The notes beneath the pieces are model-generated. The model made no database searches and had not been told where the DNA came from. It saw only the letters and a program-made list of their open reading frames with translations. Positions 1 to 64,000 of a DNA stretch of 64,000 bases are shown one piece after another (position 1 is the stretch's first letter; each line of letters opens with the position of its first letter). Made by a program: the position numbers and the translations under genes. This DNA comes from Oscillospiraceae bacterium. GTDB lineage: Bacteria; Bacillota; Clostridia; UMGS1810. The DNA is taken from positions 1 to 64,000 of the forward strand of contig SVJH01000008.1 in the NCBI GenBank assembly GCA_015069095.1. The letters run 5' to 3'.

Positions 1-101
1 CAGGTGCAATTGGCGATGTTCCAAACGATTTTGCAGGCGAATTTATTGTAAAAACATTTGTTAAAAACTTTGAAGGCGTTAAGTCTTATCTTAGTGAGTA
101 A
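1..101 (+). CDS. 3' end of an unidentified protein
   Basis: The reading frame is open from the window edge (first full codon at base 3) to a TAA at 99-101, giving about 32 C-terminal residues that end SYLSE. The stop is followed at once by the AGGAGG ribosome binding site of the next small gene, so the two are probably co-transcribed. The fragment is too short to assign a family. Confidence 0.55.
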   Translation, partial: GAIGDVPNDFAGEFIVKTFVKNFEGVKSYLSE

Positions 102-116
102 GGAGGATTGAGTAAT

Positions 117-281
117 ATGAAAAATTATAAAAAACCAAACGTACAGATTAAAAAATTCATTAGTGAAGATGTTATTACAACTTCGGGCGTAGCAAGTAAC
201 AATCCACTTACAGCACTTACATCAAAAGCATTTTCGGTTTCGGAATCAAACGTAAGCTGGAACGACAAAGTAGGTAAGTAA
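117..281 (+). CDS. Small hypothetical protein, 54 aa
   Basis: ATG at 117 follows AAGGAGG at about 100-106, which is good spacing, and the frame closes at TAA 279-281. The product is a basic, Ser/Asn/Val-rich 54-residue peptide with no membrane segment and no motif I recognise. It lies 15 bases after the upstream partial gene and is followed by inverted repeats and a terminator shared with truA, so it looks like the last gene of a plus-strand operon. Function is unknown. Confidence 0.5.
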   Translation: MKNYKKPNVQIKKFISEDVITTSGVASNNPLTALTSKAFSVSESNVSWNDKVGK

Positions 282-384
282 AGTAATTTTTAAGTGGGCT
301 CTGCCCACACCCGCTCGCCTTTTTAAAAAAAGGCAAGGCGAAAAACTTACATAAGCAAAACGTTCGTTTTGCTAAAGGCAAAAT

Positions 385-413
385 AAAAGGCACTCTAATG
401 AGTGCCTTTTTTA
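385..413. terminator. Bidirectional terminator between the first operon and truA
   Basis: GGCACTC-TAAT-GAGTGCC forms a 7-bp hairpin flanked by A-rich sequence on the left and TTTTTT on the right, so it can end transcription from either side. An extra inverted repeat, AGCAAAACG/CGTTTTGCT, lies at about 355-373. Confidence 0.8.
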
Positions 414-417
414 ATGT

Positions 418-1152
418 TTAATAAAATACTTTATTAAGTGTTAACCCGTAAGGCGGAAGTGTTGTTCCTGCATTTTCCCTTACTTTTTCGGTTAAAACTT
501 TGTCGATAACATCTTCGCTAAGTTTTCCTGTGCCGATATCTAAAAGAGTACCTGAAATTATACGAACCATATTATACAAAAAACCATCGCCGTTAATTTT
601 AATGGTAATAACTCCGTCGTTTTTTTCTATATCTATAAAATTTATTGTTCTTACGGTTGATTTTTTAGATTTTTTAAGAGATGAAAATCCCAAGAAATCA
701 TGTGTTCCAACAAGTTTTTTTGCGGCATTTTTCATTTTTGAAATGTCGGGGATATCATCAGTAGCATAAACATATTTTCTTATAAAAACATCAGGCTTTT
801 TAGTTGCAATTTTATACTCGTACGTTTTTGATACGGCGTTTAATCTTGCATGAAACCGCATGTCAACTTCTTCTAAAGATAAAACACGAATATCTAAAGG
901 AAGGTATTTATTTAAATAGTTTAGCATTTCAGTTTCGCTAAGACTCGACTCGCATTTGAAATTTGCAACCTGACCTTTAGCGTGTACAAGTGCATCTGTT
1001 CTTCCTGATGCAAAAATTTCAACGTCGCAGTTGCACATTTTTTTAAGTACATCTTCAAATTTTTGTGAAATTGTATTTTTTGTATTTCCCTGTTTTTGCC
1101 ATCCGCTGTATTTTAAACCATCATATTCAATAGTAATTTTATAATTTTTCAT
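418..1152 (-). CDS. truA: tRNA pseudouridine(38-40) synthase TruA
   Basis: TruA makes pseudouridine at positions 38-40 of the tRNA anticodon stem. The 244-residue length fits the family. The GRTD motif at residues 50-53 carries the catalytic Asp53, followed by the usual VHA..QV segment. The start codon ATG (1150-1152 complement) is immediately next to the stop of the sialidase-like gene, so it is the last gene of the transporter-sialidase-truA operon. Its own ribosome site (GAAGAA) is weak, which suggests translational coupling. Confidence 0.95.
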   Translation of the reverse strand: MKNYKITIEYDGLKYSGWQKQGNTKNTISQKFEDVLKKMCNCDVEIFASGRTDALVHAKGQVANFKCESSLSETEMLNYLNKYLPLDIRVLSLEEVDMRFHARLNAVSKTYEYKIATKKPDVFIRKYVYATDDIPDISKMKNAAKKLVGTHDFLGFSSLKKSKKSTVRTINFIDIEKNDGVITIKINGDGFLYNMVRIISGTLLDIGTGKLSEDVIDKVLTEKVRENAGTTLPPYGLTLNKVFY

Positions 1153-1153
1153 A

Positions 1154-2230
1154 TTATTCTTCTATAATCGATAAGTAAAGTGAGTTATCACTTCCGTATT
1201 TTTCACATCCAATAGGTTGCATCCATTCAGAAACCATAACGAGCGATTTTTTATCTTTGTATGGTGCAGCACAAAAATTTCCAAGACGTGCTCCGCGATT
1301 TGGGACAATTAAAAATTCACTGTCTTTTACAACACGCATATTTTCGACTCTTGCCGCAACAAGAGGTGCTCTATGTCTGAAAACGTGATCATTATCAAGA
1401 CCACGTCTTGTATATACAAGATAAAGATTGTCGTTTACTTCCATAAAATGTTGTTGTGTATTATAGTTTTCAAGAATGCTTCCATCTTCCCATTTCCAAA
1501 GTTGTAAGTCTGTATAATTAAGACCGTCTTCACTTTTTGCAACAAGACCACATTCGTCGTTTCTTATTGTTATATAATATGCGCCATTGTGAAGGATAAC
1601 AGAAGGCTCACAAAGTCCGCGAGCGATGTTTAAAGAAAGTGGTGCACCCATTTCCAACAGTTTAAGATTTTCTCCGTCAAATGAGCATTTTAATACCATT
1701 ACTTCAAACATTTTTGGATTTTCATTCAAAGCGTAATATACTGGGATTAACATATTACCATCATTAAGTTCGACATACTGAGAGCATCCGCTTCCGCAGT
1801 TTTCAAAGCCTTTTGGCATTTCTAAAAACTTTGGTTGCAAAAATTCGTCTTTTTCTCTATCGTAAATACTATAAAATGTATATCTTGTTTTTCCCGTAGG
1901 CCATGTTTTTCCTTCTTCATAAGAGGCTGTATGACCAATTATGATGATTTTACCTGTTTTTTTGTGATAAAATGGTGTAGCGTCGCAACATACTGTAAGA
2001 AGTCCATCTTTTATTATGGGTTTTAGATTTTTCTGCAATGTAAGTTCTGACCACGTTTTTCCTTCGTCGGTACTTTTACTCATATAAATTCCCGAAAACA
2101 AATCGCTTCCCGCAAGTGTTAAATATTGAGCAGTAGTAATCATAAGGTCTTTAGTGTAGCAACATTTTGGATGAACAAAACATTTTTCTTTATCGAAACC
2201 CTTTCTTATAACTTTAGTGTTACATTTCAT
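1154..2230 (-). CDS. Sialidase/BNR-repeat family protein
   Basis: This 358-residue protein resembles the six-bladed beta-propeller exo-alpha-sialidase superfamily. One clear Asp-box (STDEGKTW, residues 53-60) is visible, where classical sialidases have several, together with glycosidase-like segments such as GLCEPS and YTRRGLDNDH. There is no signal peptide, so it is probably cytoplasmic and may act on small sugars or glycosides. The ATG overlaps the stop of the upstream transporter (ATGAAATGTAA), with AAGGAGA upstream. The substrate cannot be told from sequence. Confidence 0.7.
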   Translation of the reverse strand: MKCNTKVIRKGFDKEKCFVHPKCCYTKDLMITTAQYLTLAGSDLFSGIYMSKSTDEGKTWSELTLQKNLKPIIKDGLLTVCCDATPFYHKKTGKIIIIGHTASYEEGKTWPTGKTRYTFYSIYDREKDEFLQPKFLEMPKGFENCGSGCSQYVELNDGNMLIPVYYALNENPKMFEVMVLKCSFDGENLKLLEMGAPLSLNIARGLCEPSVILHNGAYYITIRNDECGLVAKSEDGLNYTDLQLWKWEDGSILENYNTQQHFMEVNDNLYLVYTRRGLDNDHVFRHRAPLVAARVENMRVVKDSEFLIVPNRGARLGNFCAAPYKDKKSLVMVSEWMQPIGCEKYGSDNSLYLSIIEE

Positions 2231-2906
2231 TTTGAGTATCTCCTTTTACATTTTGTTCTTTATAAAGTTTTTTTACACTGATATATGAAAGTACAATACA
2301 GTATGCTGAATATAATGAAAAAATAAGATATGTAATTTTTGTTACATCGTCAAGTGTAAGTTGAATGTTTAATAAAATTATACTGATTGCGTTTATTATC
2401 CACAAATATGTATATTCTATAAAAGCAAAAAACTGTAAAATGGTAACCAGTGTACCAATAAGTGAAGATGTGTTATCCAAAAATGCAGCATCAGTGCCAA
2501 GACTTTTTAACACAATAAATGAGGCAATCCATATAGTTACAAATGCTATTGTAACAAAAATACGAAGTTTAACTGACATTTTTTTAAAGCAAACCGATTT
2601 TTTATATGCGTGTTTTTGCCAATTTATAAATGTTACAATCTGAACAGGGAAAGACACCAAAAACGCATTTAATGCAGTTGCATAAGTGTTAAAATTCAAA
2701 TATACAAACCCGTAAATTATAGAATTCAGTCCGCCTATAAGGTATGCGTATCTGTTCGCTTCTGATGAAAGAAAACTTACGCATATCGATATAAAAAGCG
2801 GTAGCATAAAAAAGAAATTCTGTTTAACTGTTATACCTGATATTGCAACCAGCAAAAAAGCTATTAAAGTCAAAATATTTTTTGTGTTTATGTAAGATGA
2901 TTTCAT
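2220..2906 (-). CDS. PnuC-like membrane transporter
   Basis: The protein has 228 residues with about seven hydrophobic segments. The central FINWQKH and the late FIEYTYLWIINA segments recall the PnuC nicotinamide riboside/vitamin transporter fold. I start it at the ATG (2904-2906 complement) because AAGGGGG lies six bases upstream; the longer frame with MFIVRGKI in front has no ribosome site. It is the first gene of the operon with the sialidase-like gene and truA. PnuC membership is a resemblance; the cargo is unknown. Confidence 0.6.
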   Translation of the reverse strand: MKSSYINTKNILTLIAFLLVAISGITVKQNFFFMLPLFISICVSFLSSEANRYAYLIGGLNSIIYGFVYLNFNTYATALNAFLVSFPVQIVTFINWQKHAYKKSVCFKKMSVKLRIFVTIAFVTIWIASFIVLKSLGTDAAFLDNTSSLIGTLVTILQFFAFIEYTYLWIINAISIILLNIQLTLDDVTKITYLIFSLYSAYCIVLSYISVKKLYKEQNVKGDTQNEM

Positions 2907-2930
2907 TATTTTCCCCCTTACTATAAACAC

Positions 2931-2959
2931 ATTGTAACAAAAAACACTATTTTTTTCAA
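2931..2959 (-). promoter_or_regulatory. Vegetative promoter for the PnuC-like/sialidase/truA operon
   Basis: On the minus strand, TTGAAA (2954-2959) and TACAAT (2931-2936) are separated by 17 bases, about 25 bases before the transporter start. Confidence 0.65.
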
Positions 2960-3000
2960 TATCCGTTTAAGACATTAAAATAAACTCGATAAGACATTTA

Positions 3001-4029
3001 TTAAAGTATATCTGCAAGGTCGTAGATAAGTTTTTCTGTCTTTTCCCATCCAAGACAAGGGTCGGTAATAGATTTCCCATAGATACATTCTTCTGCCTTT
3101 TGAGATCCGTCTTCGATGTAACTTTCTATCATAAGACCTTTTACTATTTTTTTGATGTCATCTGAGTGGCGCATACTGTGAAGAACTTCTTTTGCAATTC
3201 TTGGTTGTTGATCCCATTTTTTGCCTGAGTTTGCATGGTTTGTATCAATAATGACCGCAGGATTTTTAAGGTTTGATTCATTGTAAACTTCAGCAAGATG
3301 AATAAGGTCTTCGTAGTGATAGTTTGGCATAGACTGGCCGTGTTTATTTACATATCCTCTAAGGATTGCATGAGTTAAAGGATTTCCACTGCTTTCAACT
3401 TCCCAGCCTCTGTAAATAAATGTATGAGCGTGCTGACCTGCAGTAATTGAGTTCATCATAACAGAAATATCGCCTGCAGTAGGGTTTTTCATACCGACCG
3501 GAATATCAAGACCGCTTGCAGTAAGACGGTGTTTTTGGTTTTCAACAGATCTTGCGCCGATTGCAACGTATGACAATAAATCTGAAAGATATCTGTAATT
3601 TTCAGGGTAGAGCATTTCGTCAGCACAGGTAAAACCTGTTTCCTTGATTGCTCTAAGATGAAGGTTTCTTATTGCTACAACACCTTTTAGCATATCTGAT
3701 TCTTTATTTGGGTCAGGCTGATGAAGCATACCTTTGTAACCATCGCCGGTAGTTCTTGGCTTGTTAGTGTAAATTCTTGGGATAATAAGAATTTTATCAG
3801 ATACTTTTTCCTGTACGTTTCTAAGACGCAAAATGTAATCTATAACACTGTCATCTTTATCTGCTGAGCAAGGGCCTATAATAAGAATAAATCTGTCATC
3901 TTTACCTTCAAAAATATTTTTTATTTCTACATCTCTTTTTTCTTTTAAGGATTCAAGATCTTTAGTTAGGGGATATTGCTCTTTTATCTCCATTGGAATT
4001 GGCAATTTGCGTTTGAAATTCATATTCAT
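3001..4029 (-). CDS. aroF: DAHP synthase (class I, AroF/G/H type)
   Basis: The enzyme condenses phosphoenolpyruvate with erythrose-4-phosphate, the first step of aromatic amino acid synthesis. It has 342 residues, a typical length, with GPCSADK at 52-58, KPRTT at 90-94 and the DTNHAN segment near residue 260. The start has GGAGG about 11 bases upstream. It is the last gene of the pheA-tyrA-aroF operon, so it falls under the Phe/Tyr leader attenuator upstream of pheA. The exact isozyme letter cannot be set by sequence alone. Confidence 0.93.
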   Translation of the reverse strand: MNMNFKRKLPIPMEIKEQYPLTKDLESLKEKRDVEIKNIFEGKDDRFILIIGPCSADKDDSVIDYILRLRNVQEKVSDKILIIPRIYTNKPRTTGDGYKGMLHQPDPNKESDMLKGVVAIRNLHLRAIKETGFTCADEMLYPENYRYLSDLLSYVAIGARSVENQKHRLTASGLDIPVGMKNPTAGDISVMMNSITAGQHAHTFIYRGWEVESSGNPLTHAILRGYVNKHGQSMPNYHYEDLIHLAEVYNESNLKNPAVIIDTNHANSGKKWDQQPRIAKEVLHSMRHSDDIKKIVKGLMIESYIEDGSQKAEECIYGKSITDPCLGWEKTEKLIYDLADIL

Positions 4030-4050
4030 TTTAAGTTTCCTCCAAGTGTG

Positions 4051-4908
4051 TTATTTTTTATCGAATAGCGCTCTTCGTTTTGTTGAATGTCTCATCATTT
4101 CTCTCATTGAGCTCACATCTTCATTTTCAAGCATTTGTTTAAGGTCATTAAATTTGTTTATAAACATATCCATTTGCTTTAGGAGAGCATCTTTGTTTGC
4201 TATAAAAAGTTCGCTCCACATAATGTCGTTAATTTTAGCAATACGAGTAAGGTCGCGGAAAGAGTCGCCTGTAAATTTTTCCATGTTTTCTTTATCGTTA
4301 CACGTCATAAGCGTAATTGCTATGCAGTGCGTAAGTTGTGATAAAAATCCTATCATTTCATCGTGTTCTTCGGGCGAAAGTGTAGTAACACATGAAAAGC
4401 CGAGCAGTCTTCCAAGTTCTAAACACGTACTTATCGCCTCAGGTGTATTCTTTTTAGTTGGAGTAACAATGTAGTTTGCTCCGAAAAACATTTTTTCTGT
4501 GCTGTTTTCTACACCGCTTGTTTCTTTACCAGCCATCGGATGTGCCGCAATAAATTCCAAATCATCTCTTAGCATATCCTGGATTTTATATACAATGCTT
4601 CCCTTTACGCCGGTAACGTCTGTAAGGAGTGCATTTTCTTTTAAAAGATGCTGATTTTCTTTTATCCATTCAACAAAAACGTGAGGGTATAGTGCAAATA
4701 TTACAAGGTCTGCACTGCCTATTATTTTTTCATCAAGTTTAGTTGAGCCTTCATCTATTATTCCTTCTTTAAGTGCATACTCAATAGATTGCTCATCTTT
4801 TGTAATTGCACTTATATAAAACCCAAATCGTTTGAGCGCTTTAGCGTAACTTCCGCCAAGAAGCCCAAGCCCTACTATCAGTATTTTTTTACTTATATCT
4901 ACTATCAT
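4051..4908 (-). CDS. tyrA: Prephenate dehydrogenase
   Basis: TyrA oxidatively decarboxylates prephenate to 4-hydroxyphenylpyruvate for tyrosine. The product has 285 residues, with the NAD-binding GLGLLGGS at residues 13-20 and a conserved HPMAGKE segment. I start at MIVDIS (ATG complement 4906-4908) because AAAGGAAG lies seven bases upstream; an earlier in-frame codon falls inside the end of pheA. There is no C-terminal ACT domain, so regulation is probably transcriptional, through the shared attenuator. Confidence 0.93.
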   Translation of the reverse strand: MIVDISKKILIVGLGLLGGSYAKALKRFGFYISAITKDEQSIEYALKEGIIDEGSTKLDEKIIGSADLVIFALYPHVFVEWIKENQHLLKENALLTDVTGVKGSIVYKIQDMLRDDLEFIAAHPMAGKETSGVENSTEKMFFGANYIVTPTKKNTPEAISTCLELGRLLGFSCVTTLSPEEHDEMIGFLSQLTHCIAITLMTCNDKENMEKFTGDSFRDLTRIAKINDIMWSELFIANKDALLKQMDMFINKFNDLKQMLENEDVSSMREMMRHSTKRRALFDKK

Positions 4909-4921
4909 TTTTTTGCTTCCT

Positions 4922-6004
4922 TTATATTTCACAGTGTGGTTTAAAAGAACCTGCTACTTTTAGTTTATCACACACGCCGTTTAATTCTTCCATCATTTTT
5001 TTGCCTTTTTCGCATTCGGTAGTTCCGTCAATTTCAACATAGAAGTAATACTGCCATGAATGTTTTTTTAGCGGTCTGCTTCTAAGTGCCGTCATATTGT
5101 AACCGTATTTTCCTATAATGCTTATTGCATTTGCCAAAGAACCTGCCTCGTTTTTTACTGTAAACATTAAAACAGAGTTCTTAAGTGAATTAAGATTTGC
5201 TTTTGAAAGAACAGCAAAACGTGTAGTATTTTCGTTGCTTTTGTTTATGTTTGCTTCAAGTACTTTAAGTCCGTAAATTTTTGCAGTTTCACAACTTGCA
5301 ATAGCACCAAGCGATTTATCATTTGATTCTGCAACAGTTTTTGCGGCAACGGCAGTGTTAGTTGCTTCTTCTGTATCAAATCCTTTAAGTGCAATATAAT
5401 CGTGGCACTGACTAAGCGCCTGCATATGACTTGTTACTTTTTTAATATCGCTTACTGTTGCACCTTCTACGCCAAGTAAATTCTGATGTATTTCAAGTTC
5501 GTAAATTCCGTTTATATAAAGTGAACCTGAAAATATAAGGTCGATTGTTTGTCCTACTTCTCCTGCATAACTGTTTTCAATAGGTAGAACGGCAACATCA
5601 CACTCGCCGTTTAAAACAGAATTGTAAGCAGATTTAAAATCCCTGCATGATATTTTATTGCCGCTTGGGAATATTCTTTCTGCAGCAATATGAGCAAATG
5701 CACCCGGAACGCCGCTATAAGCAACATTAAGTCCTTTTTGCATACGATACTGATATGCTCTTGAAACAGACATCACGTTTTTAAGGTAGTCTGTATAATA
5801 TTCTCTTATGATTTCGTCATCAATCATTTTGGAATTTTTTTCGATAACTTCATCTTCTCTTTTTTGGTCTAAAATAGGAAGACCAAATTCTTTTTTGTAT
5901 TCGTAAACCATTTTAGCAGCTTCCATTCTTTTTGCGAAAAGCTCTGCCATTTTAGAGTCTACCTCGTTTATAATTTTTCTCGCCTCATCTAATTTGTTTG
6001 ACAT
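4922..6004 (-). CDS. pheA: Bifunctional chorismate mutase/prephenate dehydratase (P-protein)
   Basis: The product has 360 residues with three domains in order: AroQ-type chorismate mutase at about 1-88, prephenate dehydratase at about 92-270 with the TTRF motif at 260-263, and a C-terminal ACT regulatory domain from about 278 that should bind phenylalanine (the usual ESRP motif reads RSRP here). The start is MSNKLDEA, with GGAGGG eight bases upstream; the longer frame would run back into the leader terminator. It is the first gene of pheA-tyrA-aroF and is preceded by a Phe/Tyr-rich leader peptide and terminator. Confidence 0.95.
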   Translation of the reverse strand: MSNKLDEARKIINEVDSKMAELFAKRMEAAKMVYEYKKEFGLPILDQKREDEVIEKNSKMIDDEIIREYYTDYLKNVMSVSRAYQYRMQKGLNVAYSGVPGAFAHIAAERIFPSGNKISCRDFKSAYNSVLNGECDVAVLPIENSYAGEVGQTIDLIFSGSLYINGIYELEIHQNLLGVEGATVSDIKKVTSHMQALSQCHDYIALKGFDTEEATNTAVAAKTVAESNDKSLGAIASCETAKIYGLKVLEANINKSNENTTRFAVLSKANLNSLKNSVLMFTVKNEAGSLANAISIIGKYGYNMTALRSRPLKKHSWQYYFYVEIDGTTECEKGKKMMEELNGVCDKLKVAGSFKPHCEI

Positions 6005-6017
6005 TTTTATTCCCTCC

Positions 6018-6056
6018 AAAAAAGAAAACCCCCACCTGTTTAAGTTACAAGTGAGG
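6018..6056 (-). terminator. Attenuator terminator upstream of pheA
   Basis: On the minus strand, CCTCACTTG (6048-6056) pairs with CAGGTGGGG (6030-6038) and is followed by TTTTCTTTTTT, just before the pheA ribosome site. Its 5' arm is also complementary (12 of 14 bases) to the 3' end of the leader-peptide frame near 6101-6114, so an antiterminator can form instead. Confidence 0.8.
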
Positions 6057-6093
6057 TTTATATATAACACAAAAATTTTTAAAAATTTTCTTA

Positions 6094-6195
6094 TTAACTC
6101 ACAAGTAACTTTTTCATAGCAAAATAAGCATAGCCAAAATAAAAGACTACGCTAAAGCTAAAGAAATATTTACTTGTAGTAAGAAACAAGTTCAT
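6094..6195 (-). CDS. Aromatic leader peptide of the pheA-tyrA-aroF operon, 33 aa
   Basis: ATG (6193-6195 complement) follows GAAGG with 8-base spacing, and the frame ends with TAA at 6094-6096. Of 33 codons, seven are Phe (residues 4, 11, 12, 14, 18, 20, 25) and four are Tyr (10, 19, 22, 24). The run of aromatic codons lies just upstream of sequence that can pair with the terminator's 5' arm. This matches ribosome-stalling attenuation: stalling at Phe/Tyr codons frees the antiterminator, while complete translation favours termination. It is too short for usual gene calls. Confidence 0.85.
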   Translation of the reverse strand: MNLFLTTSKYFFSFSVVFYFGYAYFAMKKLLVS

Positions 6196-6225
6196 TTGGA
6201 TTACCTTCATAAATCATTTTTTATT

Positions 6226-6254
6226 ATCTTATCACTAACTTTACTTGTTGTCAA
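6226..6254 (-). promoter_or_regulatory. Promoter of the pheA-tyrA-aroF operon
   Basis: On the minus strand, a perfect TTGACA (6249-6254) and TAAGAT (6226-6231) are 17 bases apart. The start point would be about 25 bases before the leader-peptide ATG. Confidence 0.8.
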
Positions 6255-6283
6255 TAAGAAAATCAAAATTTTTAAAATAAATT

Positions 6284-6961
6284 TTAGCCAAAATTTTTAC
6301 TGCCAATATATTCGTTTTCGAGTTTTTTTGTATTTTGGTTTTTATGTGAAAGAAGCCATTTGAAAACTTCCTCGTTTTTGTATGTGTCGCTCCAGGAATC
6401 GTGCATATTTTCAGGATAAATTGTAAGTCGGGCATTTCCGCCTTTTTCGTTTACGGCATTTACCATTTTTTCAGATTCTTCGCATTTTACAGTGCTGTCT
6501 TTTGCACCATGAAAAGCCCATACGGGAATATTTTTAAGACGTGAAGCACTCCAATACATACCGCCTCCGCAAATAGGAACTATTGCTGCAAAATAATCTG
6601 GCATACTCATTGCAAGTTGCCATGTGCCGTAGCCACCCATTGATGCTCCCATAACATAAAGTCTTTCTTTATCGCAAAACGGCATATCTGTAATTTTTAA
6701 AACAAATTCCTTTAATGTTTCAAAACGGTCAAACCACACTTCATTTTCTCTGCATAAAGGTGCAATTAAAACAAAAGGAAAATCCTTGTGCTCATCTGTT
6801 ATTTTAAAAAACGGGTTATCTCTTAGAACTTCTGTATCAGCTTTTCTTGAGCCTGCACCATGCAAAAAAAGGATTACAGGATATTTGTTGTTTTGGTTGA
6901 AATTCTTTGGATATTTTATTAAATATTTAAGTTCTTTAAATTCTGATTCAAAAAAATCCAT
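6284..6961 (-). CDS. Alpha/beta hydrolase, dienelactone-hydrolase/esterase-like
   Basis: This 225-residue cytoplasmic hydrolase has the nucleophile elbow GASMGG (Ser107), Asp155 in HGAKDST, and His187 in ENMHDSW, which together look like an intact catalytic triad. LFLHGAG near residue 31 supplies the oxyanion region. It resembles the predicted peptidase/esterase group related to polyhydroxybutyrate depolymerases. AGAGGTG precedes the ATG. It lies 47 bases after the aldolase-like gene on the same strand and may be co-transcribed. The substrate is unknown. Confidence 0.75.
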   Translation of the reverse strand: MDFFESEFKELKYLIKYPKNFNQNNKYPVILFLHGAGSRKADTEVLRDNPFFKITDEHKDFPFVLIAPLCRENEVWFDRFETLKEFVLKITDMPFCDKERLYVMGASMGGYGTWQLAMSMPDYFAAIVPICGGGMYWSASRLKNIPVWAFHGAKDSTVKCEESEKMVNAVNEKGGNARLTIYPENMHDSWSDTYKNEEVFKWLLSHKNQNTKKLENEYIGSKNFG

Positions 6962-7008
6962 TTAAAAGTCACCTCTTAAATGGATTATAGCACATATTAA
7001 GCTGTTTT

Positions 7009-7569
7009 TCAATAAGCTATGTTCATATTTATGATATCAAGATTGATTTTTTTTAGCGAGTTATACACTTGAGTAGTAGAAAGGTTATTTTCATTTAACT
7101 CATCTTCATAATATAAAAGTGTAATATTTTTAAATCCGTCATAAAATGCATTGATTGGGAAAATCTTTACAAAATCTGTATCGTTTTTAAGCGCATCAAT
7201 TATATCATCAATAGATACTGCACTTGAAACGGAAATAAGACCTGATTTTTTTGCAAGTTTAACCAATGCATAATCTTTTCCCGACAATAAAACAAATTGA
7301 CCTGACGCATTTTTAACATCAACAATTTGTGATTGTTTTGTTACATTTCCTGCGCCAATTATTATTTTATTGCCAAAATGTTCTTTTAATAGTTTTATGT
7401 TGTCGCAAATCTTTTTATCGTTTGAAAATGAGTTGTAATTAAACATAATTAAGTTGATGCCACCGTTAATAAGCGCATTTGTAACAGGCAATAATTTGTC
7501 GTCAGAGATGTTATCCATAATGGAAATAGATGTTATGTCTTTTAATTTACCAATTAAATCACTATTCAT
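7009..7569 (-). CDS. Divergent KDPG/KHG aldolase-family protein
   Basis: The 186-residue product keeps the outline of 2-keto-3-deoxy-6-phosphogluconate aldolases: an IGAGNV strand at 71-76, FVLLSG near 92, and FVKIFP at 133-138, whose Lys135 matches the Schiff-base lysine. The usual E..RT region near residue 45 and the C-terminal GG..P segment are not clear, so activity is uncertain. It is divergently transcribed from the AraC-type regulator at 7695, which may control it, and has its own consensus-like promoter. Confidence 0.55.
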   Translation of the reverse strand: MNSDLIGKLKDITSISIMDNISDDKLLPVTNALINGGINLIMFNYNSFSNDKKICDNIKLLKEHFGNKIIIGAGNVTKQSQIVDVKNASGQFVLLSGKDYALVKLAKKSGLISVSSAVSIDDIIDALKNDTDFVKIFPINAFYDGFKNITLLYYEDELNENNLSTTQVYNSLKKINLDIINMNIAY

Positions 7570-7619
7570 TTTAACCTCAACTTCATATAAATTGTTTTAA
7601 AAAGTATTTACAATAATAA

Positions 7620-7648
7620 ATTATAGTGGTAAAATGGTACTATGTAAA
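7620..7648 (-). promoter_or_regulatory. Promoter of the aldolase-like gene
   Basis: Minus-strand TTTACA (7643-7648) and TATAAT (7620-7625) are separated by 17 bases in the divergent intergenic region shared with the AraC-type gene. Confidence 0.6.
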
Positions 7649-7694
7649 TATAACAAATTGATATAAACTTCATATTTATTGACTTGGAGGAAAA

Positions 7695-8510
7695 ATGGTA
7701 TTTAATAATTATACAAATTCAAATGACGGGTTGATGGGGATATCTGTAGCAATAAGCGGACGAATTTTTTCTGCTTCAGAAAGAAGATTTAAAACTGACA
7801 AAGGTGAAAGATACTGGAAACTGCTTTATTACACTAAAGGCGGCGAAAAGTTCTTTTTAAAAGACGGTATAGTAAGTGATGCAAAAGAAGGTTCTTTTAT
7901 ATTTTTCAAACCATATGAAAAGCAACACAGAATAAACGAGAGTTCTGTTGTAGCAGAATCGTATTTTATATGTTTTAATGCTCCTGATGATTTTGATTTA
8001 TTGGGGTTTGAGTCAGGAAAAGTGTATAATGCGCCCCTTGTTATGAAAGTTTGTGATTCATTTGAAGAAATTATTAAGGAAATACAACTTAGAAATCCTC
8101 ATTTTGAAAAAATATGTGCTTCAAAATTATTTGAAATATTATCTAACTTAAAAAGAACACAAGAGCCATTGAATTTTGAAATGATGCAGTATGGCGATAA
8201 GATTGCGTCTGTTATAACACTTATGAGAAGAAAGGACTATTTTGAAAATACACTTGAAGAATATGCCGAAATTTGTAAAATGAGTAAATTCCATTTTTTA
8301 AGAGTGTTTAAAGAAATAACGGGCGAATCTCCTATAGAATACAGAAACAAAATAAGAATAGAAAGAGCAAAAGAACTTTTGCACGATAAAAATCTTTCAG
8401 TCAAGGAAGTAGGAATAAAATTAGGTTACAGTTCACCATCATATTTTTGCGATGCATTTAAAAAGAAAACTGGAATTTCGCCAAAAGAATATAAAAAGAA
8501 TATAAAATAA
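7695..8510 (+). CDS. AraC-family transcriptional regulator
   Basis: The 271-residue protein has an N-terminal cupin-like sensor region (KPYEKQHRI near residue 75) and a C-terminal pair of helix-turn-helix motifs at about 170-271, ending with the AraC signature of the type VGIKLGYSSPSYFCDAFKK. GGAGG lies six bases before the ATG at 7695. It is transcribed away from the aldolase/hydrolase pair, the usual layout for a local sugar- or organic-acid-responsive regulator. The ligand is unknown. Confidence 0.88.
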   Translation: MVFNNYTNSNDGLMGISVAISGRIFSASERRFKTDKGERYWKLLYYTKGGEKFFLKDGIVSDAKEGSFIFFKPYEKQHRINESSVVAESYFICFNAPDDFDLLGFESGKVYNAPLVMKVCDSFEEIIKEIQLRNPHFEKICASKLFEILSNLKRTQEPLNFEMMQYGDKIASVITLMRRKDYFENTLEEYAEICKMSKFHFLRVFKEITGESPIEYRNKIRIERAKELLHDKNLSVKEVGIKLGYSSPSYFCDAFKKKTGISPKEYKKNIK

Positions 8511-8546
8511 ACCCACATATGTGGGGTGGTCTTAAGGAAAAAATAT

Positions 8547-8582
8547 AACCGAGTGAAACTAAAATCACTCGGTTATTTTATT
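8547..8582. terminator. Terminator after the AraC-type gene
   Basis: AACCGAGTGA (8547-8556) pairs with TCACTCGGTT (8565-8574) as a perfect 10-bp stem followed by ATTTTATT. It is the last host feature before the prophage insertion point. Confidence 0.8.
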
Positions 8583-8602
8583 GGTTTAACATTGTAGGGG
8601 AC

Positions 8603-8607
8603 GGCGT
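8603..8607. repeat. Left copy of the 5-bp target duplication (GGCGT)
   Basis: GGCGT occurs here directly before the prophage's TGTAATTAAAC and again at 38324-38328 directly after its ...GCAACA end. Removing the prophage and one copy rejoins a hairpin repeat, GGGACG...CGTCCC. Confidence 0.85.
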
Positions 8608-8864
8608 TGTAATTAAACAAGAGAAATGATAAATAGATGATCAGGTGGGAAAAGACGAAAATAAAAGATAAAACAAAGTAAAAAGTCCGATATGAGTGGG
8701 TTTTGATGAATAAGGACCGGGCAAAGATGAAAAAATGTTAAAAGGATGAATGTTAAATAAAAACAAGGGAAATTTGCTTAAATGCTTTGTTTTAAAGGAT
8801 ATTTAAAAAAGTTATTAAAAAGTTTTAAAATACCTTTTTAAGATTTTTAAAAATGTTTTTAAGG

Positions 8865-8893
8865 AGTCGGGAAAAATTATCCCGGCTTTTTTT
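8865..8893 (+). terminator. Terminator-like hairpin in the prophage left end
   Basis: AGTCGGGA (8865-8872) pairs with TCCCGGCT (8880-8887), one wobble, followed by seven T residues. It may insulate the prophage end from outside transcription. Confidence 0.7.
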
Positions 8894-9092
8894 ATTTGTG
8901 TATAGAAAACGCAACTGCAAGAGTGTTAAAAATGGCTTTACAGAGCGTAACAGTGGCAGAACAGCAAAATTAACATAATAAGCAAATAACGTAAAAAAGA
9001 GTGTTTTAAAATTTAAAAGGTTTTTAAAAAAGTCTTTAAAAATTAAAAAATTATTAAAAAATATTTTGAAGGTTTTAAAAATACGGTTTATT

Positions 9093-9135
9093 CGGAACTA
9101 CGGAACTTTTTAATTCTTTATGCGGAACTGTTCCG
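9093..9135. repeat. CGGAAC repeats with a palindromic copy
   Basis: CGGAAC occurs at 9093, 9101 and 9123; the last is half of the palindrome CGGAAC-T-GTTCCG (9123-9135). The spacing suggests a protein-binding site, but nothing in sequence names the protein. Confidence 0.45.
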
Positions 9136-9287
9136 ATTAAGTAATATCAAGGGTTTAAACGTATTTTTTAAAAAAAGTTAATATTTGATTTTTTGAACAA
9201 AATTAAAGATTTATGCAATATTTTTGAATTTATGCATAATTTAAATGCGATTTTTAATTTATTATTTGCGGCCGAGAAAAAGGCACA

Positions 9288-9328
9288 AAAAAACAAGCAA
9301 AAATTTTTGTGATTTCTGCTTGTTTTTT
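9288..9328. terminator. Terminator after the minus-strand repressor operon
   Basis: A 12-bp perfect stem, AAAAAACAAGCA (9288-9299) with TGCTTGTTTTTT (9317-9328), follows the last gene of the minus-strand lysogeny operon. A/T flanks allow use in both directions. Confidence 0.75.
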
Positions 9329-9390
9329 GTAATTTTAAAAGTAAAAATAAGAATTTAAAAACTATTTTAAAGAAGTTTAAAAAATACTTT

Positions 9391-10203
9391 TTATTGTTTT
9401 TTATAGATGGCTTTTTTGTTGTTAACTTTTTGAACTAATTTTAGATAGTTTTCTGTATTTGCTTTTTTCATTCTTCTGTATCCACCGAAGGATTTAGGAG
9501 CAGATTCCGGCAAATGTTCCAATATCCAATAATAGTCTTGTCTGTCTGCTTTTTCCTCAATTGCCGGCACGATTATATTTTTGTAGTATTCATTTCTTTC
9601 AGACTGTGTAGGCAGATTTTGCATCAGTTCTTTAAGCACCTGTATTTCATCTTTTCCAAAATATAAATATATTTTTTGTTGTTCTGTTTTTGCTTCCTCA
9701 AAGCGACCTGCTTTATAAAGAAAATCAACTAATCTGTTATAGTCTTTAATTTGATATGCATAGAAGGATTTTTTCATAAATTCATTTGATTTTTTTAGAC
9801 AAGCTATAGCTAAATCCATTTTATTTTCTTTAGAATACTGAGTAGCTTTTTTCTGTAGGATCTGTTCAGGAACTGATACAACGGAATACGGTTCGGTAGT
9901 TTGTTTGTGAGAAGGTACCGGAATACTTAAAATTGATTCTACTGTTGTTAAGTCGTACTTTCTTTCAAAGTCCTGTATCATAGATGCATTCTTTCTATTA
10001 TACGCTTCTACATTAAACGATTCTGTTGCATTATTATCTAAATATACGTTTTTTTGTTGTTCATAAGTATGGTTTTTATTTCTATAATATTCAAGCGATT
10101 CTGTATATTTTTGCTTTTCTTCTTCATCTTTTATAGTTTTTTTGCCGGATTCTATTAAAGAATATGCAAATAAAATGAGTATTGCCATTACAATAATAAA
10201 CAT
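9391..10203 (-). CDS. Membrane-anchored helical protein, possible lysogenic conversion gene
   Basis: The 270-residue protein begins with a hydrophobic N-terminal segment (about residues 1-16) followed by a charged region and, from about 115 to 250, helical pairs that look like degenerate tetratricopeptide repeats. No enzyme motif is visible. It is the third gene of the repressor operon, 25 bases after the ImmA-like gene, so it should be made in the lysogen. That position is typical of superinfection-exclusion or host-benefit genes, but no function can be assigned. Confidence 0.5.
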   Translation of the reverse strand: MFIIVMAILILFAYSLIESGKKTIKDEEEKQKYTESLEYYRNKNHTYEQQKNVYLDNNATESFNVEAYNRKNASMIQDFERKYDLTTVESILSIPVPSHKQTTEPYSVVSVPEQILQKKATQYSKENKMDLAIACLKKSNEFMKKSFYAYQIKDYNRLVDFLYKAGRFEEAKTEQQKIYLYFGKDEIQVLKELMQNLPTQSERNEYYKNIIVPAIEEKADRQDYYWILEHLPESAPKSFGGYRRMKKANTENYLKLVQKVNNKKAIYKKQ

Positions 10204-10228
10204 TTGATTCTTCCTTTGTTAAATATTT

Positions 10229-10468
10229 TTAGAAATCCACCTTAACAGTATACTTATTTTTGGCCCTTTCTTCTATAAATTTGATGTCTTCAAAATTATC
10301 AAAGTCAAAATTTTTGATATGTTTTAATTCGTGATTAAGAATTTCTTTTTGTTCATCGTATGAATACGCTGCGTTTATATATATGTTATAGGTCCCATCG
10401 TTGCAAGGTATAGTAACCCCTTTTACCAACAACGGAAGATTTATTGTTCTTACAATTATATCTTCCAT
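10229..10468 (-). CDS. Small ImmA/IrrE-like metalloprotease
   Basis: The product has only 79 residues and contains HELKH at about residues 47-51, the HExxH zinc-protease signature of the ImmA/IrrE (M78) family, followed by an EERAKNKY helix that could give the third zinc ligand. Full ImmA proteins are roughly twice this length, so this is a minimal version. It is directly downstream of the Xre repressor, the same pairing as ImmR-ImmA of ICEBs1, where the protease cleaves the repressor to trigger induction. A similar job is inferred here. Confidence 0.7.
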   Translation of the reverse strand: MEDIIVRTINLPLLVKGVTIPCNDGTYNIYINAAYSYDEQKEILNHELKHIKNFDFDNFEDIKFIEERAKNKYTVKVDF

Positions 10469-10483
10469 ATGATTCCTCCGATG

Positions 10484-10825
10484 CTAATCCTGAATAATTG
10501 TTTCTATTATTTTTACCGCCTTTTCAACATCGGATTTTGTTGCACCCTTAGCAAGATTAAATAACATTCTCATTTCAGGTCTTGTTCTTAATTCTTGTAA
10601 ATAGTTATTAAGTTCAGCATCTTCAGATGTATCTACTTCTTTTCCTAATAAATATTCTACTGAAACACCGAAAAAATCAGCAATTTTATGCAGTGTTGTA
10701 CTTCGTGGAGTTGAACCGTTTTTCCATTTAGTGGCTATTGCTGATGAATACCCAAGCTGAGCACATACATTATTTGGCGATAATCCTTTTTTATTGCACA
10801 GTTCAACAAATTTTTCCCAAAACAT
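10484..10825 (-). CDS. Xre-family phage repressor (ImmR-like)
   Basis: A helix-turn-helix domain occupies residues 1-65 (VCAQLGYSSAIATKWKNG, then LHKIADFFGVSVEYLLG), followed by a short C-terminal region of about 45 residues probably used for dimerisation. I start at the ATG (10823-10825 complement), eight bases after AGAGG; a GTG three codons earlier is too close to it. There is no Ser-Lys autoprotease domain, which fits inactivation by the downstream HELKH protease. It faces the early operon across a 14-bp inverted-repeat operator. Confidence 0.85.
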   Translation of the reverse strand: MFWEKFVELCNKKGLSPNNVCAQLGYSSAIATKWKNGSTPRSTTLHKIADFFGVSVEYLLGKEVDTSEDAELNNYLQELRTRPEMRMLFNLAKGATKSDVEKAVKIIETIIQD

Positions 10826-10846
10826 TTTATACACCTCTTGTAGATA

Positions 10847-10934
10847 CTAACTAATCTAACCAGAGAACAATTGTGCACAATGCACAAAGTTAGACAAAGT
10901 AAGAAGTTTATATTGACAAAGTTAGATTAGTTAG
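10847..10934. promoter_or_regulatory. Repressor/early-promoter operator region
   Basis: CTAACTAATCTAAC (10847-10860) and its perfect inverse GTTAGATTAGTTAG (10921-10934) lie beside the repressor start and inside the early promoter spacer. A second dyad, TTGTGCA-CAA-TGCACAA, lies between them at 10871-10887, and a partial GTTAGACAAAG half-site is at about 10889. These are probable repressor and Ner-like binding sites. Confidence 0.7.
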
Positions 10935-10941
10935 ATATAAT
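10913..10941 (+). promoter_or_regulatory. Early promoter of the transposable prophage
   Basis: Perfect TTGACA (10913-10918) and perfect TATAAT (10936-10941) with a 17-base spacer that contains one operator half. It would fire strongly unless repressed, as expected for a lytic promoter. Confidence 0.85.
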
Positions 10942-10945
10942 GGTA

Positions 10946-11050
10946 TTGTAAAAAAAATTTTTTTTACAAGTCCGGACAATACGAAAAGGATTTACTGCAA
11001 GGCGACAGCCATTGCAATAAATCTCAATGTGATTATATCACACATTTTTT
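10946..11050 (+). promoter_or_regulatory. Structured early leader with palindrome and terminator-like hairpin
   Basis: The untranslated leader holds a 24-base perfect palindrome of A8T8 flanked by TTGT/ACAA (10946-10969), a long imperfect stem at 10990-11022 (GGC-GACA-GCC at its tip), and TGTGA/TCACA followed by six T residues at about 11026-11050, just before the first early gene. The last could act as an attenuator. No regulator is known from sequence. Confidence 0.45.
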
Positions 11051-11073
11051 AAAATATCAAGGGAGGTTTTAAT

Positions 11074-11292
11074 TTGAATAAAGATATTAAGGTAAGACTT
11101 ATGCAGCTTGGGAAAAAACAAACTGAACTATTGGAAGAAATACGAAAGAAGGGATATCCGAAACTTTTACCGTGTGCGCTAAGTTCATACATTAACGGTC
11201 ATGTGTTAGGACCACAAGCAGAAGTTGTTTTAACCATTGCAAGAGAGATACTTGATGAATGGGAAAAGGAAGATATTAAAAAAGCTATTTAA
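11074..11292 (+). CDS. Ner-like small helix-turn-helix protein
   Basis: A 72-residue protein starting at TTG (11074), with GGGAGG eight bases upstream. The segment from about residue 5 to 65 fits a compact helix-turn-helix fold (LMQLGKKQTELLEEI, then LSSYINGHV and LTIAREILDEW). As the first gene after the early promoter it sits where Mu has ner, the early negative regulator. The Ner role is inferred from position and size. Confidence 0.6.
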   Translation: MNKDIKVRLMQLGKKQTELLEEIRKKGYPKLLPCALSSYINGHVLGPQAEVVLTIAREILDEWEKEDIKKAI

Positions 11293-11304
11293 GGAGTATT
11301 AAAA

Positions 11305-11490
11305 ATGAATAATGTAATTATTTTAAAAGATAAGAACAGTGTAAAAATTTCTGTAAACGGTATTTGTATAAAAGGTATATTAGATTATGACATCAGAACA
11401 AGAATAGCAGATGAAGAAAGAAAACTGGAGCTTATATTAAAACTTGATGTTGATGATTTAAATGTACTTAAGGTACTTAAAAATGAATAA
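11305..11490 (+). CDS. Small early phage protein, 61 aa
   Basis: ATG at 11305 follows AAGGAG by eight bases; the gene lies 12 bases after the Ner-like gene in the same early operon. The 61-residue product alternates short beta-like segments (VIILKDKNSVKISVNG) with a charged helix. No motif is recognised. Its 3' end overlaps the next gene's start. Confidence 0.55.
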   Translation: MNNVIILKDKNSVKISVNGICIKGILDYDIRTRIADEERKLELILKLDVDDLNVLKVLKNE

Positions 11491-11806
11491 AGAGGATTTT
11501 ATACAAGTTTGCGATGCACAAAGAGATTTTGGATATTGCTACTTGAAAGAGTGCTCTGAGTGTGAATTTAAAAAAGCATACGAAAAAGGAGAAGATAATA
11601 TGACAATAGGGAAATTAAGAGAAATTGTACCTAACCATACTACTGTGTGGGTAGAAGATTATGAAAGCGGCGAATTTGTAGCAGCAAATGAATTTAGATA
11701 TGTTGATAAAAAGTATGATGAATACGAAATTGTAATTATGTTTCCGGAAAGGTATCCAGGAATAAGTTCATTTGGATTAACTCTACATATAAAGAAAGGA
11801 AAATAA
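11483..11806 (+). CDS. Early phage protein with Cys cluster, possible internal start
   Basis: From ATG at 11483 (overlapping the previous stop) the frame gives 107 residues. An N-terminal part has C..C spacing (YCYLKECSEC) suggesting a small metal site. A second in-frame ATG at 11600 has its own AAGGAGAA seven bases upstream and would give a 68-residue beta-rich product starting MTIGKL. Either or both may be made. No family recognised. Confidence 0.5.
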   Translation: MNKEDFIQVCDAQRDFGYCYLKECSECEFKKAYEKGEDNMTIGKLREIVPNHTTVWVEDYESGEFVAANEFRYVDKKYDEYEIVIMFPERYPGISSFGLTLHIKKGK

Positions 11807-11808
11807 AT

Positions 11809-12141
11809 ATGGATAGACTTACGTTTATGGAAGATGGCAAAATTAAAGTTTGCGGTATGAATAGAGAAAATCAAAATGAACTAATTTTAAAATGTATTGA
11901 AAAACTTTATAGATATGAAGCCACACGTTTAAGCCCTGAAGATATTGAGAAGATAAAAAACAAGGAAGTTTTAATGAGCGACAAAATGTGTTGTGAAACC
12001 TGCAGGTATTTTAATGCTGCATCTAAAAGCGAAGGTTATATTTGCACATATTATATTGAAAACAATATATGCAATCAAGCGTTAAATGCATCTAAAAACG
12101 GATACTGTCCTGATTTTGAAAGGAGAAGCAATAATGCCTGA
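11809..12141 (+). CDS. Cysteine-rich early phage protein
   Basis: This 110-residue product starts at ATG 11809, after AAAGGAAA. Its C-terminal half has CCETC, a single C in YICTYY, C in NICNQ and a final GYCPDF, a pattern seen in small zinc-binding phage proteins. The N-terminal 55 residues are helical and charged. It overlaps the next gene by eight bases, so translation is coupled. Function unknown. Confidence 0.55.
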   Translation: MDRLTFMEDGKIKVCGMNRENQNELILKCIEKLYRYEATRLSPEDIEKIKNKEVLMSDKMCCETCRYFNAASKSEGYICTYYIENNICNQALNASKNGYCPDFERRSNNA

Positions 12142-12415
12142 TAAAGAAAAAAGCATTACAAACAAGAAGAAAAGAGAACGGATTTGTGAAATAGTAGGCA
12201 ACTTAATAAAAGGTAAACTTCATCTACATATAGCAAAGGAAATAACGAACATTGTTACTGATGGGCTTATGCAAAAAAATATAGTTAATTTTGTGCCTTC
12301 AGCTGATAAACTTACACAGATTATATATGACACTTTGGTAGAAGAACACGGCATTTATTTAGGACAACAGTATTTAGACACCATTGAAAGAGTGATTAAG
12401 GAGCAGATTTTATGA
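12134..12415 (+). CDS. Small helical early phage protein, 93 aa
   Basis: I start at ATG 12134 because AAAGGAGA lies seven bases upstream; an earlier ATG in frame has no such site. The product is 93 residues and helical, with a basic N-terminus (KKKRERICEIVGNLIKG) and no recognised motif. Its stop overlaps the next small gene (ATGA). It is part of the early operon between the Ner-like gene and the transposase. Confidence 0.5.
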   Translation: MPDKEKSITNKKKRERICEIVGNLIKGKLHLHIAKEITNIVTDGLMQKNIVNFVPSADKLTQIIYDTLVEEHGIYLGQQYLDTIERVIKEQIL

Positions 12416-12555
12416 TTGAAATATTAGATATATATAAAATCGGTGTGAATAGTCGAAAAATGGCTGCAGCAAATGGGAAATATAAACCTAAACGGTCTAC
12501 TGTTATAAAAAATAAAATACGAAAAAAGAGGGATAAAAGTTATGAAAGAAAATAA
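12412..12555 (+). CDS. Tiny basic early phage protein, 47 aa
   Basis: ATG at 12412 has AAGGAG nine bases upstream and overlaps the previous stop codon as ATGA; the frame ends at TAA 12553-12555, inside the following gene. The product is 47 residues and strongly basic in its second half (KYKPKRS, KIRKKRDKS), so it may bind nucleic acid. The paired overlaps support it being real. Confidence 0.5.
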   Translation: MIEILDIYKIGVNSRKMAAANGKYKPKRSTVIKNKIRKKRDKSYERK

Positions 12556-12829
12556 CACAAAAAATTATACATCAGAACAGTGGAAAGAAGAAGGAAAAAG
12601 AAGATTTGGAGATAATTTTGAAAACTGGAAATTTGTATGCCCGAAATGTGGCAATGTTGCATCAGGTAAAGAATTTAAAGAAGCAGGAGCAGAACCAAAC
12701 GCAATGTATTGTGAATGTATAGGAAGATACACCAACGACAAAGGATGCAATTGGGCTGCATACGGACTTTTTGATATTTGTTCAGTTCATGTTGACGGTC
12801 AACCTGTATTTGAATTTGCGGAGGAATAA
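12542..12829 (+). CDS. VVA0879-like zinc-binding phage protein
   Basis: The 95-residue product has CPKCGN near residue 33 and a YCECIGR...GCNW cluster near 57-70, a four-cysteine arrangement typical of small phage proteins that I recall being called the VVA0879 family. The C-terminus ends in an acidic FEFAEE. It starts at ATG 12542 inside the end of the previous gene. It is probably a zinc protein of the early operon; the role is unknown. Confidence 0.55.
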   Translation: MKENNTKNYTSEQWKEEGKRRFGDNFENWKFVCPKCGNVASGKEFKEAGAEPNAMYCECIGRYTNDKGCNWAAYGLFDICSVHVDGQPVFEFAEE

Positions 12830-12832
12830 ACT

Positions 12833-12991
12833 ATGAGAGGAAAACGGCTTACAAGAAGGCAGAAAATAAGAGTAAAAGAAGTAAGATTAAACCCTGACAA
12901 CTGGCTTTTGAAAAGTGAAGATAAAACAGGGCTTACCCTTTTGCACAGAGCTACAGGAAAAACAAGATTTATTCCTGCGGCTACAAAATAA
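12833..12991 (+). CDS. Small phage protein of the DUF6906 type, 52 aa
   Basis: ATG at 12833 follows GGAGG (12820-12824) by eight bases, and the frame ends at TAA 12989-12991. The N-terminus is basic (RGKRLTRRQK), then LNPDNWLL and LLHRATGKTRFIP. This order resembles short phage proteins grouped as DUF6906. It directly precedes the transposase gene. Confidence 0.55.
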   Translation: MRGKRLTRRQKIRVKEVRLNPDNWLLKSEDKTGLTLLHRATGKTRFIPAATK

Positions 12992-13008
12992 AAAAGAAGG
13001 TGTTTTAG

Positions 13009-14952
13009 ATAGAATACATAGATGTTAAACAAGCTGCTTTGCTTTTTGAGTGCTCTGAACGTTGGATACGAAAGAAAATTGAAAACGATGAAATAGTATT
13101 TGAAACATCTAAATTACCGAACGGAAGGACAAAATACAAAATTCCGGTTAATGCGCTTAGTGAAGAAATTAAGGATAGATATTACGAATCAAAACTTAAT
13201 AAAACAGGTAAAGAATACTGTTTAAATGCCAATAGAAAGCAAAAAAAACTTGAAGATTATTCAGAAAAAGAACGTGAAATTATTGTTAAATGGTGCGATA
13301 TTCTTGAAAAATGGCAGACGGTGCGCGAAGATTTTACAAAGAAAAGCGAAGCCGACAAGTATTTTGTAGCAACTTTAAAAATTGACTACGGCGAAGAATT
13401 TAATGTAAGTATCCCTACACTTTATAGAAAATACAGTGCATATAAAAACAAGGATTTTGACGGTCTGATAGACAAGCGCGGGAAAGACAAAAAAGGTAAA
13501 AGCAGCATAGACAAAGATGTTTGGGACTATTTTGTTTATGTGTATTTAGATGAAAGAAGACTTCCTATTATGCAGTGCTACGAGCTTACAAAAGCATGGG
13601 CGAAGGAATATAAGCCGGAACTTTACGATAGTATTCCCCATTACGTTACGTTTAAAAGGCGAATTGAAAGCGAAATACCGAAAGCTACTGAAATTTACGG
13701 AAGATTCGGAAACAAGGCGTTTGAAGACAGAGCATCGCCGTATATTAAAAGAATTTATGATGACCTTATGCCAAATGAATACTGGATTGCAGACAACCAT
13801 ACTATTGACGTTATTACTCAAAGAGACGGATGCGATATGACACACAGATTGAGTTTAACTGCATTTATAGATGCAAGAAGCGGTGTAATGGTTGGCTGGA
13901 ATTTAACAGACAATCCGTGTAGTCAATCAACTGTTTTGGCACTTAGACATGCAATTAAAAGATTTGGCATACCTACAAATGTTTATTTTGATAACGGTAG
14001 CGAATTTTTAACACATGACCTTGCAGGACGTGGACACAGAACAAGAAAAAGCCAATCTCTTATTAAAAATCCACCTGCAGTATTTGAACGACTTGGTATG
14101 CATATGACAAATGCAATTGTTAAAAATGCGAAAGCAAAACCGATTGAAAGAACATTTTCCACTTTTAAAGGAACTATTTCGAGAATGTTTGAAACCTTCT
14201 GCGGCGGAAATGTTTTGGAACGTCCTGAAAATTTAAAAGTGAAACTTAAACACGGAAATATAATATGCGACAGTGATTTTTCACATCTTGTCAGCGATAT
14301 GATTGACAACATTTACAATGTATCAGCGTATGGCGGCGATGTAAAAAAAGACAGGGGCAAAAAGAGAATTGACGTGTGGAACGATAACGTAAAACAAATA
14401 AGGTATCCTGAAAGCGAAGAAGATTTAAACTTAATGCTTCTTAGAACAACAAGACCGCTTACTGTTGGAAGGAACGGTGTAACACTTAATATATCGGGTG
14501 TAAAACTTCACTATTGGGACAAAGACACATGGAAACTTCTTAACAAAAAAGTGTATGTAAGATATGACCCTGAAGATTTATCTTATGTGAGAATTTATGA
14601 AGAAGATACTGACAGATATATCGGAACACTTCCAATGAGTGAGGAAACAAGGATACCGTTTAATGCAACAGGCGAAGAAATTAAAATTGCACAGTCGAAA
14701 GTTAAAGAAGTCAGACGTGCAATTAAGGATGATTTTAATAATCGCATTACAAATCTTTCACCAGAGAAACGTATCAGCATAATTGATATGCAGATAAGAC
14801 GTGCAAATCAAGGTAGGGAAAGTTTTGTTATCAAACATCCTACAGATATTGTAAGAGTATCTGCAAAAGAAAGTGAATATAAAAAAGCCGTAGGCGAAAC
14901 GCACAGAAAACCAATTACTATATTTGATATTAACAGAAATTTGAAAGGATGA
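13009..14952 (+). CDS. MuA-type DDE transposase
   Basis: The protein joins phage ends to target DNA during transposition and replication. The N-terminal winged helix (VKQAALLFECSERWIRKKI) starts upstream of the first usual start codon, a TTG at 13039 with no ribosome site; GAAGG at 12996-13000 instead points to an AUA codon at 13009. That gives 647 residues, against 663 in Mu. Counting from the TTG, the DDE residues are Asp252 (ADNHT), Asp318 (YFDNGS) and Glu370 (KPIERTF), with Mu-like spacing. It is followed five bases later by the MuB-type gene. Confidence 0.92.
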   Translation: MEYIDVKQAALLFECSERWIRKKIENDEIVFETSKLPNGRTKYKIPVNALSEEIKDRYYESKLNKTGKEYCLNANRKQKKLEDYSEKEREIIVKWCDILEKWQTVREDFTKKSEADKYFVATLKIDYGEEFNVSIPTLYRKYSAYKNKDFDGLIDKRGKDKKGKSSIDKDVWDYFVYVYLDERRLPIMQCYELTKAWAKEYKPELYDSIPHYVTFKRRIESEIPKATEIYGRFGNKAFEDRASPYIKRIYDDLMPNEYWIADNHTIDVITQRDGCDMTHRLSLTAFIDARSGVMVGWNLTDNPCSQSTVLALRHAIKRFGIPTNVYFDNGSEFLTHDLAGRGHRTRKSQSLIKNPPAVFERLGMHMTNAIVKNAKAKPIERTFSTFKGTISRMFETFCGGNVLERPENLKVKLKHGNIICDSDFSHLVSDMIDNIYNVSAYGGDVKKDRGKKRIDVWNDNVKQIRYPESEEDLNLMLLRTTRPLTVGRNGVTLNISGVKLHYWDKDTWKLLNKKVYVRYDPEDLSYVRIYEEDTDRYIGTLPMSEETRIPFNATGEEIKIAQSKVKEVRRAIKDDFNNRITNLSPEKRISIIDMQIRRANQGRESFVIKHPTDIVRVSAKESEYKKAVGETHRKPITIFDINRNLKG

Positions 14953-14957
14953 TTTAA

Positions 14958-15884
14958 ATGGCAAGATATACAGATGAACAACGTAAAGAATTAGTAGAAA
15001 GAGCGTATGAGGAACTTGAAAAAAGAGGTCTTAGCGCAAATAAGGCAGAAGGACTTTTAGGAGTTTCGGGGTCGATACTTTCGGGCCTTAAAAACGGAAA
15101 TTACAGAGGTAATACAGATAAGTACCTTGAGGTGCTTGAAAAATATTTTGAATCAGTTGACTATTCGATATCGGATAAAATTGATTTAGATTATGTAGAA
15201 ACGAGCATTTCAAGAGATATTTATGAACGACTTAAAAACTGCAAAAATCGTGGAGGTATGGCAGTTGTTTGCGGAGACCCGGGAATAGGAAAAACAAAAA
15301 CTGCATTTAAGTTTTTAAATGAGGATCCTGAGCGTGTAATATATATAGCGGTAAATCCCTGTATGTCAACTGCAGAACAGCTGTTAAAACTTGTAGGTAA
15401 AAAACTTGGTCTAAAAAAAGTAAGTACATCAGAGCTTTGGGACAGTATTTTAAATGCGCTTCCTGATAAATCAATAATTATATTTGACGAAGCTCAGTTT
15501 TTACCATACAGAAGTATTGAAGTGTTTCGCTCAATGATGGATGATAAGAAAAACAACGGCAGCATACTTGGTATTATGTTTATGGGAAATATTAAAACTG
15601 CACTTAAAATAAAAGGCGATTCCGTTTCAGACTTTGCACAGATTTCATCAAGATGCCGTTTTCCTGCAATATTTTCTACAAAAGATGTTAAAAAGAGTGA
15701 TATAATTGCTCTTTTCCCTGAGTATGAAAATTCTCCTAAAGAACTTGATTTTCTTCTTAGAGTAGCACAGAGCAGAGAAGGTATAAGAAATGCCGTAAAC
15801 TTGGTTTTGGAACTTAAAGAAGCAGGGCTTTTTGATTATGAAAGTATGATAGAAATGGCGAAATTTATGCAACTTACTATTTGA
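14958..15884 (+). CDS. MuB-type AAA+ ATPase, target capture protein
   Basis: A 308-residue protein with an N-terminal helix-turn-helix (AEGLLGVSGSILSGLKNG, about 30-47), Walker A GDPGIGKT at 106-113 and Walker B IIIFDEAQ at 173-180. MuB coats target DNA, delivers it to the transposase and gives target immunity; the same domain order as Mu B supports that role here. ATG at 14958 follows AAAGGATG. It is next to the transposase. Confidence 0.92.
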   Translation: MARYTDEQRKELVERAYEELEKRGLSANKAEGLLGVSGSILSGLKNGNYRGNTDKYLEVLEKYFESVDYSISDKIDLDYVETSISRDIYERLKNCKNRGGMAVVCGDPGIGKTKTAFKFLNEDPERVIYIAVNPCMSTAEQLLKLVGKKLGLKKVSTSELWDSILNALPDKSIIIFDEAQFLPYRSIEVFRSMMDDKKNNGSILGIMFMGNIKTALKIKGDSVSDFAQISSRCRFPAIFSTKDVKKSDIIALFPEYENSPKELDFLLRVAQSREGIRNAVNLVLELKEAGLFDYESMIEMAKFMQLTI

Positions 15885-15901
15885 TAAAAGGAGCAAATGC
15901 G

Positions 15902-16225
15902 ATGTTTGGATTTATAGTTTGTTTGACTGCAATATTTATATTCTTTATGATAGTCGGATTTTTAGAAAAATTTGGAGAGAGGATGTTTAAAATGTATAAT
16001 AAAAGAACAACTAAGCAAGGCGGAATTACTATTCCAAAACAATTAAGGGTAAAATATGGGTTAACAGGTGCATGTGCAGTTGACATTGAAGAAGTAAATG
16101 GAGGTTTACTTATTAAAAAGCACACAGATACTTGTATATGCTGCGGAAATTTTGAAGATGTTAAAAAAATGAATGATATTTGTTTATGCAAAAAATGTGC
16201 AGGAGGTTTTTTACATGCCAATTAA
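15902..16225 (+). CDS. Membrane-anchored AbrB-like protein with C-terminal zinc ribbon
   Basis: From ATG 15902 (eight bases after AAAGGAG) the 107 residues give a transmembrane helix at about 1-22, an AbrB/SpoVT-like swapped-hairpin DNA-binding segment (KQGGITIPKQLR, about 40-75), and a four-Cys ribbon (CICC...CLCKKC). A second start at ATG 15992, nine bases after GAGAGG, would give a soluble AbrB plus ribbon protein without the membrane helix. A transcription role is inferred from the AbrB fold. Confidence 0.6.
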   Translation: MFGFIVCLTAIFIFFMIVGFLEKFGERMFKMYNKRTTKQGGITIPKQLRVKYGLTGACAVDIEEVNGGLLIKKHTDTCICCGNFEDVKKMNDICLCKKCAGGFLHAN

Positions 16226-16850
16226 AAATAAAGTAGACCGTATTTGTGCTATTGAAAAGCAAATTAACGATTTGAAGTCTGAGAAAACAAACCTTGAAGC
16301 CGATATTTTAAAACTGTCTGAAAAGCACTTATCAGATACCAAAAACAAATCTGTAAAATATTTTGGTTCGGACGGATGCAGTGTTACCGTAACAAATGCT
16401 GATAATGTAAAAATAATATATCCGTCTATATTAAAAGACATTTTTGGAAAGTGCTATAATGATGTTATAACTGAAGAAGTAAGCATAAAGATAAAACCTT
16501 ATGCAAAGAAATTACTTTCTCAACTTTACAAAGGCGAATATTTAAAATCAAATGTATCGGATATTGTTAATCAGATAACGGATGATGAAAAAGTGAAAGC
16601 CGCTATAATTAAGAAATGTAAAGGCAAAAATTTTGAAAAAGACACTGAAAACTTAATGAAACTTGTTTTACTTGACAGAGAAGCTGCAGAAAGTTATGCA
16701 TACTTTATTTCAGAAGCATACGCTTACGAAGAATTTAAACGTCTATTATCAACAAAAACCGATTACGATGAAAATAAAATTTTAAAGGACGTTGATACTG
16801 CTATTGTTGTTGAAACAAGCGTAAAAATAGACGTTTGCCCAGGTAAATAA
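16215..16850 (+). CDS. Early phage protein with coiled coil, Gam position
   Basis: The start at ATG 16215 follows AGGAGG by eight bases and overlaps the end of the AbrB-like gene. The 211-residue product opens with a coiled coil (about 5-40: IEKQINDLKSEKTNLEADI) followed by a mixed fold with SVTVTNADNVKI. In Mu the gene after B region includes gam, a coiled-coil DNA-end protector; size and place are compatible, but I see no clear Gam sequence match. Treat as hypothetical. Confidence 0.5.
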   Translation: MPIKNKVDRICAIEKQINDLKSEKTNLEADILKLSEKHLSDTKNKSVKYFGSDGCSVTVTNADNVKIIYPSILKDIFGKCYNDVITEEVSIKIKPYAKKLLSQLYKGEYLKSNVSDIVNQITDDEKVKAAIIKKCKGKNFEKDTENLMKLVLLDREAAESYAYFISEAYAYEEFKRLLSTKTDYDENKILKDVDTAIVVETSVKIDVCPGK

Positions 16851-16851
16851 T

Positions 16852-17322
16852 ATGCGCATGATTGAATATAAGCAGGTTAAAGCAATTTATGCTATGGCTA
16901 ATAAAATCGGCATAAGTGAAAAAGGCAATAAAAATGACGACCTTCATAATTTGGTGCTTTCAAGATTTAAAAAAACGTCTATAAAAGACCTTACATACTT
17001 TGAAGCTGAAAATTTAAAAAGAGAATTATCGAAGTGTTTAAAACCTGTTAAAAACAATTCTGACGGTGTGCCTGGAATGATTACAAGTGCACAAAAGAAA
17101 AAAGTATGGGCGCTTATATATAAACTTTGCGAAATAGACAAAAGAGAAGCAAGTGCAAAAGAACGGCTTATGGGTGCAATAAATAAAATATTAGGGCTTT
17201 CTAAAACTGAATCAAATCCGCTTGCCTGGGTAACGTTTGAAGATGGAAACAAACTTATTGAATACCTTAAAAGATATGTAAAAAGTGCTGAAAAGAAACG
17301 GAGCGATGAAAATGAACAATAA
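16852..17322 (+). CDS. Mu Gp16-like protein (DUF1018)
   Basis: The 156-residue protein has the family's layout: an N-terminal KAIYAMANKIGI helix, DLTYFEAENLKREL, then the characteristic GMITSAQKKKVWALIYKL near residues 75-92 and a C-terminal helix pair. DUF1018 proteins are found in Mu-like phages just before the mor-type activator, exactly as here. The biochemical role is not known. It begins two bases after the previous gene's stop. Confidence 0.8.
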   Translation: MRMIEYKQVKAIYAMANKIGISEKGNKNDDLHNLVLSRFKKTSIKDLTYFEAENLKRELSKCLKPVKNNSDGVPGMITSAQKKKVWALIYKLCEIDKREASAKERLMGAINKILGLSKTESNPLAWVTFEDGNKLIEYLKRYVKSAEKKRSDENEQ

Positions 17323-17644
17323 CGATATTATTACTAAAGAAGATTTAGCATCTGCTTCGGAAATTTACGAACTTATGATTGAACTTATAGGGTTTGAAAA
17401 CACATTAAAACTTGCCGAAGTATTCAGTGGCGAAACGGTATTTTTTAAAAAAATCGAAACACTGGGCAGACCTGGACGAAACAGAAAAATTTTAGAAGAA
17501 TTTAACGGATATAATTTTAAGGAACTTGGGAAAAAATACGGACTTACTGAAATTGCAATAAGGCATATTTGTAAGGACCATATTTTAAGAGTTCGCAACC
17601 GTCCGGGAGAGAATCAGATGTCATTTTTAAATGATTTGGATTAA
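17312..17644 (+). CDS. Mor-family middle/late transcription activator
   Basis: The 110-residue product has the C-terminal Mor helix-turn-helix pattern: RPGRNRKILEEFNGYNF, then ELGKKYGLTEIAIRHICKDH. The N-terminal half (about 1-55) is a helical dimerisation region as in Mor. I start at ATG 17312, nine bases after GGAG. Mor turns on middle transcription in Mu by recruiting RNA polymerase to promoters lacking a good -35. It is the last gene before a terminator, ending the early operon. Confidence 0.88.
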   Translation: MNNNDIITKEDLASASEIYELMIELIGFENTLKLAEVFSGETVFFKKIETLGRPGRNRKILEEFNGYNFKELGKKYGLTEIAIRHICKDHILRVRNRPGENQMSFLNDLD

Positions 17645-17678
17645 ATATTTTCCTAAAACAATTTATTTAACTACTTAA

Positions 17679-17684
17679 TATAAT
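17679..17684 (+). promoter_or_regulatory. Candidate Mor-dependent promoter -10 element
   Basis: TATAAT at 17679-17684 lies right after the activator gene with no recognisable -35 in front, as in Mor-activated promoters. Its predicted start would be at the foot of the hairpin at 17695, so the RNA would begin with that stem. Confidence 0.35.
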
Positions 17685-17694
17685 ATGAAGTAAA

Positions 17695-17730
17695 ATAGCA
17701 TTGTGATTAAAAGCAATGCTATTTTTATTT
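17695..17730 (+). terminator. Terminator at the end of the early operon
   Basis: ATAGCATTG (17695-17703) pairs with CAATGCTAT (17714-17722), followed by TTTTATTT. It separates the Mor-type gene from the next gene. Confidence 0.8.
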
Positions 17731-17746
17731 GGAGGAATTAAAGTAC

Positions 17747-18085
17747 ATGGAAGTATTATTGTTAGGAACACTTTTGACAACAGCGATAGGTGCGTTTGGA
17801 TTTTTTTTAAAACATCGTTTTAAAAAAATTGATGATAATACAGATGCGATTTCAAATATAGAAAAAACATATGTAAAACGTGAAGATTATGAAAAAGACA
17901 AAAAAGATACGGAAAACCACTTTCGTGAAATAGAACAAAACTACATTACAAAAGAAGAATTTACAAGAGGAATAGGACAAATTCAAAAAACTCTTGAAAT
18001 TATGGAAGAACATTCGAGAGATTCTCATAAGACATTGCACGAAAAAATAGACAGACTTATTGAAAGGAATGTTAAAAATGGTTGA
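17747..18085 (+). CDS. Membrane-anchored coiled-coil phage protein
   Basis: ATG at 17747 follows GGAGG by 11 bases and gives 112 residues: one transmembrane helix (about 2-22, LLLGTLLTTAIGAFGFFL), then a long charged coiled coil (about 25-110). Mu-like phages often carry such a protein (DUF2730/Gp25-like) between the activator and Gp26-27. A lysis or DNA-delivery role is possible; none is shown. Confidence 0.55.
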   Translation: MEVLLLGTLLTTAIGAFGFFLKHRFKKIDDNTDAISNIEKTYVKREDYEKDKKDTENHFREIEQNYITKEEFTRGIGQIQKTLEIMEEHSRDSHKTLHEKIDRLIERNVKNG

Positions 18086-18413
18086 TAACGAAAAATTAAA
18101 AGAAAGATTAAGAGCTGAAGCATTTAAGAGAAACAACGGCTTAGTGCTTCGTACCATAAATATATTGAGAACAAAATTTAACAATCTTACTACAGTAAAA
18201 GCAGTTTGTGAAGATTCAGGAGTAAGTGAAGGCGAATTTATTGATTCTGTTAACTATCTTAACGAAGCGGAATATATAAAACTTCGAGATATCGCCACAA
18301 GATGCGACATAGTTTTTGCTGATGCAAATTATAAGGATTTGGAAGCAAAACTTACTGCAAAAGGAATAAGACTTTTAGCAGGCGGCATAAATGACGAACT
18401 TATTGATATTTAA
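18078..18413 (+). CDS. Gp26-like phage protein with helix-turn-helix
   Basis: The start at ATG 18078 has AAAGGAAT upstream and overlaps the previous gene by eight bases. The 111-residue product contains a winged-helix-like segment (TVKAVCEDSGVSEGEFIDSVNYL) and ends with a beta-hairpin region (LTAKGIRLLAGG). In Mu-like phages the equivalent place holds gene 26, next to gene 27 (DUF3486). Function unknown. Confidence 0.55.
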   Translation: MVDNEKLKERLRAEAFKRNNGLVLRTINILRTKFNNLTTVKAVCEDSGVSEGEFIDSVNYLNEAEYIKLRDIATRCDIVFADANYKDLEAKLTAKGIRLLAGGINDELIDI

Positions 18414-18428
18414 AAGGATGATTAAGTA

Positions 18429-18983
18429 ATGGGAAAGAAAAACAGGAAATGCTCTAAAATAGACCGATTACCCGTAAATATCAAAGAAACTGTTGAGCAG
18501 ATGATGCTTGACCCTACTTTTACTTATAAGCAGATTGTTGACTATATAAACCAAAATGGATATGAAACATCACTTTCGGGTGTTCAGAGGCACGCTCAGA
18601 GCTTAAATGAATCTGTTACAAATTTAAGAATGACACAGGAAAATTTCAAAGTTATAATGAGCGAACTTGAAAAGCATCCAAACCTTGATACTACTGAAGG
18701 AATTATGCGACTTCTTTCGGGATATATGCTTGAAGCAATAAACAAAACACCTGAAGAAATGTGGCAGACACTTGAACTTAAAGACTTACTTAAACAGTCT
18801 ATTGCACTGACAAGAGCTGCAGCATATAAATCAAGAGTTGATGTAACAAATAAAGATAACTTTGAAAAAGGTCTTGATTATGTTAAAACAATGGTATTTA
18901 ACACAATGGCAAAACAAGAACCGAAGTTATATAAAGAGGTTGTTAAATTTCTTGAGAATATGCCGGAGGCAGATGCAAAATGA
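18429..18983 (+). CDS. DUF3486 protein (Mu Gp27-like, possible small terminase)
   Basis: This 184-residue protein matches the Mu Gp27 pattern: KIDRLPVNIKETVEQMM at the N-terminus, a helix-turn-helix (TYKQIVDYINQNGYETSLSG) at about 35-55, and a long helical C-terminal part. In Mu-like phages it lies just before the large terminase and is thought to serve in packaging, perhaps as the small terminase. Here the NusG-like gene comes between. The ATG has AAAGGATG upstream. Confidence 0.78.
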   Translation: MGKKNRKCSKIDRLPVNIKETVEQMMLDPTFTYKQIVDYINQNGYETSLSGVQRHAQSLNESVTNLRMTQENFKVIMSELEKHPNLDTTEGIMRLLSGYMLEAINKTPEEMWQTLELKDLLKQSIALTRAAAYKSRVDVTNKDNFEKGLDYVKTMVFNTMAKQEPKLYKEVVKFLENMPEADAK

Positions 18984-19429
18984 AAATGTATGCAGTAAGA
19001 GTTACAACCGGGAAAGAGAAAGAAGCTGCACAACTGATTAAAAAACTTGGTATTGAAGTTTTCCTCCCTGAAGAAACAAGATACCACAGACGTGGCGGAG
19101 AGTATCATTATGACAGATACATTCTTTTTCCCGGATATGTTTTTATTTATCTTGACCTTACAGAAAAGATGTACTACAAGATAAAAAATACAACGCATGT
19201 AATTTACATTTTAAAGCCACATGAAGTAACACCCTTAAGTGAAGAAGATAAAGAAAACGTTATGTTTTTCTCGAACGGCGGCAAACCTATTCCGGTTTTA
19301 AAATCGCTCGATGATGAATTTTTGAAACGATTTAACATTAAATCTATTGATAAAAGACAAAACCGTGTAAAAGTTGAATGTGTTATTTGCGGCGAAAAAA
19401 AGCAAATTATACTATCGTGTAAATTCTAA
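18980..19429 (+). CDS. NusG-family antiterminator paralog (LoaP/RfaH-like)
   Basis: The 149-residue protein has a NusG N-terminal domain at about 1-95 (MYAVRVTTGKE, LPEE, then FPGYVFIYLDL at 50-60) and a KOW-like C-terminal domain at about 105-149 (FNIKSIDKRQNRVKVEC). NusG paralogs such as RfaH and LoaP ride RNA polymerase and carry it through terminators of particular operons. The gene overlaps the DUF3486 stop by four bases and is followed by an RNA hairpin and a strong terminator before the structural operon, so late-gene antitermination is inferred. Confidence 0.85.
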   Translation: MKMYAVRVTTGKEKEAAQLIKKLGIEVFLPEETRYHRRGGEYHYDRYILFPGYVFIYLDLTEKMYYKIKNTTHVIYILKPHEVTPLSEEDKENVMFFSNGGKPIPVLKSLDDEFLKRFNIKSIDKRQNRVKVECVICGEKKQIILSCKF

Positions 19430-19502
19430 GATATTTTATTTTTTATTAAGGTTGATTCGTCCCTTATTTAAAAAGTAAGATTGACATAAAAAATTAAACA
19501 AT

Positions 19503-19563
19503 CCGACAAATTTAAATTGTTGGAGTGGCGAAGCACACCCTTGTTTGTAACAAGGGTGTTTTT
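19503..19563 (+). terminator. Late-operon leader: hairpin plus strong terminator
   Basis: CCGACAA (19503-19509) pairs with TTGTTGG (19517-19523), one wobble. Twelve bases on, an 11-bp perfect stem ACACCCTTGTT/AACAAGGGTGT (19535-19545 with 19549-19559) runs into five T residues. Placed between the nusG-like gene and all structural genes, the pair looks like a recruitment hairpin and the terminator it overrides. Confidence 0.75.
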
Positions 19564-19564
19564 A

Positions 19565-19612
19565 AGAGTTTTAAAACAGGTTTTAAATGCTTTTTAAAAA
19601 AATCTTTAATCT
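19565..19612. repeat. Internal cluster of TTTTAAA blocks
   Basis: TTTTAAA-type blocks recur about every 12 bases here, as they do near both prophage ends (about 8788-9090 and 38084-38130). It may be an internal transposase-binding or DNA-bending site. Confidence 0.4.
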
Positions 19613-19672
19613 AACTTGAAGGCAAAACACAAAAAATTTATTACAAGTCAATTTTGAAGGTGGTTTTAAATT

Positions 19673-19852
19673 ATGATAATTTCTAAAAAAGAAAGCAGAA
19701 AAAAATTAAAAGCACTTTATAAAAAAGCGGAATCGAAAGACGATTTATCAAAGGTGCTTCATGCACTTGGAAAAAGTGCCTATGACAGTGGAAGTGAAAT
19801 AAAGGAAGAAAATATGCTTGATAAAATAATTAAGGGGGTTAATGAAGTTTGA
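19673..19852 (+). CDS. Small charged phage protein, 59 aa, before the terminase
   Basis: ATG at 19673 follows GAAGGTGG, and the frame stops at TGA 19850-19852, overlapping the terminase TTG start by four bases. The product is basic at its N-terminus (SKKESRKKLKALYKKAES), then amphipathic and helical. Small terminases in siphoviruses often lie here but are longer. Its role is not clear. Confidence 0.55.
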   Translation: MIISKKESRKKLKALYKKAESKDDLSKVLHALGKSAYDSGSEIKEENMLDKIIKGVNEV

Positions 19853-21147
19853 GTGAAGTATTTACCCAGAAGCAAAAACAGACAATTAAAATGCTTAAAG
19901 AAGAAAAATTTAAACGAATTAACCTTTTAGAAGGAAGCGTAAGAAGCGGAAAGACATATATAAGTCTTATCGTTTGGGCGTTTTGGGTTGCATCACAGGA
20001 TAAATCACAAAATTTTTTAATGTGCGCAAAATCGCTTAGTACACTTAAAAGAAACTGCTTAGACCTTTTACAAGGACTTGTAGGAGAAAACAATTTCACT
20101 TACAGTCTTTCTAAAAAAGAAGCAGTTTTATTTTCGCATAAAATTTACCTTGAGGGCGTTAACGATGCCAGGGCAGAAAATAAAATTCGAGGTATGACAC
20201 TTGCCGGCGCATATTGTGATGAGCTTACGCTGTTTACAGAAGACTTTTTTAATATGCTTTTATCAAGACTTTCTGCTCCAGGTGCAAAACTTTTTGCAAC
20301 TACAAACCCTGACAATCCGAGCCATTGGGTTTATAAGAAATTTTTAAAACGTCATTTAGACGAAGTTAAAAATGACAAAATAGACGAAAGTGAAAAACTC
20401 AGCATGACATCACTTAAATATCTTATTGATGATAACACTTTTTTAAATGAAGATTACATTGCAAGTGTTAAAAATGAGTATACCGGAGTTTTTTATGAGC
20501 GTTTTATAAAAGGAAGATGGGTTGCAGCTGAAGGTGTAATATACCCTGACTTTGCTGATGATCCGAAACGGTTTACAGTTAAAAAATACAATCCCGATAA
20601 AATACAGTTTGCTACAATAGGAGTTGACTTTGGCGGAAACAAAAGTGCACATGCATTTGTACTTACAGGGTTTACAAAGGGATTTAAAGAGGTTGTAACA
20701 CTTAAAGAATATTACCACAAAGGTAAGATAAGCCCGAAAGAGCTTGAAGACAATTTTATTTATTTTGTAAAAGAGGCACAGAAAACCTACAACGTTTATG
20801 ATGCTTACTGCGACAGTGCGGAAACAACACTTATTGAAGGAATAAGAAATGCTGTAAGCGCAAATAAAGTTCCGATTGATATAAGACTTGCCAAAAAAGG
20901 TAAGATTGTTGACAGAATACGTTTTTACAATGCACTTATGAGTAAAGGAAGGTATTTTGTAAACGAAGAATGTCAAAATGTAATCAGCGCATTATCTGAA
21001 GCGGTATGGGACAGCAAGAGCATAGAAGATAAAAGACTTGATGACGGCAATATGAATGTTGATAGTTTGGATGCACTCGAATACAGCACTGAAGAATATA
21101 TGAAAGATATACTGGAGGCGATAAACTTTGATAACTCAATATCTTAA
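19849..21147 (+). CDS. terL: Terminase large subunit (PBSX/Terminase_3 type)
   Basis: The 432-residue motor protein has the Walker A-like GSVRSGKT at 29-36, Walker B YCDEL near 123, a coupling motif ATTNPD, and an RNase H-like nuclease with GVDFGGN near 260, CDSAE near 322 and a late DSLDALEY. It packages phage DNA into heads and cuts it. It starts with TTG (19849), after GGGGG about nine bases upstream, coupled to the preceding small gene. Confidence 0.93.
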   Translation: MSEVFTQKQKQTIKMLKEEKFKRINLLEGSVRSGKTYISLIVWAFWVASQDKSQNFLMCAKSLSTLKRNCLDLLQGLVGENNFTYSLSKKEAVLFSHKIYLEGVNDARAENKIRGMTLAGAYCDELTLFTEDFFNMLLSRLSAPGAKLFATTNPDNPSHWVYKKFLKRHLDEVKNDKIDESEKLSMTSLKYLIDDNTFLNEDYIASVKNEYTGVFYERFIKGRWVAAEGVIYPDFADDPKRFTVKKYNPDKIQFATIGVDFGGNKSAHAFVLTGFTKGFKEVVTLKEYYHKGKISPKELEDNFIYFVKEAQKTYNVYDAYCDSAETTLIEGIRNAVSANKVPIDIRLAKKGKIVDRIRFYNALMSKGRYFVNEECQNVISALSEAVWDSKSIEDKRLDDGNMNVDSLDALEYSTEEYMKDILEAINFDNSIS

Positions 21148-22480
21148 AAAACTTGGATATGATGTGCCTAATAGTGAAATGATTTCAGGCAAGTTAAATG
21201 AATGGCACAGCTGGTACGAAGGAAAAGTTACTTCGTTCCACAATTATACACAATACAATGGTAAAAAACTTATAGGCAGAACGAGAAAAAGTCTTTGTAT
21301 GGCAAAAAAGGTTTGCGAGGACTGGGCGAACCTTTTACTTAACGAAAAAGTTGATATAATTATTAACGATAACAAGTTATATGACAATGTAAAAGCGGTA
21401 CTTGCAAATAATAACTTTACTGTAATGGGAAATAAACTTATTGAACTTACTTTTGCTTATGGTACAGGTGCTTTTTGTGAGTTTCTTGACAAAAACAAAA
21501 ACATACGAATTGATTATGTTAAAGCCGAGAACATATTCCCTATTTCGTGGGAAAACGGAAAAATAACAGAATGTGCCTTTGGTTGTAAAAAGAGAATAAA
21601 CAACGAGGATATTATTTACATAAGTATTCATACACTTTCGCGAAACGGTACATATGTTATTACGAACAAGGCAATTGATGCAAAAAGCGGAAACGAAACA
21701 AAATGTAATCTTGAAGAAAAAGTAATTACAAATTCCAAAATACCGTTTTTTCAAATTATAACACCAAACATTATAAACAATTACGATGTTGATTCGCCTT
21801 TTGGAATTTCAGTTTTTGCAAATTCTATTGATGTACTTGAGGGAATTGACCTTGTATATGACAGTTATCAGAATGAATTTCGACTTGGTAAAAAAAGAAT
21901 TATTGTTCCGCTTTCTATGGCGCAGTTTTTAAATGACGATAATAAAAGCAGTTTTCCTGTTTTTGACGATAATGACACAGAGTTTTATGCCATAAAAGCA
22001 AACGATAATATACATGAAATTAAAGAAATAAATATGACACTTCGTTCTGATGAGCACGAAAAAGGTCTTCAGAGAAACTTAAGTTTATTATCTTCTAAAT
22101 GCGGTATGGGAAATGACAGATATATATTTGATGATGCATCTGTTAAGACTGCAACAGAAATAATAAGCGAAAAGTCAGACCTGTATTCAAATCTTAAAAA
22201 GCATGAGCTTGTACTGGAAGTAGCACTTGTTAATTTAGCAAAGGCGATTATTGAACTTCTTGGCAATGACAGTTCAAAAACAGTTGTAACAGTATCGTTT
22301 GACGACAGTATAATTGAAGATACTAATGCTGTTGCAAATCGTGCCCTTTTAGAACTTAACGCAGAAATTATTGATGATGTTGAATATTTAATGCGTGTGT
22401 ATAAGTATTCTGAAGATGCTGCAATAGAGTTTTCAAACAAAATGAAGAAAAGACAAAATATGAGTGAAACGGAGGTATAG
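21128..22480 (+). CDS. Portal protein (SPP1 Gp6-like)
   Basis: A 450-residue protein of the SPP1-type portal family, forming the ring through which DNA enters the head. Visible signatures include the N-terminal WHSWYEGKV, AYGTGAFCEF near 110, the long helical stretch near 360 (KTATEIISEKSDLYSNLKKHE) and a C-terminal helix. TTG start at 21128, nine bases after GGAGG, overlapping the terminase end by 20 bases. A siphovirus portal in a Mu-like element marks the module as chimeric. Confidence 0.88.
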   Translation: MITQYLKKLGYDVPNSEMISGKLNEWHSWYEGKVTSFHNYTQYNGKKLIGRTRKSLCMAKKVCEDWANLLLNEKVDIIINDNKLYDNVKAVLANNNFTVMGNKLIELTFAYGTGAFCEFLDKNKNIRIDYVKAENIFPISWENGKITECAFGCKKRINNEDIIYISIHTLSRNGTYVITNKAIDAKSGNETKCNLEEKVITNSKIPFFQIITPNIINNYDVDSPFGISVFANSIDVLEGIDLVYDSYQNEFRLGKKRIIVPLSMAQFLNDDNKSSFPVFDDNDTEFYAIKANDNIHEIKEINMTLRSDEHEKGLQRNLSLLSSKCGMGNDRYIFDDASVKTATEIISEKSDLYSNLKKHELVLEVALVNLAKAIIELLGNDSSKTVVTVSFDDSIIEDTNAVANRALLELNAEIIDDVEYLMRVYKYSEDAAIEFSNKMKKRQNMSETEV

Positions 22481-22483
22481 CAT

Positions 22484-23980
22484 ATGCTTACCCCGGAATA
22501 TTTACAAAATTTATCTGATGAAATAACAAGTTTATATGATTCGCTTAACGAATTTACCATAAACGATATTGCAAGAAGAATTGCAAAAACAAATGATATA
22601 ACCGATTCTGCCGCCTGGCAGATAAACATGCTTCAAAATGCAGGTATGCATCGTGATGCAGTTGAAAAAGAGGTTGCAAGACTTCTTAATGAAACTGAAG
22701 CAAAGGTTTATCAGATGTTTGAAGATGCAGGTGTAACAACACTTGAGTATGATGATGTAATTTACAGGAAAGCCGGGAAAAATCCCGTACCGCTTTATTT
22801 AAATAAACGTCTTATGACGATACTTACTGTAGAAGCATCAAAAACATTCGGTACTTTTAAAAACCTTGTCAGCACTACCGCAGAACAAAGTGAAAAATTA
22901 TTTATTGACACTTGCAGTGCTGCTTATCTTCAGGTTTCATCGGGAATACTTGATTACAATACAGCAATAAGAAATGCTGTTAATACAATAAGTAAAAGAA
23001 GTGCTACTGTAAAGTATCCTTCAGGTCATGTTGATAAAGTGGACGTTGCGGCACGAAGATGCATACTTACATCAGTTAATCAGACTGCAGCCAAAGTTCA
23101 GATTGAACATGCGTTTGAAATGGAATGCGACTTAATGGAAATAAGTGCACATTCAGGCGCAAGACCTGACCATGCATCCTGGCAAGGAAAGATTGTAAGT
23201 TTATCAGGAAGAAGCGGTTATTTATCTTTACTTGATATCGGCTACGGCGAAGTTACGGGATTTATGGGCGCAAACTGCAGACATAGTTGGTCCCCATATT
23301 TTGAAGGAATTTCAAAACCTGTATATACAAATGCACAGCTTGAAGAGTTTAAAAATGAAACTGTTACATATAATGATGAAGTAATTCCAAAATGGAAGGC
23401 AATTGAAAAACAACGCTATTATGAACGAAGCATAAGAGAAACAAGAAGGTCATTAAGTGCACTTGACGGTGCAATTAAAGGCACAGCTGATAAAGAAGCA
23501 CTAAAAAAACTTGAACAAGATTTTACTTCATTTAGTATTAAATTAAAAAATCAGGAAGCACGTCTTAAAGATTTGTGTAAACAAACAGGACTTTTAATTG
23601 ATAATTCTCGTGTTCAGGCATATGGTTTCGGAAAGAGTGTTAGTCAAAAAGCTGTAGAAAGATTTAAGACGAACACCTTGACAAACGCTGCAGGAAAAAC
23701 TATAATCAAAGTAGAAAAAACAACATTAAGAGGTTTCCCGAATACAATTACACAGAAAGTAAATGCAAAAGGTGGAATTGATAGAAACTATTACGGTTCA
23801 GATGGGAAACAGACAAAGCAAATAAGCAATAATGACCACAACAACAAAGCAGAAAGTAATTACGGGGTGCATGGCGAACACGCACATGACTACAAATATG
23901 ACGAAAACGGCAATTTGATTAGTCGTCATTCACGCCCTTTAACTCCAGAGGAACGAAAGGAGAACAGTGATATATTATGA
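22484..23980 (+). CDS. Minor capsid protein with C-terminal toxin-like domain
   Basis: The first 400 or so of 498 residues match phage minor capsid proteins of the SPP1 Gp7/min_cap2 kind (HSGARPDHASWQGK near 222, then GANCRHSWSPYFEG). The last 100 residues form a separate domain: KGGIDRNYYGSDG, a His-rich SNNDHNNKAE, YGVHGEHAHDY, and a closing RPLTPEERKENSDIL. Such tails on this capsid family are known to include nuclease and ADP-ribosyltransferase toxins; here the conserved His residues suggest an RNase-like fold. The next gene overlaps by four bases. Confidence 0.78.
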   Translation: MLTPEYLQNLSDEITSLYDSLNEFTINDIARRIAKTNDITDSAAWQINMLQNAGMHRDAVEKEVARLLNETEAKVYQMFEDAGVTTLEYDDVIYRKAGKNPVPLYLNKRLMTILTVEASKTFGTFKNLVSTTAEQSEKLFIDTCSAAYLQVSSGILDYNTAIRNAVNTISKRSATVKYPSGHVDKVDVAARRCILTSVNQTAAKVQIEHAFEMECDLMEISAHSGARPDHASWQGKIVSLSGRSGYLSLLDIGYGEVTGFMGANCRHSWSPYFEGISKPVYTNAQLEEFKNETVTYNDEVIPKWKAIEKQRYYERSIRETRRSLSALDGAIKGTADKEALKKLEQDFTSFSIKLKNQEARLKDLCKQTGLLIDNSRVQAYGFGKSVSQKAVERFKTNTLTNAAGKTIIKVEKTTLRGFPNTITQKVNAKGGIDRNYYGSDGKQTKQISNNDHNNKAESNYGVHGEHAHDYKYDENGNLISRHSRPLTPEERKENSDIL

Positions 23981-24204
23981 CAGCAAATGAAATTAAAAAA
24001 TTTATAACACATGGTCATACACTATTGGGATTTGAATATAAAAGTAAGGACGGTCATATTGACCCATATGGAGATAGTTATCTTCTGTATTTTGATGGTA
24101 ATGAACAAACAGTATATAGTGTAGAAGAAGTAATGACAACACCGTTTATAAATGGAAAATGCTTAAATGATGTTGCAAAAGAATTAGTAATAACAGATAT
24201 GTAA
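23977..24204 (+). CDS. Small acidic protein, possible immunity to the capsid-linked toxin
   Basis: A 75-residue protein starting at an ATGA overlap with the minor capsid/toxin gene and ending before a terminator. It is compact, with a helix (EIKKFITHGHTLLGFEY) then beta-like strands with several Asp and Glu (YLLYFDGNEQTVYSVEEV). Size, charge and tight coupling match immunity proteins of polymorphic toxins, and structural operons do not need a gene here. The role is an inference from context. Confidence 0.5.
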   Translation: MTANEIKKFITHGHTLLGFEYKSKDGHIDPYGDSYLLYFDGNEQTVYSVEEVMTTPFINGKCLNDVAKELVITDM

Positions 24205-24225
24205 ATAACAATTATTTCACGAACA

Positions 24226-24249
24226 AAAGACCCTTAGGGGTCTTTTTTT
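24226..24249 (+). terminator. Terminator inside the late operon, before the scaffold gene
   Basis: AAGACCC (24227-24233), loop TTAG, GGGTCTT (24238-24244), then a run of T residues. It lies between the possible immunity gene and the scaffold gene, all on the same strand. Confidence 0.8.
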
Positions 24250-24280
24250 CATACAATTTTTTAAGAAAGAAGGTTTTAAA

Positions 24281-24793
24281 ATGACAGAAAATGTTGATTT
24301 AAAAACTGATGTTACTGCTCAGGATGAAGGAAAACAGATTGAAAATGAGCAGGAAACAAAGACTGCACATAACACTGCAGCAGAAACTGAAGAAAGGAAG
24401 GAGGAAGAAACAAAAAATGAAGAAACTAATGTAGAAAAAGATGAAACAACTGCCGATGATGAAGGTAAAGAAAAAACATTTACCCAGGAAGAGGTTGATA
24501 AAATTGTTTCAGAAAAAACAAAAGAGCTTCAGGACAAACTTGACAAAAACGACAGAAAAGAAATGCTTAATAAAAAAGGCATAAAAAATGATTTTGCAGA
24601 ATTTGTTGAGTTTGAAGTTATGAAAAATGTTAATGACAAAACAAATTTTGAAAAGGCACTTGAAATGTTTATTGAGAAAAATCCTCAGTATACCGATGCA
24701 AAGGCAACGGGAATTTCAATGTCAGGTAAAAGCGAACGCTTAACAGGTGTAGAAGAAGAGTTCTACAAAAAAAATCCAAATTTAAACAAATAA
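24281..24793 (+). CDS. Phage scaffolding protein (DUF4355-like)
   Basis: This 170-residue product is highly acidic in its first 75 residues (runs of Glu with Thr and Asn), followed by FTQEEVDKIVSEKTKELQ and a helical C-terminal half ending with EFYKKNPNLN. This is the standard layout of siphovirus scaffold proteins, and the gene lies immediately before the major capsid gene. It would shape the prohead and leave before DNA packaging. Strong AGAAAGAAGG-type ribosome site. Confidence 0.85.
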   Translation: MTENVDLKTDVTAQDEGKQIENEQETKTAHNTAAETEERKEEETKNEETNVEKDETTADDEGKEKTFTQEEVDKIVSEKTKELQDKLDKNDRKEMLNKKGIKNDFAEFVEFEVMKNVNDKTNFEKALEMFIEKNPQYTDAKATGISMSGKSERLTGVEEEFYKKNPNLNK

Positions 24794-24816
24794 TAAAAAA
24801 AGGAAGGTAATGAAAA

Positions 24817-25680
24817 ATGCCACATGTAGCACAGGAAAGATATTCAAAACTTGTTGACAAGAAGCTTAGAGCTACTCTTGTTACAAAAGATAATTTAATT
24901 TTTAACACTTCTTACGAAGGAAGTCCAACAGGCGGAAAAGTAAAAATTCCGGTAAGAGATACTGAAGTTGCCGTTGGCGATTACGACAAAGCAAAAGGCA
25001 TGGAACTTGGCACAGGTTCAACAACATATATTGACCTTGACCTTAACCATGACAAAGCAGTGAATGAAATTATTGATAATTACGATGCTGCTTCTGTTCC
25101 TGACGGTATTGTTGCAGAACGTCTTGACAGTGCAGGTTATTCTCTTGCACAGGTAATAGATGCAGTAAGTATTGAAACACTTGAAAAAGAAGGTACATCA
25201 GAAGAAGCTTCAGCACCAACAAAAAGTAACATTTACGACAGCGTTGTTGACCTTAGAACAAAACTTTCTGAAAAGAATGTTCCGACTGAAGGAAGATGGC
25301 TTCTTGTTTCTCCACAGATATATGCTCTTTTGTTAAAAGATACAACAAACTTTATCCGTCAGGGTAATTTATCTCAGGAACTTATTGAAAATGGCGCAGT
25401 TGGTAAAATTGCCGGCTTTACTGTTTTTGAATGTAGCCGTCTTGCAGTTGCAAAAGAAGGCCAGGTAGAAGGTAAACTTTCTACGACAAATATGATTGCC
25501 GGTCATCCAAACTGGTGCCACAGGGTTGAAGAATGGAGCGTTCCGGTTGCAATTAAAGGACTTACAAACAATTACATCGGTGCTTCTGCAGTACAGGGAA
25601 GAAAAGTGTTTGGTGCAAAAGTATCTAAAAAAGATGCTGTTATTGTTCACAGAACTACATCAGAAGCTGCAGCAGAATAA
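24817..25680 (+). CDS. Major capsid protein
   Basis: The 287-residue protein follows the scaffold gene and has the P22-coat/HK97-like features seen in many Firmicutes phages: an N-terminal arm, then GGKVKIPVRDTEV near 37, the central DLNHDKAVNEIIDN, SPQIYALLLKD in the A-domain, and a C-terminal ASAVQGRKVFGAKV strand. AGGAAGGT precedes the ATG at 24817. It should form the icosahedral shell. Confidence 0.85.
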   Translation: MPHVAQERYSKLVDKKLRATLVTKDNLIFNTSYEGSPTGGKVKIPVRDTEVAVGDYDKAKGMELGTGSTTYIDLDLNHDKAVNEIIDNYDAASVPDGIVAERLDSAGYSLAQVIDAVSIETLEKEGTSEEASAPTKSNIYDSVVDLRTKLSEKNVPTEGRWLLVSPQIYALLLKDTTNFIRQGNLSQELIENGAVGKIAGFTVFECSRLAVAKEGQVEGKLSTTNMIAGHPNWCHRVEEWSVPVAIKGLTNNYIGASAVQGRKVFGAKVSKKDAVIVHRTTSEAAAE

Positions 25681-25691
25681 GGTAATGAATT

Positions 25692-26033
25692 ATGCAGGTA
25701 ACATTTGAATATTACAAAGACACATATCACGGGAGTAAAATATGCTCCCGTGATGATTTTTTGCAATTTTCAAGAAAAGCATCATCTTATCTTACACAGT
25801 TTATTCTTTCAAAAGATACAACGGGATTTGAAACGGAAGTTTCAGATTGTATTTGTGCCCTTAGTGATGAATTTATTAAGATGAGTGAAACCGGGAACAT
25901 TTCTTCAGTTAATAATGACGGCTTGTCTGTTTCTTTTAACAATCAAGATAAAACCGCTTTTTCACAAAATCTTGAAGAAATCGTAAATATGTATTTAGCA
26001 AGCACAGGGCTTTTATACAGGGGGTTAAATTAA
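25692..26033 (+). CDS. Head-tail connector protein
   Basis: The 113-residue helical protein directly follows the capsid gene, in the position of Gp6/Gp15-type head completion proteins. DDFLQFSRKASSYLTQFIL and EIVNMYLASTGLLYRGLN are typical of that group. A perfect 10-bp stem with a T-run (25726-25762) lies within its first codons, so transcription may stop here unless antitermination acts. Confidence 0.72.
   Translation: MQVTFEYYKDTYHGSKICSRDDFLQFSRKASSYLTQFILSKDTTGFETEVSDCICALSDEFIKMSETGNISSVNNDGLSVSFNNQDKTAFSQNLEEIVNMYLASTGLLYRGLN
25726..25762 (+). terminator. Terminator-like hairpin inside the connector gene
   Basis: ATCACGGGAG (25726-25735) pairs perfectly with CTCCCGTGAT (25745-25754), followed by GA and six T residues. 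It lies about 35 bases into the coding sequence, just after the major capsid gene. Confidence 0.65.
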
Positions 26034-26348
26034 ATGTTTTCTAATACTGTAACGGTTTATTCTACAAAAGACTGTGGACTAAACTATGAAAAAAAGGTGT
26101 ATAACAACGTTAGCATATATAAAAAAGACGGAATTGAAACATCAGGCGGAGGCGAAGAAAAAAGAAACGAATATATTATCAGGATTTTAACATCTGAAGA
26201 AATATTTGTTTGTGAAAGTGATTTAATTGTAATTGGGGAAACAGCCGACATTCGCCCTGATTTTTCAAAATGTCTTAAAATATGTGAAGTAAGCGACAAC
26301 CGAAGAGGTATTAAAAATTTGTGGCACTACAAATTAAGGTGTAAATAA
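26034..26348 (+). CDS. Head closure/minor capsid protein
   Basis: A 104-residue, mostly beta-rich protein beginning MFSNTVTVYS and containing YIIRILTSEEIFVCESDLIVIG, in the position of head-tail stopper proteins between the connector and the Minor_capsid_2 homolog. Its ATG directly follows the preceding stop and its stop overlaps the next start (TAATG). Assignment rests mainly on gene order and size. Confidence 0.6.
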   Translation: MFSNTVTVYSTKDCGLNYEKKVYNNVSIYKKDGIETSGGGEEKRNEYIIRILTSEEIFVCESDLIVIGETADIRPDFSKCLKICEVSDNRRGIKNLWHYKLRCK

Positions 26349-26671
26349 TGGAATTTAAAATTACAAAGTCTTTTGGCAGGATACTTAAAGAAAAAGGAAT
26401 AGACGAAAACGGTCGTGTTCAGAAGTTTATCGACAGTGAAGTAATAAGGCGGTGTAAACCGCTTGTTCCTTTTAGAAGCGGTATACTTGAAAGCAGTGCT
26501 GACAAAAGTGATATCGGAAGCGGACTTGTTGTTTGGGAAACACCGTATGCAAAAAAACAGTATAAAGAGAATAAAGGGCAAGGCCTCAGAGGAAAACTAT
26601 GGTTTGAAAGAATGAAAGCAAGTCAGAAGGATGATATTGTAAGAGGCGCAAGAAAATATGTCGAGTGGTGA
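26348..26671 (+). CDS. Minor capsid protein (Minor_capsid_2 family)
   Basis: The 107-residue product shows the family's typical C-terminal half: PLVPFRSGILESSA, ETPYAKKQYKENKG and LWFERMKASQKDDIVRGARKY. In siphoviruses such as A118-type phages this protein lies between head closure and tail completion proteins, the order seen here. It is probably part of the neck. Confidence 0.8.
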   Translation: MEFKITKSFGRILKEKGIDENGRVQKFIDSEVIRRCKPLVPFRSGILESSADKSDIGSGLVVWETPYAKKQYKENKGQGLRGKLWFERMKASQKDDIVRGARKYVEW

Positions 26672-26677
26672 GTTAAA

Positions 26678-27097
26678 ATGATTTATGATGCAGTTTGTGA
26701 ATTTATAAAGTTATGTCCTTTTCTTGAAGATGGCGGTGTAAATATTAACTTTCTTGGCTCAAAACCTACAAGTTACACAATTGAACCTATGCCAAACACA
26801 CCGGTAATAAGAAGATATGTTGATGGTGCAGAGCTTAGACAATATGACTTTGTGTTTGCATCAAGAGAGTATTTTGGCCAGGATATAATAAATAACGGAA
26901 AAATAACAGCATTTTATGAAAAATTACAGGACTGGATTGAAAAACAAAGCAGTAGCGGATTTCTTCCCGTCTTGGAAGGCAAAAAACAAGCACAGGCAAT
27001 TGAGGTTGTTGCCGGAGGTTATTTATATGACCAAACGGAAACAACAGCAAGATATCAAATACAATGTAAACTAATTTATTTAAAACAGGAGGCATAA
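26678..27097 (+). CDS. Tail completion/minor capsid protein (Minor_capsid_3-like)
   Basis: The 139-residue protein has the mixed pattern of tail terminator proteins: an N-terminal helix (VCEFIKLCPFLEDGG), PVIRRYVDGAELRQYDFVFASRE in the middle, and a final beta-strand pair (QIQCKLIYL). It ends seven bases before the tail tube gene. Family and gene order support a role in capping the tail for head attachment. Confidence 0.72.
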   Translation: MIYDAVCEFIKLCPFLEDGGVNINFLGSKPTSYTIEPMPNTPVIRRYVDGAELRQYDFVFASREYFGQDIINNGKITAFYEKLQDWIEKQSSSGFLPVLEGKKQAQAIEVVAGGYLYDQTETTARYQIQCKLIYLKQEA

Positions 27098-27103
27098 AGA
27101 ATT

Positions 27104-27592
27104 ATGTTAGTAAAAAGAAGTGATAAAGTAACATTTTTTGGAGTGAAAAACGGAGAAACTATTGTTTTTAAACGTATGACAGGTTTTACCGAACTTAACA
27201 CAAGTAAAAATCCAAAAGAATATAATCGTCAGTATGTAGACGAAGAATTTGAACAGAGCGATATTGTCGGATATTCGCCGTCTATGTCATTTGCGTTTGA
27301 TAAATACTCAGACAATGACATTCACAAAGATTTGGCATCAATATCTGATAACGAACTTTGCGGCGATGCAGCTGTAAGAAGTCTTATTATTGTTGACCTT
27401 ACAGACGGCAGTGATGAAAACGGATATAAAGCCGTTAAAAGAGATTTTTCTGTTATATGCGACAGCGAAGGTAATTCAATGGATGCATATACATATTCAG
27501 GAAACTTTAAAGTAAAAGGCGAAAAAGTTTTTGGTGTTGCTAAATCAGAAGATGATTGGCAGACAATTACATTCACAGAAATCGAAGAATAA
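27104..27592 (+). CDS. Major tail tube protein
   Basis: The 162-residue protein forms the phage tail tube. The fold is beta-rich with VKRSDKVTFFGVKNG at the start, SKNPKEYNRQYVDEEFE, GYSPSMSFAFDKYSDND, and DAYTYSGNFKVKGEKVFGVA near the end. It precedes two tail chaperone genes and the tape measure gene. A diverged second copy with an added domain lies at 35259. A perfect hairpin terminator follows it. Confidence 0.85.
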   Translation: MLVKRSDKVTFFGVKNGETIVFKRMTGFTELNTSKNPKEYNRQYVDEEFEQSDIVGYSPSMSFAFDKYSDNDIHKDLASISDNELCGDAAVRSLIIVDLTDGSDENGYKAVKRDFSVICDSEGNSMDAYTYSGNFKVKGEKVFGVAKSEDDWQTITFTEIEE

Positions 27593-27616
27593 AAAAGGGG
27601 ATTTAATCCCCTTTTT
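27591..27616 (+). terminator. Terminator after the tail tube gene
   Basis: AAAAAGGGGATT-TAATCCCCTTTTT is a near-perfect palindrome ending in T residues. It would cut down expression of the tail chaperones relative to the tail tube. Confidence 0.8.
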
Positions 27617-27640
27617 AAACTATTTTAAGGAGTGTTTTAA

Positions 27641-28000
27641 ATGGCTTTTAAGTTTGAAAAAAATACAATAATTTTAGAATTTGAAAATAATTTAAAATTT
27701 GAAGTTGATGCTCAAAAAACTGGAGATATAATTTCAAAATACACAAAGATTTTTGAAGATATCAGAACTGACACTACAGAAAATAAAACAAACGAAGATG
27801 TTTGTAATAAAGTTGTATGTGCTATTGATGAAATTCTTGGCGAAGGAAGTACAAAAAAGATTTTCGGCGAAAGAACAATAAAATTGTGGGATTTGGTTGA
27901 CGTTTGGACTTACATTTGTAATGAACAGGCATTTTTCCACGAAAGAAAACGCAATAAAATATACCAAAACCGACAGCAAAGAAGACATAATAAAAAATGA
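27641..28000 (+). CDS. Tail assembly chaperone, upstream frame
   Basis: A 119-residue protein between the tail tube and a Gp15-family gene, the usual place of the first tail assembly chaperone (G-like). It has FEVDAQKTGDIISKYTKIF and a basic C-terminal tail (RKRNKIYQNRQQRRHNKK). The frame ends AAT-AAA-AAA-TGA, and the next gene starts in the -1 frame at the overlapping ATGA, so a frameshift fusion is possible. ATG with AAGGAG upstream. Confidence 0.68.
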   Translation: MAFKFEKNTIILEFENNLKFEVDAQKTGDIISKYTKIFEDIRTDTTENKTNEDVCNKVVCAIDEILGEGSTKKIFGERTIKLWDLVDVWTYICNEQAFFHERKRNKIYQNRQQRRHNKK

Positions 28001-28566
28001 ATATACTAACAAAACAATTACCGGACTTTGTTGAACTTGATGGCAAGGAATACAAAGTACATACTGATTTTAGAAACTGGATTGATATTTCAATAATGCT
28101 TATTGATAAAAAAGATGAACTTGACAAGAATATTGCTAAAATAATTAAAAAAGCATATATCGAATGTCCTCCAAATATTTCTCTTGCATTAAAAGGAATC
28201 TTGAAATTTTTTAATGCTGAAGAAGATAAACAAGCATCAACAAAAGAGAGTGCATACAAAAAGCGTACTTTTTCTTTTGAATACGATGCAACGTATATAC
28301 TTTCTGCGTTCAGAGAGCAATACAATATTGATTTGCTTAAAGAAAATATGCACTGGTTCGAGTTTTTAGCATATTTTAAATCACTTAATGAAGATGTTCA
28401 ACTAATGAAAATTATACAATATCGTTCAGTTGATTTATCGCAAATTAAGGATAAAACGCAAAAAGCACATTTAAGAAAAATGAAGAATATTTATTTTCTC
28501 CCGGACAACAGAACCGAGGAGGAAAAAGAGGCAGAAATGATGTCTGCTTTAGAAAATTTCTTTTAG
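27997..28566 (+). CDS. Bacteriophage Gp15-family tail chaperone
   Basis: The 189-residue product matches the Gp15 family of siphovirus tail proteins: LPDFVELDGKEYKVHTDFRNWI at the N-terminus, then LLKENMHWFEFLAYFKSLNEDVQLMKIIQYRSVDLS. These proteins act with the tape measure protein in tail assembly. It overlaps the preceding gene by four bases in the -1 frame. Confidence 0.82.
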   Translation: MNILTKQLPDFVELDGKEYKVHTDFRNWIDISIMLIDKKDELDKNIAKIIKKAYIECPPNISLALKGILKFFNAEEDKQASTKESAYKKRTFSFEYDATYILSAFREQYNIDLLKENMHWFEFLAYFKSLNEDVQLMKIIQYRSVDLSQIKDKTQKAHLRKMKNIYFLPDNRTEEEKEAEMMSALENFF

Positions 28567-28569
28567 TGG

Positions 28570-28713
28570 GTGGTTAAAATTGAAAAAATAAAATGTCCTT
28601 ATTGTAATAAATACATGTCAACCGTTATGCTAAGCAAAGATGCAAAGTGTAACGGTGTTTTTATTAAATGCAAAAATAAAGATTGTAAAAAAGTATTTGA
28701 AATTAAAAAATAA
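28570..28713 (+). CDS. Com-like zinc ribbon protein, 47 aa
   Basis: A GTG at 28570 opens a 47-residue frame ending at TAA 28711-28713. The product has two Cys pairs, KCPYCNKY and KCKNKDCKKVF, the pattern of the small Com protein that in Mu controls translation of the mom DNA-modification gene. No mom-like gene follows, so another target is likely. The ribosome site is weak and the frame is short, so the start is uncertain. Confidence 0.55.
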   Translation: MVKIEKIKCPYCNKYMSTVMLSKDAKCNGVFIKCKNKDCKKVFEIKK

Positions 28714-28768
28714 TAATCTGTTTTGTGTGCCGATGTGCCGATAGATTTCACATAAAGGGGTGGATGAA

Positions 28769-31700
28769 TTGGCACAAGCTGATGGATATTTAAAAATTGA
28801 TACAAAATTAAATAATGATGAATTTCAATCGGGCTTAGATAAACTTAAAAGTGCTGGAAAAAAAGTGGCTCTTGCTATAGGTACTGCGATAGGTGCTGCA
28901 CTATTTAAAGGGATGGATTTTGAAAGCGGTATGAGTAAAGTTCAGGCCATTTCCGGTGCAACAGGCGAAGCCCTTGATATGCTTACTGAAAAAGCAAAAG
29001 AAATGGGTGCTAAAACAGTCTTCAGTGCCACTGAAAGTGCGGAAGCATTTCAATATATGGCAATGGCAGGTTGGAAAACTGAAGAAATGCTAAGCGGTAT
29101 CGAAGGGGTTATGAACCTTGCGGCAGCTTCAGGAGAAAATTTAGGGCTTGTTTCTGATATCGTTACAGATGCATTAACTGCATTTGGTCTTAAAGCATCA
29201 GATTCGGCACACTTTGCAGATGTACTTGCGGCAGCTTCATCCAACTCAAACACTAATGTCGCAATGATGGGCGATACGTTTAAATATGTTGCACCTATTG
29301 CCGGTGCTTTGGGATATACAATTGAAGATACTGCTTTGGCAATTGGTCTTATGGCAAATGCCGGGATAAAATCAAGTCAGGCAGGTACATCGCTTCGTGC
29401 AATGCTTTCAAGACTTTCTAAACCTACAAAAGAGGTACAAACTGCACTTAATGCGCTTGGCATTAGTTTAACTGATGCTTCAGGAAATATTAAACCGTTA
29501 AATATTTTAATGCAGGATTTGAGAAATGCATTTAATAAACTTGATAAAGCTCAAAAACCTACATATGCGGCAATGATTGCAGGCCAGGAAGCTATGAGTG
29601 GACTTCTTGCGATAGTCAATGCAAGTAGTACAGATTTTGATAAACTTACATCTTCGATTTCTAAAGCAGACGGCACCGCCGAGCATATGGCAGAAACAAT
29701 GACAGATAATTTGAAAGGTCAACTTACTATATTATCTTCGGCTGCAGAAGGTCTTGCGCTTTCTTTTTATGATGGAATAGACGAACCATTAAAAAAAGCA
29801 GTAAAATCGGGAACAAAAAGTATAGAAGAATTAACTGAATCAATGGAATCAGGGAAATTAAAAACTGCAATGGAAGGTGTTGGCGATTTACTTGCAAATT
29901 TGGTTGATTTACTTATTGATATTTCTACGAACGTTATTCCTGTTGTAATTTCCGCTTTAGGATTTTTAGGAAAAAATACAGCTTTAGTTGAATTAGCACT
30001 ATATTCTTTAATTGCTGTAAAAGTAGGTGTTTGGGCAACAAAAGCTTCGTTAGCATTGAAGGAATTGGGAAATACTATGAAAGGTATGGAAAATATAGCT
30101 TTTCTTAGTAAATTATTCACACCCGCAGGTGGCGCAGTTGCAGTTGCTACAATAACAGCCGTTACAGCAAAAGTAATTGAAAACAACAGTAAATCCATAA
30201 AAGAATCCCAAAAAATGATGGAGCCGATAGAAGCTATTGGAACAGAACTTGACAAACTTAAAGAAAAACGAAAAGAACTTGATGAAGTTACAAAAGAAAA
30301 TATAAGTGTCAATATGGAAGAAGCCAATAAAATTGAAAGTTTATATAATCAATTGGATCTTCTCGTGGATGCAAACGGAAGAGTATCTGAAACAAATAAG
30401 CAAAGAGCAGAATTTATTTTAGGGGAATTAAATAATGCGCTTGGTACAGAATATAAACTTACCGGGGACATAATAAAAAATTATGATGACTTATCAAAAT
30501 CAATTACTGAAACCATAATAAACAAACGTCTATTGGCTGCAATTGAAGGTGCAGAAGAAAAACAAATAGAAAATGAAAAGCAATATGTGGAATATGTCAA
30601 GCAAAGAAATGAAATTGAAAAACAAATTGCTGAAAATAATCAAAAGATAAACGAACTCTCCGGCGAAGGTGGAAAAGCTGCAGCAGAACGAATGTATTTA
30701 GTTGAAGCAAATGAAAATCTTAAGGCAAGTTATGAAGAAACTGGAGTTGCTATATCGGAAATTGAAAGTGAAATGGCTGCATATGGAAAACTTTATGCAG
30801 CACAATTCTCAGAAGATATAAATGTAAAAGAACAAGCATTAGCAGAATTTACTATTGCTCAACAAGAAGGATTTAAAACATCAATAAAAAGTCAGGATGA
30901 TTGGCTTAATGAATATAAAAATAATTTAGCTTTATTAAATCGTATAACTCTTGAAGATGGTTCCGTTAAAGAGGGCTACGAAACAGTATTTTCTCAAGCT
31001 AAGATAGGACTGGAAAATTCTATACAAGAACTTGTTAAATCGGGAATGAGTATAGAAAATTTGGATAGAATTGCAGGAGAAGAAATAGGAAAACCACTTG
31101 TCGAAGGTATGATAGAAGGTGCGACAGAGCAAGGATATGTTTTAAATGCCGCAATTCAAAAAATTATTTTAACGGCACTTGATAAAGGTAAAGAAGCTGC
31201 TGATATACATTCTCCGTCAAGACTTTCTCGTGATGAACTTGGTAAACCTTTTATTGATGGTGTTGCTGTTGGTATCATTGATAATGGATATAAAGTTTTA
31301 GATGCTGTTGAAAGTGTGTTTGATGATTTGGATCTTAAACATGACATAGGCGCACTTTCTAATGATGAATATTATGCCGAAATGGAAGTTTTAAGAGACA
31401 AACACATTAAAAAAGGCACAAAACAGTGGTGGGATTATACTAAAAAGTTAATAAGTTACGAAGAGAAAAAGAAAGAAGAAGCAGAAAAACAAGCCGAAGA
31501 CGAAAGAAAAAAGAAGGTCGATTCATTCAAAAAAGGAAATGATGAGATAATTGAGCAAACCGAAAGATTCTACGATGTAAAAGAAAAACTTGGCATTGCA
31601 AATGAAAAAGATGAGGCCGAAATGCTTCGCAAACAAGGAAACAGTTATCTTGGATTTTTAAAACAAATTGAAACGGCAGATTTCTTAACAAACGAAGAAA

Positions 31701-32545
31701 GAGAAGAACTTATTAAAAAGTATACCGAAAAGGCCCAGGACTCATTTATTGATGCTTATGCAGTTATAGCGGATTCCGCAAAAGAAAAATTTGACGAAAT
31801 CAAAGAAGATTTTGAAGATACCCTAAGCGATATCGAAAAAAGAAGAGATGCGTTTAATGATAAATTAAATGAGCACGCTCCGATTTATCGCACTGTTACT
31901 TTTGAAAATGCCAACGAAGGCGATGAAAGTTTTGTCCAACTTACCGACTGGAAAAAAGCGGCCGAGGAAATAAACGAATATGACAACCTTTTAAATTCTG
32001 TTATTGAAAGAGGCGCATCAGATAAGATAAAATCACATCTTCTATCAATGGGAATCGAAGAAGGTACAAAATATGCAAAAGCACTTTTAAATGCTTCTGA
32101 CAAAGATTTTAATGAATATACAGAAGGTTATGAAAGTTACCTTACAGCAAATGAAAGTATTGCTGAAAGTAAGTTCCAGGATGAAGTAAATGCAGCAAGC
32201 GAAGCATATAAAAACTCAATAAATGGTGCAACTGATGAAATATTAACCGAACTAAAAGAAAAATTCGGCGATATTCCTGCTGACTTTTTAACATTCGGCG
32301 ATGAAAGCGGACAAAACTTTAAAATTGAGTTTATGAAATACTTTGAAGCAATTTCTTCTGATATGCAACTTGCACTTGACGGCATTTTATCTGACTTTAA
32401 ATTAAGTGTAGATGATATAGTTGGAAACAATGTAACAAATAATGAAACACAATACAATTTCTATGGCACAAACGGAAGTGTTTCGGAAAATCTGCAAGCG
32501 GCTAAAAATAACGAAACATTAAATAGAATGAGAGGTATAGGATGA
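28769..32545 (+). CDS. Tail tape measure protein (TP901 type)
   Basis: The product has 1258 residues. The TP901-like core is at about 40-300 (GATGEALDMLTEKAKEMGAKTVFSA..., AATSSNSN region), followed by hydrophobic helices at about 360-460, then long coiled coils, the PSRLSRDELGKPF segment near 815 and a C-terminal region with FTDAD-type helices. I start at TTG 28769, eight bases after AAGGGG; a GTG three codons earlier is too close. Its length sets tail length, perhaps around 190 nm by the usual ratio. Confidence 0.9.
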   Translation: MAQADGYLKIDTKLNNDEFQSGLDKLKSAGKKVALAIGTAIGAALFKGMDFESGMSKVQAISGATGEALDMLTEKAKEMGAKTVFSATESAEAFQYMAMAGWKTEEMLSGIEGVMNLAAASGENLGLVSDIVTDALTAFGLKASDSAHFADVLAAASSNSNTNVAMMGDTFKYVAPIAGALGYTIEDTALAIGLMANAGIKSSQAGTSLRAMLSRLSKPTKEVQTALNALGISLTDASGNIKPLNILMQDLRNAFNKLDKAQKPTYAAMIAGQEAMSGLLAIVNASSTDFDKLTSSISKADGTAEHMAETMTDNLKGQLTILSSAAEGLALSFYDGIDEPLKKAVKSGTKSIEELTESMESGKLKTAMEGVGDLLANLVDLLIDISTNVIPVVISALGFLGKNTALVELALYSLIAVKVGVWATKASLALKELGNTMKGMENIAFLSKLFTPAGGAVAVATITAVTAKVIENNSKSIKESQKMMEPIEAIGTELDKLKEKRKELDEVTKENISVNMEEANKIESLYNQLDLLVDANGRVSETNKQRAEFILGELNNALGTEYKLTGDIIKNYDDLSKSITETIINKRLLAAIEGAEEKQIENEKQYVEYVKQRNEIEKQIAENNQKINELSGEGGKAAAERMYLVEANENLKASYEETGVAISEIESEMAAYGKLYAAQFSEDINVKEQALAEFTIAQQEGFKTSIKSQDDWLNEYKNNLALLNRITLEDGSVKEGYETVFSQAKIGLENSIQELVKSGMSIENLDRIAGEEIGKPLVEGMIEGATEQGYVLNAAIQKIILTALDKGKEAADIHSPSRLSRDELGKPFIDGVAVGIIDNGYKVLDAVESVFDDLDLKHDIGALSNDEYYAEMEVLRDKHIKKGTKQWWDYTKKLISYEEKKKEEAEKQAEDERKKKVDSFKKGNDEIIEQTERFYDVKEKLGIANEKDEAEMLRKQGNSYLGFLKQIETADFLTNEEREELIKKYTEKAQDSFIDAYAVIADSAKEKFDEIKEDFEDTLSDIEKRRDAFNDKLNEHAPIYRTVTFENANEGDESFVQLTDWKKAAEEINEYDNLLNSVIERGASDKIKSHLLSMGIEEGTKYAKALLNASDKDFNEYTEGYESYLTANESIAESKFQDEVNAASEAYKNSINGATDEILTELKEKFGDIPADFLTFGDESGQNFKIEFMKYFEAISSDMQLALDGILSDFKLSVDDIVGNNVTNNETQYNFYGTNGSVSENLQAAKNNETLNRMRGIG

Positions 32546-33387
32546 CAAAGATATTATTTGAAAATGAATTAGGTTCGTTTTCTCTTTATGGCGGAAGTGG
32601 AGATATTAACATTTTAGAAATAGAAGGTCTTGGCTTTGGAGAAAGAACATTTACAAATGTTACATTTAATAATATGCCTGGTCATAAAACAACAAACATT
32701 ACTGAAAATGCAAGAACAATTACAATTTCGTGCGATGTAAAGCACGATGAAAGAGAGAAAATTGAACACATTATAAGAGTTTTATCAAAAGAAGTTAATA
32801 TTTATGTTGAATCAAACAGTAAAAAAAGAAAAATTATTGGAAACTGCTCATCTTTTAATGACGGCAAAAAGCAAGGAAAACTGCATAGAACACTTACTAT
32901 GCAGTTTGTTTGTGATAATCCGTATTTTACCGATTTTCAAACGACTAAAATTACATCTCTTGGAACGACTGACCGCCTTACTGACGGTTTTGTGCTTCCA
33001 ATGGTATTTACCGACTTTACAAATGGCGGAAAAATACAGAATAAAGGAGACATAAATGTTTTTCCGGTTATAAGGGTTATAGGATATGATGAAAACAACA
33101 TATCCGGTATCCTCATAGAAAACAAAACAACAAAAAAGAGCATTTTGTTAAACACAACGGTATCAGAAGGCGAAGTAATAACAATTGATATTTTAAAAAG
33201 AAAAATATCGAGCACGATAAAGGAAGAATTGGAAATGCTTTCGGCTTTGGATATAGATTCTTATTTATCAGATTTATACTTTGAAAAAGGTCAAAACGAT
33301 ATTTTAATTACACCTTACGGCGATGTGCAGGACAAAATTGGTGTTACGATTGAATTTGATAATCAGTATTTGGAGGCGGTTATATGA
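32542..33387 (+). CDS. Distal tail protein (Dit-like)
   Basis: The 281-residue protein directly follows the tape measure gene (ATGA overlap) and has the siphovirus distal tail layout: N-terminal FSLYGGSGDINILEIEGLGFGERTF, a galectin-like middle (KKRKIIGNCSSFNDGKKQGKLHRTLTMQFVCDNPYF) and a C-terminal strand. Dit forms the hub between tail tube and tip. The order tape measure, Dit, Tal is standard. Confidence 0.82.
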   Translation: MTKILFENELGSFSLYGGSGDINILEIEGLGFGERTFTNVTFNNMPGHKTTNITENARTITISCDVKHDEREKIEHIIRVLSKEVNIYVESNSKKRKIIGNCSSFNDGKKQGKLHRTLTMQFVCDNPYFTDFQTTKITSLGTTDRLTDGFVLPMVFTDFTNGGKIQNKGDINVFPVIRVIGYDENNISGILIENKTTKKSILLNTTVSEGEVITIDILKRKISSTIKEELEMLSALDIDSYLSDLYFEKGQNDILITPYGDVQDKIGVTIEFDNQYLEAVI

Positions 33388-34340
33388 TTCCTGATTTAAG
33401 ATTTTATGATTTTGAATTTAATCTTTTACATATTGCTCACGATTGTATATCGTCTATATGGTCTTCAAAATTTAATGATATCGGAACATTTGAAGCGCAC
33501 TTTCCCATAAAAAGTGATATTGTAAATGCTCTTTTTGATAAAAAATATGTTGTTGCCGTTCAGGACGGAAAACAGGCGATTATTACAGGAGTGCAAATTG
33601 AAAGTGAATTTGTGATTTTCGGTAGAAGTATAAATTATCTTTTATCAAAAAAAATAACACCGTCTTTTGAGAAAAAAGAAACCGTTTCAAATATGTGTAT
33701 AGATTTTGTCAATGATGCATTTAAAGGTGTAGAAAACATTTTTTGTAACGCAAATGAAGAATCTTTAGAAAAATTTGATTTCAAAAAAGAAACATACTCA
33801 CTTACAAGTGATGTAATCCGTGAATGTTTGGAAAAATGTGGCGGAGGTCATAATATGGAATTTGACGTCAAGAACAAAAGATGGGTTTTTAATGTTTTGT
33901 CCGGGCATAAAGTTCCATACGTTTTAAGTGAAGATAATAAAACCGCTTATGATTTGACCTACACTTTGGATATGCTTTCATTTGCAAATAAAGGATACTT
34001 AGAAAAGCAAATTGAGGATGACGGAGAAACAAAAACAGAATGGGTGCTTATTGATAACGATGCTACAAAAACTGGTATATATGCTTTTTATACTATTCTT
34101 TCGTCAGAAACGGAAGAAGATGCAAAAAAAGATTTAAAAAGCAAAGAGATAAAAAATGAAACTGCACTTACAGTAAAAGAATTAAAGTATAACAAAGACT
34201 ATTTTTTAGGAGATACATTTACTGTTGAATATGAAATAGGAAACTTTAAAAAGAAAACAGAAAAAAAGGTTGTCGGAATTGATATTGTGTATGAAAACAA
34301 TCTTATGACCGAAAAACCGATTTTTGAGGAGGTTTTATAA
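33384..34340 (+). CDS. Tail-tip protein (Gp37/Gp68-like, Tal)
   Basis: A 318-residue protein resembling siphovirus ReqiPepy6 Gp37-like tail proteins: RFYDFEFNLLHIAHDCISSIWSSKFNDIGTFEAHFP at the start, SINYLLSKKITPSFEKKETVSNMC, and ELKYNKDYFLGDTFTVEYE near the end. It follows the Dit-like gene with a four-base overlap. It probably forms the tip hub; no peptidoglycan hydrolase domain is visible. Confidence 0.8.
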   Translation: MIPDLRFYDFEFNLLHIAHDCISSIWSSKFNDIGTFEAHFPIKSDIVNALFDKKYVVAVQDGKQAIITGVQIESEFVIFGRSINYLLSKKITPSFEKKETVSNMCIDFVNDAFKGVENIFCNANEESLEKFDFKKETYSLTSDVIRECLEKCGGGHNMEFDVKNKRWVFNVLSGHKVPYVLSEDNKTAYDLTYTLDMLSFANKGYLEKQIEDDGETKTEWVLIDNDATKTGIYAFYTILSSETEEDAKKDLKSKEIKNETALTVKELKYNKDYFLGDTFTVEYEIGNFKKKTEKKVVGIDIVYENNLMTEKPIFEEVL

Positions 34341-34341
34341 A

Positions 34342-35244
34342 ATGGGTTATAAATCAAGTTTTAAAATGGGAAAAACTTACGGCAGCGCAGATTTAAATGA
34401 AATAACAAAAACATTTGTATCAGGCGGTGTTGGCGATACATTTGAAGATGGAATTCCTTATAATTTAAAGTCAATAAATGACATAATAGCTGCATCGGGT
34501 TCAAGTGGTATTGTAAGTGAATCAAATAATTCTTTAAAAGTAGAAATTACAGACGGGAAAGTTAAAATCAATCCCGGACGTGCAATTTTGAATGATGGAA
34601 GCATATGCATTGTTGATGAAGAATGTGTTTATTTGGATTATACACAAAATAGCGTAAATTTTGTGTATATACTTAATAACGACTTGACAAATGACAATGA
34701 ACCTACCGTCAGCTTGAATTTACCTGGCGAAAATGCTGATTATGTTCTTCTTGCAACAATTGATGAAGAAGGAAATATAACAAACGAAAGACATTATGCC
34801 AAAGGAAAGATTGCGGCGCAAAGCAGTAATCTTATGGGACTGGCGTTTTATACAGAAGTAGCATCTTGTAGGGAGATAATTGCTGAAGGAGAGCTGTCAA
34901 CTGTTATATGTGATGATATAACTGGATTTAATTATGCTTTGATAAAATGGGAAAGTAACGACGGCAATTATTATACAATTGCATTTGTTGATTTAGGAAC
35001 AAATATCACAGCATGTGGATACAGATCAAAAAATGTTTCCACTATGCAAAAAATAACCTCCGGCAATACTATGTATCCGCTTGGTTTTTGTGGCGATATG
35101 TACAATGTTAGTGACGGACGTGTGCGAGTATCATGTATTGTTGAAAATAATCAGTTTATTATCAATGAAAAAATAATATATTCAACTGGCGATGATAGGT
35201 TCATACAAAGAGGTATACCGCCGTATAAAATTTGGTTATTTTAA
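34342..35244 (+). CDS. Baseplate/tail fibre protein
   Basis: ATG at 34342, after GAGGAGG, gives 300 residues. The N-terminal part (SADLNEITKTFVSGGV, GIPYNLKSINDI) and the central ISNGKVKINPGRAILNDGSI-like region resemble phage baseplate upper/receptor-binding scaffolds, and the C-terminal 120 residues are beta-rich. It lies between the Tal-like gene and the second tail-tube paralog, where host-recognition proteins usually are. Confidence 0.65.
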   Translation: MGYKSSFKMGKTYGSADLNEITKTFVSGGVGDTFEDGIPYNLKSINDIIAASGSSGIVSESNNSLKVEITDGKVKINPGRAILNDGSICIVDEECVYLDYTQNSVNFVYILNNDLTNDNEPTVSLNLPGENADYVLLATIDEEGNITNERHYAKGKIAAQSSNLMGLAFYTEVASCREIIAEGELSTVICDDITGFNYALIKWESNDGNYYTIAFVDLGTNITACGYRSKNVSTMQKITSGNTMYPLGFCGDMYNVSDGRVRVSCIVENNQFIINEKIIYSTGDDRFIQRGIPPYKIWLF

Positions 35245-35258
35245 AGGAGGGAATTTAA

Positions 35259-36344
35259 ATGAAAAAATTAGTTAAAAGAAGTGATAAAGTTGCTTATTAC
35301 GGACTTAAACAAGCAGACGGAAGCGTTATTTATAAAAAAATGCTTGGTTTTTCTGAACTTAATGTCAGTAAAAATCCTAAAGAATATACAAGACAATATA
35401 CAACAGATGATTTTGAAACAACATCGGTAATTGGGTATTCGCCTTCTATGTCATTTGCATTTGATAGATACAAAGGAAATGAAGTTCAGGATGATATTGT
35501 AAATATTTTTGACAAAGAAATCACAGGAAGCAGTGCATTAAGAACAATACTTATAGTTGACAAGAATGATGAAACATACGGCGGATACAACTGTAAAAAA
35601 CGCTTGTTTGCAGTTGTTCCTGACAATGAGGGTAATTCAACTGATGCATATACATATTCAGGAAATTTTAAATGTAAAGGTAAAAGTGTCAGCGGTGTTG
35701 CAAAACTTGATATATCAGGAAATGCAATATTTTTAAAAGAAATTTCAAGAGAAACTTTTGATAATATGACGACATCGGAGTTTGCAAATTTTGTAACATC
35801 AAGGTTCGTTATGGGCGGAGGATATAGAAAAAGCGGATTATCCCTATGCGAAAAAGACGGAAACAAATACATTGAAATGGGCGAAATAAGATCCAGAAGC
35901 GAAAGAATAAAAATTCATGATATATTTGGTAAAAGAGAATTTACCAAAGAAGATATCGGAAGAACATTTAAAATTTGTGTGCTTATCGCAGGTGGAGACA
36001 ATCTTACAAGAATCGGTATTTTTTCGCCGAATGGAACAAGCCCGATTGTTGCGGTAGATAAAATAACAAAAAATGATTTTAATGGTTACACAAGATTTGA
36101 ACTCGATTACACTGTTACAGCCGATACTTTAAATTATACTCTTCTTGGTATTGACCAAAATACAGAAGATAAGGGATATGAGTGTCAATGGCTCTATATA
36201 GATGATATTTTTGTATATGAGTATGAAAATGTTGCTATGCCTATTATGACATTAGATGAAGTTTTAGAAGAAACTACAGAAGTTGAAGAAAAAGAATCTA
36301 CTGAGACGGAGGAAACTGAAGATGCTACAGAAATACAGTCTTAA
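35259..36344 (+). CDS. Second tail-tube paralog with C-terminal beta-rich extension
   Basis: Residues 1-160 of 361 are clearly homologous to the major tail tube protein at 27104 (shared VKRSDKV, SKNPKEY, GYSPSMSFAFD, NS.DAYTYSGNFK.KG). Residues about 165-330 add a beta-rich domain like a carbohydrate-binding jelly roll (RSERIKIHDIFGKREFTKED, FNGYTRFELDYTV, GYECQWLYIDDIFVYEYE), and the last 30 residues are acidic Glu/Thr. It may decorate the tail tube or form a receptor-binding piece. Strong AAAGGAGG upstream. Confidence 0.7.
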   Translation: MKKLVKRSDKVAYYGLKQADGSVIYKKMLGFSELNVSKNPKEYTRQYTTDDFETTSVIGYSPSMSFAFDRYKGNEVQDDIVNIFDKEITGSSALRTILIVDKNDETYGGYNCKKRLFAVVPDNEGNSTDAYTYSGNFKCKGKSVSGVAKLDISGNAIFLKEISRETFDNMTTSEFANFVTSRFVMGGGYRKSGLSLCEKDGNKYIEMGEIRSRSERIKIHDIFGKREFTKEDIGRTFKICVLIAGGDNLTRIGIFSPNGTSPIVAVDKITKNDFNGYTRFELDYTVTADTLNYTLLGIDQNTEDKGYECQWLYIDDIFVYEYENVAMPIMTLDEVLEETTEVEEKESTETEETEDATEIQS

Positions 36345-36900
36345 AAAAGATGGTAATATAAAACTTTCCAAAAATTTTAAAGTGTGTGAATTTGCTTGTA
36401 AGGATGGTAGTGATACCATCCTTATTTCAAGTGATTTAGTTGAATTATTGCAAAAAATAAGAGACCATTTTGGAAAACCTATAACAATAAATTCTGCATA
36501 TAGAAATGCTACATATAATAAAAAAATAGGCGGTGCGACATATAGTCAGCATGTTCAAGGAACCGCAGCGGATATTGTTGTAAAAGATATTACACCAAAA
36601 GAAATAGCGCAATATGCAGAATATTTAATGCCAAAAATAGGCGGTATAGGTCTTTATTCATCCTTTGTTCACATTGATGTACGACAAAATCGTGCAAGAT
36701 GGGAGAATTACGGAACAGAAAAAGGAGTAAGCGGATTTCCAGGATATGAGGAAGATTTGACTATTGACAATGCAGTAAATATTTTGGTTGAAAATGGAAT
36801 TATATCAGAACCTATAAAATGGAAATCTTCTGCTGCCTGGTCAAAAGAAAATGTAACTTGTTTAATTATAAAGATGGCGGAATATATAAGGAGGTTATAA
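36322..36900 (+). CDS. Endolysin, peptidase M15A family
   Basis: ATG at 36322 has GGAGG nine bases upstream and overlaps the previous gene. The 192-residue product is an M15A-type zinc peptidase with His77 and Asp84 (SQHVQGTAAD) and His117 (FVHIDV), cutting D-amino-acid peptide bonds of peptidoglycan. A second segment (about 145-190: IDNAVNILVENGIISEPIKW, SAAWSKENV) resembles a C-terminal targeting domain common in Clostridia phage lysins. There is no signal peptide; the holin downstream would release it. Confidence 0.87.
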   Translation: MLQKYSLKKDGNIKLSKNFKVCEFACKDGSDTILISSDLVELLQKIRDHFGKPITINSAYRNATYNKKIGGATYSQHVQGTAADIVVKDITPKEIAQYAEYLMPKIGGIGLYSSFVHIDVRQNRARWENYGTEKGVSGFPGYEEDLTIDNAVNILVENGIISEPIKWKSSAAWSKENVTCLIIKMAEYIRRL

Positions 36901-36901
36901 T

Positions 36902-37867
36902 GTGCAAAATAAAAATGGTGTAATACTCGAAATGCCTTCGGTTATTGATTATGATTATGAAGTAGTTTGTGGTGCGCCTCAAACACAGTTTCCCAATAAA
37001 TTCAGTATAGACAGAAAATATGCAGGAAAAGTAAAAAATCAAGGTAACGTTGGTTCTTGCGTTGCAATGGTAATATCAAGCATTGCAGAAGTGTTATATC
37101 GTAAAACTAAAGAAAATGAAGGTTTTACTGAAGAAACAGATTTATATAAAGATTTCTCAGAAGGATGGGTTTACGGAGCATTAAGGAATGACGATTCTAC
37201 AGCAGAAGGAATGATTGTTTCAAATGCATTGGAATACTGGCGGTTGCTTGGTTCTTTACCTTCTATATATTTCGATATGCTCTACGAAATGCCTGATATA
37301 AAGAAAGTAGTTAAATCAAGAGAAGATTTATATAAAATTGCTAAAGAGTTTCCTATAGGCGGATATGTTGCGTTAAACTATGCTGATAAAGAACGAAGGG
37401 ATAACACAATAAAAGATGCTCTTACAAAATATGGTTATGGTCTTTTAGCCGTAAGTAATAATTATTTTGGCGAAGGACATTGCATCATGCTTACCGGATG
37501 GGATGATGAAAACGACAAATATGAATTTAAAAACTCTTGGGGCGAAAACTACCGTGATAAAGGATTTGGATACATTCCAAAAGATAAAGTAAATTCAGTT
37601 TATTTAATTTTGATGGACAAACCCGGACTTAAATTTACTGACGTTTCAGAAGATAAATGGTATTTTAAACCTATAAGAAGTGCTGTTTTAGCAGGAATTG
37701 TTAAAGGTGTAAATGAAACATCTTTTGAACCGGACCGACCTGTTACAAGAGCAGAGTTTACACAAGGTCTTCTTAATGTATATAAAAAGATTGACGAGCA
37801 AAACAATGCAATGTATAAATCTTTAATAGAATACATAGACAGAAAAGTTGATAAAAAACCTGTATAG
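36902..37867 (+). CDS. Papain-like (C1A) protease with SLH domain
   Basis: The 321-residue protein starts with GTG seven bases after AAGGAGG. The protease domain has Gln47 and Cys53 (NQGNVGSCVAM), His193 (EGHCIML) and Asn211 (FKNSWGENY), so the catalytic set is complete. One SLH domain lies at about 244-297 (FTDVSEDKWYF ... ITRAEF-type VTRAEFTQGL), which binds wall polymers of S-layer bacteria. It has no signal peptide or obvious propeptide. It sits between endolysin and holin, so it may attack the S layer during lysis. Confidence 0.85.
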   Translation: MQNKNGVILEMPSVIDYDYEVVCGAPQTQFPNKFSIDRKYAGKVKNQGNVGSCVAMVISSIAEVLYRKTKENEGFTEETDLYKDFSEGWVYGALRNDDSTAEGMIVSNALEYWRLLGSLPSIYFDMLYEMPDIKKVVKSREDLYKIAKEFPIGGYVALNYADKERRDNTIKDALTKYGYGLLAVSNNYFGEGHCIMLTGWDDENDKYEFKNSWGENYRDKGFGYIPKDKVNSVYLILMDKPGLKFTDVSEDKWYFKPIRSAVLAGIVKGVNETSFEPDRPVTRAEFTQGLLNVYKKIDEQNNAMYKSLIEYIDRKVDKKPV

Positions 37868-37878
37868 GAGGAACAAAG

Positions 37879-38076
37879 ATGAAAGAAGATATTTTTAAAT
37901 GGTTCAAAGCTGCAAGTATAAGGGCGATAAAAACATTTGCGCAGACAGCCGCATCACTTATAACAGTAGGTTCGATGATATCAGAAATAAACTGGGGACT
38001 TGTTTGGAGCAGTGCAATTGTTGCTTGTTTATATTCTGTGTTAACATCGGTTGCAGGGTTGCCCGAATTAAAATAA
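37879..38076 (+). CDS. Holin (r1t-like)
   Basis: The 65-residue protein has two predicted membrane helices (about 13-34 and 38-58: FAQTAASLITVGSMI and VWSSAIVACLYSVLTSVAG) with a short turn, resembling r1t-type holins. It follows the endolysin and SLH protease genes with GGAGG in front and is the last gene before the prophage end. It would open the membrane for the endolysin. Confidence 0.82.
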   Translation: MKEDIFKWFKAASIRAIKTFAQTAASLITVGSMISEINWGLVWSSAIVACLYSVLTSVAGLPELK

Positions 38077-38083
38077 AAACACT

Positions 38084-38130
38084 TTAAAAATATCTTTAAA
38101 ATGTTTTTAAATGGTGTTTTAAAGATAGAA
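38084..38130. repeat. TTTTAAA block cluster near the right end
   Basis: CTTTAAAAA, CTTTAAAAT, TTTTTAAAT and GTTTTAAAG follow one another every 10-11 bases, about 200 bases inside the right terminus, echoing the left-end clusters. These are candidate transposase end sites. Confidence 0.45.
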
Positions 38131-38201
38131 AAAATGTGATAAAAAATAAGGAAATTTTAAAAAAATAAAATAAAATGTTTTAAAAAAACATTTAAAATAA
38201 T

Positions 38202-38250
38202 AAAAACGCTATTTTCTTAAGTAAAAATTACTTTTAAAATAGCGTTTTTT
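38202..38250. terminator. Terminator at the end of the late operon
   Basis: AAAACGCTATTTT (38202-38214) pairs with AAAATAGCGTTTT (38236-38248), with an inner AAGTAA/TTACTT stem and a T-run after it. It ends prophage transcription before the host DNA. Confidence 0.82.
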
Positions 38251-38323
38251 ATTCTTTTTGAGTGATTTTATGCAATTTATTAAATTAAATGTTAAAAATT
38301 CTCACTTTTCGCGCAAAGCAACA

Positions 38324-38328
38324 GGCGT
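38324..38328. repeat. Right copy of the target duplication (GGCGT)
   Basis: Directly follows the prophage end ...GCAACA and is identical to 8603-8607; the following TCTTCGACGTCCC completes the hairpin whose other half is at the left junction. Confidence 0.85.
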
Positions 38329-38332
38329 CTTC

Positions 38333-38468
38333 GACGTCCCGTTAAGCCTCCCTTGCCTAAAGGGAGGGGGACCACTTTAGTGGTGGAGGGATTGTAAATG
38401 CAAAATAGAAACAATCCCTCAGTCTTTCCTTACGGAAATCCAGCTCCCTTTACACAAGGGAGCCTTTT
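38333..38468. repeat. MITE-like inverted-repeat element
   Basis: About 135 bases start AAGCCTCCCTTG and end CAAGGGAGCCTT, with inner pairs AGGGATTGT/ACAATCCCT and further hairpins. No coding frame. This type of folded element is common between genes in Clostridia. Together with the hairpin target of the prophage it makes up the host spacer 38324-38511; the remainder holds no gene. Confidence 0.65.
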
Positions 38469-38511
38469 TTAAAAATCCTTAAGACCAACGCCCTTTAAGC
38501 CGGGTTTTTTA

Positions 38512-39411
38512 TTATTTAGTAAGTTTTTTTACTAAATCTCTAAAAAGTTCATCGCGTTTAATGTTGTAAACATATTGCATTCGATGTGCTGTATTTATCA
38601 CGCTGTAATGGTAGTCATATGTAGGAAGCGTAAGTGGAATTGAATAAGAATTCATAAAACAATCGTTATCATTTAAAAGATATGCAACTGCAGTAACATC
38701 CCATAGTACTTTTGAAAGCATTTTTCTTTCTTCCATTTCTTTTATTGTGATGTTTACAAGATAGTCAGAGAGTGTATTTTTGCCTTTAAAATAATATTCA
38801 AGTTCCAAAGATGTTACATAGAAACTACTTACAACACCACGACAAGGCAGTTGAATAAAAGGAACACCGCTTTGCATAACACATCTTGCGGCAGCAATAT
38901 CCTGAAACATATTAAATTCATATGTATCGTGATAGTGATGTGCATGACCTCCAAGCCATACTACAACAGTATTCTCTGCTACAAGCGGATTTAATAAAAT
39001 TGCAGATGCAATATTTGTAATTGCACCGATTGCCACAACGTAAAGCGGATTTTTTGGCGAATAATCATTTGCTCTTTTTGCAAGGTCTTGCGCAGCAGGG
39101 GAGATAACAGGTAAAGTTTCATCATCTAAATACTTTTCGCTGCCTTTAAAAACAGGCACTTTTTCGTTCATTATAGAAAGAAGATTTAAAATTTCTGCAT
39201 AACTTTTTTCCATACCGTCTTTTGGACTATTTGATTTCGGATTGAAAAACGGTGCGGCATAAATTGCTTTTGTATTTAGTTTATCTTTTGATTTTAAAAG
39301 ATATGCAACTGCAAACTGGTCATCTATTTCATTAAATGTATCTGTATCTAAAACAACGTCGATTTTCCCTTTTGGCACAGATAGGTTTTTAATTCTTTCA
39401 CATTCTGTCAT
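38512..39411 (-). CDS. Nucleoside hydrolase
   Basis: A 299-residue member of the inosine/uridine-preferring nucleoside hydrolase family, which splits ribonucleosides into base and ribose. The N-terminal calcium-binding DTDTFNEIDDQ is present near residue 22, with a later GAITNIASAILL and WDVTAVAYLL. The GGAGG ribosome site overlaps the end of the kinase-regulator gene just upstream, so the two are co-transcribed: one frees ribose, the other probably phosphorylates or senses it. Confidence 0.88.
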   Translation of the reverse strand: MTECERIKNLSVPKGKIDVVLDTDTFNEIDDQFAVAYLLKSKDKLNTKAIYAAPFFNPKSNSPKDGMEKSYAEILNLLSIMNEKVPVFKGSEKYLDDETLPVISPAAQDLAKRANDYSPKNPLYVVAIGAITNIASAILLNPLVAENTVVVWLGGHAHHYHDTYEFNMFQDIAAARCVMQSGVPFIQLPCRGVVSSFYVTSLELEYYFKGKNTLSDYLVNITIKEMEERKMLSKVLWDVTAVAYLLNDNDCFMNSYSIPLTLPTYDYHYSVINTAHRMQYVYNIKRDELFRDLVKKLTK

Positions 39412-39412
39412 A

Positions 39413-40642
39413 TTATTTTACCTCTTTTCTATATTCAAGCGGATTTTTACCGTATTTTTCTTTGAAAATTTTTCTAAAGAAACTCTCGTTTTCATATCCC
39501 GCATTTTCTATAATGCTTTCTATTGATAAATCTGTGTTTAAAAGCATTTTTGCTGCATATTGACATCGCTTTTGCTGAAGATATTTAGAAAAAGATTTGC
39601 CGGTAAGTTTTTTAATAAGATTTCCGGTGTATACCGATGAATATCCAAGTTTTAACGCTAAATCTTTTAAAGAAGCATTTTTGAAATTTTCGCTTATATA
39701 TGCTTCAATTTTGCCAAGTAAGATTTCCGATTTATTATTTGTATCGTTTGGTTTTAAACCTTCTATGCAGTTTATAACCTCGTCTTTTGAAGGAATTGAA
39801 GGTGCTGCACCATTTCTTGAAACTGCTATTGCAGAGGCAGCAGAAGCGGTTTTTAAAATGTCTTTTATGTTTTCTTTTTTAGATATACCCGAAACAAAAT
39901 AACCTGTAAATGTATCGCCCGCAGCGGTTGTATCAACTGCTTTAACTTTGAATGCACTTTGACGTATAACTGAGTTTTTGTCGATGTAAATACATCCTTT
40001 TTCGCCTAATGTGAGTATTACTTTTAGATGTGGATATGTATTTTTAAAATAAACTATGCATTCTTCGCTTGAGGTGCATCCTGTTATTTCTTCCGCTTCA
40101 ACTTCGTTTAAAAGGATATAAGAGAGCATTTTAAAATCAAGATTTGTTATTTTTTCGTTAAAAGGAGAGGGGTTAAGCATTATGCACATTTCTTTTTCGT
40201 ATGCCTTTTTTACTATGTAATCGATGTTGCTTATTTCGTTTTGCAAAAGTATAATATTGTCTTTTTCAAAGTTATTAAGAACTGTGTCAATAAAGTCTTT
40301 TGTAACCATCTCGTTTGAACCGGGATAAAGAAAAATTGAATTTGAACCTTCTTTATTTACCTGAATTATTGCATGGCCGTTTTTTCCTTCTACTGTTTTA
40401 AGATACGAAATATCAACACCATTTTTTTGCAGAATATCTTTAAGCATTTTTCCGTCTGTGCCGATACATCCGGCGTGAAACACATTTGAACCGGCTTTAG
40501 AAATGGCAATAGACTGATTAAGTCCTTTTCCGCCTGGGAATGTTTCAAGTTTATTTGTAGTAATAGTTTCGCCGCTTCTAACTATGTGGTCGACTGAATA
40601 AACAAAGTCGATATTGCATGAACCAAAATTAAGAATTTTCAT
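39413..40642 (-). CDS. PfkB sugar kinase fused to an AraC-type DNA-binding domain
   Basis: The 409-residue protein has a ribokinase-family domain at about 1-295 (GGKGLNQ at 37-43 and the catalytic AGDTFTG with Asp243) joined to an AraC double helix-turn-helix at about 311-409 (LALKLGYSSVYTGNL; ENAGYENESFFRKIF). Both halves look intact. I start at ATG 40642 (complement), eight bases after AGAGGG. It may bind a sugar with the kinase half and regulate its own operon, which includes the nucleoside hydrolase. Confidence 0.88.
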   Translation of the reverse strand: MKILNFGSCNIDFVYSVDHIVRSGETITTNKLETFPGGKGLNQSIAISKAGSNVFHAGCIGTDGKMLKDILQKNGVDISYLKTVEGKNGHAIIQVNKEGSNSIFLYPGSNEMVTKDFIDTVLNNFEKDNIILLQNEISNIDYIVKKAYEKEMCIMLNPSPFNEKITNLDFKMLSYILLNEVEAEEITGCTSSEECIVYFKNTYPHLKVILTLGEKGCIYIDKNSVIRQSAFKVKAVDTTAAGDTFTGYFVSGISKKENIKDILKTASAASAIAVSRNGAAPSIPSKDEVINCIEGLKPNDTNNKSEILLGKIEAYISENFKNASLKDLALKLGYSSVYTGNLIKKLTGKSFSKYLQQKRCQYAAKMLLNTDLSIESIIENAGYENESFFRKIFKEKYGKNPLEYRKEVK

Positions 40643-40663
40643 TTTCATCACCCTCTTAAATTC

Positions 40664-40691
40664 AGTATATCATATTTTTATATTTAAACAA
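40664..40691 (-). promoter_or_regulatory. Promoter of the kinase-regulator/nucleoside hydrolase operon
   Basis: Minus-strand TTGTTT (40686-40691) and TATACT (40664-40669) with a 16-base spacer, 22 bases before the start codon. Confidence 0.55.
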
Positions 40692-40726
40692 GTACCTTTT
40701 TTATACAAAAACGGACCAAATAAAAT

Positions 40727-40752
40727 AAAAAAGACGTCTTACGACGTCTTTT
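40727..40752. terminator. Terminator overlapping the 3' end of the DUF4091 gene
   Basis: AAAAAGACGTC and GACGTCTTTTT form an 11-bp stem; the stop codon of the DUF4091 gene (TAA complement 40739-40741) falls in its loop, so the last codons are inside the stem. Confidence 0.8.
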
Positions 40753-42391
40753 TATTTATCATTTTTATTGCTTTATCAATAAGTTGAGGAATGAAACTGC
40801 TCTCGGTAGGATAATCTTTAAATGTTAAATCCATTTTTGCTTCTTTGTCAATCATTTTTATAACTTCATCTCTTCCGATTTTTTCTTCAAGTTTTCTTAA
40901 AATTTCAATATCCTCAAGCGCTTCTTTAAAAATTATGGCACGAAGAGATGGTGTACATCCGTTGTCTGTAGGATATACAGAAAACGGGTCGCCTGAAGGA
41001 AAGGCTTTATCACTTGAAGTTGTAATGTAAGGATTGATTTTCTTTCTTGAAAGTTGACTGTAGTAGAAATTGTATCCCCACTGAAGAAAGCCTTTTATAC
41101 CGAATTTGTACATTTGAATTCCCAAAATTCTGTTTTTGTGCGATGGCATTGCCAAAAAGCGATTCCCAACTTTTTCAAACTGACCGCAACAGTAGTAAGC
41201 CCATTGATTTTGAACATCGTTTTCTAAAAATTCTTCAATGTGATTTGTTGCAGTAACAGGTGTTTTTATAAGACCTGTTTCGTAGAATTGATAATCACTT
41301 ATTGCATCCATAATTCTTGATGAGTCAACATACGAAGAAACAATTGAGTGTGCATACTTGTAAGTTTCGATATGTTCTTTTGAAGGTTCATCAGAAATAT
41401 GGAAATAGCATTTATCAAGAATGTTTTCGCCCTTTAAAAATTCAACTAAAGATGGCAAAAACTGACATAAAAACTCTTTGTATTTTTCATCGTCAGATTT
41501 CACGTGCCAGCCAAACATTAAATATTCTTTCCCGTTTTCACTTATCTTTATGTTAGGTGCAAATTTTAGTCCCCATTGAGAGAAAAGATGCGAAATTTCA
41601 TAGTACTCAATATTATTTTTTTTGCAAAGTGAAATCCATTTTTTAAGTAGTGAAAAATCAAAAATATAGTTTTCATTTTTCTTTTCAATTTTAACAAGTT
41701 GTGTGCATGGACGCATTTTTCCTACTTCTGTATCAAGTGGAGGAGTGATAACAGGTGTTAAAATCATATTTATACCAAGATTTTTTGCAAGGGACATATA
41801 CTTGTCAATTAAATCCCAGTGTGCATCAGAGTATATTTCTACATTGTGTATATCTGCTATGCTGTCTGTATGAAACCATTGTGTAAATATCGTTTTTTGT
41901 GATGGAATCTTTTCATCTGTTACGCTTATTTTCATTGTTTTGCTTGCTGTGAATTTTTCAGTAGCAGTAGCATATGAAAGGTTTACGGTTAGTTCATATT
42001 CGCCTTTTGGAATATCATCACTAAGATTTAAATTTACCCATATTGAGCCAGATTCGTTGTTAAGACGAATAACATTGCCTTCATCTTCAAATGGCATTAA
42101 AACGTCAGGGATAAGACACGGCTCTTTAGTAATAAAGTTCTCATCTTTTGTGTCAAAATATGTAGGCATATCGCATATTGAATTTTTAACTACATAAACA
42201 TTTACGTAATCTTTAATAGGCGAAATAAGTTCGATTTTAAGTTCCGCATTGTGAGAAGTTTCTATCGCAATCTGATACGAAAAACTCTGACCTTTTAAAA
42301 GAGTTTTTTTGTTTATTTCACTATAATTTTCAATACTTCCGTTTGGGAGTATTTTTTCCAAACTTGAAACTTGTTTAACCTGTATGTTCAT
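40739..42391 (-). CDS. DUF4091 glycoside-hydrolase-like protein
   Basis: The 550-residue protein has an N-terminal beta-sandwich (about 1-150) and a (beta/alpha)8-like domain with the DUF4091 features: DEPSKEHIETYKYAH near 350, QFEKVGNRFLAMPSHKNRILG, and the late GVHPLS-equivalent CTPSLRAIIFKEALEDIE. There is no signal peptide, so it is probably intracellular. It likely acts on glycans or glycosides; the exact substrate is not predictable. I start at ATG 42391 (complement), after AGAGGTG. Confidence 0.78.
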   Translation of the reverse strand: MNIQVKQVSSLEKILPNGSIENYSEINKKTLLKGQSFSYQIAIETSHNAELKIELISPIKDYVNVYVVKNSICDMPTYFDTKDENFITKEPCLIPDVLMPFEDEGNVIRLNNESGSIWVNLNLSDDIPKGEYELTVNLSYATATEKFTASKTMKISVTDEKIPSQKTIFTQWFHTDSIADIHNVEIYSDAHWDLIDKYMSLAKNLGINMILTPVITPPLDTEVGKMRPCTQLVKIEKKNENYIFDFSLLKKWISLCKKNNIEYYEISHLFSQWGLKFAPNIKISENGKEYLMFGWHVKSDDEKYKEFLCQFLPSLVEFLKGENILDKCYFHISDEPSKEHIETYKYAHSIVSSYVDSSRIMDAISDYQFYETGLIKTPVTATNHIEEFLENDVQNQWAYYCCGQFEKVGNRFLAMPSHKNRILGIQMYKFGIKGFLQWGYNFYYSQLSRKKINPYITTSSDKAFPSGDPFSVYPTDNGCTPSLRAIIFKEALEDIEILRKLEEKIGRDEVIKMIDKEAKMDLTFKDYPTESSFIPQLIDKAIKMINKKTS

Positions 42392-42413
42392 ATTCAACAC
42401 CTCTTTAAAGATA

Positions 42414-42442
42414 ATTCTAACATATCACATAAATAAATTCAA
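42414..42442 (-). promoter_or_regulatory. Promoter of the DUF4091 gene
   Basis: Minus-strand TTGAAT (42437-42442) and TAGAAT (42414-42419), 17-base spacer, about 23 bases before the start codon. Confidence 0.6.
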
Positions 42443-42465
42443 TCTCTAAATTGGAGAGAAAAAAT

Positions 42466-42497
42466 AAAAATCCCATCTTACGACAGGATTTTTATTT
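42466..42497 (-). terminator. Terminator after tRNA-Asp
   Basis: AAAAATCC and GGATTTTT form an 8-bp stem immediately after the 3' end of the tRNA-Asp gene on the minus strand. Confidence 0.65.
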
Positions 42498-42574
42498 TGG
42501 CGACCCGGAAGGGGCTCGAACCCTCGACCTCCAGCGTGACAGGCTGGCATTCTAACCAACTGAACTACCGGGCC
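42498..42574 (-). tRNA. tRNA-Asp (GTC)
   Basis: The minus strand folds as a full cloverleaf: acceptor GGCCCGG/CCGGGTC, D-loop AGTTGG, anticodon loop CTGTCAC with anticodon GTC, T-arm with GGTTCGAGC, discriminator G and encoded CCA. Confidence 0.95.
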
Positions 42575-42596
42575 AGATATTAAGTTTTTGCATAGC

Positions 42597-42618
42597 ACTG
42601 TCGGAAAAACCCGACAGT
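42597..42618. terminator. Hairpin between the two tRNA genes
   Basis: CACTGTCGG and CCGACAGTG form a 9-bp stem around an A-rich loop. It may separate or help process the two tRNAs; there is no long T-run. Confidence 0.4.
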
Positions 42619-42626
42619 GAATGCTT

Positions 42627-42714
42627 TGGTGCCGATGGCCGGAGTCGAACCGGCACGGTATCGCTACCGGCGGATTTTGAGTCCGCTACGTCTGCCAATT
42701 CCATCACATCGGCA
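42627..42714 (-). tRNA. tRNA-Leu (CAA)
   Basis: The minus strand gives a class II tRNA with a long variable arm: acceptor TGCCGAT/ATCGGCA, anticodon stem GCGGA/TCCGC around loop CTCAAAA (anticodon CAA), T-arm GGTTCGACT and encoded CCA. Confidence 0.95.
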
Positions 42715-42778
42715 AAAATAACTTGCTTTCATATTATACAATATGTTTGAAAAATAATCAAGTATTTTTTAAAAAAAT

Positions 42779-43585
42779 TTAAAGCTTAGTTTCTACAAAT
42801 TCTCCACCGTGCATCTCAAACGCAGTTTTAAACCCAACTTCTTTTGCAAAAGATGCCATTTCACTTTGCATAAACGATAAAGCATCTATACGGTGTGAGT
42901 CGGTATTCAGCATTATTCTTCCGCCAAAATCATATATTCCTTTTAAAATGTTTATGTTAGGATATATGCTTTTTTTGTATCCGCGAAATACTGCACCTGA
43001 GTTAAGTTCAAAAATGCAGTTATGATTTTTAATTAAATATTCAGCCGCTGTTAATGCGTAATCAAGATATCTTTTGTCATTTTCATCAAAATATGCATTG
43101 TTATCGTTGTGAATTGTTACAATGTCAAAATGCCCTATAATATCGCATTTTGTTTTAAGCGGAAGATATGTTGTAAGTTCATAATAGTGCTTTGCGTACT
43201 TTAAATAATCGCCGTCAAAATTTTCGTTTACGTTTTTTATAACATCTTCTTTATACCCATCAACTTCGCACTCGCTTTTTGGATGAGTATAGTGTACAGA
43301 ACCGATTATATAATCATATCCGAAAGTATCATCTGTAAAAAGGTCTTTTTCAATTCCTGTGTAAATTTCAATTTTGTCTTCGTATTTCTTCTTTAGATTA
43401 TATATTTCGTTTACATACTCATTGTGCTTTGAAAGAGACATTGAGTAGTTTGAAAAAGTTGTGTGTGAGTGTGATGAAAAACCAAGCGATGTAAAACCAA
43501 GTTTAATTGCTTCTAAAACATTTTCTTCAAGAGTGTTTTTTCCGTCGCAGTATGTAGAGTGAACATGATAATTCGATTTTATCAT
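42779..43585 (-). CDS. hisK: Histidinol-phosphatase, PHP type
   Basis: The 268-residue PHP-family phosphatase removes phosphate from histidinol phosphate. It shows the PHP metal motifs: [15 protein letters not shown] at the N-terminus, GFSSHSH near 37, [15 protein letters not shown] near 148 and NTDSHR near 230. Its ATG overlaps the hisIE stop (ATGA), so it is the last gene of the histidine operon. Similar enzymes are also named hisJ. Confidence 0.9.
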
Positions 43586-44232
43586 TTTGTCATTTTCTCC
43601 TGTTTAACTTTGTGGTCAACAACGTGTCTTGATTCAAGTTCTTTTAAAATATCTTCAACACTTATGCCCATTTCAATCATAAGTACTAAAACGTGGTATA
43701 CAAGGTCGGATATTTCATAAATTGTTTCGGCTTTGTCGTCTGCTTTGCCTGCAATAATTACTTCAGTACATTCTTCGCCGACTTTTTTTAGAATTTTATC
43801 AATACCTTTTTCAAAAAGATATGTTGTGTATGAGCCTTCTTGTTTATTGATTTTTCTGCCTTCAATAAGAGATACAAGTGAATTTATTGAAAAATCTTTG
43901 TAGCCGTCTTTTGAAAAAACTTCATCATTAAAGCATGAATCTGTGCCTAAATGACAGGCAGGACCTTCTTTTGCAACTGTAACAGTAAGCGCGTCTTTGT
44001 CGCAGTCTGCTTTAATGTTTAAAATGTGCTGAAAATTGCCTGATTCTTCGCCTTTTCTCCAAAGTTTGTTTCTTGAACGGGACCAAAAGCATGTTTTTCC
44101 TTCTTTTAAACTAATTTCAAGGCTTTCTCTGTTCATATATGCAAGTGTTAATACTTTTTTTGAATAAGCATCTACAACAATTGCAGGGATAAGTCCTTTT
44201 TCGTCAAATTTCAATTCATCTATATTTATCAT
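43582..44232 (-). CDS. hisIE: Bifunctional phosphoribosyl-AMP cyclohydrolase/phosphoribosyl-ATP pyrophosphatase
   Basis: A 216-residue fusion. The HisI half (about 1-115) has [19 protein letters not shown] and the zinc Cys motif CDKDA, and the HisE half (about 125-216) has the [19 protein letters not shown] signature of the MazG-like pyrophosphatase. Together they carry out the second and third steps of histidine synthesis. Confidence 0.95.
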
Positions 44233-44247
44233 TTTTAATATCCTCCG

Positions 44248-45006
44248 TTATATTCTTACGTTAATATTATTATTTTTAAGTGTGTTTTTAAGGTCTGAAA
44301 TTTTAACTTCGCCAAAATGGAAAATAGAAGCCGCAAGACCTGCATCAATATCTGGAATTTCGTTAAATAATGTAACAAAATCATCTATTTTTCCTGCGCC
44401 GCCAGATGCTATAACAGGAACATTAACCTTATCGCATACCGCTTTTAGCATTTCAATGTCAAAGCCGCCTTTAACGCCGTCTGTGTCAATACTGTTAACA
44501 ACAATTTCACCTGCGCCGTTTTTAGCACCTTTTTCAATCCAGTCTATCGCATCAATACCTGTGTTTTCTCTTCCGCCTTTTGCAAAAAGCATAAATTTTC
44601 CGTCAACTCTTTTAACATCGGCAGAAAGCACCACGCATTGATTTCCGTATTTTTGCGCTGCTTTAGAAATAAGATCAGGATTTTTAATTGCGCCCGAGTT
44701 AACACTTACTTTATCTGCACCGCATTTTAAAACGCGGTCAAAATCTTCGATTGTGTTAATTCCACCGCCAACTGTAAGCGGAATAAAAATAGTTGATGCA
44801 ACTTCTTTTAAAATATCGGTAAATAACGCTCTTTTTTCAAAAGATGCTGTAATATCATAAAAAACAAGTTCGTCTGCGCCGTTTTCACTGTAAAATTTTG
44901 CAAGTTTAACAGGAGATGAAACATCACTTAAACCAAGAAAGTTAACGCCTTTAACAACTCTGCCATCTTTAACGTCGAGACAAGGGATAATTCTTTTTGT
45001 AATCAT
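44248..45006 (-). CDS. hisF: Imidazole glycerol phosphate synthase subunit HisF
   Basis: The 252-residue cyclase barrel has CLDVKDGRVVKGVNF at the N-terminus with catalytic Asp11-equivalent, and the second catalytic Asp in NSIDTDGVKGGFD. It pairs with HisH, encoded two genes upstream, to make imidazole glycerol phosphate and AICAR. Confidence 0.96.
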   Translation of the reverse strand: MITKRIIPCLDVKDGRVVKGVNFLGLSDVSSPVKLAKFYSENGADELVFYDITASFEKRALFTDILKEVASTIFIPLTVGGGINTIEDFDRVLKCGADKVSVNSGAIKNPDLISKAAQKYGNQCVVLSADVKRVDGKFMLFAKGGRENTGIDAIDWIEKGAKNGAGEIVVNSIDTDGVKGGFDIEMLKAVCDKVNVPVIASGGAGKIDDFVTLFNEIPDIDAGLAASIFHFGEVKISDLKNTLKNNNINVRI

Positions 45007-45732
45007 TTATTTTTCACTTCCTTTTGCAATAAGTATTGCTTCTTCTAAATCGATTGCATTTGTGTACAATGCTTTTCCGAGTATTGCACCATACATATTC
45101 ATCTTAGCAAGTTTTTTAACATCGTCAATCGATGAAACTCCTCCAGAAGCAACAATATCGAGGTTGAAATTTTCTGATAATTCTTTATATAAATCAAGAT
45201 TTGTACCTTGCATAGCACCATCTTTTGAAATGTCTGTGCAAATAATTGTTTTAACGCCGATTTCTTCTAATTTTTTGCAAAAATCATTACAACTTATATT
45301 TGATACTTCCATCCAGCCGTCAGTGGCAACAAAGCCGTTTTTAATATCAACACCAATCGCAATGTGCTCGCCGTATTTTTTTACCATTTCACAAGTAAAA
45401 ATAGGATTTTTAGCGGCAATTGTGCCAAGAATTACTCTTAAGACTCCAGCATCGACATATTTTTTTATGGTTTCTTCGCTTCTTATGCCGCCGCCAATTT
45501 CAACTTTTAAATTTGTATTGTCAATAATGCTTTTAACAACTTCAAAATTTGGAGTTGTACCTTCTTTTGCACCATCAAGGTCAACAACGTGAAGATAAGT
45601 GGCACCTTTTTCTTCAAATTGTTTTGCAACACTTAAAGGGTCTGTGCCGTAAACTGTCATTTTATCGTAATCGCCTTTAAAAAGTCTTACAACGTTGCCG
45701 CCTATTAAATCTATTGCAGGAAAAATATTCAT
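45007..45732 (-). CDS. hisA: ProFAR isomerase
   Basis: The 241-residue HisA barrel opens phosphoribosyl-formimino AICAR-phosphate's ring. The two phosphate-binding halves are visible (AIDLIGGNVVRLFKGDYD near 6; TDISKDGAMQGTN near 170), with paired GG motifs. It ends one base before hisF begins. Confidence 0.96.
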   Translation of the reverse strand: MNIFPAIDLIGGNVVRLFKGDYDKMTVYGTDPLSVAKQFEEKGATYLHVVDLDGAKEGTTPNFEVVKSIIDNTNLKVEIGGGIRSEETIKKYVDAGVLRVILGTIAAKNPIFTCEMVKKYGEHIAIGVDIKNGFVATDGWMEVSNISCNDFCKKLEEIGVKTIICTDISKDGAMQGTNLDLYKELSENFNLDIVASGGVSSIDDVKKLAKMNMYGAILGKALYTNAIDLEEAILIAKGSEK

Positions 45733-45744
45733 AATATGTCCTTT

Positions 45745-46362
45745 CTAAATTTCAGAAAATGCTTTTAAAATGCTTAGTCCCACATTACCGCTCTTTTCAG
45801 GGTGGAACTGAGTAGCAAAAATGTTATCTTTTTCAACTGCCGCAGTAAGGTCGGCTCCGTAGTTAGAAGTTGCAATAACATTTTTTTCACAATCTTTTGC
45901 ATAAAAAGAATGAACAAAATATACAAAATCTTTTTCGTTTATGTATTTAAAAAGTTTGCTTTTTTCTTTGTTTTTAGGAAAATCGAGGCTGTTCCAACCA
46001 ATGTGAGGTATCTTTAAGTTATTAGGTATAACGTCTTTAATCGGAACAACACTTCCTTCTATAAGTCCAAGACCATCATGCTCGCCGTATTCATAACTTT
46101 TTTCAAACATCATTTGCATACCAAGGCAAATTCCAAGAAGCGGTTTTCCGCCTTTTGCCTCGTTTACCACAACATCGCCGAGTGATGTTTCTTTAAGTTT
46201 TTGTGCTGCATCTTTAAAAGCACCAACACCCGGAAGTATAATTTTTTCACTGTCTTTTATTTTTTGTTTGTCGCTTGTAAGGCAAACATCGACACCAATA
46301 AATTTAAACGAACTGTAAAGAGAAAAAATGTTGCCTACGCCGTAATCTACAATTGCTATCAT
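45745..46362 (-). CDS. hisH: Imidazole glycerol phosphate synthase glutaminase subunit HisH
   Basis: The 205-residue class I glutamine amidotransferase has the nucleophile Cys in LLGICLGMQ and the His-x-Glu pair in QFHPEKS. It supplies ammonia to HisF. Its start is next to the hisB stop. Confidence 0.96.
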   Translation of the reverse strand: MIAIVDYGVGNIFSLYSSFKFIGVDVCLTSDKQKIKDSEKIILPGVGAFKDAAQKLKETSLGDVVVNEAKGGKPLLGICLGMQMMFEKSYEYGEHDGLGLIEGSVVPIKDVIPNNLKIPHIGWNSLDFPKNKEKSKLFKYINEKDFVYFVHSFYAKDCEKNVIATSNYGADLTAAVEKDNIFATQFHPEKSGNVGLSILKAFSEI

Positions 46363-46949
46363 TATAACACACCCTTTGTTGACGGAATTTCGTTTGCAAA
46401 GTCAGGATTTATTTTTGTAGCAGCCGAAAGCACTCTTGCTAATGCTTTAAAAACTCCTTCTGCAATGTGATGAGAATTTTTGCCTGCCATTTTTCTTATG
46501 TGAAGAGTGATGTTTGCATTTCGTACAAACGCAATTAAAAATTCCCATACAAGTTCAAGGTCAAAATCTCCAACTTTTTGTGTTGGATAGTCAACATCAT
46601 ATTCAAGATTGCCTCTTCCGCTGATGTCAACTGCGGCAAGAATAAGTGCTTCGTCCATAGGAAGAATAATATCTCCGTAGCGGTTTATGCCTTTCAAATT
46701 ACCAAGCGCCTCATTAAATGCTTTTCCAAGACAGATGCCTATATCTTCTGCACTGTGATGAAAGTCAACATATGTATCTCCAACGCAAGTAACGTTTAAA
46801 TCGTATCTTGCATGACGGGCAAAAAGACAAAGCATATGGTCTAAAAATCCAACGCCTGTTGAAATTTCACTTTTTCCCGTGCCGTCAATGTTAAGCGACA
46901 GTTTAATATCAGTTTCGTTTGTTTTTCTTTCGATTTTTGATATTCTCAT
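46362..46949 (-). CDS. hisB: Imidazoleglycerol-phosphate dehydratase
   Basis: A 195-residue monofunctional dehydratase with the paired manganese-binding motifs DFHHSAEDIG (near 64) and SHHIAEG (near 162). It lacks a phosphatase domain, which explains the separate PHP phosphatase at the operon's end. Confidence 0.96.
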   Translation of the reverse strand: MRISKIERKTNETDIKLSLNIDGTGKSEISTGVGFLDHMLCLFARHARYDLNVTCVGDTYVDFHHSAEDIGICLGKAFNEALGNLKGINRYGDIILPMDEALILAAVDISGRGNLEYDVDYPTQKVGDFDLELVWEFLIAFVRNANITLHIRKMAGKNSHHIAEGVFKALARVLSAATKINPDFANEIPSTKGVL

Positions 46950-46954
46950 AATTT

Positions 46955-48010
46955 TTACTCCCCAATAATATTTTTGAGTGTTTTAATTAAAACTTTCATA
47001 TCTTCCATTTTACCAATTGTAATTCTTAGGTAGTCTTTAATTCTTTCGCCTTTAAAGTGTCGTACTAAAATTCCGTTTGACTTAAGGTTAAGATAAAGTT
47101 TTTCGCCGTCAAAATTTTTGTGCGATGCAAAAACGAAATTTGCATAAGAATCTGTTAAAGTAAATCCGAGTTTTGTAAGTTCATTTTTTGTAAATTCTCT
47201 TGTTTTTGCAACTTCTTTGCATAAATCCATATAGTATGTATCATCTTTAATCGCGCTTATTCCCGCAATCTGAGTTAAACGGTTTATGTTGTACGGATTT
47301 GTTGAGTATTTTATTTTTTCAAAATCGGCTATTATACCTTCATTTGCAATGGCAAATCCTAATCTTCCGCCTGCAAGCGCTCTTGATTTTGAAAAAGTCT
47401 GAATTACTATTAAATTATCGTATTTGTTTACAAGACCAAGTGCACTTTCTGCACCAAAATCAACATACGCTTCATCAATTGCCACAAGGTTATTTTTATT
47501 TGATGATACAATTTTTTCAATATCATCAATACTTAAAACCATTCCTGTAGGAGCATTCGGATTTGCAATAATAATGTTTTTGTTTATGCCGATATAATCG
47601 CTGACATCAATCGAAAAATCATCTTTTAAAGGGATTTTTTTGTAATCCAAATTATATAAATTTGCATAAACTTCGTAAAATCCGTATGTTATATCAGGAA
47701 AGACAACACCATTTTCGCAAAATGCCATAAAGTAAAATGAAAGGGTTTCGTCCGAGCCATTACTTACAAATACATTTTTTGCATCAAAGCCATATCTTTT
47801 GGCAATTGTTTCTTTAAGATAAGTGCTTTTAGGGTCGGGATAAAGATTTAACTTTTTAGTTTCATCTTCGTTTATTTTTTCAATAACATATGGCGATGGC
47901 TCATACGGAAATTCGTTTGTATTAAGTTTTATATATTTCATATCTGTCGGCTGTTCGCCGGGCACATACGACTCTAAAGTTTTGTATGAATTATTTAAAA
48001 AATTACTCAT
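46955..48010 (-). CDS. hisC: Histidinol-phosphate aminotransferase
   Basis: A 351-residue PLP enzyme of the HisC type. Motifs include LNTNEFPYEP, ANPNAPTG, AIDEAYVDFG and the PLP-lysine segment TFSKSRALAGGRLGF. It makes histidinol phosphate from imidazole acetol phosphate. Confidence 0.94.
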   Translation of the reverse strand: MSNFLNNSYKTLESYVPGEQPTDMKYIKLNTNEFPYEPSPYVIEKINEDETKKLNLYPDPKSTYLKETIAKRYGFDAKNVFVSNGSDETLSFYFMAFCENGVVFPDITYGFYEVYANLYNLDYKKIPLKDDFSIDVSDYIGINKNIIIANPNAPTGMVLSIDDIEKIVSSNKNNLVAIDEAYVDFGAESALGLVNKYDNLIVIQTFSKSRALAGGRLGFAIANEGIIADFEKIKYSTNPYNINRLTQIAGISAIKDDTYYMDLCKEVAKTREFTKNELTKLGFTLTDSYANFVFASHKNFDGEKLYLNLKSNGILVRHFKGERIKDYLRITIGKMEDMKVLIKTLKNIIGE

Positions 48011-48022
48011 TGTTTTTTCCTT

Positions 48023-49297
48023 TTATTCAAATCTTATTACTGCACTTTTTGCGTGAGCAGTAAGACCTTCTTTTTTTGCAAAATAGTTTATTTTTTCGCT
48101 AACTTTTTCAAGTGCTTCTTTTGTATAGTACATATATGATGATTTTTTAACAAAATCGTCAACTGAAAGAGGAGAAGAAAACTTTGCAGTTCCGCTTGTT
48201 GGAAGTGTGTGGTTTGGACCTGCAAAATAGTCGCCAAGCGGTTCTGGGCAGTTTTTACCAAGGAATATTGAACCTGCGTTTTTGATTTTGTCAAGATAAT
48301 CAAATGGATTATCAACGCAAACTTCTAAGTGTTCAGGAGCAATTTCGTTTGAAATCTCAACTGCTTCTTCTATATCTTTAACAATTATAATTCTGCTTCC
48401 GTCGTCAATTGACGCTCTTGCAATTTCATTTCTTTCAAGTAGCGGAATTTGTCTTTCAAGTTCTGCCGATACGCCCTTTGCAAGTTCTTCGCTGTCTGTA
48501 ACTAAAATTGCAGAGGCAAGCTTATCGTGTTCTGCCTGAGATAGCATATCTGCCGCAACAAAAACGGGATTGCAAGTTCCATCTGCAATAACAAGAACTT
48601 CACTTGGTCCTGCAATCATATCAATATCAACAAGTCCGAAAACCTGTTTTTTTGCTTCGGCAACAAAAGCGTTACCAGGGCCTACAATTTTATATACTTT
48701 TTCAACAGTTTCTGTTCCGTATGCAAGCGCTGCTACAGCCTGTGCTCCGCCGATTTTATAAATTGTGTCAATACCTGCAATTGATGCTGCCGCAAGAATT
48801 ACCGGGTTAATTTTTCCATCTTTTGATGGCGGTGTTACCATAACGATTTTTTCAACACCTGCAATAAGTGCAGGAATTGCATTCATAAGTACGCTTGAAG
48901 GATAACTTGCTGTACCGCCTGGTATGTATAAACCTACTTTTTCAATAGGAGTATATTTCTGACCAAGAACTATTCCGTCTTCCTTTTCAATTCTAAAACC
49001 GTCTTTTAACTGGTTAATATGAAAATTGTATATGTTTTCTTTTGCTTCTTTAATAATTTCTAAAAATTCTTTGTCAACGCTCCCAATTGCTTCGTCGATT
49101 TCTTCTTTTGTAACTTTTAAACTGTCAAGTTTTGCCTTGTCGAATTTTAAAGCATATTCAAAAAGCGCCTTGTCGCCGTTTTGTTTTACATCTTCAATTA
49201 TATCGGCAACAATTTTTTCAACACCTGTTGCATTTGAAAGTTTTGTTGATAGTATATCAGTATCGTTATCTTTGCCGTAATAAAATGTTTTAATCAC
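48023..49297 (-). CDS. hisD: Histidinol dehydrogenase
   Basis: The 424-residue enzyme performs the last two steps of histidine synthesis. Visible are the NAD-binding and zinc regions: GLYIPGGTASYPSS, GAQAVAALAYGTE, DMIAGPSEVLVIAD, SQAEHD and NHTLPTSGTAKF. Confidence 0.96.
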   Translation of the reverse strand: MIKTFYYGKDNDTDILSTKLSNATGVEKIVADIIEDVKQNGDKALFEYALKFDKAKLDSLKVTKEEIDEAIGSVDKEFLEIIKEAKENIYNFHINQLKDGFRIEKEDGIVLGQKYTPIEKVGLYIPGGTASYPSSVLMNAIPALIAGVEKIVMVTPPSKDGKINPVILAAASIAGIDTIYKIGGAQAVAALAYGTETVEKVYKIVGPGNAFVAEAKKQVFGLVDIDMIAGPSEVLVIADGTCNPVFVAADMLSQAEHDKLASAILVTDSEELAKGVSAELERQIPLLERNEIARASIDDGSRIIIVKDIEEAVEISNEIAPEHLEVCVDNPFDYLDKIKNAGSIFLGKNCPEPLGDYFAGPNHTLPTSGTAKFSSPLSVDDFVKKSSYMYYTKEALEKVSEKINYFAKKEGLTAHAKSAVIRFE

Positions 49298-49923
49298 TTA
49301 ATAACACTCCTTATTTTTTCCTGCATAAGAGAAATCTCTTCATTTTTAAACTTGTAACTTGATTTGTTTGAAATAAATCTTGCGCTTATATCAACAATTT
49401 CAGTAACAACGCTTAAATCGTTTTCTTTAAGAGTTGTGCCTGTTTCAACAATATCGACTATAACATCGCTCATATTTAAAATAGGAGCAAGTTCAATCGA
49501 GCCGTTAAGTTTAATAATTTCAATTTCTCTTCCGATTGAATTGTAGTATTTTTTTGCTATGTTAGAAAACTTAGTAGCAACTTTAAGTGTTTTTTCTCTG
49601 TTATCTCTAAATCCGTTTTTAGCCGCAACACAAACTCTGCATTTGCCAATGTTCAAATCTAATAGTTCATATATATCGGGATTGTATTCAAGAAGAATAT
49701 CTTTTCCTACAACGCCAACGTCTGCAGCACCACGCTCTACATAAATTGCAACGTCGGATGGTTTAACCCAAAAGTATCTGACGCCGTTTTTTTCGTCTTC
49801 AAAAATAAGTTTTCTGTTGTTTTCAAGAATTTCTTTGCAACCATAGCCAAGACTTTCAAAAATGTTATAAACTTTTTCGCCAAGTCGGCCTTTAGGAAGT
49901 GCAATGTTAATCATTTTTCTCAA
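49294..49923 (-). CDS. hisG: ATP phosphoribosyltransferase, short form
   Basis: The 209-residue short-form catalytic subunit lacks the C-terminal regulatory domain and needs HisZ. Motifs include ALPKGRLGEKV near 8 and the phosphoribosyl-binding DIVETGTTLKEN near 160. A TTG (complement 49921-49923) with GGAGG ten bases upstream is preferred over the ATG three codons later, though both are possible. First committed step of histidine synthesis. Confidence 0.93.
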   Translation of the reverse strand: MRKMINIALPKGRLGEKVYNIFESLGYGCKEILENNRKLIFEDEKNGVRYFWVKPSDVAIYVERGAADVGVVGKDILLEYNPDIYELLDLNIGKCRVCVAAKNGFRDNREKTLKVATKFSNIAKKYYNSIGREIEIIKLNGSIELAPILNMSDVIVDIVETGTTLKENDLSVVTEIVDISARFISNKSSYKFKNEEISLMQEKIRSVIK

Positions 49924-51028
49924 TTTCTAAAAGCCTCCCGTCAGTATATTTATAAAGTGTTTTGTATTTTATTTTTCCAATTTCTTCTTTTTGTACTTTT
50001 GTAGTTTCGCCTTTTTGTGTAAGGGCATTTACTTCTTTCAAAAGCGAAATTGCATCTGCGTTTTCGTCGTAAATTATAAGGTTGTCCACGTCGTATTTAG
50101 AAATTGAACTGTCGTACATTGATAATATATCAAAATATACAGCAAAGCCGATTGCACCATCATCTCTTCCAAATTTGCATACAAGATTATCATAGCGTCC
50201 GCCAGATAAAATGTTGCAAGGAATATTTTCAATAAATCCCTGGAAAATAATTCCGTTGTAGTAGTCTAAATCGTTGATAATTGAAAAATCAAGATGAACA
50301 TTTTTTTCAATTCCAAGTTCTTTAAGAGCGCTATATATTGTTTTAATTTCGCTATATGCCACTTCCATTTTTTCGTTTGAAATAAGGTTTTTCATTTTTG
50401 GAAGAACGCTTTCAAATGAGCCGTATAAAAGAGATAGTGTAGCAAGTTTTTGAGCAAAATCATCTGAAAGATTTTCATCTTTGCAAAGTGATAAGATTTC
50501 GTGCTGATTTTTTTCGCTTATGTATTTTAAAAGTTTCTGTGAATTTTCATATCCAACATTTTCGCTTTCTAAAAGTCCTGTTACAAATGCCATGTGCGAA
50601 ATGTCAAGAATGTAGTTTTTGTTTATAAGTTCCAAACTTTTTGCAGCAAGATATATAACTTCACAAGTTTCGTAAGTGTTAATATCTCCGATATATTCAA
50701 GACCAACCTGCATAATTTCTTTAAATTCGCGTGTACCCTGACTTGTTCTGTAAACATTTTCGCTGTAGTACACTTTCTGGCTCTGGTCATGTTTTGTGTT
50801 TTTTACAATCGATAGGGTAACGTCTGGTTTTAATGCCATAAGTTTACCTGTAAGGTCTGTAAATGTAATTATGTTTTCAGTTTTTAAAAAACTTTTATTT
50901 TCAAGATAAAAATCGTACTCTTCAAACTTTTGCATTTTGTATTTTTTGTATCCGTACGATTCATAAAGTGCTCTAAGATTAAGAGTCGCTTTTTCTTCAG
51001 TTTTTAGTATTTTTTCGCTTAATTTCAA
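49907..51028 (-). CDS. hisZ: ATP phosphoribosyltransferase regulatory subunit HisZ
   Basis: A 373-residue histidyl-tRNA synthetase-like protein without aminoacylating residues, which works with short-form HisG. It has class II motif 2-like YYSENVYRTSQGTREFKEIMQVGLEYIG and motif 3-like GGRYDNLVCKFGRDDGAIGF. I start at TTG 51028 (complement), nine bases after AAGAAAGG; an earlier TTG overlaps that site. It is the first gene of the operon and overlaps hisG. Confidence 0.92.
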   Translation of the reverse strand: MKLSEKILKTEEKATLNLRALYESYGYKKYKMQKFEEYDFYLENKSFLKTENIITFTDLTGKLMALKPDVTLSIVKNTKHDQSQKVYYSENVYRTSQGTREFKEIMQVGLEYIGDINTYETCEVIYLAAKSLELINKNYILDISHMAFVTGLLESENVGYENSQKLLKYISEKNQHEILSLCKDENLSDDFAQKLATLSLLYGSFESVLPKMKNLISNEKMEVAYSEIKTIYSALKELGIEKNVHLDFSIINDLDYYNGIIFQGFIENIPCNILSGGRYDNLVCKFGRDDGAIGFAVYFDILSMYDSSISKYDVDNLIIYDENADAISLLKEVNALTQKGETTKVQKEEIGKIKYKTLYKYTDGRLLEIEKND

Positions 51029-51063
51029 AAGATTCAACCTTTCTTAAAAAATAATTTAAAGGA

Positions 51064-51092
51064 ATTATATCACACTTTAGTGCTTTAGTCAA
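51064..51092 (-). promoter_or_regulatory. Promoter of the histidine operon
   Basis: Minus-strand TTGACT (51087-51092) and perfect TATAAT (51064-51069) with a 17-base spacer. The leader to hisZ is only about 30 bases, so no His attenuator or T-box is present here. Confidence 0.8.
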
Positions 51093-51179
51093 GTAAATCG
51101 CTAAATTATTTTTAATATTTTTTGCCCGTTATATTTATAATAAATTATAGTTTAACACAAATACTAAAAAAGGTCAATA

Positions 51180-51207
51180 AAAAAAGACGATTTGCATCGT
51201 CTTTTTT
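51180..51207. terminator. Terminator facing the histidine operon promoter region
   Basis: AAGACGAT-TTGC-ATCGTCTT, flanked by A-run and T-run, usable both ways. It stands between the repeat array and the histidine promoter. Confidence 0.75.
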
Positions 51208-51714
51208 AACCGCAAAAACCCTCTTAGGCTTCAAGCCCCATTTTCCGATTAAACTAAAAAGGCACCGACATAAAGTCGATGCTTTATTTTGGTGCGGCAA
51301 ATGGGACCACGTATGCTTTGCATCCGTACTGCTTGTCGACCCAAACCTACGGTTTTGGTACCCGACTGCACACCTTTTTGCTGAAAAATAGTCCACCGGA
51401 CTATTTTTTTAACCGCAAAAACCCTCTTAGGCTTCAAGCCCCATTTTCCGATTAAACTAAAAAAGCACCGACATAAAGTCGATGCTTTATTTTGGTGCGG
51501 CAAATGGGACCACGTATGCTTTGCATCCGTACTGCTTGTCGACCCAAACCTACGGTTTCGGTACCCGACTGCACACCTTTTTGCTGAAAAATAGTCCACC
51601 GGACTATTTTTTAAACCGCAAAAACCCTCTTAGGCTTCAAGCCCCATTTTCCGATTAAACTAAAAAAGCACCGACATAAAGTCGATGCTTTATTTTGGTG
51701 CGGCAAATGGGACT
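51208..51714. repeat. 203-bp tandem repeats carrying tRNA 3' ends (attachment region)
   Basis: Two nearly identical 203-base units (51208-51410, 51411-51613) and a partial third (51614 on) share a hairpin terminator (GCACCGAC/GTCGATGC) followed on the minus strand by a tRNA 3' end, GTCCCATTTGCCGCACCA. The third unit extends into a full T-arm (GGGTTCAAGTCCC) and then meets integrase-side DNA. This looks like the integration site of the second prophage in a tRNA gene, with two extra flank copies. Confidence 0.7.
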
Positions 51715-51725
51715 TGAACCCATAC
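51690..51725 (-). other. Attachment site: 3' fragment of a tRNA gene
   Basis: Read on the minus strand, T-arm GGGTTCAAGTCCC plus acceptor end ATTTGCCGCACCA of a tRNA appears with no matching 5' half. Integrase lies 80 bases away. The intact tRNA copy should be at the far prophage end, beyond the window. Confidence 0.65.
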
Positions 51726-51802
51726 ACATATTTTGTTTTTTTAGTTGTAATGCCGTTTTTCTCTTTCTTAAATATATGGAAATAACCCACTTTTTAACCC
51801 AC

Positions 51803-52897
51803 TTAAATGTATTTTTCAAAAATTGTTTCGAGTTCCATTGCGGTTGACTTTCTTTCTCCGGATACTTCATGGCCGTACGTTCCGAAAGTATCCATCGATT
51901 TGCTATGTCCTACCAACGATTTTACCATACCTTCGGGAAGTGTTTTTGCAAGTGAAACAAAAGTGTGTCTTATTTCGTACATTGTACATTTTGTAATATT
52001 ATTATATTTGCAGTATGCTTTCCATCGTTTTAAAAGATTATCTTGTTTTATTTGACCACCGTATATATTGCAAAAAACGAATTTGCTTTTTATGTGGCAT
52101 TGCATTTGCAGATGCCATTGGTCTTGTATTACTTTTTTAGCAAATTCCGTCAAATCAAATGCTCTAATGGCGTTTTTGTTTTTTCCGTTCGTTATTTTAT
52201 TATCAGAATTTATAGAACGTTTGAGTTTAACTGTATCATTTTCTATATCTTGCCATTGTAATCCTATTAACTCGCCAGGTCGCAATCCAGTAAGAACTGC
52301 AAAGCGGTATGCATTTATATAAAATTCATCTGTTTCATCTTTATATCTTATTGTTTTATTACTGTTAAATAAAATTTTTAAATCGTTTGGCTGCAGTATT
52401 GTTCTTTCTCCTTCGGGTGCATTTTTTGGAACACAAAGACTTTCGGGAAAGAGTGTTGTGTGTTTTGTTTTTCGACAGTATTTTATAAATCCTAATAAAC
52501 ACCCTCTAATATTAGACAATGTTTTTTTTGATAATCCTTTTCGGTATGCTTTGTTGATAACATCTTGTAAGTGTTGCTCATTAAGATTTCCAATTTGAAT
52601 ATTTCCTATGTTTGGATTTATCCAATTATTATAGTAACTGGTGTATTGCCTTACATTTGTTTCTGAGGTTGTGATTTTTAAAGTTTCAAGCCACTTCTTA
52701 AACAAAGAAGATATTTTTTCTTTTGTGTTTGTTATATCATCTTCAAGCCATTCATCTGCTTTTATATGACATTCAGTTTTCCCTTTTCTTCCGGGTGTTG
52801 ATGAAGTGAATGTTTTTCTTATTCCATCTTTTTGTACTTTTATTTGCCAACGTTGATATTTTTCAAGCCACGTAGCAACATTTGTTCTTTTTGCCAT
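51803..52897 (-). CDS. int: Tyrosine-type phage integrase
   Basis: The 364-residue recombinase has an N-terminal AP2-like arm-binding domain (about 1-55), a SAM-like core-binding domain (about 60-145) and a catalytic domain with Arg206 (TGLRPGE), Arg310 (YEIRHTF), His331 (GHSKS) and Tyr341 (TYGHE). It would join phage and host at the tRNA 3' end 80 bases downstream. ATG with AAAGGAGTG upstream. Confidence 0.95.
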   Translation of the reverse strand: MAKRTNVATWLEKYQRWQIKVQKDGIRKTFTSSTPGRKGKTECHIKADEWLEDDITNTKEKISSLFKKWLETLKITTSETNVRQYTSYYNNWINPNIGNIQIGNLNEQHLQDVINKAYRKGLSKKTLSNIRGCLLGFIKYCRKTKHTTLFPESLCVPKNAPEGERTILQPNDLKILFNSNKTIRYKDETDEFYINAYRFAVLTGLRPGELIGLQWQDIENDTVKLKRSINSDNKITNGKNKNAIRAFDLTEFAKKVIQDQWHLQMQCHIKSKFVFCNIYGGQIKQDNLLKRWKAYCKYNNITKCTMYEIRHTFVSLAKTLPEGMVKSLVGHSKSMDTFGTYGHEVSGERKSTAMELETIFEKYI

Positions 52898-52922
52898 GAT
52901 ATTTTACACTCCTTTATAAAAT

Positions 52923-53041
52923 TTGACATTTAAAAAAGGATATGCTAAAATATACTTGCTTAAGGGTATGTGTTTAGCATATCTTGCGTGGTATTGGTAG
53001 TACCACATAAATCGACTTGTTGGTAGCAGGTCGATTTTTTA
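52923..53041 (+). ncRNA. Candidate small RNA with twin identical loops
   Basis: A plus-strand promoter, TTGACA (52923-52928), 17 bases, TAAAAT (52946-52951), would start an RNA near 52958 that ends at a terminator (AATCGACTTG/CAGGTCGATT then six T, to 53040), about 83 bases. It has two hairpins, GTGGTA/TACCAC (52988-53006) and the terminator stem (53010-53036), and both have the same 7-base loop TTGGTAG. No credible protein is encoded, apart from a ten-codon frame starting MCLAY. Confidence 0.55.
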
Positions 53042-53046
53042 TTGTC

Positions 53047-53259
53047 TTAATTTTCATTACAATATTCACATATGTTTTCTCCGTCTTCTGTTTCATGAAA
53101 TTCGACCACATCCCACAACCAATACTCGTTACAACGGTCGCATTTTATATAATTCAATTCATCCAAACAATCTTCGCACAATCTTGTTTCTTCATCTACA
53201 ATAATAACTTCTGTTTTTTCTCCGCATTCTGTGCATATATCAATAATTTTTTCTGACAT
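53047..53259 (-). CDS. Small zinc-ribbon protein
   Basis: I start at MSEKII (complement 53259), ten bases after GGAAGG, giving 70 residues. Three Cys pairs are visible: CTECGE, LCEDCLD with CDRCNEY, and a final CEYCNEN, so it probably binds two zinc ions. It is highly acidic. Small proteins of this type often lie between integrase and repressor; no function can be named. Confidence 0.6.
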   Translation of the reverse strand: MSEKIIDICTECGEKTEVIIVDEETRLCEDCLDELNYIKCDRCNEYWLWDVVEFHETEDGENICEYCNEN

Positions 53260-53280
53260 AGGTTTCATTCCTTCCGTTTT

Positions 53281-53943
53281 TTAAGGTCTATAACTCCAAA
53301 ATTTGACCTCGTTATTTTGCAAATATTTCATAATATTATTTTTTTGTTCGGGATTTATATATTCAAAAAGTAACCTTGTTTTTTCATTTTTTATGATGAA
53401 TAGATGCGTAATTAAATATAGTTTGTAATATGTTCTTCCATAATCAGTTAATTGACAGGTGAAATAAGTTTCATCGAGCCATTCTTTATTCTCATATATT
53501 TTATCTTGATTATGTTTGTATTCATTAAGTTCGTCGCAGATAAAATTATACAATGAATACAAATAATATTCTAATGAATTGAGTTTACAAATGTTTTTTG
53601 TTTTTGTTAAGAAATTAGAAAAGTATGATTTGATAACACTTTTTCTATGATATTCTAATATCTCTTCTGCATACTTTTTTTCGCTATCATTCGCAAAATT
53701 AACACGAAACTCTTTAGATAGATTAGAATTGCTTTGCTCTTGCATAATATAGTAGAGTAATTCTTCGTTGCGCAAATCTACCGAACTATCGTAATACATT
53801 GTTATATTTTCTTTTTCTGCTATCCATCCGACTTTTTTAAACATATTTTGGTTATAATGAAGTTTTTTTAGATGTTCATAAAATCTCCAACCACCTAAAA
53901 AAGCGAAAAACACTATACATAAAAGTGTGGATTCAAAATCCAT
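53281..53943 (-). CDS. Membrane-anchored protein, possible lysogenic conversion gene
   Basis: The 220-residue protein has one N-terminal membrane helix (about 5-20, STLLCIVFFAFLGGW) and a long, mostly helical cytoplasmic region rich in Tyr, Lys and Glu with no known motif. It lies between the repressor and integrase and is transcribed with the repressor, so it should be expressed in the lysogen. Genes here often exclude other phages or alter the host; this is inference from position. Confidence 0.5.
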   Translation of the reverse strand: MDFESTLLCIVFFAFLGGWRFYEHLKKLHYNQNMFKKVGWIAEKENITMYYDSSVDLRNEELLYYIMQEQSNSNLSKEFRVNFANDSEKKYAEEILEYHRKSVIKSYFSNFLTKTKNICKLNSLEYYLYSLYNFICDELNEYKHNQDKIYENKEWLDETYFTCQLTDYGRTYYKLYLITHLFIIKNEKTRLLFEYINPEQKNNIMKYLQNNEVKFWSYRP

Positions 53944-53969
53944 TTTTAATCAACCTCTCTAATATTATC

Positions 53970-54602
53970 CTACTTCACATAACTTTGGAAAGCAACTGCT
54001 TTACCGAGTATTCTTATTTCTTCAAGTTTTTCATTTTCGTAATTTTGAACATCATATAATGGATTTTCCGGGCGAAGTTCAATTCGATTTGTATATTTAT
54101 ATACTCTTTTTAATGTAACTTCTTCTCCGATAATAACTGCTGCGATTTCTCCGTTTTCAACATCAGGTTGTGATTTAATGAATACAACATCGCCATCAAA
54201 TATTCGTGCGTTTATCATACTATCGCCTTTTGCAGTTAAACAAAAATCTGCATTTATATTAGCGCTTGCTTCTATAAATGTTTCGTATTCTTCATTTGCA
54301 TATATAGGTTCGCCACAAGCAATTTTGCCAAGCATACGGAATTTTTTTGTTTTAATAGGGGATATATTATCAAATTTGAAAATGTCTATGTTATCGTTCC
54401 CGGAAAGGTAATCTACAGAAACGTTGAATAATTCGGCTAAATTTACAACAACAGTATAAATTGGCTCTTGCAATCCGTTTTCGTATCTACTTAAAGTACT
54501 CTTGTTCATTTTCCCGTTAAATCTTTCATTATATAACTCAATGACTTTGTCCATTGAAAATTTGTTGCGTTCTCGCAATTCTTTTAATCTTTTTCCAAAC
54601 AT
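53970..54602 (-). CDS. LexA-like phage repressor (Xre plus peptidase S24)
   Basis: The 210-residue CI-type repressor has an N-terminal helix-turn-helix (about 5-65, with STLSRYENG) and a C-terminal S24 self-cleavage domain with Cys96-Gly97 as the likely cut site (KIACGEP), Ser128 (KGDSMI) and Lys165 (VTLKRVY). RecA-stimulated self-cleavage after DNA damage would induce the prophage. I start at MFGKRL (complement 54602), nine bases after GGAGG. Confidence 0.92.
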   Translation of the reverse strand: MFGKRLKELRERNKFSMDKVIELYNERFNGKMNKSTLSRYENGLQEPIYTVVVNLAELFNVSVDYLSGNDNIDIFKFDNISPIKTKKFRMLGKIACGEPIYANEEYETFIEASANINADFCLTAKGDSMINARIFDGDVVFIKSQPDVENGEIAAVIIGEEVTLKRVYKYTNRIELRPENPLYDVQNYENEKLEEIRILGKAVAFQSYVK

Positions 54603-54624
54603 ATGTTTACACCTCCGCAACAAA

Positions 54625-54653
54625 ATAATAACATCATTTTATCGAAAAAGCAA
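54625..54653 (-). promoter_or_regulatory. Repressor promoter of the second prophage
   Basis: Minus-strand TTGCTT (54648-54653) and TATTAT (54625-54630), 17-base spacer, just before the LexA-like repressor gene. A GCAACAAA half-site lies at about 54616. Confidence 0.6.
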
Positions 54654-54700
54654 TAGTTTTTTAGGAAAAAACAAAAAAAGTTTTAAAAAAACAAAAAAAG

Positions 54701-54732
54701 TTGTTGACAAAGCAACAAAAAGGTGTTATCAT
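54701..54732 (+). promoter_or_regulatory. Lytic promoter and operator of the second prophage
   Basis: TTGACA (54704-54709) and TATCAT (54727-54732), 17-base spacer, overlapping the dyad TTGTTG-ACAAAG-CAACAA (54701-54718); a further GCAACAAAG lies at about 54737. The repressor and Cro-like protein probably bind here. Confidence 0.7.
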
Positions 54733-54762
54733 AAAAGCAACAAAGTGAAAGGAGTAGATGTT

Positions 54763-54981
54763 ATGCCTACAAAAATCCATAAACCATATGCGAAATTTAA
54801 AGGTTGGATTAGAGAAAATGGCTTAAATTATCAAGAGATAGCTGATTTTTTGGGTTTAAATCTTGCAACAGTAAGTAACAAAATCAATGGACAATCAGAC
54901 TTTTCGCTATCGGAAATAAATGCATTAAGAAAAAAATATAACTTAAGTAGCGAAATTTTTTTTACAGACAGTGTTGCTTAA
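54763..54981 (+). CDS. Cro-like Xre regulator
   Basis: A 72-residue helix-turn-helix protein (YQEIADFLGLNLATVSNKINGQSDFS region) divergent from the LexA-like repressor. ATG at 54763 lies eight bases after AAAGGAG. As the first gene behind the lytic promoter it has the usual place and size of Cro, which would compete with the repressor at shared operators. Confidence 0.82.
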   Translation: MPTKIHKPYAKFKGWIRENGLNYQEIADFLGLNLATVSNKINGQSDFSLSEINALRKKYNLSSEIFFTDSVA

Positions 54982-55015
54982 ACGATAACAAATTAGAGAA
55001 ATGAGGTGTGAAGGG

Positions 55016-55147
55016 TTGAAGAGAAAAAGAAGAACTTCCATGACATATAACGAGAGAATGGAATCAAAGAAAAAGAGTTTTTATGATAAGTATTGGTGGA
55101 TTCCGTTTGCAATATCAATTCTTGCTCTCATACGAACTTTTTTATGA
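55016..55147 (+). CDS. Small membrane protein, 43 aa
   Basis: TTG at 55016, seven bases after GAGGTG, gives 43 residues: a basic N-terminus (KRKRRTSM), a charged linker, and a C-terminal membrane helix (YWWIPFAISILALIRTFL). A start at ATG 55001 would add five residues. It converges with the next gene, overlapping it tail to tail by 20 bases. Function unknown. Confidence 0.45.
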   Translation: MKRKRRTSMTYNERMESKKKSFYDKYWWIPFAISILALIRTFL

Positions 55148-55484
55148 GATTTATTAAAAAATTTATAAGTTTTATAATTTCAGGTCGAAGAAGAGCAACT
55201 ATTGAGATGGTTGTAGGTATCCAAAAATTAAAAAATTTTGCTTTGTGCTTAGTAATGGTTTCAAAATATATTTCAACATGGGTATCTTGAGGTCGATGTA
55301 GACGAACGTCGGTAACATAAAATTTTTCCTGATTGTTAATAGAAATAATATGTCCGGGTTTTATTCTTTGTTTGTTTGGAATCAGAAAGTGTTCGTCGCA
55401 CAAATCACTTTTTTTAATAAATTTGCAAGGAAGAGTCCACATGAGTTTCTTTCCTTTGTAAATTTGGCAAATATCAAAATTCAT
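55128..55484 (-). CDS. Phage protein with C-terminal membrane helices
   Basis: The 118-residue product (ATG complement 55484, eight bases after AAGGAG) has a beta-rich N-terminal part (SINNQEKFYVTDVRLHRPQDTHVEIYFE) that resembles a small SH3-like fold, then two membrane segments (FWIPTTISIVALL; IIKLINFLINLI). It runs against the surrounding operon. Its ribosome site lies in the loop of a perfect 11-bp inverted repeat (55483-55514). No family recognised. Confidence 0.5.
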   Translation of the reverse strand: MNFDICQIYKGKKLMWTLPCKFIKKSDLCDEHFLIPNKQRIKPGHIISINNQEKFYVTDVRLHRPQDTHVEIYFETITKHKAKFFNFWIPTTISIVALLRPEIIKLINFLINLIKKFV

Positions 55485-55514
55485 TATAATCACTCCTTAA
55501 AAAGTGATTATAAC
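55483..55514. promoter_or_regulatory. 11-bp inverted repeat over a ribosome binding site
   Basis: TTATAATCACT and AGTGATTATAA flank an 8-base loop. On the minus strand the loop contains part of AAGGAG for the 55128-55484 gene and the second arm runs up to its ATG. It could be an operator or an RNA switch. Confidence 0.45.
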
Positions 55515-55567
55515 ACAGGACAAAAAATAAGTCAAAAATACTGAATAATTAAAAAGAAGGTGTTGTA

Positions 55568-55783
55568 TTGCCAAGAATATATGATTGCATACTTGCTCGA
55601 TGTCCATTTTTTATATCAAGCGGAAAAAAGAGTGTAATGTGTGAAGGAATTACAGACAAGTGCAACATTAACTTATTGTTTGCATCGGTTGAAGAGAGAA
55701 GACTACATCGAGAACAGTACTGCAATTTGGCATACAAAGACTGCATGATATTTAAAATGCTTGATGCAAAATATGATGGATAA
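55568..55783 (+). CDS. Cysteine-rich small phage protein, 71 aa
   Basis: TTG at 55568 follows AGAAGGTG. The 71-residue protein has CILARCPFF, MCEGITDKCNI, and YCNLAYKDC, a set of Cys residues spaced for metal binding; the late C..RE.YC pattern is seen in many small Firmicutes phage proteins. It lies in the early operon after the Cro-like gene. Confidence 0.62.
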   Translation: MPRIYDCILARCPFFISSGKKSVMCEGITDKCNINLLFASVEERRLHREQYCNLAYKDCMIFKMLDAKYDG

Positions 55784-55874
55784 GGGATAAATCCCTTTTA
55801 CATAAGTTTTTGTTTTACATTATTTTGTTTTCTTTAAAAAAATCAAAAAATTGATTATGTTAGGAGATGTTGAT

Positions 55875-56090
55875 ATGCGCAAATATAGCAAACTCAGAGG
55901 AGTAATGTATGAAAAGTGTATATATCAAACTGAGATAGGAAAACTGCTTAAAAAATCTACAACGTGGCTCACAAATAGATTTGCAGGAAAAGAAAGTTTC
56001 ACGGTTGATGAAGCATATAAAATACTTGATTATCTACATATTTCACATGATGAATTTGTAGAATATTTTCCACCTGGTGGATATGTTTAA
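55875..56090 (+). CDS. Xre-like helix-turn-helix protein
   Basis: From ATG 55875, eight bases after AGGAG, the 71 residues form a small helix-turn-helix (QTEIGKLLKKSTTWLTNRFAGKESFTVDEAYKIL) of the kind found in phage early operons as secondary regulators. It ends PPGGYV. The DNA target is not known. Confidence 0.75.
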   Translation: MRKYSKLRGVMYEKCIYQTEIGKLLKKSTTWLTNRFAGKESFTVDEAYKILDYLHISHDEFVEYFPPGGYV

Positions 56091-56108
56091 AAGAAAGAAG
56101 GTGTAAAA

Positions 56109-56309
56109 ATGAAACAAACGATAAAAGAAGTAGTGATTATGTTGCTTGCACTTGCGATTGTCGGCTCATTTGGTTCGTGGGAGATTGACGATATTTCGTT
56201 AGTACAAGCATTATTGCAAAGTGCAGGATGTGCGTTAGCAATATACATAATATGTTTTTTTGACAAAAAAAGAGCCGCTAAAAAAGCGACCCAACAACCA
56301 AATTTATAA
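56109..56309 (+). CDS. Small two-helix membrane protein, 66 aa
   Basis: The 66-residue protein has two membrane segments (about 8-24, VVIMLLALAIVGSFGSW, and 34-51, LLQSAGCALAIYIICFF) and a basic tail (DKKRAAKKATQ). Strong GAAGG site before the ATG. A minus-strand promoter just after the gene points back into its 3' end, so antisense control is possible, as in type I toxin systems. It may otherwise be a plain phage membrane peptide. Confidence 0.6.
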   Translation: MKQTIKEVVIMLLALAIVGSFGSWEIDDISLVQALLQSAGCALAIYIICFFDKKRAAKKATQQPNL

Positions 56310-56334
56310 TAGCATAAATAAAGGACTTTGTCAA
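56306..56334 (-). promoter_or_regulatory. Minus-strand promoter pointing into the 66-aa membrane gene
   Basis: Perfect TTGACA (complement 56329-56334), 17 bases, TATTAT (complement 56306-56311). A possible terminator on that strand, GTCGCT/AGCGGC with T-run, lies at about 56265-56292, giving a very short antisense RNA. Confidence 0.45.
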
Positions 56335-56410
56335 TACCGAAGCAATTTTGACATTAAATCTCCTTAATATATATGAGTACAGCCAGGCAAAGTCCTTTTC
56401 CGCTTCGGTA
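56320..56410 (+). promoter_or_regulatory. Interlocked inverted repeats and promoter before the recombination operon
   Basis: AAAGGACTTTG (56320-56330) and CAAAGTCCTTT (56388-56398), and TACCGAAGC (56335-56343) and GCTTCGGTA (56402-56410), are two perfect complementary pairs in A-B-A'-B' order. TTGACA at 56348-56353 with a TATATA/TATATG -10 about 15 bases on could start transcription between them. The order allows a pseudoknot in read-through RNA. Confidence 0.5.
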
Positions 56411-56434
56411 AATAAATTTTAGGAGAGATAGAAA

Positions 56435-57019
56435 ATGGATAGAACAGAACTTAAAAACACATTTGTTGGATTACTTTATAAAACTGACCGCCTTAATATT
56501 GGTGCGTTAGTTAATTTTTTGGAAAAAACGGGATTTTTTGATGCGCCGTGTTCAACCGGATATCACTTGTGTTATGAGGGCGGACTTTTAGAACATTCTT
56601 TAAATGTATATGATTTTGCATATTCGTTATGCGTTGCCTGGAATATTCCTGAAGATGTTATATCAGAAGACAGTTTGATAATTGCTTGTCTTTTACACGA
56701 TATAGGCAAAGCAGGAGAAATTGACAAGATGTATTATGCACCAAACGTTTTAAAGAGTGGGGAACGAAGTAAGTCAAAGCCATACGTTGTTGATTCGTCA
56801 TTAAGTTTTATGAGCCACGAAGCGAGGGGTCTTAAAAATATATGCAAATTCATTGATTTAACTGAAGATGAAGAGTTTGCAATATATCATCATAACGGAA
56901 TGTATGGCGATGCAAAATACAGTTTGAATGGCAAAGAAAGACCATTACAATTAGTATTGCATTTTGCCGATTTATATTGTTCAAGAGTAACGGAAATGAG
57001 GGCGGAAGAAAATGATTGA
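56435..57019 (+). CDS. HD-domain phosphohydrolase
   Basis: The 194-residue protein has the HD metal motif: His in EGGLLEHSLNVYD, the HD pair in CLLHDIGKAGE, and a later YHHNGMYGD. Such phage proteins may hydrolyse nucleotides or signalling nucleotides and are often next to recombination genes. ATG with AGGAGAG upstream; it overlaps the following Rad52-like gene by eight bases. Confidence 0.8.
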   Translation: MDRTELKNTFVGLLYKTDRLNIGALVNFLEKTGFFDAPCSTGYHLCYEGGLLEHSLNVYDFAYSLCVAWNIPEDVISEDSLIIACLLHDIGKAGEIDKMYYAPNVLKSGERSKSKPYVVDSSLSFMSHEARGLKNICKFIDLTEDEEFAIYHHNGMYGDAKYSLNGKERPLQLVLHFADLYCSRVTEMRAEEND

Positions 57020-57578
57020 TATAAACAATTTAAAGTTTAGGGATTTGAGGGCCGATGAAGTTGATGTAAGAGTAGCAACTGTTACCGACAGTGGTGTTTC
57101 GCTTTTATTATATAAAGATGCAAGATGTGATATGAACATACTTGATGAAACAGTCGGCATAAATGGATGGCAAAGAGACCACAAAGAACTTAAAAACAAT
57201 ATATACTGTGGTGTTGCTATATATGACGAAGTAAAAGGTATGTGGGTAACAAAATGGGACTGCGGTGCAGAAAGTTATACGGAAAAAGAAAAAGGCGAAG
57301 CATCTGACAGTTTCAAACGTGCTTGTTTTAATTGGGGAATTGGCAGAGAACTTTACACCGCGCCTTTTATATGGATACCGAACAAAATAGTAAAAAACGA
57401 TAAAGGCGAAGAAAAGAAACTTGTTGATATTAAAGAGGACAAAGGCAAATTCAAAACCAAAGACAGATTTGTTGTTTTTGATATGGATGTAGTGGACAAG
57501 CAGATTGTATCACTTGGTATAGGCAACGAAACACAAAGAAGCATAGCATATACTTGGCAGCAGAAAAAGGTAAAGTAA
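57012..57578 (+). CDS. Rad52-family single-strand annealing protein
   Basis: A 188-residue recombinase of the Rad52/22 (Sak-like) family: N-terminal LRADEVDVRVATVTDSG, LDETVGINGWQRDHKELKNNIYCGVAIYDE, WVTKWDCGAESYTEKEKGEASDSFKRACFNWGIGRELYTAPFIWI. These proteins anneal single DNA strands in phage recombination. It lies beside SSB, RusA and HD genes, as expected for a recombination module. Confidence 0.85.
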   Translation: MIDINNLKFRDLRADEVDVRVATVTDSGVSLLLYKDARCDMNILDETVGINGWQRDHKELKNNIYCGVAIYDEVKGMWVTKWDCGAESYTEKEKGEASDSFKRACFNWGIGRELYTAPFIWIPNKIVKNDKGEEKKLVDIKEDKGKFKTKDRFVVFDMDVVDKQIVSLGIGNETQRSIAYTWQQKKVK

Positions 57579-57579
57579 T

Positions 57580-58086
57580 ATGACAGAGTTTAAATTTACA
57601 AAACAAACATTTCCTAAAGTTATCGGCGATGCGCTTCGCCTTGCCGATACATTTAAGGAAGGAAAAGAATATGTACTTACAATAAAGCAAGAAATGAAAA
57701 AACGGTCAAACGATGCAAATGCGTACTATTGGACTTTGCTTGACAAGCTTACAGAAAAGATGAAACTGCCAAAAGAAGAGATATACAAAATGCACATAAG
57801 AAATATTGGCGGAAATAATCAGGTTGTTTGTGTTGTTAACGATGCACTTGACAAACTTATATCAGGTTGGCATCACAACGGCATTGGATGGGTAACAGAT
57901 GTATTTGATTCTAAACTTGAAGGATGCACTAATGTTATTTTGTATTACGGCTCAAGTACATACAATACAAAACAGATGTCGGACCTTATAAATCTTGCGG
58001 TAGAAGATTGCAGAGCATTAAACATTGAAACACTTCCGCCTTATGAGATTGAAAAACTAATAATGATGCAGGAGAAGGGAAAATGA
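57580..58086 (+). CDS. Phage recombination-region protein (possibly NinB-like)
   Basis: The 168-residue protein has EMKKRSNDANAYYWTLLDKLTEKM at about 40-65 and YYGSSTYNTKQMSDLINLAVEDCRALNIETLPPYE near the end, a pattern common in Firmicutes prophages next to single-strand annealing proteins. It could be a NinB-type recombination mediator, but I cannot confirm the family from sequence alone. It starts two bases after the Rad52-like gene. Confidence 0.55.
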   Translation: MTEFKFTKQTFPKVIGDALRLADTFKEGKEYVLTIKQEMKKRSNDANAYYWTLLDKLTEKMKLPKEEIYKMHIRNIGGNNQVVCVVNDALDKLISGWHHNGIGWVTDVFDSKLEGCTNVILYYGSSTYNTKQMSDLINLAVEDCRALNIETLPPYEIEKLIMMQEKGK

Positions 58087-58376
58087 ATGTAATTGATTTT
58101 ATTCCTTTTGGAAAACAAAATGCAATAACACAAAATGAACTTATGATGGTAACAGGATTATCAGACAGAATGCTTAGAGAAGAAATATCTCGTTTAAGAC
58201 GTGATGTGCCTATTTTAAATATGCAAGATGGCAAGGGATATTTTAGACCGACAGAAGATGAAATAGAAGATGTGAAAAAGTACATATCACAAGAAGAACG
58301 TCGAGGTAAAAGTGTATTTTGGAGTTTGAAGGGTGCAAGGGAGTTTATAAAAAATGAAAAGCATACTTCAAACTGA
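58083..58376 (+). CDS. Winged-helix phage protein
   Basis: A 97-residue protein with a winged helix-turn-helix at about 15-60 (AITQNELMMVTGLSDRMLREEISRLRRDVPIL), followed by GKGYFRPTEDEIEDVKKYIS. It may assist replication initiation or regulate early genes. Coupled by ATGA to the previous gene and overlapping the next by 23 bases. Confidence 0.65.
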   Translation: MNVIDFIPFGKQNAITQNELMMVTGLSDRMLREEISRLRRDVPILNMQDGKGYFRPTEDEIEDVKKYISQEERRGKSVFWSLKGAREFIKNEKHTSN

Positions 58377-58632
58377 AAAAGAATGTTATTTGTGCCAAAG
58401 CAAAGTGTGGCTTGAAGAGCATCATATATTTCCGGGCAACCCTGGAAGGAAGATAAGCGAAAGAAACGGATTTAAGGTTTATCTTTGCCACTATTGTCAT
58501 AATGAGCCACCTTTTGGAGTGCATTTTAATCGTGAAAATATGGACAAGTTAAAAGCAGATTGTCAAAGGAAGTACGAAGAAACACATTCACATAATGAGT
58601 TTATGAAACTAATAGGACGAAATTATTTATAA
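58354..58632 (+). CDS. HNH-like zinc protein
   Basis: The 92-residue product has CYLCQ near the N-terminus, LEEHHIFPG, LCHYCHNEPPFGVHFNRE, the order of an HNH/recombination endonuclease-like zinc fold. Small HNH-type proteins are common in phage replication modules. Catalytic His is present, but activity cannot be judged. Confidence 0.68.
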   Translation: MKSILQTEKECYLCQSKVWLEEHHIFPGNPGRKISERNGFKVYLCHYCHNEPPFGVHFNRENMDKLKADCQRKYEETHSHNEFMKLIGRNYL

Positions 58633-58645
58633 AGGAGAGATGTTC

Positions 58646-59038
58646 GTGAATAAAGTGGTAATTCTCGGGAGACTAACAAAGGACCCTGAATTAAGAGTAA
58701 CACAAAACAATGTGCCGGTAACAAGTTTTACAGTTGCCGTAAACAGAAGATTTGATAAAGACAATGCAGACTTTATAAGTTGTATTGCGTGGAGAAAAAC
58801 GGCAGAATTTGTAGCAAAGTATTTTAATAAAGGGGATATGATTTCCCTTGCAGGAAGTCTTCAAACAGGCAAGTATGAAAAAGACGGACAGGTGCATTAC
58901 ACAACAGATGTAAACGTAGAAGAAGTATATTTTACAGGCAGTAAGACAGAAACAACAGAGATTGAAAAGCATAATGATATTGATGCTGATATGTCGGGTT
59001 TCATGCCGATGCCAAATGATGATGATTTACCATTTTAA
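58646..59038 (+). CDS. ssb: Single-stranded DNA-binding protein
   Basis: The OB-fold protein starts at GTG 58646, eight bases after AAGGAG, as MNKVVILGRLTKDPELR; 130 residues in all. FTVAVNRRF and FISCIAWRKTAEFVAKYFNKGD are diagnostic, and the acidic tip DDDLPF that binds partner proteins is intact. It coats single-stranded DNA for the annealing protein and replication proteins. Confidence 0.95.
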   Translation: MNKVVILGRLTKDPELRVTQNNVPVTSFTVAVNRRFDKDNADFISCIAWRKTAEFVAKYFNKGDMISLAGSLQTGKYEKDGQVHYTTDVNVEEVYFTGSKTETTEIEKHNDIDADMSGFMPMPNDDDLPF

Positions 59039-59053
59039 AAGGAGAGTGAGAAA

Positions 59054-59935
59054 GTGGCAAGACCTCTAAAAGATGGGGTGGGCTATTTTCCTAAGGATAC
59101 TGATTTTTACAACGATGATAAAGTAAAAATCTTAAGAGGCGAATTTGGTGCAAAAGGAATGTATTTATTAGATTATCTTTTGTGCGACTTATATGGCAAA
59201 AATGGATATTACACAAAGTGGGACAAAAACAAGTGCTTCCTTGTGTCAGATGGTGCGGGTTGTGGTTGTGTCCCATCCTTTGTGGCTGAGTTTATTTTAG
59301 GGTGTGTTAGATGTGGCATATTTGATGAGACCGTGTTTAACTTGTTCAAAGTATTAACGTCAGCCGGAATCCAACGGCGCTTTGTAAGGATGCTTAACAG
59401 CCGTGAAAATTTTACATTTTACGAAGAATACTTTTTGCTTGACATCAACAATGAAAAGGATGTTCCAAAGAGTATTCTTAATAAGATTGCCTTTAAAAAA
59501 GTTTCCGATAAAGAAAACCCTTTAAAAATTAAAGAAAACCCCGAAAAAAGTATAGATAATGCACAAAATAAAATAGATGAAAATAAAGTAAATGAAAATA
59601 AAGTAGATGATGTAATGAAAGCATACGAAGAAAACATAGAAAAAGCATCATCAGCAACAAAAACAAAACTCACTTTATGGAAAAATTCTGTAAGTGAAGA
59701 ACTTATAATTTTGGCTATAGAAGAAGCAGTATCACAAAATAAGAAAAGTTATGCGTACATAAATGCAATACTTGAAAGTTGGAAAGAGCAAGGTTTTAAA
59801 AATATTGATGATGTTAAAAAGCATCAGGAAAATTATAAGCGCAAAAATAAAAAGGGCTTAAATAACTATAGCGAAAACAGAAGTTTAAGCGATTTTGAAA
59901 AACAGATGTTAGAAAGAAGGATAAATGGAAATTAA
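59054..59935 (+). CDS. DnaD-like replication initiation protein (DUF4373 N-terminus)
   Basis: The 293-residue protein starts with GTG after AAGGAGAG. The N-terminal 110 residues match the Lin1244/DUF4373 type (YFPKDTDFYNDDKVKILRGEFGAKGMYLLDYLLC), and residues about 190-270 a DnaD C-terminal domain (SYAYINAILESWKEQGFKNIDDV). Such proteins act in phage origin opening and helicase loading. A stretch of repeated NKVDENK lies between the domains. Confidence 0.82.
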   Translation: MARPLKDGVGYFPKDTDFYNDDKVKILRGEFGAKGMYLLDYLLCDLYGKNGYYTKWDKNKCFLVSDGAGCGCVPSFVAEFILGCVRCGIFDETVFNLFKVLTSAGIQRRFVRMLNSRENFTFYEEYFLLDINNEKDVPKSILNKIAFKKVSDKENPLKIKENPEKSIDNAQNKIDENKVNENKVDDVMKAYEENIEKASSATKTKLTLWKNSVSEELIILAIEEAVSQNKKSYAYINAILESWKEQGFKNIDDVKKHQENYKRKNKKGLNNYSENRSLSDFEKQMLERRINGN

Positions 59936-60296
59936 ATTTACAGTTAAGTTGCCACCTATATCAAAGAAGAATCATCAACAGATATTTAGAAATACAAGAA
60001 CAGGCAAGCCGTTTGTTATGCCTTCAAAAGAGTATAGAGAGTATGAACAATCGGCCATGTGGTTTATACCTAAAGGAATACATATAACAGAGCCGGTAAA
60101 CGTGAAATGTTTATTCTATATGCCTACAAAACGAAGATGCGATTTAACAAATTTACTTGAATCAATAGATGATGTAATGGTAAAGGCAGGTTTGCTAAAG
60201 GATGATGATTTTACTGTAATACAAAGTCATGATGGCAGCAGAGTTTTATACGATAAAGAAAATCCGAGAACGGAAATAGTGATAACAAAGGTGTGA
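59925..60296 (+). CDS. rusA: RusA-like Holliday junction resolvase
   Basis: The 123-residue endonuclease has the RusA features: PPISKKNHQQI at the N-terminus and the acidic CDLTNLLESIDDVMVKAGLLKDDD that supplies metal-binding Asp residues. It cuts Holliday junctions formed in phage recombination. It overlaps the DnaD-like gene by 11 bases. Confidence 0.9.
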   Translation: MEIKFTVKLPPISKKNHQQIFRNTRTGKPFVMPSKEYREYEQSAMWFIPKGIHITEPVNVKCLFYMPTKRRCDLTNLLESIDDVMVKAGLLKDDDFTVIQSHDGSRVLYDKENPRTEIVITKV

Positions 60297-60300
60297 TTAA

Positions 60301-60519
60301 ATGCTCACTTTAAAAAATGACGTTGATATATCACAGTTAAGAAGTAAAAACTTTAATTATGATGATAAGAAAAAGACGTACAAAAGATTTATACGAAATT
60401 ATGTATACATTGTAATCAGCGAAAAAACAAGAGAAATATGTGTGTATTCTCCAATGGGACTTACTGATTACAACAGATACAAAGATGAAATAAAAGAAAT
60501 AATTGGAGATATGATTTAA
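60301..60519 (+). CDS. Small phage protein, 72 aa
   Basis: A 72-residue basic protein in the replication operon, four bases after RusA. It has FNYDDKKKTYKRFIRNYVYIVISEKTREICVY, a beta-rich segment, then a helical end. No family recognised. Confidence 0.5.
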   Translation: MLTLKNDVDISQLRSKNFNYDDKKKTYKRFIRNYVYIVISEKTREICVYSPMGLTDYNRYKDEIKEIIGDMI

Positions 60520-60529
60520 GGAGATATGA

Positions 60530-61330
60530 ATGGAAGAAATAAATACTTTAAGAAAAATAAAAACGGAATTATATAATGACCACTTTCAAAATTACAAAAG
60601 ATATAACATACCGAAAGCACAACTTGTTATAGCAGATATTCCATACAACTTGGGTGTGAATGCATATGCATCAAATCCTGTTTGGTACATAGATGGCGAT
60701 AACAAGAATGGAGAGAGTAAAAAAGCAGGAAAACAATTCTTTGGTACAGATAACAATTTTAATATCGCGGAGTATTTTCATTTTTGCAATAAACTACTCA
60801 TAAAAGAGCCGAAAGAAAAAGGAAAAGCGCCTGCAATGATTGTATTTTGTGCATTTGAACAAATTCCTATGGTATTACAATATGCCGAAAAACATGGATT
60901 TAAACATCATATACCACTTGTATTTATAAAAAATTATAGCGCACAGGTATTAAAAGCAAATATGAAAATTGTAGGAGCAACAGAATATGGCCTTGTTCTT
61001 TATAGAGAGAAACTTCCTAAGTTTAATAATAACAAAAAAATGATATTCAATTGGTTTGAGTGGAGAAGAGATAATGCAAAAACATATCCAAAAATTCATC
61101 CTACACAAAAACCGGTATCATTATTAAAAAGACTTATAGAAATATTTACCGACCCGGGCGATGTAGTAATTGACCCTGTAGCCGGAAGTGGAACAACTTT
61201 AAGAGCTGCAGCAGAATTAAATCGAAGTAGTTATGGATTTGAAATAGTAAAACAATTTTATAATGATGCTCAAACTCAGATGCTTAGTAATATAAATACA
61301 CAGATGTCTTTATTTGATTTAGAGAGGTAA
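60530..61330 (+). CDS. DNA methyltransferase (amino-group, DIPY type)
   Basis: A 266-residue site-specific DNA methylase. Motif IV ADIPYNLG comes at 35-42 and the SAM-binding motif I DPVAGSGTTLRAA near 215, with HPTQKPVSLL just before, the beta-class order. No endonuclease gene is beside it, so it is an orphan enzyme, which in phages commonly protects DNA from host restriction or marks replication. ATG seven bases after AAGGAG. Confidence 0.9.
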   Translation: MEEINTLRKIKTELYNDHFQNYKRYNIPKAQLVIADIPYNLGVNAYASNPVWYIDGDNKNGESKKAGKQFFGTDNNFNIAEYFHFCNKLLIKEPKEKGKAPAMIVFCAFEQIPMVLQYAEKHGFKHHIPLVFIKNYSAQVLKANMKIVGATEYGLVLYREKLPKFNNNKKMIFNWFEWRRDNAKTYPKIHPTQKPVSLLKRLIEIFTDPGDVVIDPVAGSGTTLRAAAELNRSSYGFEIVKQFYNDAQTQMLSNINTQMSLFDLER

Positions 61331-61335
61331 AAAAC

Positions 61336-61470
61336 ATGAAAGACAAACTAACACAAATAGTAAAGCAAAGTATATATGGCAGGGTAGATTTGCACACAGC
61401 AAATATGCTTGTGCCAAATATAGTTGAAAACTTAATGATATTTTTTAGAAGGTGCGAAAATGATAAATAA
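61336..61470 (+). CDS. Tiny phage protein, 44 aa
   Basis: ATG at 61336 after GAGAGGTAA gives 44 residues ending CENDK, with stop TAA 61468-61470 overlapping the next start. Helical and basic at the N-terminus (KDKLTQIVKQSIYGRV). It fills the gap between the methylase and the next gene in the same operon. Confidence 0.5.
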   Translation: MKDKLTQIVKQSIYGRVDLHTANMLVPNIVENLMIFFRRCENDK

Positions 61471-61843
61471 ACTAACAGAACTAATAAAAGAAGCAATGCA
61501 GTATGCAGAGCATAGAAGGGATATAGGCGAACTGTACAAACCATATGAAGAATATATAGCAGAGTATTTGATTGATAACAATACTATTGTTGCACCTTGC
61601 AAGGTTGGGGATTTTGTATATATTGACAACAGATGTATATTTTCCGAATTCACAAACGGATATACAGGATATAGCACTTGCGAAGTTATTTCTATCGTGA
61701 GAACAAAGAAACAAAAGCTAATAAAAATAACACCAATAAATGCACAGGCACAGAATATGAGATATAATTTGCGAGTTCCATTTTCAGCAATAGGCAAAAC
61801 AGTATTTCTAACCAAAGAAGCATTGAAGGGGGAAGGGAAATGA
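61460..61843 (+). CDS. Conserved phage protein, 127 aa
   Basis: A 127-residue product with a central beta-rich part (VAPCKVGDFVYIDNRCIF) and late VPFSAIGKTVFLTKEA, a pattern I recall from many Firmicutes prophages without known function. The N-terminal 45 residues are helical. The ATG follows AGAAGGTG. Confidence 0.58.
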   Translation: MINKLTELIKEAMQYAEHRRDIGELYKPYEEYIAEYLIDNNTIVAPCKVGDFVYIDNRCIFSEFTNGYTGYSTCEVISIVRTKKQKLIKITPINAQAQNMRYNLRVPFSAIGKTVFLTKEALKGEGK

Positions 61844-62088
61844 AAATACTTAAAAGAGAAACAACATTAAAACAGGAAATAAAAACGGCAGATAATAACA
61901 TTGATGAATATTTGCCAAATTGTCAAGCGAGTTTTAATTCTGACGGAAATATCACTTTAAGGAATTATGACAGAAGCAACAAGAATAAAGATGAGATTAT
62001 TATATTCTCTAACGAAGAAACAAGGGCAATATTTGAATTGTTTAGTCAAATTAGTACAAAGTGCAAATATTATAGTTTGCCATTTTGA
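61840..62088 (+). CDS. Hypothetical phage protein, 82 aa
   Basis: The 82-residue product overlaps the previous gene by four bases (ATGA), after a GGGGGAAGGG ribosome site. It starts with a basic stretch and has a beta-rich middle (NSDGNITLRNYDRSN), then a helical end. No family recognised. Confidence 0.5.
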   Translation: MKILKRETTLKQEIKTADNNIDEYLPNCQASFNSDGNITLRNYDRSNKNKDEIIIFSNEETRAIFELFSQISTKCKYYSLPF

Positions 62089-62106
62089 GAAAGGAAGATG
62101 AGGGAA

Positions 62107-62604
62107 ATGAAAAAGATACTTGATGCTTGTTGCGGAAGTAGAATGTTTTGGTTTGATAAAGAAAACAAAAATGTTGACTTTTGCGATTTGAGGGTTTTGG
62201 AAGATACTCTTTGTGATGGCCGAACATTAGAAATTAAGCCTGATATTGTTTGCGACTTTACAAGTTTGCCGATGATAGACAATACATATTACCTTGTTGT
62301 TTTTGACCCTCCTCACTTGATTAAAGTTGGAGATAATTCTTGGTTGTCCAAAAAGTATGGAAAGTTGCCGAAGGATAATTGGCAGGAAATTCTGCAAAAG
62401 GGGTTTTTAGAATGTATGAGAGTATTGAAACCGAACGGAACGCTTATTTTCAAATGGAACGAAACCGATGTTTCTGTTTCAACAATTATTGATGTTATCG
62501 GACAAACTCCATTGTTCGGCCACAAAAGCGGAAAAAGAGAAAAGACACATTGGCTATGCTTTATGAAGCAAGACCACCCAACCGAGAAAGGCGGTGCGGA
62601 ATGA
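62107..62604 (+). CDS. Class I SAM-dependent methyltransferase-like protein
   Basis: The 165-residue protein starts at ATG 62107 (AAAGGAAG upstream). It has LDACCGSRMFWFD at the N-terminus and FDPPHL near 68, with LKPNGTLIFKWNE, like phage methyltransferases of unknown target. The DPPHL in place of DPPY suggests it may not be an adenine methylase of the usual type. Second methylase-like gene in this module. Confidence 0.75.
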   Translation: MKKILDACCGSRMFWFDKENKNVDFCDLRVLEDTLCDGRTLEIKPDIVCDFTSLPMIDNTYYLVVFDPPHLIKVGDNSWLSKKYGKLPKDNWQEILQKGFLECMRVLKPNGTLIFKWNETDVSVSTIIDVIGQTPLFGHKSGKREKTHWLCFMKQDHPTEKGGAE

Positions 62605-62825
62605 TTAAATACTATTGTGATAGATGTGGAAATGAAGCCAAAACGCTTACTTCTGTAAAAATACCTGTGCAAAAACAGATAGGGTTTGAACTTAGTTGTT
62701 ATACAAGACAGATTGAATTATGCGAAAAATGTAAAAATGAAGCAGATGAAATGTTTGACACTCTTTTAGATATTAAACTTTCTATGTTTGCAAAATATTT
62801 GAAGAAAGGCGGTGTGCAGGAATGA
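62601..62825 (+). CDS. Small zinc-finger phage protein, 74 aa
   Basis: ATG at 62601, four bases of overlap with the methyltransferase, gives 74 residues. YCDRCGNEA and LCEKCKNEA supply four Cys for a zinc ribbon. Function unknown; typical of phage replication operons. Confidence 0.62.
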   Translation: MIKYYCDRCGNEAKTLTSVKIPVQKQIGFELSCYTRQIELCEKCKNEADEMFDTLLDIKLSMFAKYLKKGGVQE

Positions 62826-63361
62826 TGCGAGAACATTTGTACAGGGGAATACCCAAAAGCTACGGCAACGGGGTGTTTTTTGGTGACATTTGGAAAGATA
62901 ATTGTGAGGGTAGTTTTGTATATGGCTCTTTAATTGTCAGTAAAGATAGATATTATATTTGTGTTTCTGCATTATGCCAAATAAACAGTTGTATAAACAA
63001 TGGTATGACTTCAATGATAGAAGTTATCCCCGAAACAGTAGGACAATTTACAGGATTGACCGACAAGAACGGAAACGAGATTTTCGAGGGGGATATTGTC
63101 CTATATGTTGACGAAGAAGGATATTATCCCGAAGAACAATGCGAATTTGTCGGACAAATTGTTTTTGAAAGTGGTGCATTTGGAATTGGTGCAAATGACA
63201 ACATACCGATAGAACTTGACTTTTCTTGCGAAAACGACAATTTTGTTTCTTTGTGGGAACTGTATTGGAATTTAAGTGTTGACGGCGACGAGTTGGATAT
63301 GCTTGAAGTAATCGGCAACATACACGATAATCCTGAACTGTTGAAAGAAGGTGTGCAGTAG
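62822..63361 (+). CDS. YopX-family phage protein
   Basis: The 179-residue protein has the YopX layout: YRGIPKSYGNGVFFGDIW, then TVGQFTGLTDKNGNEIFEGDIVLYVD, and a final DELDMLEVIGNIHDNPELL. YopX proteins are widespread in Firmicutes phages, with no settled role. ATGA overlap with the previous gene. Confidence 0.88.
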   Translation: MMREHLYRGIPKSYGNGVFFGDIWKDNCEGSFVYGSLIVSKDRYYICVSALCQINSCINNGMTSMIEVIPETVGQFTGLTDKNGNEIFEGDIVLYVDEEGYYPEEQCEFVGQIVFESGAFGIGANDNIPIELDFSCENDNFVSLWELYWNLSVDGDELDMLEVIGNIHDNPELLKEGVQ

Positions 63362-63618
63362 TGATATTTTTCGGTAAGAAAAGTGATTATATAAAATTTA
63401 GTGAAGTTATTTCTATTTTGGAAGAACAAAGGGCAAGACACCATTATGCAAGTAGGGCAAGTCTTGACAAACAAAGTGCGGTTGAAGATGTAATAAAATC
63501 AGTAAAATTACACCATATAAAGAAAAATCCAAAAAAATATATGGTACGGAAGAAGATATTTAATGACGAAGCACAATATCTTTTGAAGTTTGAAGATTTG
63601 AAAGAAGGTGCAGAGTGA
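63361..63618 (+). CDS. Hypothetical basic phage protein, 85 aa
   Basis: GTG at 63361 overlaps the YopX gene stop, with GAAGGTG in front. The 85-residue product is basic and helical (SILEEQRARHHYASRAS; KLHHIKKNPKKYMVRKK). No family recognised. Confidence 0.5.
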   Translation: MIFFGKKSDYIKFSEVISILEEQRARHHYASRASLDKQSAVEDVIKSVKLHHIKKNPKKYMVRKKIFNDEAQYLLKFEDLKEGAE

Positions 63619-63869
63619 TGGCAACAAAAGAAAAACAGATTGAAGAATTAAGACAAGATTTGTTTTATGTTAATACCATTGTTATTGATGATGATGAAAA
63701 AGCGAATGTTCTTTATGATTTGAATGTGCGAAAAGTTGTATTATGTGATAATTGCTACATGCAAGGAAGTTGCATTGTAGAAGATACATTCAATACTGCA
63801 AGAATGGCTGATAGTATGAAATTTTGTGCAGTAGGAAAGCCGAAAACGGACGGAAGGAGAGATACATAA
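63618..63869 (+). CDS. Hypothetical phage protein with Cys motif, 83 aa
   Basis: ATG at 63618 follows AAGGTG and overlaps the previous stop. The 83-residue protein has CDNCYMQGSC and a final FCAVGKPK, with Cys residues spaced for metal binding. Acidic overall. Function unknown. Confidence 0.52.
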   Translation: MATKEKQIEELRQDLFYVNTIVIDDDEKANVLYDLNVRKVVLCDNCYMQGSCIVEDTFNTARMADSMKFCAVGKPKTDGRRDT

Positions 63870-64000
63870 TGGTTAAAGTATTATATTTTATATTTGGAAT
63901 TTTGGTTGTATTGTTAATATGCCCTATTGGGATTATCTTAGAAAAAAAAGGGTTTAATTTCGGTTATTGTCCAATTTGTCACACCAAACTTCGACATTTC
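63869..64000 (+). CDS. 5' part of a membrane protein with zinc ribbon
   Basis: ATG at 63869 follows GGAAGGAGAG and the frame stays open to the window end (44 codons). One membrane helix (about 5-23, LYFIFGILVVLLICPIGII) is followed by NFGYCPICHTK, the first half of a zinc ribbon. The gene is cut by the window edge. Confidence 0.6.
   Translation, partial: MVKVLYFIFGILVVLLICPIGIILEKKGFNFGYCPICHTKLRHF

Follow-up and report, generated by a model that had tools for sequence, protein, structure and literature searches.

A papain-type protease joined to an SLH anchor domain in clostridial phage lysis cassettes, a candidate accessory lysis enzyme

In textbook accounts, phage lysis of a monoderm host ends at the peptidoglycan. 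Many Clostridia, in addition, wear a protein coat. Work on individual lysis proteins has touched on this layer from several sides. The S-layer has been found to limit the access of endolysins from outside (PMC12285257) and to block that of the wall-binding domain of the endolysin CD16/50L (PMC9045149). The single SLH domain of another endolysin, LysBT1, binds cells and trimerises (PMC12285257). Xylellain-type C1A proteases have been acquired by members of the Myoviridae and Siphoviridae, with no lysis-cassette role described in that study (PMC10380794), and a survey of viral lytic proteins leaves papain and SLH domains unmentioned in its main text (PMC12596118). In the open-licence papers that we searched, neither a phage C1A-SLH protein nor a surface-layer protease belonging to a lysis cassette is described.

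Here, we analyse such a protein, encoded in a window of 64,000 nucleotides from an Oscillospiraceae bacterium of the gut. The open reading frame at positions 36902-37867 has a GTG start and an intact frame, and its 321-residue product comprises a papain-type (C1A) protease followed by one SLH domain, the only two domains matched in Pfam. The gene, its parts and its surroundings are as follows:

13039-15884, forward strand: Mu-like transposase and DNA transposition protein, encoded by this prophage (phrog_310, E 6.6e-98; phrog_296, E 3.6e-42)
28760-36344, forward strand: late tail genes directly upstream, comprising tape measure, Dit, Gp37-like and two more open reading frames (Pfam, phrog)
36322-36900, forward strand: M15_3-type endolysin (Peptidase_M15_3, E 4.9e-26; phrog_894 endolysin, E 4.9e-48)
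36889-36894, forward strand: AGGAGG ribosome-binding site of the C1A-SLH gene, within the final codons of the endolysin (sequence)
36902-37867, forward strand: C1A-SLH protein, 321 residues, GTG start, without signal peptide
36989-37621, forward strand: papain-like (C1A) domain, about residues 30-240 (PF00112, AlphaFold2 model, Foldseek)
37040-37042, forward strand: Gln47, oxyanion-hole glutamine, invariant in nine aligned C1A-SLH relatives
37058-37060, forward strand: Cys53, nucleophile, invariant, at the N-terminus of helix 53-72 in the model
37478-37480, forward strand: His193, catalytic, invariant, at the start of strand 193-201 in the model
37532-37534, forward strand: Asn211 of the NSWG motif, invariant in nine aligned relatives
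37631-37759, forward strand: single SLH domain (PF00395, E 4.6e-10) with W253, GIVKG (265-269) and TRAE (282-285), motifs as in PMC12285257
37748-37852, forward strand: long C-terminal helix, residues 283-317, the second SLH helix continuing into the tail (AlphaFold2 secondary structure)
37879-38076, forward strand: r1t-type holin, 65 residues (Phage_r1t_holin PF16945, E 5.1e-12; phrog_443 holin, E 2.1e-13)

The gene starts 1 bp after the M15_3 endolysin and ends 11 bp before the r1t-type holin, and thus lies between endolysin and holin, as a sequence-only reading of the locus had placed it. For the endolysin, we adopted the in-frame ATG at 36322, which has GGAGG upstream, while the longest open reading frame begins with a TTG at 36283; its product carries no SLH domain, and this peptidoglycan hydrolase is encoded separately from the C1A-SLH protein. 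The cassette forms the end of a Mu-like prophage with a siphophage tail (13039-38076) that encodes transposase, transposition protein, terminase, portal, major head, tape measure, Dit and Gp37-like proteins, and the prophage genes tested included neither a tyrosine nor a serine integrase. The IMG/VR contig 3300023371_000680 encodes an identical protein with the same flanking genes. A chromosomal host gene can be ruled out, given the location inside the late block and a host genome in which no further C1A gene was found. Two side observations concern the neighbourhood. The 361-residue protein just before the endolysin (35259-36344) matches phrog_3099 over its first 150 residues, as does a short tail-region protein at 27104-27592, a double match that reflects a repeated tail domain. 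Beyond the holin, a 412-residue open reading frame on the reverse strand (39413-40651) resembles, by reading, a PfkB-type sugar kinase with a C-terminal AraC-type helix-turn-helix.

The catalytic part of the protein has all the hallmarks of a C1A protease. The residues previously read as its catalytic set, Gln47, Cys53, His193 and Asn211, proved exact in number and occur in the expected order within QGxxGSC and NSWG motifs. The Pfam match to Peptidase_C1 (PF00112, E 7.8e-7, residues 174-230), which exceeds the cut-off of 20.7 bits, covers the His/Asn half only, the Cys half being readable as QGNVGSC at residues 47-53. In an AlphaFold2 model built from 11 aligned sequences (mean pLDDT 85.4, pTM 0.86), helix 53-72 opens with Cys53 and strand 193-201 with His193, as in papain. 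A Foldseek search of the PDB returned xylellain as the best match (E 3.5e-11), followed by Der f 1, procathepsins and cathepsins, and papains. In a viral library, the top matches were phage proteins named peptidase or Peptidase_C1, with lower matches that bear the database names copper amine oxidase, N acetylmuramidase and peptidoglycan binding-like. By its model, the protein is thus a papain-fold C1A protease, predicted to be proteolytically active from its intact catalytic set. Since all nine C1A-SLH sequences aligned share the four catalytic residues without exception, a degenerate enzyme can be ruled out, and a loss of these residues among relatives, which was specifically looked for, did not emerge.

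The C-terminal part is a genuine SLH domain (residues 244-286), as the sequence-only reading had stated, and it retains the tryptophan, GIxxG and TRAE motifs of SLH anchors. In the model, it consists of two helices, the second of which spans residues 283-317. Most relatives likewise have one SLH repeat, with three in L116 and L119. A single domain in place of three could mean weak binding in a protein that does not form trimers, yet, judging by LysBT1, it need not be a flaw. The heptad pattern of the C-terminal helix is weak, and we therefore rejected a coiled-coil trimer formed through this helix as a working model, keeping it as a mere possibility by analogy with LysBT1.

The fusion is not confined to this prophage. 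Sequence-only profile searches of Clostridia genomes and IMG/VR retrieved ten further distinct loci, whose products share 22-43% identity with the window protein. Gene context was not used in retrieval, so the lysis-gene company of these relatives is not a circular result. The neighbours, in gene order, are as follows:

Window: M15_3, C1A-SLH, r1t holin
L161: holin-like open reading frames, C1A-SLH, M15_3
L115/L163: Amidase_3, C1A-SLH, Hol44 holin
L116: holin_4_1, SPP1 holin, C1A-SLH, CHAP
L119: CHAP (below the Pfam cut-off, L116-like), C1A-SLH, holin resembling that of L116
L120/L165: tail region, C1A-SLH, holin_4_1, Amidase_2
L127: C1A-SLH, Amidase_2
L088: C1A-SLH, Amidase_2
L067/L162: tail region, C1A-SLH, small open reading frames, Amidase_2 roughly 1 kb further along
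L123: short fragment resembling the C-terminal end of the L127 endolysin, C1A-SLH
L121/L164: tail region, C1A-SLH, contig end

Most loci thus adjoin an endolysin, a holin or both, in varying order and with four endolysin classes and several holin families. The gene sits beside endolysin and holin in a late operon, and this arrangement recurs across phages; both the domain architecture and the cassette position are real and far beyond chance. A lone curiosity or frameshift artefact is ruled out by the intact frame, the ribosome-binding site and the ten further loci. The fusion was found in 8 of 391 genomes of the class, which belong, going by their labels, to six families (the window's own, G000, together with G243, G245, G065, G057, G084, G089 and G140). 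These relatives were found by family profiles, whereas the window protein alone gave no match as a query against the genome contigs. The search for such fusions near holins that the sequence-only reading had called for was thus answered in the Clostridia genomes and IMG/VR, but not among 50,697 phage records, where tblastn queried with three family members (window, L116 and L115) detected none and gave only the SLH-less gene of phage THSA-485A, distant C1A genes and three human-gut records. The latter (MT837935, L214; MT838068, L215; MT839277, L213) are unverified phage-labelled contigs that we read as bacterial chromosome encoding C1A and SLH surface proteins; we rejected them as fusion carriers, their products being bacterial-type surface proteins or chromosomal-type C1A proteases. 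As a separate observation, the endolysins at L116 2720-3532, L127 522-1301, L119 9946-11313 and L123 3764-3955 have a C-terminal segment in common (MIYNYID-NMPEWAR...); two of the copies give sub-threshold SLH matches (E 0.003 and 0.007), and the segment may represent a diverged SLH-like wall-binding domain. The C1A-SLH gene is under purifying selection in one close pair, L120 and L121 (dN 0.097, dS 0.879, dN/dS 0.11), all other pairs being saturated.

None of the ten C1A-SLH members inspected has an N-terminal hydrophobic segment or signal peptide; in the window protein, the maximum 15-residue Kyte-Doolittle mean is 0.55, and a hydrophobic N-terminal stretch is absent. The hosts, in turn, are equipped for SLH anchoring, a pathway of which CsaB is an enzyme. 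A host of this type had been looked for as a precondition of the original proposal, and the window's host indeed has 34 SLH matches, with about 17 SLH-encoding open reading frames besides the phage gene, as well as CsaB (TIGR03609) above the curated cut-off. From its CsaB gene, it is predicted to make a CsaB-dependent pyruvylated wall polymer, and its SLH proteins and CsaB are the observed signs of a putative protein coat, which may be an S-layer. CsaB is also present in all seven other fusion hosts, which have 58-139 SLH matches each. Against a background of 195 of 381 class genomes (51%), a simple binomial calculation that ignores the relatedness of the genomes puts the chance of finding it in all eight hosts at about 0.005. 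In the window's host, CsaB forms the C-terminal part of a 762-residue open reading frame (G000:C39:14511-15434; L212 339-2627) whose N-terminal part reads as glycosyltransferase-like, and similar long open reading frames are common among the class genomes.

Late co-expression, the missing export signal, the SLH anchor, hosts with the anchoring pathway and the company of holin and endolysin together lead us to favour, as reasonably likely, a role as a late accessory lysis enzyme that would leave the cell with the endolysin through the holin, dock by its SLH domain on the wall polymer and cleave the protein coat. Since related viruses of several other Clostridia families show a similar arrangement, the protein probably helps to break the outer protein coat of the host when virions burst out. 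The steps of this process can be pictured as follows; that the protein is proteolytically active, crosses at the holin, attaches to the wall polymer and has surface proteins as its substrate are points that we infer. The protein would be made late, together with endolysin and holin, and, having no export signal, would leave the cytoplasm across the holin-damaged membrane. Its SLH domain would then bind the CsaB-modified wall polymer that carries the host's own SLH surface proteins, placing the papain domain so that it attacks these proteins, which would form an S-layer or a coat of that kind, from the side of the wall. The coat would give way while the endolysin opens the peptidoglycan, and the virions would be freed. 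The lysis-time role proposed by the sequence-only reading for a wall-anchored phage C1A protease thus gains support from cassette position and recurrence, its activity and substrate being predicted. Such an enzyme is not generally required, because most phages of SLH-bearing hosts appear to lack one, as the small number of genomes with the fusion indicates.

The same reading had also offered action at entry, and this option keeps some footing. In L120, L121 and L067, the gene directly follows genes of the tail or fibre region, an arrangement that weighs against the lysis role and would also fit a virion protein, which needs no signal peptide. Packaged on the tail, the protease could digest the coat locally so that the tail reaches the wall, with the SLH domain holding it there. 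However, in the window, L115 and L119 the gene is flanked by endolysin and holin, in L127, L116, L088 and L161 it adjoins the endolysin, and the proteins of the window, L162 and L206 showed no domain of a structural or fibre-attachment kind, so that we regard an entry protease as unlikely, though the strongest of the alternatives. Somewhat less probable still is a function after lysis, in which the anchored protease would degrade the phage receptors that SLH surface proteins provide on ghosts and thereby keep progeny from being trapped on debris. Anchoring to wall remnants would suit this task, its anatomy is identical to that of a lysis enzyme, and some phages of B. anthracis depend on surface proteins that in turn require CsaB (PMC9703825); the available evidence, however, fits release through the coat equally well. 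A protease confined to the cytoplasm that targets phage or host proteins, for instance to control lysis timing, with the SLH domain serving for oligomerisation only, would agree with the lack of an export signal and with the ability of SLH domains to mediate trimerisation, as in LysBT1 (PMC12285257), but it leaves the retained SLH anchor motifs unaccounted for and is at odds with the frequency of CsaB in the fusion hosts, which points to a wall ligand; we consider it improbable. Least likely of all is a protein displayed on the lysogen for S-layer processing or superinfection exclusion, both earlier suggestions, since, even though secreted clostridial surface proteins can carry SLH and C1A domains and SlpA is processed by Cwp84 (PMC4089489), neither function fits a protein that lacks a signal peptide in every member inspected and is encoded in a late lysis block, tightly spaced among late genes, rather than in a position expressed in lysogeny.

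Phage C1A proteases without an SLH domain place the candidate lysis enzyme in a wider setting. In phage THSA-485A, a GH25 gene is followed by a C1A gene; in L206 (6678-8382), a C1A gene is followed by an Amidase_3 gene, both products ending in Cu_amine_oxidN1, which suggests a shared envelope-targeting module; and in L171 (4806-6831), a CHAP-like protein, a phrog_9233 holin and a C1A protease are encoded in a row. The L171 contig is binned as Methanobrevibacter and could represent an archaeal virus or a mis-binned phage. Given these SLH-less proteases in lysis regions, we dropped the idea that the SLH domain is the cause of the lysis-cassette location. In many other phage C1A proteins, whose neighbours are mostly unannotated, the C-terminus is a helix of cationic amphipathic or of hydrophobic type. 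Lysine-rich amphipathic helices occur at the C-termini of proteins encoded at L069 4947-5768, L071 4965-5762, L073 4935-5783, L079 4986-5969, L081 4980-5747, L085 4962-5744, L099 4704-5768 and L114 4683-5744, and the hydrophobic moment of these lysine-rich helices is above that of nearly all shuffles; C1A proteins in L101, L106 and L108 end in an apparent membrane helix. Such C-terminal helices are possibly an alternative anchor. A chromosomal-looking C1A family from other members of the phylum (L202 274-1332, L203 3909-4817, L204 7453-8361) has a common C-terminal segment that resembles the tail of the THSA-485A protein, and the phage gene may stem from this family. What unites the phage proteases may be a single core fitted with interchangeable envelope anchors. 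More tentatively, and with the odds rather against it, one may speculate that phages of coated monoderm bacteria have a third lysis step, in which a dedicated envelope protease removes the outer protein layer as an S-layer counterpart of spanins, its single papain-type core being combined with one or another C-terminal anchor (SLH, Cu_amine_oxidN1 or a membrane-type helix).

The individual domains and the cassette are known already; what is new is the C1A-SLH component and, plausibly, a new step of lysis. If our reading is true, a conserved wall-anchored protease in lysis cassettes would be a dedicated phage tool for the protein coat, adding a class of wall-targeted phage enzymes and a recognisable annotation for genes now named only peptidase. 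It would also open the testable question of whether a coated cell needs proteolysis for phage release.

Among described systems, LysBT1 from a Brevibacillus thermoruber prophage is similar in being a lysis protein of an SLH-rich host with one C-terminal SLH domain and conserved W, GIIxG and TRAE motifs (PMC12285257). However, its catalytic part is an Amidase_2 domain and it is the endolysin itself, whereas the window protein contains no peptidoglycan hydrolase domain and its SLH domain sits on a separate protease beside an SLH-less endolysin. CD16/50L of a C. difficile phage likewise combines a phage lysis protein with a host-type, CWB2-like surface anchor (PMC9045149), but the anchor is again part of the endolysin, and no protease is involved. 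In Thermoanaerobacterium phage THSA-485A, the C1A protein Tsac_2838 is encoded directly behind the GH25 endolysin and shares 25% identity over 68% with the window protein, from which it differs in its different C-terminal tail and the lack of an SLH domain. Xylellain-type short bacterial C1A proteases (PDB 3ois), although the nearest solved fold, also lack SLH. Cwp84 of Clostridioides difficile, to which the sequence-only reading had compared the protein, is likewise a clostridial C1A protease that carries a wall-anchoring module, and it acts on a surface-layer protein (PMC4089489), but it is a chromosomal maturation enzyme, not a lysis gene, and is secreted with a signal peptide and propeptide and has a lectin-like domain. 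The comparison therefore holds for the fold family and ends there: the nearest structure is xylellain, the Pfam matches of the window protein include neither CWB2 anchors nor a lectin-like domain, no Cwp84-type propeptide is present, and the anchor is of the SLH type.
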